Positions 1-16,079 of a stretch of 16,079 nucleotides of DNA are shown here, in pieces (within the stretch, counting starts at the first letter, position 1; every line of letters begins with the position of its first letter). Made by a program: the position numbers and the translations under genes. Below the pieces are notes generated by a model that worked only from the letters and a program-made list of their open reading frames with translations, searched no databases and was not told the origin of the DNA. The stretch is from positions 1 to 16,079 of the forward strand of contig JAGWBY010000060.1 in assembly GCA_021295675.1 (NCBI GenBank), read 5' to 3'. This DNA comes from Candidatus Latescibacterota bacterium. GTDB lineage: Bacteria > Latescibacterota > UBA2968 > UBA8231.

Positions 1-1803
1 CACCGAGGGCTTCCGCGACATGCTGGAGATCGCCCGCCAGATTCGCCCCACCCTCTACGACTTGCAGTTTGAAAAGCCGCGGCCCCTCGTGCCGCGTCAC
101 CGCTGTTTTGGCGTGCCCGAGCGCCTCGATGCCAGCGGCGCAGAGCTAACACCGCTCGACGAAGACGCCCTGCGCCAAGTAGCCGGCAAGCTGCGCGCCG
201 AGGGCGTCGAGTCCATCGCCGTCTGCTTTTTGCACGCCTATGCCAATCCCGTCCACGAGCGGCGGGCCGGAGAGATTATCGCCGGGGTCTTTCCCGAGGC
301 TGTTGTCTCGCTGTCCGCAGTTCCGCGAGTACTTGCGGGCCAGCACGACCGTGATCAATAGCTGCATCCGCCCGGTCGTCGCGCACTACTTGCAGCGGAT
401 CGAAGACCGCTTGGCACAGGCCGGTATCGCCGCTGAGTTGCTCGTAATGCAGAGTAGCGGCGGGGTGTACACCTTTGCCGCGGCGCGGCAAAAGCCAGTG
501 TACATGGTCGAGTCCGGTCCGGCCGCCGGGGTGATTGCGGCAGCGCATTTGGGTCAAGCACGCGGCTACGACCAAGTGATTTCCTTCGACATGGGCGGGA
601 CGACCGCCAAAGCCGGGCTAATCCAAGGCGGTGCGCCCAGCGTGACCAAGGACTACGAGGTCGGGACGACGGCGCAATCGGGCGTCGGGGCGACTCGCGG
701 CGCTGGCTATCCAATCCGCACACCAGTAATCGACCTCGTGGAAATCGGCGCGGGCGGCGGGTCCATCGCCTGGGTGGATCCGGGCGGCATACTGCGAGTC
801 GGTCCCCAAAGCGCTGGAGCCGATCCCGGGCCGGTCTGCTATGGCCAAGGCGGGACTCAACCTACAGTCACCGACGCCAATCTCGTCTTGGGCCGGCTCA
901 ACCCTAACTATTTCCTCGGCGGCGAAATCGCCCTCGACCCAGCGGCCGCACAACGCGCCATCGAACAACACTGCGCCCAGCCGCTGGGCATGGACCTAGT
1001 CGAAGCGGCCCACGGCATCGTCGAGATCGCCAACACCGCCATGGTCAACGCGCTGCGGCTGGTCTCCGTGCAGCGCGGCTACGACCCGCGCGGGCGCGGG
1101 GCCAGCCCACGCCAACCGCCTCGCCGCCCTGACCGAGATCCCCGTGGCGATCATTCCCCAAAGTCCGGGTACAGCTTCGGCCTTGGGCCTGTTGGTGACG
1201 GACTTAAAACACGATTACGCGACGACCCTCATCCAGCGGCTGGACCAAGTAGTACCCCAAGCCTTGGAGCAGACCTTCCGCGAGTTAGAGGCGCAGGGGC
1301 GGGAAACGCTTGGGCGCGAGGGGATGGCGGAAGCGGCAATGGACTTCAGACGCCAAGCGGATCTGCGCTACGTTGGGCAGAGCCACGAGTTGACGCTGCC
1401 GTTGGCAACCGAAACCTTGGGTCCAGCGCAACTAGCGCAGCTATTGGCACAGTTCCACCGCACGCACGACCGCGCCTATGGCTTTAGCGCACCGGGTGAA
1501 GACGTCGAGCTAGTCAGTGTGCGGCTCTCGGCCATCGGCCAGATCGCCAAACCCGCGCTGGCACCGCTGGCACAGGCCACCGGAGAGGCGACGGCCAAAG
1601 GACAGCGCCCGGTGTATTTCGCCGAGAGCGAGAGATTCGTCGATTGCCCGGTGTACGACCGCTATGCACTGGGGGCTGGCGCAGTAGTGCAAGGGCCGGC
1701 CATCGTCGAGGAGATCGATTCAACCACCGTCGTCCATCCTCAGTACCAAGTGCGCGTGGACGAAGTGGGGCAGATGGTGCTGACGGCAGTAGAAGCGCGT
1801 TGA
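1..1803 (+). pseudogene. hyuA: Hydantoinase/oxoprolinase subunit A (N-methylhydantoinase A family), 5'-truncated, two frame breaks
   Basis: This is the ATP-dependent ring-opening subunit of the hydantoinase/5-oxoprolinase/acetone carboxylase family. The start lies before the window, and the reading begins in frame 2 with TEGFRDMLEIARQ. Hallmarks follow in order: IAVCFLHAYANP, STTVINSCIRP, the actin-like phosphate motif FDMGGTTAKAG (near 590), GAGGGSIAWVD, then SAGADPGPVCYG and PTVTDANLVLGRL. The protein is spread over three frames. Frame 2 runs to about 320, where the usual SxEVL between VSL and PQFREY is missing (about 14 bases). Frame 3 runs to about 1092, where the usual xFxLVAFG between YDPR and GAGPAHA is missing (about 23 bases). 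Frame 1 then runs to the TGA at 1801. No stop codon interrupts the homologous parts. A HyuB partner is not downstream and may lie upstream of the window. The substrate cannot be told. As written, no full-length protein can be made. Confidence 0.9.
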
Positions 1804-1813
1804 ACCACTACCA

Positions 1814-2818
1814 ATGACCTGGGGACGCACATACCTGTGGATCGCCATACTGATCTTCGCCGCTGCCGCTTCGGTGGTGGCCCGCCTCGTCGAAATCGGC
1901 GAAGCGAACCTAATAGATGGCAGCAATCCCATTTCCTTTTGCAACCTGCTTTTCGCCGGCAATCTCGTCGCGGCGCTAACCCTGTTCGCCCTCTATCACC
2001 GGGAATGGCGTCCCGCCAGCCTGCGCGCCCTATCGCGTCGGCAATGGCTGATCCAGACAGCCTTGGCCCTTACCTCCGGCGCAATAGCCCCGGCCATGAT
2101 GTTTACGGCCATTGCCCATACCTCTGTCACCAACATCGTCCTGATCGAGACCATAGAAATTCCCCTCGGCCTGTTGCTGGCTTGGCTGCTCTATCGAGAA
2201 AAGTCGAACTGGACAGCCGTACTGGGGGCCTTGTGCGCCCTCGGCGGCGTGGCCACGACCCTCATCTTGCAGATGGACGCGTCGCCAGAGAGTATGGCCG
2301 CAGCGCGGATGCAGGGCGGAGTGGGCTACGGTGAATTCTTTGCCGCCGCCGCTACCGTGCTCCTCGTCTGCGGTGCCGAGATCGGCCGCAAACAACTCCA
2401 GACCATCCCCTTGGGCATCTTCAGCGTCTTCCGCAATATAGTCGGCGCGCTCTTCTTCCTCGGCATTGGCCTATACGTTTTTGGCCTTGACCACTTCGCC
2501 GACATCTTCTCCCCGCTGCTCTGGGGCTGGATGCTGCTGTACGGAGGGATTGTGGTGGCTTGCGGTCAATTGGCGTGGTTTGCCGGCATCAAGCGCGTGC
2601 GCCCGGCCGACATTGCCACAGCGTCGTCCTTTTCGCCGGTAGCCGGCGTGCTCTTCGCCGGTCTCATCTTGGGCGAGGTACCCATGCCCGCCCAGCTCAT
2701 CGGCGGCGGCATCATCCTCGTGGGCATCGCCATCGCCCTGTGGGGCGAGCTACGCGCCACCCGCCCGACGCGGCCACCCAAGACCGACGACAAGGCCAAA
2801 GCCTTCACCGGAGTCTAA
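1814..2818 (+). CDS. EamA/DMT-superfamily transporter, 10 membrane segments
   Basis: A 334-residue, very hydrophobic protein with the layout of the drug/metabolite transporter superfamily. Two EamA-type halves of five membrane helices each lie at roughly residues 5-150 and 175-310, followed by a short charged tail ending TDDKAKAFTGV. Family signatures are visible: the end of the first half has IETIEIPLGLLLAWLLYREK followed by a glycine-rich helix (GALCALGGVATTLIL). The second half has the matching PVAGVLFAGLILGEVPMPAQLIGGGIILVGI. Such proteins export or import small metabolites at the inner membrane, and the substrate is not predictable here. The ATG is 10 bases after the hyuA stop, so the two are probably co-transcribed. 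Its stop is only 5 bases from the stop of the convergent dipeptidase gene, leaving no room for a separate terminator. Confidence 0.9.
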   Translation: MTWGRTYLWIAILIFAAAASVVARLVEIGEANLIDGSNPISFCNLLFAGNLVAALTLFALYHREWRPASLRALSRRQWLIQTALALTSGAIAPAMMFTAIAHTSVTNIVLIETIEIPLGLLLAWLLYREKSNWTAVLGALCALGGVATTLILQMDASPESMAAARMQGGVGYGEFFAAAATVLLVCGAEIGRKQLQTIPLGIFSVFRNIVGALFFLGIGLYVFGLDHFADIFSPLLWGWMLLYGGIVVACGQLAWFAGIKRVRPADIATASSFSPVAGVLFAGLILGEVPMPAQLIGGGIILVGIAIALWGELRATRPTRPPKTDDKAKAFTGV

Positions 2819-2823
2819 TTCAA

Positions 2824-3540
2824 TTACTTCACGGGAAAATCAAAGTACGCGTCTGGATACGGTTCGTCTTTAAGCGTATAGTGCCACCATTCTTTGTCGT
2901 AATTCACAAAACCGTGCTTTTCCATCGCGGACTTTAACAACAGCCGGTTGCGTCTCTGTTGCTCTGAAATCAGCGGATCGTCCGTATTGGACAACGCGTC
3001 GAAATAATCAAATGGCGTACCCATATCCAACTCGGCAGAACTCGCACTCTCGACTAGCGTCAAATCGAGCGTGCTTCCCCTGCTGTGGCCCGATTTGTCT
3101 GCGATATAGCCCTTCTCGATGAGTTGAGATTTATCTTCGTTGGGATAGTACTCCGCCTTCATTTTTTGATCGTCGGCATCGCGCACCCACGCTACAAAGT
3201 GATCCACCGCTTGTTGCGGGCGATAGCAGTCAAAAATTTTCAACGCGTATCCCACCTCGCTTATGTCACGCTGTACTTTTTTGAGTGCCTCACTGGCCGG
3301 TCTAGTCAGAATGCACTTCGCGCTTTCATACCCCCTCACTTTTGTCCCCAAAAAGTTGTCATTTGAATAGTACCGGATATCAAAAACAAGGGACGGGATT
3401 TCGTCGTTGACCACGACAAACTGCTCGGGCATCGACGCATCATCTTCGGCAATAGCAATGGTTGCTTCTTGCGAACAACTCACAAAAAAGAGCAGCGCAA
3501 CAATGCACTGGCCTCGCTGTACAATCGAGAGCACTTTCAT
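2824..3540 (-). CDS. ddpX: D-alanyl-D-alanine dipeptidase, VanX/DdpX type (peptidase M15D), probable lipoprotein
   Basis: A zinc dipeptidase of 238 residues that cleaves D-Ala-D-Ala, a peptidoglycan building block, in VanX/DdpX relatives. The catalytic set is complete: YRP with Arg107, SGHSRGSTLDL giving zinc ligands His152 and Asp159, and EWWH giving Glu217 and zinc ligand His220. The N-terminus is a hydrophobic signal ending FFVSC with Cys22 as the likely lipidation site, so the enzyme is probably anchored in the envelope facing the periplasm. I chose the ATG at 3540 because it starts the signal peptide. A GTG at 3555, overlapping the TGA of tldE (GTGA), would add five residues and would couple translation to tldE. 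Its codons are less GC-biased than those of its neighbours. It is the last gene of the tldD-tldE-ddpX group. Peptidoglycan recycling or defence against D-Ala-D-Ala-binding compounds are both possible; no vanHA genes are visible. Confidence 0.88.
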   Translation of the reverse strand: MKVLSIVQRGQCIVALLFFVSCSQEATIAIAEDDASMPEQFVVVNDEIPSLVFDIRYYSNDNFLGTKVRGYESAKCILTRPASEALKKVQRDISEVGYALKIFDCYRPQQAVDHFVAWVRDADDQKMKAEYYPNEDKSQLIEKGYIADKSGHSRGSTLDLTLVESASSAELDMGTPFDYFDALSNTDDPLISEQQRRNRLLLKSAMEKHGFVNYDKEWWHYTLKDEPYPDAYFDFPVK

Positions 3541-3551
3541 GCGACAGCTTC

Positions 3552-5324
3552 TCACTTGTCGAAGTAGGGATGCGCGGATACAGGCGCTTTGGGGATCTCG
3601 CCACTCGGTGGCTTGAGCGTGATGTCCTCGAACAGGACCATGCGAGGCGTGACGATACTCACGAGGACTTCACCTCCCCGTCCGCGGTAAAAGGGCGAGG
3701 AGTTGCCCTCTGAGCGAAAGGAAACGGTGTTGACCGCGTGCGTCTTGGACACCTTCACGATGTCCTTGAAGGTATAAAGACCGATGCCCGCAAATTCCGC
3801 GTTGCGCACTAGTTCCTCGCGGCCGTCGAGATAGACTTTATGGACGAAGATCGCGTTTGCCAGCTTGTCCTCGTCATCGGAGGAACCGGGAGAAAAGAAG
3901 ATAACCTGAGAGCCGGAAACCTCGTACGACGGGTTGGCAATGTGGGTGACAATGTAGCCGTACTGTTTTTTCTGCCGTTTGATCAGCTTGAAGAATTCCT
4001 TGCGGATGTCCTTTTCGCTCGAACCTTTCTCCGCCTCGACCAAGATATTGCTAGGAGCGACACCCGGACCGCGGCGACTGCCGGTACTCTGGTCAATGCC
4101 GCGCACGGGCGTACGCGTCGTCAGCAGAGTCTCCAACACGCCCTTCCGTATTAAGCGCACCGGGCGCGCCGGCACGCCTTCGTCGTCAACCCGGTAGCCG
4201 CCGAACAAGGGCAGCTTTTTATACGCGTCCATGAGCGGCTCGGCGCGCACGCTGAGGAATTCGGGCAAAACGCGCACGCCAATCTTGTCGAGAAAAGGGT
4301 TTTCCTTCTTCTGCGGATAGTAGCGCTCGTATTGCGGATTGTCGGACAGCGCCCGGCGCGTCGCTAATACGTAGGGCACAAACCCCTGATTGAACAACTC
4401 CGTAGCCGCCTGACCCGAGAAGATCACGGGGCCGGTATAGCGCTCGACCAGCGGTGCCTGGCGCAACTGCTTCAGACGCTCGCCCATCGTCTTGATTTGC
4501 GCGGTCAGCTCGTCGTCGCTGGGCAGGTCTTCCGGCGAACGGGCGTACACCGCGACGAAATCTTCCAGCGGCATGCCGTCGGGAGCTTGGGTAGCGGCGA
4601 CCGCGGTAAAAGTCAACGACGAACTCGTGCGAATAAAAGAAGAACCTTCACTGTTTAGGTAGTAGACCGAGGTGTTGGCCCCGTTGAGACGCACCCGCGA
4701 AGTGTAGATGTCGGGCATCTCGCGGAACAGGTCCGAAAGCTGGCGCACTCGCTGATCCAACTCGTCGAGATCCAAGACGGCGGGTGCCATTTCGTCCACT
4801 TCGGTGGCGGGCTTCTCTCTGCTGAAATCGGGAATCTCTTCGGTGCGGGTTTTGTTCTGCAAGGTAGCGCGCTTCCTAGCTATATCTTCGAGCGCCTTCT
4901 TGTAAGCACCGTCGGTGGCCAGCCAGATTTTGCGTCGCAACTCGTCGTAGTCGTCCTCAAGGGGCAATTGCATGCTGCCCCCGTACATGCGCACCACGCC
5001 CGAACCGCCGAAGGAAAACGAGCGGAAGTTGGTGTTGTCGAGATCGTAGTCTCCGACCCGCACTTCGACACTGAGTGCGCGCGAGTGCCCCTCGCCACTT
5101 CCGAGCAGACTGCCGAAGGTCGCCGAGCTGCCCTTGGACTTTACTTCGCGCACGAGGTAGGAAATGAAGTAGGGCTGTTCTAGGTCTTCGAGCTGGAGTT
5201 GCTGCATCGAGCGCGCCAATTCATCGCGCAGGGCGCGCTGCAAAACGTCGTCTTCAGCGTAGACGGAGGAAAACGCCAGAAAAGTAGCAGTCGTCAGAAC
5301 GTAGATAAAGAACCTTTTGCACAT
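3552..5324 (-). CDS. tldE: Exported TldE/PmbA-type protein lacking the zinc motif
   Basis: A 590-residue member of the TldD/PmbA (peptidase U62) family, and a tandem paralogue of the next gene upstream. It shares the blocks RVGDYDLDNTNF, YYLNSEGSS, LPLFGGYRVDDEGVPA, PSNILVEAEKG and VYLDGREELVRNAEFAGI. At the place where its neighbour has HEIFGH it has NQGFVPY, so the zinc-binding HExxxH is gone. This matches the established TldD/TldE pair, where only TldD carries the metal. The N-terminus MCKRFFIYVLTTATFLAF followed by SSVYA is a signal peptide, so it works outside the cytoplasm, unlike E. coli PmbA. The start at 5324 is chosen for its AGGAG ribosome site; a TTG at 5357 would overlap the tldD stop but would bury the signal peptide. 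It lies 29 bases after tldD and overlaps or abuts ddpX. Confidence 0.9.
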   Translation of the reverse strand: MCKRFFIYVLTTATFLAFSSVYAEDDVLQRALRDELARSMQQLQLEDLEQPYFISYLVREVKSKGSSATFGSLLGSGEGHSRALSVEVRVGDYDLDNTNFRSFSFGGSGVVRMYGGSMQLPLEDDYDELRRKIWLATDGAYKKALEDIARKRATLQNKTRTEEIPDFSREKPATEVDEMAPAVLDLDELDQRVRQLSDLFREMPDIYTSRVRLNGANTSVYYLNSEGSSFIRTSSSLTFTAVAATQAPDGMPLEDFVAVYARSPEDLPSDDELTAQIKTMGERLKQLRQAPLVERYTGPVIFSGQAATELFNQGFVPYVLATRRALSDNPQYERYYPQKKENPFLDKIGVRVLPEFLSVRAEPLMDAYKKLPLFGGYRVDDEGVPARPVRLIRKGVLETLLTTRTPVRGIDQSTGSRRGPGVAPSNILVEAEKGSSEKDIRKEFFKLIKRQKKQYGYIVTHIANPSYEVSGSQVIFFSPGSSDDEDKLANAIFVHKVYLDGREELVRNAEFAGIGLYTFKDIVKVSKTHAVNTVSFRSEGNSSPFYRGRGGEVLVSIVTPRMVLFEDITLKPPSGEIPKAPVSAHPYFDK

Positions 5325-5353
5325 GGGATAGCTCCTGCCGGATGGGAGAGGAC

Positions 5354-7145
5354 TCAAAGGAGGTCGTCCGCTTCTTCTTCAGCGGACTCGGAAAACGGTG
5401 CTTCGAGGATGGGGCGGCGCTCTTGGGACTTCTCCTTCTTCTGCACTTCAATCTGCGAGATGAAAATACCAGGAGAGACCGCTGCTACGGGCACGCCTCC
5501 TGACTCAGCACCACAGATGCCGTTGAACACGTCGGGCTGATCGTCGGCCGCGGCGATCTGGCTGAAGGCGGTGAGTGGCGTGCCGATCAGATCAACTCCG
5601 CGCACCAGTTCCTCGCGCCCATCGGTGTAAATCCGGTACACCAAGATGGGAAGCACGTTGAAGGCGTTGGGTATGGTGCGGCCGGTGATGGTGAAGCCCC
5701 CCTGGATGTCCTCGAAGTAGAGACCAAACTCCTTCCCCTCCATGCGGCACTGTTCGATGAGCATCTCCTTGAGCTGATCCCGGGTCAGCGGCTCCGAGGT
5801 CTCGACGATGAGATTGGACTGGCGCGCCACCGGGGCGTAGCCCGCCTGCTTGCGTCCGTGGCCGTTGGAGTTGGGGAAATTCTCAATTGGCGAGCGCGAC
5901 ATGAGGAAGCGGCGGAAAACCCCGTTCTCGACCACGGCCACCCGCTGTCCCTTGACGCCCTGATTGTCGTACGCATAGGCCCCCACCAGATCCTTGCCAG
6001 CGCTGCTGGCCTGAGTGGGATCGAAGTAAACCGAGAAGGTCTCGGGCAGGACTTTCTCTCCTATTTTCTTTTTAAAGGTCTGGCCCTCGTCCTCGCGCTT
6101 CTGGCGATGGCCTTCGATGCGGTGACCGAAGATTTCGTGGAAGAGGACGCCGCTGGCGCGGCCCGACAGAATCGCCGGACCCGTGTAGGGAGCGACCACC
6201 GGGGCTTCGCGCAGGGCGTGCAAGTCGGCGATCATGTCCTCCACTAAGGCGAGGACCTCCTCGTCGCTGGGCAGGCCCTCCGGGGCAAAGGCGGAGAAGG
6301 ATTCGTAGCGCGGCAATTCCATGCCGTCGTCGGCCTTGGTGACGGTAGAGCACCTGCGAAGTTTGGATCTCGCTGCCCTCGCTGTTGACGTATTGGCAAG
6401 TCGAGATATTGGCCGAGAGGGTGGCGTCGGCTTCGTAGATGTCGCCGGATTGGGCGAAGGGGGCCGTGTATTTCTTGAGCTTGGCCTCCCATTCGTCGCG
6501 GGAAATGTCAAAGGAGGCGGGGGCTTCCACATAGCGCTCGACCGGCTCCTTGGAGAAATCGTCCGACTGGTCTTCCTCTTCGACCTTGACCTGGACGTTG
6601 GTCTTGACCGTGGTCAGTTGTTCGATGGCACGCTTGTATTTCTTGTCGGTGTGATACCACAGCACGCTGCGAATGGCGTCTGGATCGTCCTCAATGGGAA
6701 TTTCGATCATCGAATAGCGGTCGGAGAAATTGCTAGGACCGCCGCGCACCTGATGCGTATTGTCGAAGGCGTAGTCTCCCACGCGCAGATCAATATCGAG
6801 CTGGCGGCGGCGCGATTCGTTGCTGTAGGTCAGCGCGCCAAAGGAAGCTCCGACCCTGATCCCCTCCGTCTCCGTGATTTCGTAGCTGAGGTAATAGGGC
6901 GGGATCGGCTGCTCCTTGAGCACACTGAAGGAGCGAGTCAATTCCTCCTGCATGGCCTGCAGCGTAGGACTGGGCGAGCTATCCACAATAGCACCCATAC
7001 CTGGCGTAGGCAGCCTAGGCATATTCCGTTCGCCGGTCTCCCCATCGTCTGCTCCAAGCGGAGAAGAGGTCTCAGCCCAAACGCCGGTCGCGGTGAACGC
7101 GGCGCAGACGAGGCCAAGGTATAAAAGTCTGGAAAGCGATCTCAT
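5354..7145 (-). pseudogene. tldD: Exported TldD-type zinc protease with intact HExxxH, broken by one frame shift
   Basis: The catalytic member of the TldD/TldE pair. It starts at ATG 7145 (AAGG ribosome site upstream) with a signal peptide MRSLSRLLYLGLVCAAF ending GVWA, so the product is exported. The HExxxH zinc motif reads HEIFGH (plus-strand 6122-6139) and is preceded by GPAILSGRASGVLF. Conserved blocks RVGDYAFDNTH, YVNSEGSEIQTS, AYAYDNQGVKGQ and IYTDGREELVRGVDLIGTPL are present. Around 6340-6350 the frame changes between SEIQTSQVLYR and TKADDGMELPRY. Aligned to the adjacent paralogue (TSSSLTFTAVAATQAPDGM), 16 bases are present where 30 are expected, so about 14 are missing, in a segment N-terminal to the active site. 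Everything before and after reads cleanly. The C-terminus ends in an acidic tail (SAEEEADDLL). It probably opens an operon with tldE and ddpX. Confidence 0.88.
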
Positions 7146-7294
7146 TGGCGTACCTTTCTTTGGTTTAGCGCAGAAATCTCTGCATGTCGGCAACTTAGCT
7201 AGCATAGGTAGACATCGGGAATCAGACGTCCCTTTGGGATGCGGGTTACCTTCCCGTTCTCAGCCGCTTGATGACGTGATATGCGGGCGACCTG
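7146..7294 (-). promoter_or_regulatory. Short gap before tldD with a small inverted repeat at 7170-7183
   Basis: The 149 bases between the cupin stop and the tldD start hold a perfect 5-base inverted repeat with a 4-base loop (GCAGA and TCTGC, 7170-7183), about 25 bases before the tldD ATG. It lies in the likely 5' untranslated leader and could be an operator or a small leader hairpin. No convincing -35/-10 pair is seen. The cupin may be co-transcribed through this gap. Confidence 0.3.
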
Positions 7295-7903
7295 CTATAC
7301 CCGCTCGGCCTGGGGCTCGGCCGCTCCGTGGGCATGATCCCACAAATGTCCTCGCCGCTTCTGGCCCTCTAGCGTCGTTTCAAAGTACACCCCCCGCACT
7401 GGCTCGTGCACCAACGGCATATCGTGATGATGCCCCATGCCCGTGGCAAGGCAGTCTCCCGGCTTCATTTCGTACGCCTTGCCCTCGGAAACAGCGCGAG
7501 CCTGACCCTCCAAGATGACCCAATATTCGTCGCAGTCGTGAAAGTGGCTATCGAAATTGGTCCATTTCTCGTACGGGATCGGATCGCCCTTGTCCTCGGG
7601 CTTAGAGCTATTGTCCATGTTGAAGATGCCCGAGCCGCCCGTCTCCGCCCCCCAGCGTGCCGCCTCTTCTACTTCCAACACCTCAAAAGACCCTGGACCA
7701 GTCAAATCTATATTGGCACCCGCAGCAGCTTCCACCTCCTCGGCACCCACCCGCAGCCGACAGCCCCCCTCTCCCACAATCAGCTTCTCCACCTCTCCAC
7801 GACGCGCAAAGCAGTGTTCATCGCCTGCGTTGAGCCGCACGACCTCAAAATGCTCCAACTCACACCAATCGGGGTACTGGTCCTCACTTCTGAACATCGG
7901 CAT
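7295..7903 (-). CDS. Bicupin-like protein with one intact metal site
   Basis: A 202-residue protein with two cupin-like halves. The C-terminal half has a full cupin motif 1, HFHDCDEYWVILEG (ligands His120, His122, Glu126), and motif 2 around PGD (148-150) with a cluster of histidines at 158-160, so it should bind a divalent metal. The N-terminal half (about 15-85) has the same strand pattern (LIVGEGGCRLRVG, AGANIDLTG) but lacks the metal histidines. It is cytoplasmic, with no signal peptide. The start is supported by an AAGGA ribosome site just before ATG 7903. It may be a small dioxygenase, an isomerase or a sugar-binding protein; the fold does not tell which. It sits upstream of tldD on the same strand and is divergent from the serine hydrolase gene. 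Confidence 0.85.
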   Translation of the reverse strand: MPMFRSEDQYPDWCELEHFEVVRLNAGDEHCFARRGEVEKLIVGEGGCRLRVGAEEVEAAAGANIDLTGPGSFEVLEVEEAARWGAETGGSGIFNMDNSSKPEDKGDPIPYEKWTNFDSHFHDCDEYWVILEGQARAVSEGKAYEMKPGDCLATGMGHHHDMPLVHEPVRGVYFETTLEGQKRRGHLWDHAHGAAEPQAERV

Positions 7904-7974
7904 AACTTTCTTCCTTCTCTCCGTGTTTAAAAGGTTTTAGAGTATTATGTCGCATATAACATTGGGGAGAACGG
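7904..7974. promoter_or_regulatory. Divergent intergenic region, probable promoters for the cupin and the serine hydrolase
   Basis: This is a 71-base AT-rich gap between two divergent genes. Plus-strand -10-like words are TATTAT (7943-7948) and TATAAC (7955-7960); minus-strand reading gives CATAAT. No clear -35 box accompanies them. A GGGGAGA ribosome site precedes ATG 7975. The word ATATAACA also occurs before the propeller gene (around 9244-9251). Confidence 0.35.
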
Positions 7975-8028
7975 ATGACTAGGCAACCACGCTACCAGAC
8001 GCGGCCCTTCCAAACATCCCCGCATTGA
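7975..8028 (+). other. 17-codon ORF overlapping the start of the serine hydrolase; leader peptide or broken N-terminus
   Basis: ATG 7975 has a good ribosome site (GGGGAGA) and encodes MTRQPRYQTRPFQTSPH, ending in a TGA that overlaps the TTG at 8025 used by the serine hydrolase frame. The TTG itself has no ribosome site. Just upstream, the hydrolase frame reads LPDAALPNIPALSDRLD, which looks like the natural N-terminal run-in of this family, but it is closed by a TAG at 7980. The simplest reading is that ATG 7975 is the real start and a small deletion near 7980 split it from its gene. A coupled leader peptide is the alternative. Confidence 0.35.
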
Positions 8029-9165
8029 GCGACCGGCTCGACTCGGCCGTGCAGAGCTTCATCGACGCTCAGCAGCTCTCCGGTGCGGTTATCATCGTCG
8101 CTCGGCACGGTGCCGCAGCCCACTTCGAAGCTCGCGGCATGAGGGATGTCGAAACCGACGCGCCCATGAGCAAGGACACCATCTTCCGCATCTATTCGAT
8201 GACCAAGGCGGTCGGCAGCGTGGCCGCGATGATGCTCTGCGAAGAAGGTAAACTACAACTCGATGCCCCAGTCTCGCACTACCTTCCCGAACTGCAGGAG
8301 ATGCAGGTGGCTCCCAACCCAGCAGCAGGAGAGCACACCCCAGTAGCTGCGAAACAGAGGATGACCGTCCGCGACCTGCTGCGTCACACCTCCGGCCTGC
8401 CCGGCAACGTCGCCGTCGATACGCTCTACCGCGAGGCCGGGTTACCTCCCCTGAGTGAGTGCGACCTGCGGGAAATAGTAGCCCACCTCAACCGCGTCCA
8501 ACTCCTGTTCCACCCCGGAACGCAGTGGTACTATAGCATTGCGGCCGACATTGTCGGGCGGCTCGTGGAGGTGGCTTCGGGCCGCCTGTTTGACGAATTC
8601 CTCGCCGAGCGAATTTTTCAACCGCTGGGCATGGAAGACACCGGGTTCCACGTCCCAGCGGACAAACTCCATCGGTTTGCAGCCATGTACGGCCCGCACC
8701 CCAGCCCCACAGGGCGGCACCGCAACCAAGTGGAGCTTTCAGGAGCGGCCCAAGTTCCTCTCCTGCGGCGGCGGACTGGTCTCCACCGGTGCCGACTACC
8801 TGCGCTTTTGCCTGATGCTCGCGGGCAAGGGCGCGCTAGCTGGACAACGGCTGCTGCAAGCAGATACGGTCGAACTAATGACCCGCAACCAGTTACCCAT
8901 GTCGCTGATACCCATCCAAAAGCAACCGCAGGAACGCTACCAAGGGCTGGGCTTTGGACTGGGCTTTTCCGTTCGGGTGCAGCCGTCCGATTGGGTACCA
9001 GCCTCGCAGATCGGCGAATACGGCTGGATCGGCGGAGCCAGCACCGAGTTCTGGATTGCGCCGCAGTCCGAATTAGTGGTGATCACCCTCGCCCAATACA
9101 TGCCCTTCTCCGACCTCAGCCGAGTCGTCAAACAAATCGTGTATGACGCCCTAGAAGAGGACTAA
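8025..9165 (+). pseudogene. Class C beta-lactamase-fold serine hydrolase, broken by a frame shift
   Basis: This belongs to the beta-lactamase/transpeptidase-like family (AmpC, EstB and D-aminopeptidase relatives). The catalytic SxxK is SMTK (Ser58, Lys61 counted from 8025) in IFRIYSMTKAVGS. Also present are LLRHTSGL, WYYSIAADIVGRLVE in the place of the second motif, and FQPLGMEDTGFHVP. Frame 3 carries these up to MYGPHP (about 8700). The rest, from about 8715, is in frame 1: RPKFLSCGGGLVSTGADYLRF, and then EYGWIGGASTEFWIAPQSELVVITL, the usual C-terminal motif region. Both frames stay open across the join, so the exact point is uncertain. No signal peptide is seen, so it is probably a cytoplasmic esterase or peptidase rather than a resistance enzyme. 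The start is unsure (TTG 8025 or a damaged ATG 7975). The product ends AYxxLEED-like (YDALEED) at 9165. Confidence 0.85.
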
Positions 9166-9198
9166 GGCGCGTTGAAAACGGTCGATCGAAAAAAACAA

Positions 9199-9230
9199 CT
9201 TGTCATGCTGAGCAAAGCGAAGCATCTCAT
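9199..9230. repeat. Small palindromic intergenic repeat element with hairpin potential
   Basis: The 115-base gap between the serine hydrolase and propeller genes contains a hairpin at 9205-9225: arms ATGCT and AGCAT, then a tandem GA opposite GA, then GC/GC closing an AAA loop. The surrounding text (TTGTCATGCTGAGC, then AGCGAAGCATCTC) matches, from memory, a short dispersed intergenic repeat common in several environmental bacterial genomes. Only this one copy was noticed in the window. Confidence 0.55.
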
Positions 9231-9280
9231 ACCCAAAATGCGTATATAACACAGTCCCGCCCTCAACGAGGCTTCCATTT

Positions 9281-10735
9281 ATGATACTCAAAAACAACCC
9301 GCAAAGCGCACCTTCCGATCACCTCGTCTTGTTCCCCTTCGACGACTACAGTATCCCGTTTCAGCACGGCGTCAGACTCCACCTCGTGCCCTATAAATCC
9401 GGCGTCGATCGCACCCGAATTGTGGTGCCTCTTGGGCCGCCCGGCGCACCAGATTTTGCCCGCGTCATCTACTACGGCACAGTGCTGCGAGTAGGCGACG
9501 AACTGTGGATGTGGTATCTCGGACACGGGGATGACGATCACTGGCATCAACGGGTGTGTTTTGCCAAGAGCCGCGATGGCTACCATTGGGAAAAACCAAA
9601 CCTCGGCTTGGTGGAATACCGCGGCTCGACGGCCAATAATCTGGTACACATACTGGACGGCGAGCACCATATTCAGGCGTGCGTGGTATTTTACGAACCC
9701 GACGACCCAGACCCCACGCGCCGCTTCAAGGCGATCATCGAAACGAGCAAGTACTCGCCCAAATTCGCCGTCGCCTTCAGTGCCGATGGCCTGCGCTGGT
9801 GCGAACCCGAGCGCCAGCCCGAGCTGCCGTCGTGCGAAATGACCGGCGGCACCAAGTTTAACGGCTGCTACTATCTCAGCGGCCATGGCGGCAGTCATTT
9901 CGGCAGCTTGCGGCAACTGGAGACCTTTGTCTCATACGATTTTGAACATTGGCAGCAGGCCTCCTGCCTCGGCTTGCGGCGCGAAAACATCCCACCGCGC
10001 CCCATGGTGTACGGCCCGCACCAAGGCGAACAGGTGCATCTCGGTGCCGCCCTGTGGAATCGCGGCAACGTGCTTGTCGGGCTGTACGGCCAGTGGCACG
10101 GCCCGGAAAACGACGACCGGCGGCACGTTACCATGGATCTCGGCCTCGTGGTCAGCAACGACGCCCTGCACTACCGCGAACCCATTCCCGACTTTCGCAT
10201 GGTGACCGCGGGCGAAGACGGCTTCTATCACCTGCCCGCAGAATTCAGCTTCAAACACTCCGCACTCGTGCAGGGACAGGGATTTGAAAACATCGGCGAC
10301 GAAACGCTGTTCTGGTACGCGCCTTGGCCGGAAAGCATCAGCGACGGCGTCCGACTAGCGAGCTGGCAGCGAGACCGCTTGGGATACTTCCAAGTGTTTG
10401 ACGCTCCCCGTTCACCCCAGGTCCGCCATGTGATCTCAGCGCCAATCGATCTAGAAAATCAACCTGCACAGGTCTCGCTGAACATCGACGGCTTATCGGA
10501 ATATGGTCAGGTAACGGTTGAAATCCTCGACGAGTACTTCCAGCCTCTAGCCGATTATACCGCCGAGCATTGCCAGCCCCTCGAATCGGGATTGCAGCAG
10601 CCGGTGCGCTGGAACAACCAAGAATGGGTCGAACACCGGGATGGAGCCATTCGGATTCGCCTCAATTTTGTCGGAATCCGCCCCGAAGATCCAAAGCTAT
10701 ACGCGATTTACGTGACAAGCCACGAGTTGACTTGA
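9281..10735 (+). CDS. Glycosidase-like five-bladed beta-propeller protein (GH32/GH43-like fold)
   Basis: A 484-residue protein, probably cytoplasmic as no signal peptide is seen. It has repeated propeller-blade signatures of the type seen in GH32/43/68 relatives: FAKSRDGYHWEKPNLGLVEY, FAVAFSADGLRWCEPE, FVSYDFEHWQQASCLGL and LVVSNDALHYREPIPDF, where a short strand S-x-D-x-x-x-W/F opens each blade. The last 120 residues (from about VRHVISAPIDLENQPAQVSL) form a separate beta-rich domain, as in GH32-type proteins. Conserved acidic and histidine-rich clusters (YLGHGDDDHWHQ, YGPHQGEQVHLG, GQWHGPENDDRRH) line what should be the central pocket. The enzyme class and substrate cannot be named. The ATG at 9281 has a GAGG about nine bases before it, and ATATAACA further upstream may be a -10 region. 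Its codons are strongly C-ending, unlike the next gene. Confidence 0.75.
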   Translation: MILKNNPQSAPSDHLVLFPFDDYSIPFQHGVRLHLVPYKSGVDRTRIVVPLGPPGAPDFARVIYYGTVLRVGDELWMWYLGHGDDDHWHQRVCFAKSRDGYHWEKPNLGLVEYRGSTANNLVHILDGEHHIQACVVFYEPDDPDPTRRFKAIIETSKYSPKFAVAFSADGLRWCEPERQPELPSCEMTGGTKFNGCYYLSGHGGSHFGSLRQLETFVSYDFEHWQQASCLGLRRENIPPRPMVYGPHQGEQVHLGAALWNRGNVLVGLYGQWHGPENDDRRHVTMDLGLVVSNDALHYREPIPDFRMVTAGEDGFYHLPAEFSFKHSALVQGQGFENIGDETLFWYAPWPESISDGVRLASWQRDRLGYFQVFDAPRSPQVRHVISAPIDLENQPAQVSLNIDGLSEYGQVTVEILDEYFQPLADYTAEHCQPLESGLQQPVRWNNQEWVEHRDGAIRIRLNFVGIRPEDPKLYAIYVTSHELT

Positions 10736-10768
10736 CGAGCATCGGACCAGCGCCTTTTTTGGGCCGCT

Positions 10769-10808
10769 ATTGATTCAATCATCAACTGACACTTAGGATG
10801 CACAAACC
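10769..10808 (+). promoter_or_regulatory. Candidate promoter for the M14 gene
   Basis: TTGATT (10770-10775) and TAGGAT (10794-10799) are separated by 18 bases and resemble a sigma-70-type -35/-10 pair. The -35 word overlaps a short palindrome ATTGA-T-TCAAT (10769-10779). The predicted transcript would begin within a few bases of the mini-ORF ATG at 10809. This is motif reading only. Confidence 0.3.
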
Positions 10809-10853
10809 ATGAACGTCAAAGAAACCCTTTTTCATCTGCTGCGGGATATGTGA
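10809..10853 (+). other. 14-codon mini-ORF whose stop overlaps the M14 start
   Basis: ATG 10809 encodes MNVKETLFHLLRDM and stops at TGA 10851-10853, which overlaps the M14 ATG at 10853 (TGATG). An AGGA lies 10 bases before its ATG. It may be a coupled leader peptide, or the joined first and last codons of a gene whose body was lost, given the other small deletions in this window. No function is claimed. Confidence 0.3.
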
Positions 10854-11559
10854 TGGGTCAACGGGATTACAATGCTGTTGTCAGGCGCGTGGAAGCGGTG
10901 TCTGGTATTGATGTGCAGATATTGGGTGAGGTTGAAGGTTTGCCGATTTTGTGTGCGTCTGCTGGTAGGGAAGACGCACCGGTTGTTTATATCAATGGCG
11001 GGACGCACGGTGATGAACCGGCTGGGGTGGAGGCCGCGCTCGCTTTTTTGCAGGGGGAGGGGGAGCGCTGGGCGGATAGAGTGCGTTTTGAAGTTATTCC
11101 GTGTTTGTGTCCGTGGAACTATGCTCACAATGCCCGACTCAATGCACAGGATGTCGATGTGAATTGGGCGTTTTTGCGCGATGATGTGCCCGAGATTGAG
11201 ATTTTGCAGGGTTTTTTGGCGGGAAGAGTTTTTGGGATTGGGAGAGTCCGGGATTTTATCTGTACGAGATGTTTGGAGACCGGGGCTCTCTGGGACGGGC
11301 GATGGTCGAGCGGGTGACACGGGTTTGTCCGATTAACGAGAATGCCGAGATTGAGGGCGAGGTTGCGGTCAATGGGGTGGTTCATCCCAATATGGAGGTG
11401 GCAAGGCGGAAGTACGGGGAGGGCATACCTATCGCTTTGTTCCAGCGAGGCCATACGGGGCATCTGGTGACGTCGGAAACCCCGACGGCGCAACCGATGG
11501 ATGTGCGCGTTGCGGCGCATCTGGCAGCTATTGAGGTGATGGTGGAGGCTAATGTTTAA
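10853..11559 (+). pseudogene. M14/AstE-AspA-type zinc deacylase-like protein, broken by a deletion at the third zinc ligand
   Basis: A member of the succinylglutamate desuccinylase/aspartoacylase branch of the M14 carboxypeptidase fold. The first two zinc ligands are in GGTHGDEPAG, and the substrate-side block reads WNYAHNARLNAQDVDVNWAF. The frame changes near 11237-11243: after GRVFG (frame 2) the protein resumes in frame 1 as WESPGFYLYEMFGDRG and runs to HTGHLVTSETPTAQPMDVRVAAHLAAIEVM. The expected LDLHED-like segment, which carries the third zinc histidine, is missing with an estimated 22 bases, so the gene as written is dead. Codon use is unlike its neighbours: only 7 of the first 56 codons end in C, against 27 of the first 50 in the propeller gene. 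I start it at ATG 10853 (a GTG at 10850 adds one residue). The stop lies 9 bases from the convergent DUF6785 gene. Confidence 0.85.
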
Positions 11560-11568
11560 ATCAATTCG

Positions 11569-13488
11569 CTACATATTCGAAAGCAAGCGTCCTTTTTCTG
11601 CCGTCAACGCATAGATCGCACCCCATATCCCCGAGACCGAAACCTCGCCCAAAATCAGCCCCAAGAAAAACGGCTTGGCGTTCTGGAACAGGCGCACGCC
11701 GCCAAAGCGCAGGATGACCAGCTTCAACAGCCAAGCAATCAGCGCCGAAAACCATATCTGACTCGTCAGCCAACCCACGGCAATAGCAAAGCCGATCGGG
11801 TGAAAGGGCCACCAAAACCACCGGTGCTGCGCCCACATTAAAAAGCCCTCCACGGCCGCGCCAATCCCCTTGAAGAGCCAGCCGCGCATGTCGGCCTCGG
11901 GCATGTTGAGAATGGTCGGGCCGATATAGGGCCAGCCGTGGGCACCGGCCCAATTGATCAGCGACAGATTAATCGCTCCATGAGTGTAGGCCAGTTTCAA
12001 GGTCATGTAGGCCGCGGCCAACAGGCTGCACACCAGCGCCAGCATCAGGCCCCAAAACAGCCGCGTCTTGGGGCCGGGGATTAGCTCGGCGAGTTTGAGG
12101 CCGTTGGCGCAGGCAACCATCGGCGAAGTGCGCGATTCGCCCTGCCAAATAAAAGTGAAGTTGAGGGCGACCAATCCCTTGGCCCCGAGGATCGAAGTGC
12201 CCAAGCCCGAAATGATGAAGTACGCCGGCACAATGGGGCTGCGGGCGGTGGCCACGCCGCCGGTAGCTACCACGCGCGCGACCAAGATGAAGAACAGCAA
12301 GCTGACGACGAGCAGGACCGGAAGCACCGCAATCGGCACTCCCGAGCGCCAGAGCCAAACAGCGACGAAGAGCAGGCTGCCCAAAAAGCCGAGCAAGGCC
12401 GTGCGGTAGCGGAGCAACTCCTCGCTGTCATCGACGCCACCGCGCGGGTCCCAGAGTTTGCGCCACACTTCTTTTAGATGGGGACGGGCGTTCCACAGCC
12501 CAAAGAGCACCAACACAATGACCGCGCCGGTGGCTTGATGGGTCAGGTCAGCCGGCTGCGAGTACTCGTATGCGCTCAGGCGCTCGGTGCTGGCAATGCC
12601 GATGGTCTTGAAGACTCCTTCTTCCACCTTGGAGAACACGTAGAAGAACCAGATGCTGAACGTGATCTCGAGATTGACCAAGTAGAAGAAGCCGACCCAA
12701 GCCAAGTTGAGTGCAACCGGCAGGTGCAAGGTATGGTTGAAAAAAGAAAAACGGCCGCGAGGATTGTATTCGGGCACGATGGGGAAGTAGTGGTTGAGGG
12801 CGTTGAGGCTGAGCAGGATGCAGGGCACGGCAAACCCCAGCCACATCCGCTTGTCCTTAAAAAAAGAAGCCACGCGTACGTTGGTGTCCTTCTCAATCAT
12901 ATTCTGCGGTAGCTGAACCATCGGATAGGTCAGCCGCTCGTGCTCCGACCACTGGCGGTGGAGGATGGCGCTCATGCAGATCAGCATGAAGCTCATGGCC
13001 ACGATCAACGCCAGCCAGTAGGCCATCGGCTCCACCCAGACGCCCCACGGGATGGACTCGCCCTTCGGCAGGCCCTCGTAGTAATTCTTGATGGCCTCGA
13101 AGTCCTGCGGCGCGATCCACGCGGGGATAAAGTCGTAGAACAGTTCGGCGTAGTTGTTTTCTGGGGTGGCGTAGTAGAAGGGATAGACGATAGTGCCAAT
13201 GAGGAAGAACATCAGGCCCCACGTCGGCACCGTGACCGCCATCATCAACATGCAGTAAATCAGCACCAGATCGGCTTTGGACAGAGCGAAGTGGCGGCCG
13301 AGCAGAGCCACGAACCCATTGACGGCAAAGGTCAGGACAAAAAAGAGAAAGAGCGCACCCGGCGAAGAGGGATTGAAGCCGACCCAATAGTAATTGAATA
13401 CGACCCCGTACGGCGCGAGCAGACCCACCGCTAGGGAAAGGGCGATGCCGATTAGCAGTCCCTTGATGCTGAAAAGCGATTTGGGCAT
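11569..13488 (-). CDS. Large polytopic membrane protein, DUF6785/DUF6784-like
   Basis: A 639-residue inner-membrane protein with about 12 to 14 hydrophobic helices. They start at residue 10 (GLLIGIALSLAVGLLAPYGV) and recur up to the C-terminus (FLGLILGEVSVSGIWGAIY). Soluble connections carry recognisable blocks: LHRQWSEHERLTYPMVQLP after the fourth helix or so, NPRGRFSFFNHTLHLPVALNL, ERLSAYEYSQPADLTHQATGA, ATGGVATARSPIVPAY and MAQHRWFWWPFHPIGFA-like text (MWAQHRWFWWPFHPIGFAIA). These resemble the DUF6785/DUF6784 proteins, which look distantly like oligopeptide (OPT) transporters; no substrate is established to my knowledge. It is the last gene of the GH32-PhyH-SDR group, 29 bases after the SDR stop, and has no clear ribosome site before ATG 13488. 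A transport role for the compound handled by these enzymes is an inference. Confidence 0.75.
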   Translation of the reverse strand: MPKSLFSIKGLLIGIALSLAVGLLAPYGVVFNYYWVGFNPSSPGALFLFFVLTFAVNGFVALLGRHFALSKADLVLIYCMLMMAVTVPTWGLMFFLIGTIVYPFYYATPENNYAELFYDFIPAWIAPQDFEAIKNYYEGLPKGESIPWGVWVEPMAYWLALIVAMSFMLICMSAILHRQWSEHERLTYPMVQLPQNMIEKDTNVRVASFFKDKRMWLGFAVPCILLSLNALNHYFPIVPEYNPRGRFSFFNHTLHLPVALNLAWVGFFYLVNLEITFSIWFFYVFSKVEEGVFKTIGIASTERLSAYEYSQPADLTHQATGAVIVLVLFGLWNARPHLKEVWRKLWDPRGGVDDSEELLRYRTALLGFLGSLLFVAVWLWRSGVPIAVLPVLLVVSLLFFILVARVVATGGVATARSPIVPAYFIISGLGTSILGAKGLVALNFTFIWQGESRTSPMVACANGLKLAELIPGPKTRLFWGLMLALVCSLLAAAYMTLKLAYTHGAINLSLINWAGAHGWPYIGPTILNMPEADMRGWLFKGIGAAVEGFLMWAQHRWFWWPFHPIGFAIAVGWLTSQIWFSALIAWLLKLVILRFGGVRLFQNAKPFFLGLILGEVSVSGIWGAIYALTAEKGRLLSNM

Positions 13489-13517
13489 GGGTGGGCCGAC
13501 GCGTTCCGTCGATGATC

Positions 13518-14281
13518 CTACTCAGCAGCCGAGGCGGCCAAAAGCCCCCCATCCACCGGCAGGGACGCCCCGGTGATGCAGCCAGCGGCTGGCGAGCAGA
13601 GGAAGACCACGGCCCGGCCAATGTCCTCGGGGGTTCCCGGACGGCGCAGGGGAACTATGTCACGGTGTCGGTCGCCAAGGATGCCCAACGCCGGAGGCGG
13701 TTCGTTGAAGACGTGATCGGTGTCCATGTATCCGGGCATGATGGCATTGCAACGGATTCCGTGTTCGCCCAAGTCAACGGCCATGCTTTCGGTCAGGCGC
13801 AACACGCCGGCTTTGGCCGCCCCGTACGCGGTGTCGTTTTTCCACGCCCGGCGTCCGTGTACCGAGGAGGTGCTGACGATGGCTCCTCCGCCGCCCTGCG
13901 CCACCATGGCGCGCGCCGCTTGCTGCGAGCACAGGAAAAACCCCTTGAGGCCCACGTCGAGATTTTGGTCCCAATTCTCCTCGCTGAGTTCAAGGAAGGG
14001 CTCGCCCGTGCCACCGTAGGGATTGTTGACCAAGATATCTATGCGGCCAAACCGTTCGAGAAACGCCGCGAACATCGCCCCGACTTGAGCACTGTCGGAA
14101 ATATCGCCAGCGAAGAACTCGGCCTCGCGGCCCATGGCGCGGATCAGGCCCAGAGTTTTGCCGGCATCGTCGTCGTCGTGCAGGTCGTTGATCCCCAAGA
14201 CAAGGCAATGCCGCGACCGATGCGGCGCTTGCCGCCGGTGACGAAGGCTTTCTTTCCACTTAGCGAATATGGATCGGACAT
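13518..14281 (-). pseudogene. Short-chain dehydrogenase/reductase (SDR), broken near the N-terminus
   Basis: An NAD(P)-dependent oxidoreductase of the classical SDR family. It starts at ATG 14281 with an AAGGAG site, 15 bases after the PhyH stop. The N-terminus reads MSDPYSLSGKKAFVTGGKRR then IGRGIAL, the nucleotide-binding TGxxxxIG turn. Near 14196-14205 the frame changes and the protein resumes as GINDLHDDDDAGKT; the usual helix-strand segment (ALAEAGADV-like) between them is missing, an estimated 22 bases. The rest is intact: ILVNNPYGG, catalytic Ser in STSSVHG, YGAAK (catalytic Tyr and Lys) and a C-terminus GASLPVDGGLLAASAAE. The downstream frame happens to stay open back to 14462 inside phyH, but that extension has no SDR character. 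The likely role is oxidation of an alcohol or sugar in the operon's pathway. Confidence 0.88.
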
Positions 14282-14296
14282 AGTGTACTCCTTGCG

Positions 14297-15031
14297 TTAA
14301 ACGATCTCGGGATGTTCGTGGATCGAAGGGGTGGCCATGATGCGCTTCTGTCGTTCGGTCAGCTCGCCGTACTCGTCGAGGTTGTAAAACTCCTTGGCCC
14401 ACGTCGAGTAGCCGGGGCTGTACTTGTAGAGCAAGGTGCGGCGCTGGTGCTCGGAGCGCCACGGCATGGTGCCGTGAATGAGGGCCTCGGTAAAGAACAG
14501 CGCATCCCCGGCTTTAGCTGTCGGTTGGACCACGTAGTGCGCGTCGCGCTCAAAGCGCCTGACATCTTGCGGCAGGTTGCGGGGGTAATTGGTCTTGTGG
14601 CTGCCCGGCACGCAGGCAAAACCACCGTCGCCCTCATTGGCATCGGCGAGAAAAAAGGTCACCACGCTCAGGCCATTGCGCATCTGGCCGTCGCGGTAGC
14701 TGAACCAGTGGTCGGTATCTTGGCTCGGGCCGCCGTGCAGACCGCCCCGGGCGTCGCCGCGATTCATAATAATGGCGTAGTCGTGGTCGATGCGGACCTT
14801 GGGGCCGATGAGTTCGACCAAATAGGGCAGGATCTTGGGGTGATCGATCAGGTCTTTGGTGGCTTGACCCCAGCTACTGACCTTGTTCAGATCGTTGCGG
14901 GGGTGGTTGTCCCAGCCGGCGATATACCGGTCCACCAGCGCGTTGAGATCGTCCAGTTCCTGCGGGCTCAGAACGTCTTTAATAACCAGATAGCCCTCTA
15001 AGTCAAAGACGAATTTTTCTTCTTCGTTCAT
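14297..15031 (-). CDS. Phytanoyl-CoA dioxygenase (PhyH)-family Fe(II)/2-oxoglutarate oxygenase with HxG in place of HxD
   Basis: A 244-residue cytoplasmic oxygenase of the PhyH family. The 2-oxoglutarate/iron core is visible: His99 in GLHGGP, the distal His186 in ALIHGTMPW, and Arg198 in QRRTLLYKY for the 2-oxoglutarate carboxylate. FFLADANEGDGGFACVPGSH is the typical mid-domain strand. The 87-residue spacing between the two histidines fits the family, so the position of the usual third iron ligand (Asp, two after the first His) is Gly101. Proteins with LHGG at this point recur, as I recall, in planctomycete- and poribacteria-like genomes. The start at 15031 has a strong AAGGAG site and sits 11 bases after the GH32 stop; a longer in-frame extension to 15166 would overlap GH32 and is rejected. 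The substrate is unknown. Confidence 0.9.
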   Translation of the reverse strand: MNEEEKFVFDLEGYLVIKDVLSPQELDDLNALVDRYIAGWDNHPRNDLNKVSSWGQATKDLIDHPKILPYLVELIGPKVRIDHDYAIIMNRGDARGGLHGGPSQDTDHWFSYRDGQMRNGLSVVTFFLADANEGDGGFACVPGSHKTNYPRNLPQDVRRFERDAHYVVQPTAKAGDALFFTEALIHGTMPWRSEHQRRTLLYKYSPGYSTWAKEFYNLDEYGELTERQKRIMATPSIHEHPEIV

Positions 15032-15042
15032 GGCTTGCTCCT

Positions 15043-16079
15043 TTACGCGTAGATGTCCTGCATCTGATAGGCGTCGAGCGAGACCAACTCGGCGCTCTGG
15101 CCCTGTGCGCGCAGCGAAACCCCGACGCTGTCGGCGCGGTCGGGATAGACGCGTGCGGCCACGCATTGCTGGCCGTTGGCAAAAACTTCGACGACGCTCT
15201 TATCGACAAAGACCCGCAGCTTGAGCGTCTCGCCCGGAGTGAGGATGACCGGAGCGGTCTCCGGGGCGCGGGAGAGCACGTCGGGCGCGACAGAAGAATA
15301 CGAGGTGTCGAGCGAGATCAAGCTCTGGTGGTGGTCGCTGCCAAAGACGCGGTTGCTGAAGCCCCGGTTTTTGAAGAAGGCAATGCGCGTGTGCTCTTCT
15401 TTGCCGGGAGCGCGCAGGACATTGAGTTCGACCATGGGCGCGTCCTGCGGATCGATTTCAGCGACGATTTCCACGGCGTTGCCCCGGACCGCATCGAGGA
15501 CGAGTTCTTCGTTGGCGGCGAGGGTAGTTTTGCCGACGCGCTGGTGATCCCTCCGCAGCGACTCAAGGTCGCCGGCCGGCTCCATGGCCAAGTCGTCGCC
15601 AACCACGGTCAGCCGGCGGGGCAAGGTCATAATCTGGTTCCAATCCTTGGTAGGTTTGCCGGGGTTCATGTTGAAGATGACCAAGACGCCGCCTTGGCCA
15701 TCGGGGGTTGCCGAAGGAGCGTGGACGCCAGAAGGCGCGGCCGCGCCAAAGTTGAACTTGGCACCGTAGGTCACCACGAACTTGTCGCGCTCGGTGTCGT
15801 AGTCGCCGAGCAGGTACTGGCCGCCGCTTCTATGGCTGAAGAGGAGAAGAATGTGGCGGTCGCCAATGGGCCAGAAATAGGGGCAGGCCCCATCGTCGCC
15901 GACTAGCGTATACCCGTCGTCCTCCACGAAGGGGTGGAGGTACTCCCAGTGTTCGAGATCGCTCGACTTGAAGAGGAAGTTGGCGCGCACGGGCTTGCTG
16001 GCCGGACCTTCGGGCTTGGTGCCCGCCGACAGCGAGTAGTACGCGTCGCCCTGCTTCCAGATGCAGGGATCGAAGACTC
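15043..16079 (-). CDS. GH32-type (levanase/sucrose-6-phosphate hydrolase-like) protein, 5' end cut by the window
   Basis: The visible 344 residues cover the second half of the five-bladed propeller and the C-terminal beta-sandwich of GH32. The C-terminal domain is unmistakable: ETLKLRVFVDKSVVEVFANG then QQCVAARVYPDRADSVG. The propeller part has FLFKSSDLEHWEYLHPF, CPYFWPIGDRHILLLFSHR and GQYLLGDYDTERDKF. Two family landmarks are altered. Where GH32 has RDP this protein has FDP (residues 2-4 of the fragment), and where it has the acid/base Glu in EC it has Ala-Cys (residues 64-65, DDGACPYFW). The nucleophile motif (WMNDPNG) would lie beyond the window. The frame is open to the window edge; a GTG at 15990 is internal. 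It is the first visible gene of the group with PhyH, SDR and DUF6785. Activity on fructosides is therefore doubtful. Confidence 0.85.
   Translation of the reverse strand, partial: VFDPCIWKQGDAYYSLSAGTKPEGPASKPVRANFLFKSSDLEHWEYLHPFVEDDGYTLVGDDGACPYFWPIGDRHILLLFSHRSGGQYLLGDYDTERDKFVVTYGAKFNFGAAAPSGVHAPSATPDGQGGVLVIFNMNPGKPTKDWNQIMTLPRRLTVVGDDLAMEPAGDLESLRRDHQRVGKTTLAANEELVLDAVRGNAVEIVAEIDPQDAPMVELNVLRAPGKEEHTRIAFFKNRGFSNRVFGSDHHQSLISLDTSYSSVAPDVLSRAPETAPVILTPGETLKLRVFVDKSVVEVFANGQQCVAARVYPDRADSVGVSLRAQGQSAELVSLDAYQMQDIYA

Follow-up and report, generated by a model that had tools for sequence, protein, structure and literature searches.

The stretch of DNA analysed here (the window, 16,079 nucleotides of contig JAGWBY010000060.1 from a Candidatus Latescibacterota bacterium) contains seven breaks in six genes, and at each of them 14–23 bases are gone. 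These losses are very probably an artefact of assembly or of later processing, and not changes in the living genome. This reading is favoured because selection is not relaxed in the broken genes, in-frame stops are absent, the ends of the losses are blunt and Ku was found in none of 11 genomes of the genus; because an intact serine hydrolase exists elsewhere at 99% protein identity and the broken form stands alone as a singleton; because coding gaps between the relatives never exceed 3 bases in the alignments compared; and because the breaks adjoin stretches that are exactly shared with congeners, a pattern that was recognised post hoc. Pseudogenes made by assembly have been documented (PMC11017572).

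The comparison genomes are 11 genomes of the same genus of Latescibacterota, and the relatives against which the breaks were measured have a DNA identity to the window of about 87–95%. The nearest of them, G001, has 21% of the sampled 31-letter words of the window in common. Thirteen window genes were compared with 15 of 55 loci in seven genomes, and 11 of the genes had a match under a cut-off of 75% identity with 80% or more of the gene covered. In every relative used the orthologue has no internal stop across the matched stretch, and the losses measured on DNA occur in none of the relatives compared. The same gene neighbourhood occurs in genomes recovered from metagenomes under the labels Latescibacterota, Latescibacteria, Gemmatimonadetes or Gemmatimonadota, several of which, going by isolate names, presumably come from sponges.

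The hyuA gene (hydantoinase/oxoprolinase; 2–1803, forward strand; PF05378, PF01968 and PF19278), which starts outside the window, is split into three frame pieces. It lacks 14 bases at 320–321 and 23 bases at 1092–1093, and both segments are present in 7 of 7 same-genus genomes. A short-chain dehydrogenase/reductase (SDR) gene (13518–14297, reverse strand; PF13561 and PF00106) is broken near its N-terminus by the absence of 22 bases at 14196–14197, which 6 of 6 same-genus genomes retain. The longer form across the hyuA and SDR breaks is also found at four loci of G009 and G005 (L012, L025, L026 and L037), which at 73–78% fall under the identity and coverage cut-off and are not included in these counts. 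The gene that the preliminary description named M14 (10853–11559, forward strand) lacks 22 bases at 11234–11235; the segment is present in 5 of 5 same-genus genomes and the gene is intact in all five relatives, and neither of its two pieces has a Pfam match. In the cupin gene (7295–7903, reverse strand; PF07883) the loss of 21 bases at 7658–7659 keeps the reading frame, and again 5 of 5 same-genus genomes have the segment. Between these genes lies an EamA-type transporter (window 1814–2818) of which G001 carries two copies (L002 and L003), each 94% identical to that of the window and lying more than 600 kb apart.

Two genes of the tldD/pmbA family are found on the reverse strand. The second (3552–5357; PF19289) is intact in the window. 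The first is broken, and its outer limits, 5354–7205, are those of two overlapping frames; the C-terminal piece matches PF19289, and no Pfam family matches the N-terminal one. Here 17 bases are absent at 6342–6343, as measured against the one DNA relative (G001, 1 of 1) and matched by the spacing in the intact proteins P0241 and P0242. Two further TldD relatives show irregularities of their own, both judged by eye. P0243 (420 amino acids, on an ENA contig of 13,481 bases) has apparent repeated frame changes within about 70 residues when set against P0241, a pattern as in a noisy assembly. P0253 (311 amino acids, on an ENA contig of 3,834 bases) misses a long internal in-frame stretch that begins a few residues past the position of the window's tldD break.

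The serine hydrolase of the beta-lactamase family (8025–9165, forward strand, with PF00144 in both pieces; the real start may be upstream) has no close DNA relative among the genomes searched, and its break at 8699–8704 was measured by protein spacing. Eight intact proteins were retrieved, P0122 being the closest, and in all eight the spacing implies 23 missing bases; a homologue with 53% identity (L056) implies the same number. Among proteins, the frameshifted frame of the window itself turned up as P0121, a singleton of 373 residues on a contig of 58,826 bases. The same search yielded P0122, an intact protein of 412 residues from another contig, which has 99% identity to the query along the part that precedes the break (61% of the query). 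Since P0121 is already a predicted protein, the junction predates gene prediction and was not made by cutting the window. The broken SDR and tldD frames of the window are not among the 120 proteins listed, where they may hide inside 90% clusters, and therefore the serine hydrolase junction is the only one confirmed in the protein collection. Break hotspots common to other contigs were also considered. Some truncated homologues stop near the serine hydrolase break (P0128, P0133 and P0192) and one near the tldD break (P0290); no such claim is made, because other truncated homologues stop at different places and may owe their truncation to the end of a contig.

Together with the next gene (9281–10735, no Pfam match) the serine hydrolase occupies a region, 7955–10750, for which the 11 genomes of the genus gave no close match on DNA. 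Homologues of both genes (L056 and L078) adjoin in G035, a genome of another family, on contig C59 at 52048–53904, and there the homologue of the gene at 9281–10735 has one in-frame TAG. Against its three best homologues this gene shows gaps of 1–5 residues, none of them in the closest, and no gap of the size of the breaks.

All six breaks of the preliminary description, which had counted six in five genes, are thus real, five of them measured by DNA alignment to same-genus genomes and that of the serine hydrolase by protein spacing; the in-frame loss in the cupin gene had been overlooked, which brings the tally to seven breaks in six genes. Of the lengths given there (14, 23, 14, 22 and 22 bases) four were exact, and that of tldD is 17 and not 14. 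The similar size of the losses, which it had also pointed out, holds up as a narrow range with a mean of 20.3 bases and a standard deviation of 3.5 over the seven losses. Under the best-fitting geometric length law, the probability that all seven fall within 14–23 bases, an interval set post hoc, is 1.6e-5. Natural variation between the relatives looks different: when they are set against one another, 116 gene comparisons with 134,045 aligned bases in total (the pairs are not independent) contain 23 gaps, namely 14 of one base, one of two and eight of three. The alignments of the window with its relatives cover 56,765 bases and contain 38 gaps, 31 of which are the six deletions. In the remaining seven it is the window that has additional bases: 6, 1 and 5 close to the tldD start, 1 and 5 in the M15 gene, and three bases in two further cases. 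The tldD-start and M15 sets each appear against only one relative, and both add up to a multiple of three. A pattern of line lengths was also considered and rejected; the junction positions have no common remainder modulo 60, 70 or 80.

Apart from these losses the genes look healthy. In a codon comparison with the relatives, pN/pS is 0.05–0.14 in the broken hyuA, tldD, cupin and SDR genes, and 0.055–0.14 in the intact EamA, second tldD, DUF6785, PhyH and GH32 genes; the intact M15 gene has 0.19 against its one relative. The broken M14 gene reaches 0.17–0.34, and between the relatives themselves the same gene has 0.18–0.40. There are no in-frame stops in the codon comparisons of window genes, and the compared genes contain no other lesion that leaves the frame broken and no uncompensated one-base indel. 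The broken genes compared at the DNA level, which excludes the serine hydrolase for want of a close DNA relative, are under normal purifying selection, and in none of them is it relaxed. With pN/pS like that of intact genes and no stops, it follows that no decay of these genes preceded the losses. The lengths of the losses disregard the reading frame and are therefore as expected without selection.

Genuine decay is known in the genus, and it has another appearance. In G004 the second tldD gene (L034) is decayed, with five small losses of 1–4 bases within 176 bases, further large losses and 79–89% identity, and in G003 only two fragments of it are left (L040). Ordinary early gene decay in a symbiont would fit relatives that are uncultured metagenome bacteria, and bacterial pseudogene decay as described in PMC2916853 likewise produces frame-breaking deletions across several neighbouring genes. 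According to that paper, premature stops and indels of less than 10 bases are among the most frequent lesions of pseudogenes, and neither type, in frame-breaking form, is present in the compared window genes; nor is there relaxed selection. Set against the small indels, large losses and lowered identity of G004, decay of this kind is a highly improbable explanation for the window.

The ends of the lost segments speak to mechanism. The preliminary description had proposed looking for short direct repeats there; the outcome is negative, with 0–2 bases of microhomology at the six sites that can be compared on DNA. Deletion by slippage or between short repeats, with which the window deletions share their shortness, needs such end repeats and was rejected. 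Hairpin-guided loss was rejected as well. When the lost segments with 15-base flanks, taken from the relatives, were folded and compared with 300 random 52-base pieces, only one of six sites (the second in hyuA) folded strongly, the other five folding within the range of the random pieces or more weakly, so that there is no hairpin excess. Ku/LigD end joining leaves scars that are nearly blunt deletions with little microhomology, and in this the window deletions resemble them; unlike such scars they come without insertions and without a spread of sizes. Moreover, Ku (PF02735) was found in 0 of the 11 genus genomes, which are 75–94% complete and bear on the window by kinship, in a search whose control was positive in one of 14 control genomes, Bacillus subtilis.

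These results also bear on the more unusual idea that the deletions are real, that is, that a mechanism in the cell which favours lengths of about two helical turns has acted very recently and frequently in this lineage. The clustering of sizes at 14–23 bases and the clean ends are in its favour, as is the fact that an assembly cause for the size was not found. Against it stand the unrelaxed selection in the broken genes, the missing microhomology and hairpin signals, the absence of Ku from the genus genomes, the absence of the losses from all relatives compared and the existence of P0122, a serine hydrolase with 99% identity that is intact. Losses as dense as about one in 2.3 kb would, furthermore, disrupt a large share of the genes simultaneously. 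We consider such a mechanism very improbable, and likewise a Ku-less Latescibacterota population that excises near-blunt segments of 14–23 bases at this rate, too recently for selection to relax. The preliminary description had left two explanations side by side, and of these dropped assembly segments are now favoured, and deletion with a preferred length is disfavoured by selection, the blunt ends, Ku and P0122.

If the losses were made during assembly or processing, the contig may have arisen from the joining of pieces whose ends fell slightly short of each other, or unresolved stretches of small size may have been taken out of it. One version of the latter is that the junctions once held runs of N, unresolved or masked, which were deleted ahead of gene prediction and of the cutting of the window. 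The blunt ends, a window without any non-ACGT letter and the P0121 junction, which was already there before gene prediction, are consistent with this. The comparison records, however, keep their N, though it is a single letter wherever it was seen, in 5 of 75 loci that all belong to G009, and more variation in length would be expected of gap runs; within the artefact explanation, this route appears rather unlikely.

Joins of pieces may sit at graph branch points common to related species, as DNA of several congeners may be present in the same sequenced sample. At all six junctions comparable on DNA, an exact run found in some congener abuts one side, each of at least 51 bases, and it is these stretches that suggest branch points. 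The longest abutting runs are 53, 67, 97, 51, 82 and 93 bases, compared with a gene-matched mean of 39 (p 0.0026, post hoc). Taken by side, the left runs have p 0.0005, the right ones are not enriched (p 0.45) and both together have p 0.011, again post hoc; another background gives 0.0012, 0.45 and 0.02 for the same statistics. The run statistic was picked out post hoc from several that were calculated, and conservation over a broader stretch on either side of the breaks is not raised at four half-widths (p 0.14–0.25). That the breaks lie at graph branch points where the assembler could not separate species is therefore a plausible but tentative proposal.

The narrow size range, for which there is no named assembly cause, and the high base quality elsewhere count against an artefact. 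In a plain de Bruijn contig every word across a junction should be present in the reads, which would favour real molecules unless the junctions are scaffold joins. Among the literature matches listed there is no artefact of this size class and no assembly cause for the narrow range, and the passages considered from PMC3914690 and PMC13087279 contain nothing usable on losses of 14–23 bases. The closest known case is that of the assembly-made pseudogenes of PMC11017572. There, too, genes look broken, the organism's own gene is probably whole and near-identical relatives are intact. The difference is that the passages considered from PMC11017572 relate frameshifts and internal stops to the choice of assembler, to the platform and to coverage, and describe no blunt losses of 14–23 bases. 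In the window the test against intact relatives rests on 87–95% DNA identity, and the serine hydrolase alone has a relative at 99%, on the protein level (P0122).

Should the losses be real, they would represent a new kind of genome erosion, which would be remarkable. If they are an artefact, as we think very probable, genes in such contigs are miscounted as lost. Screening for one-base errors would miss a clean loss of about 20 bases, and the single loss among the seven that leaves the reading frame unchanged would go unnoticed altogether. Claims of gene loss based on metagenome contigs would then need to be checked for selection, for the spectrum of lesions and against relatives.
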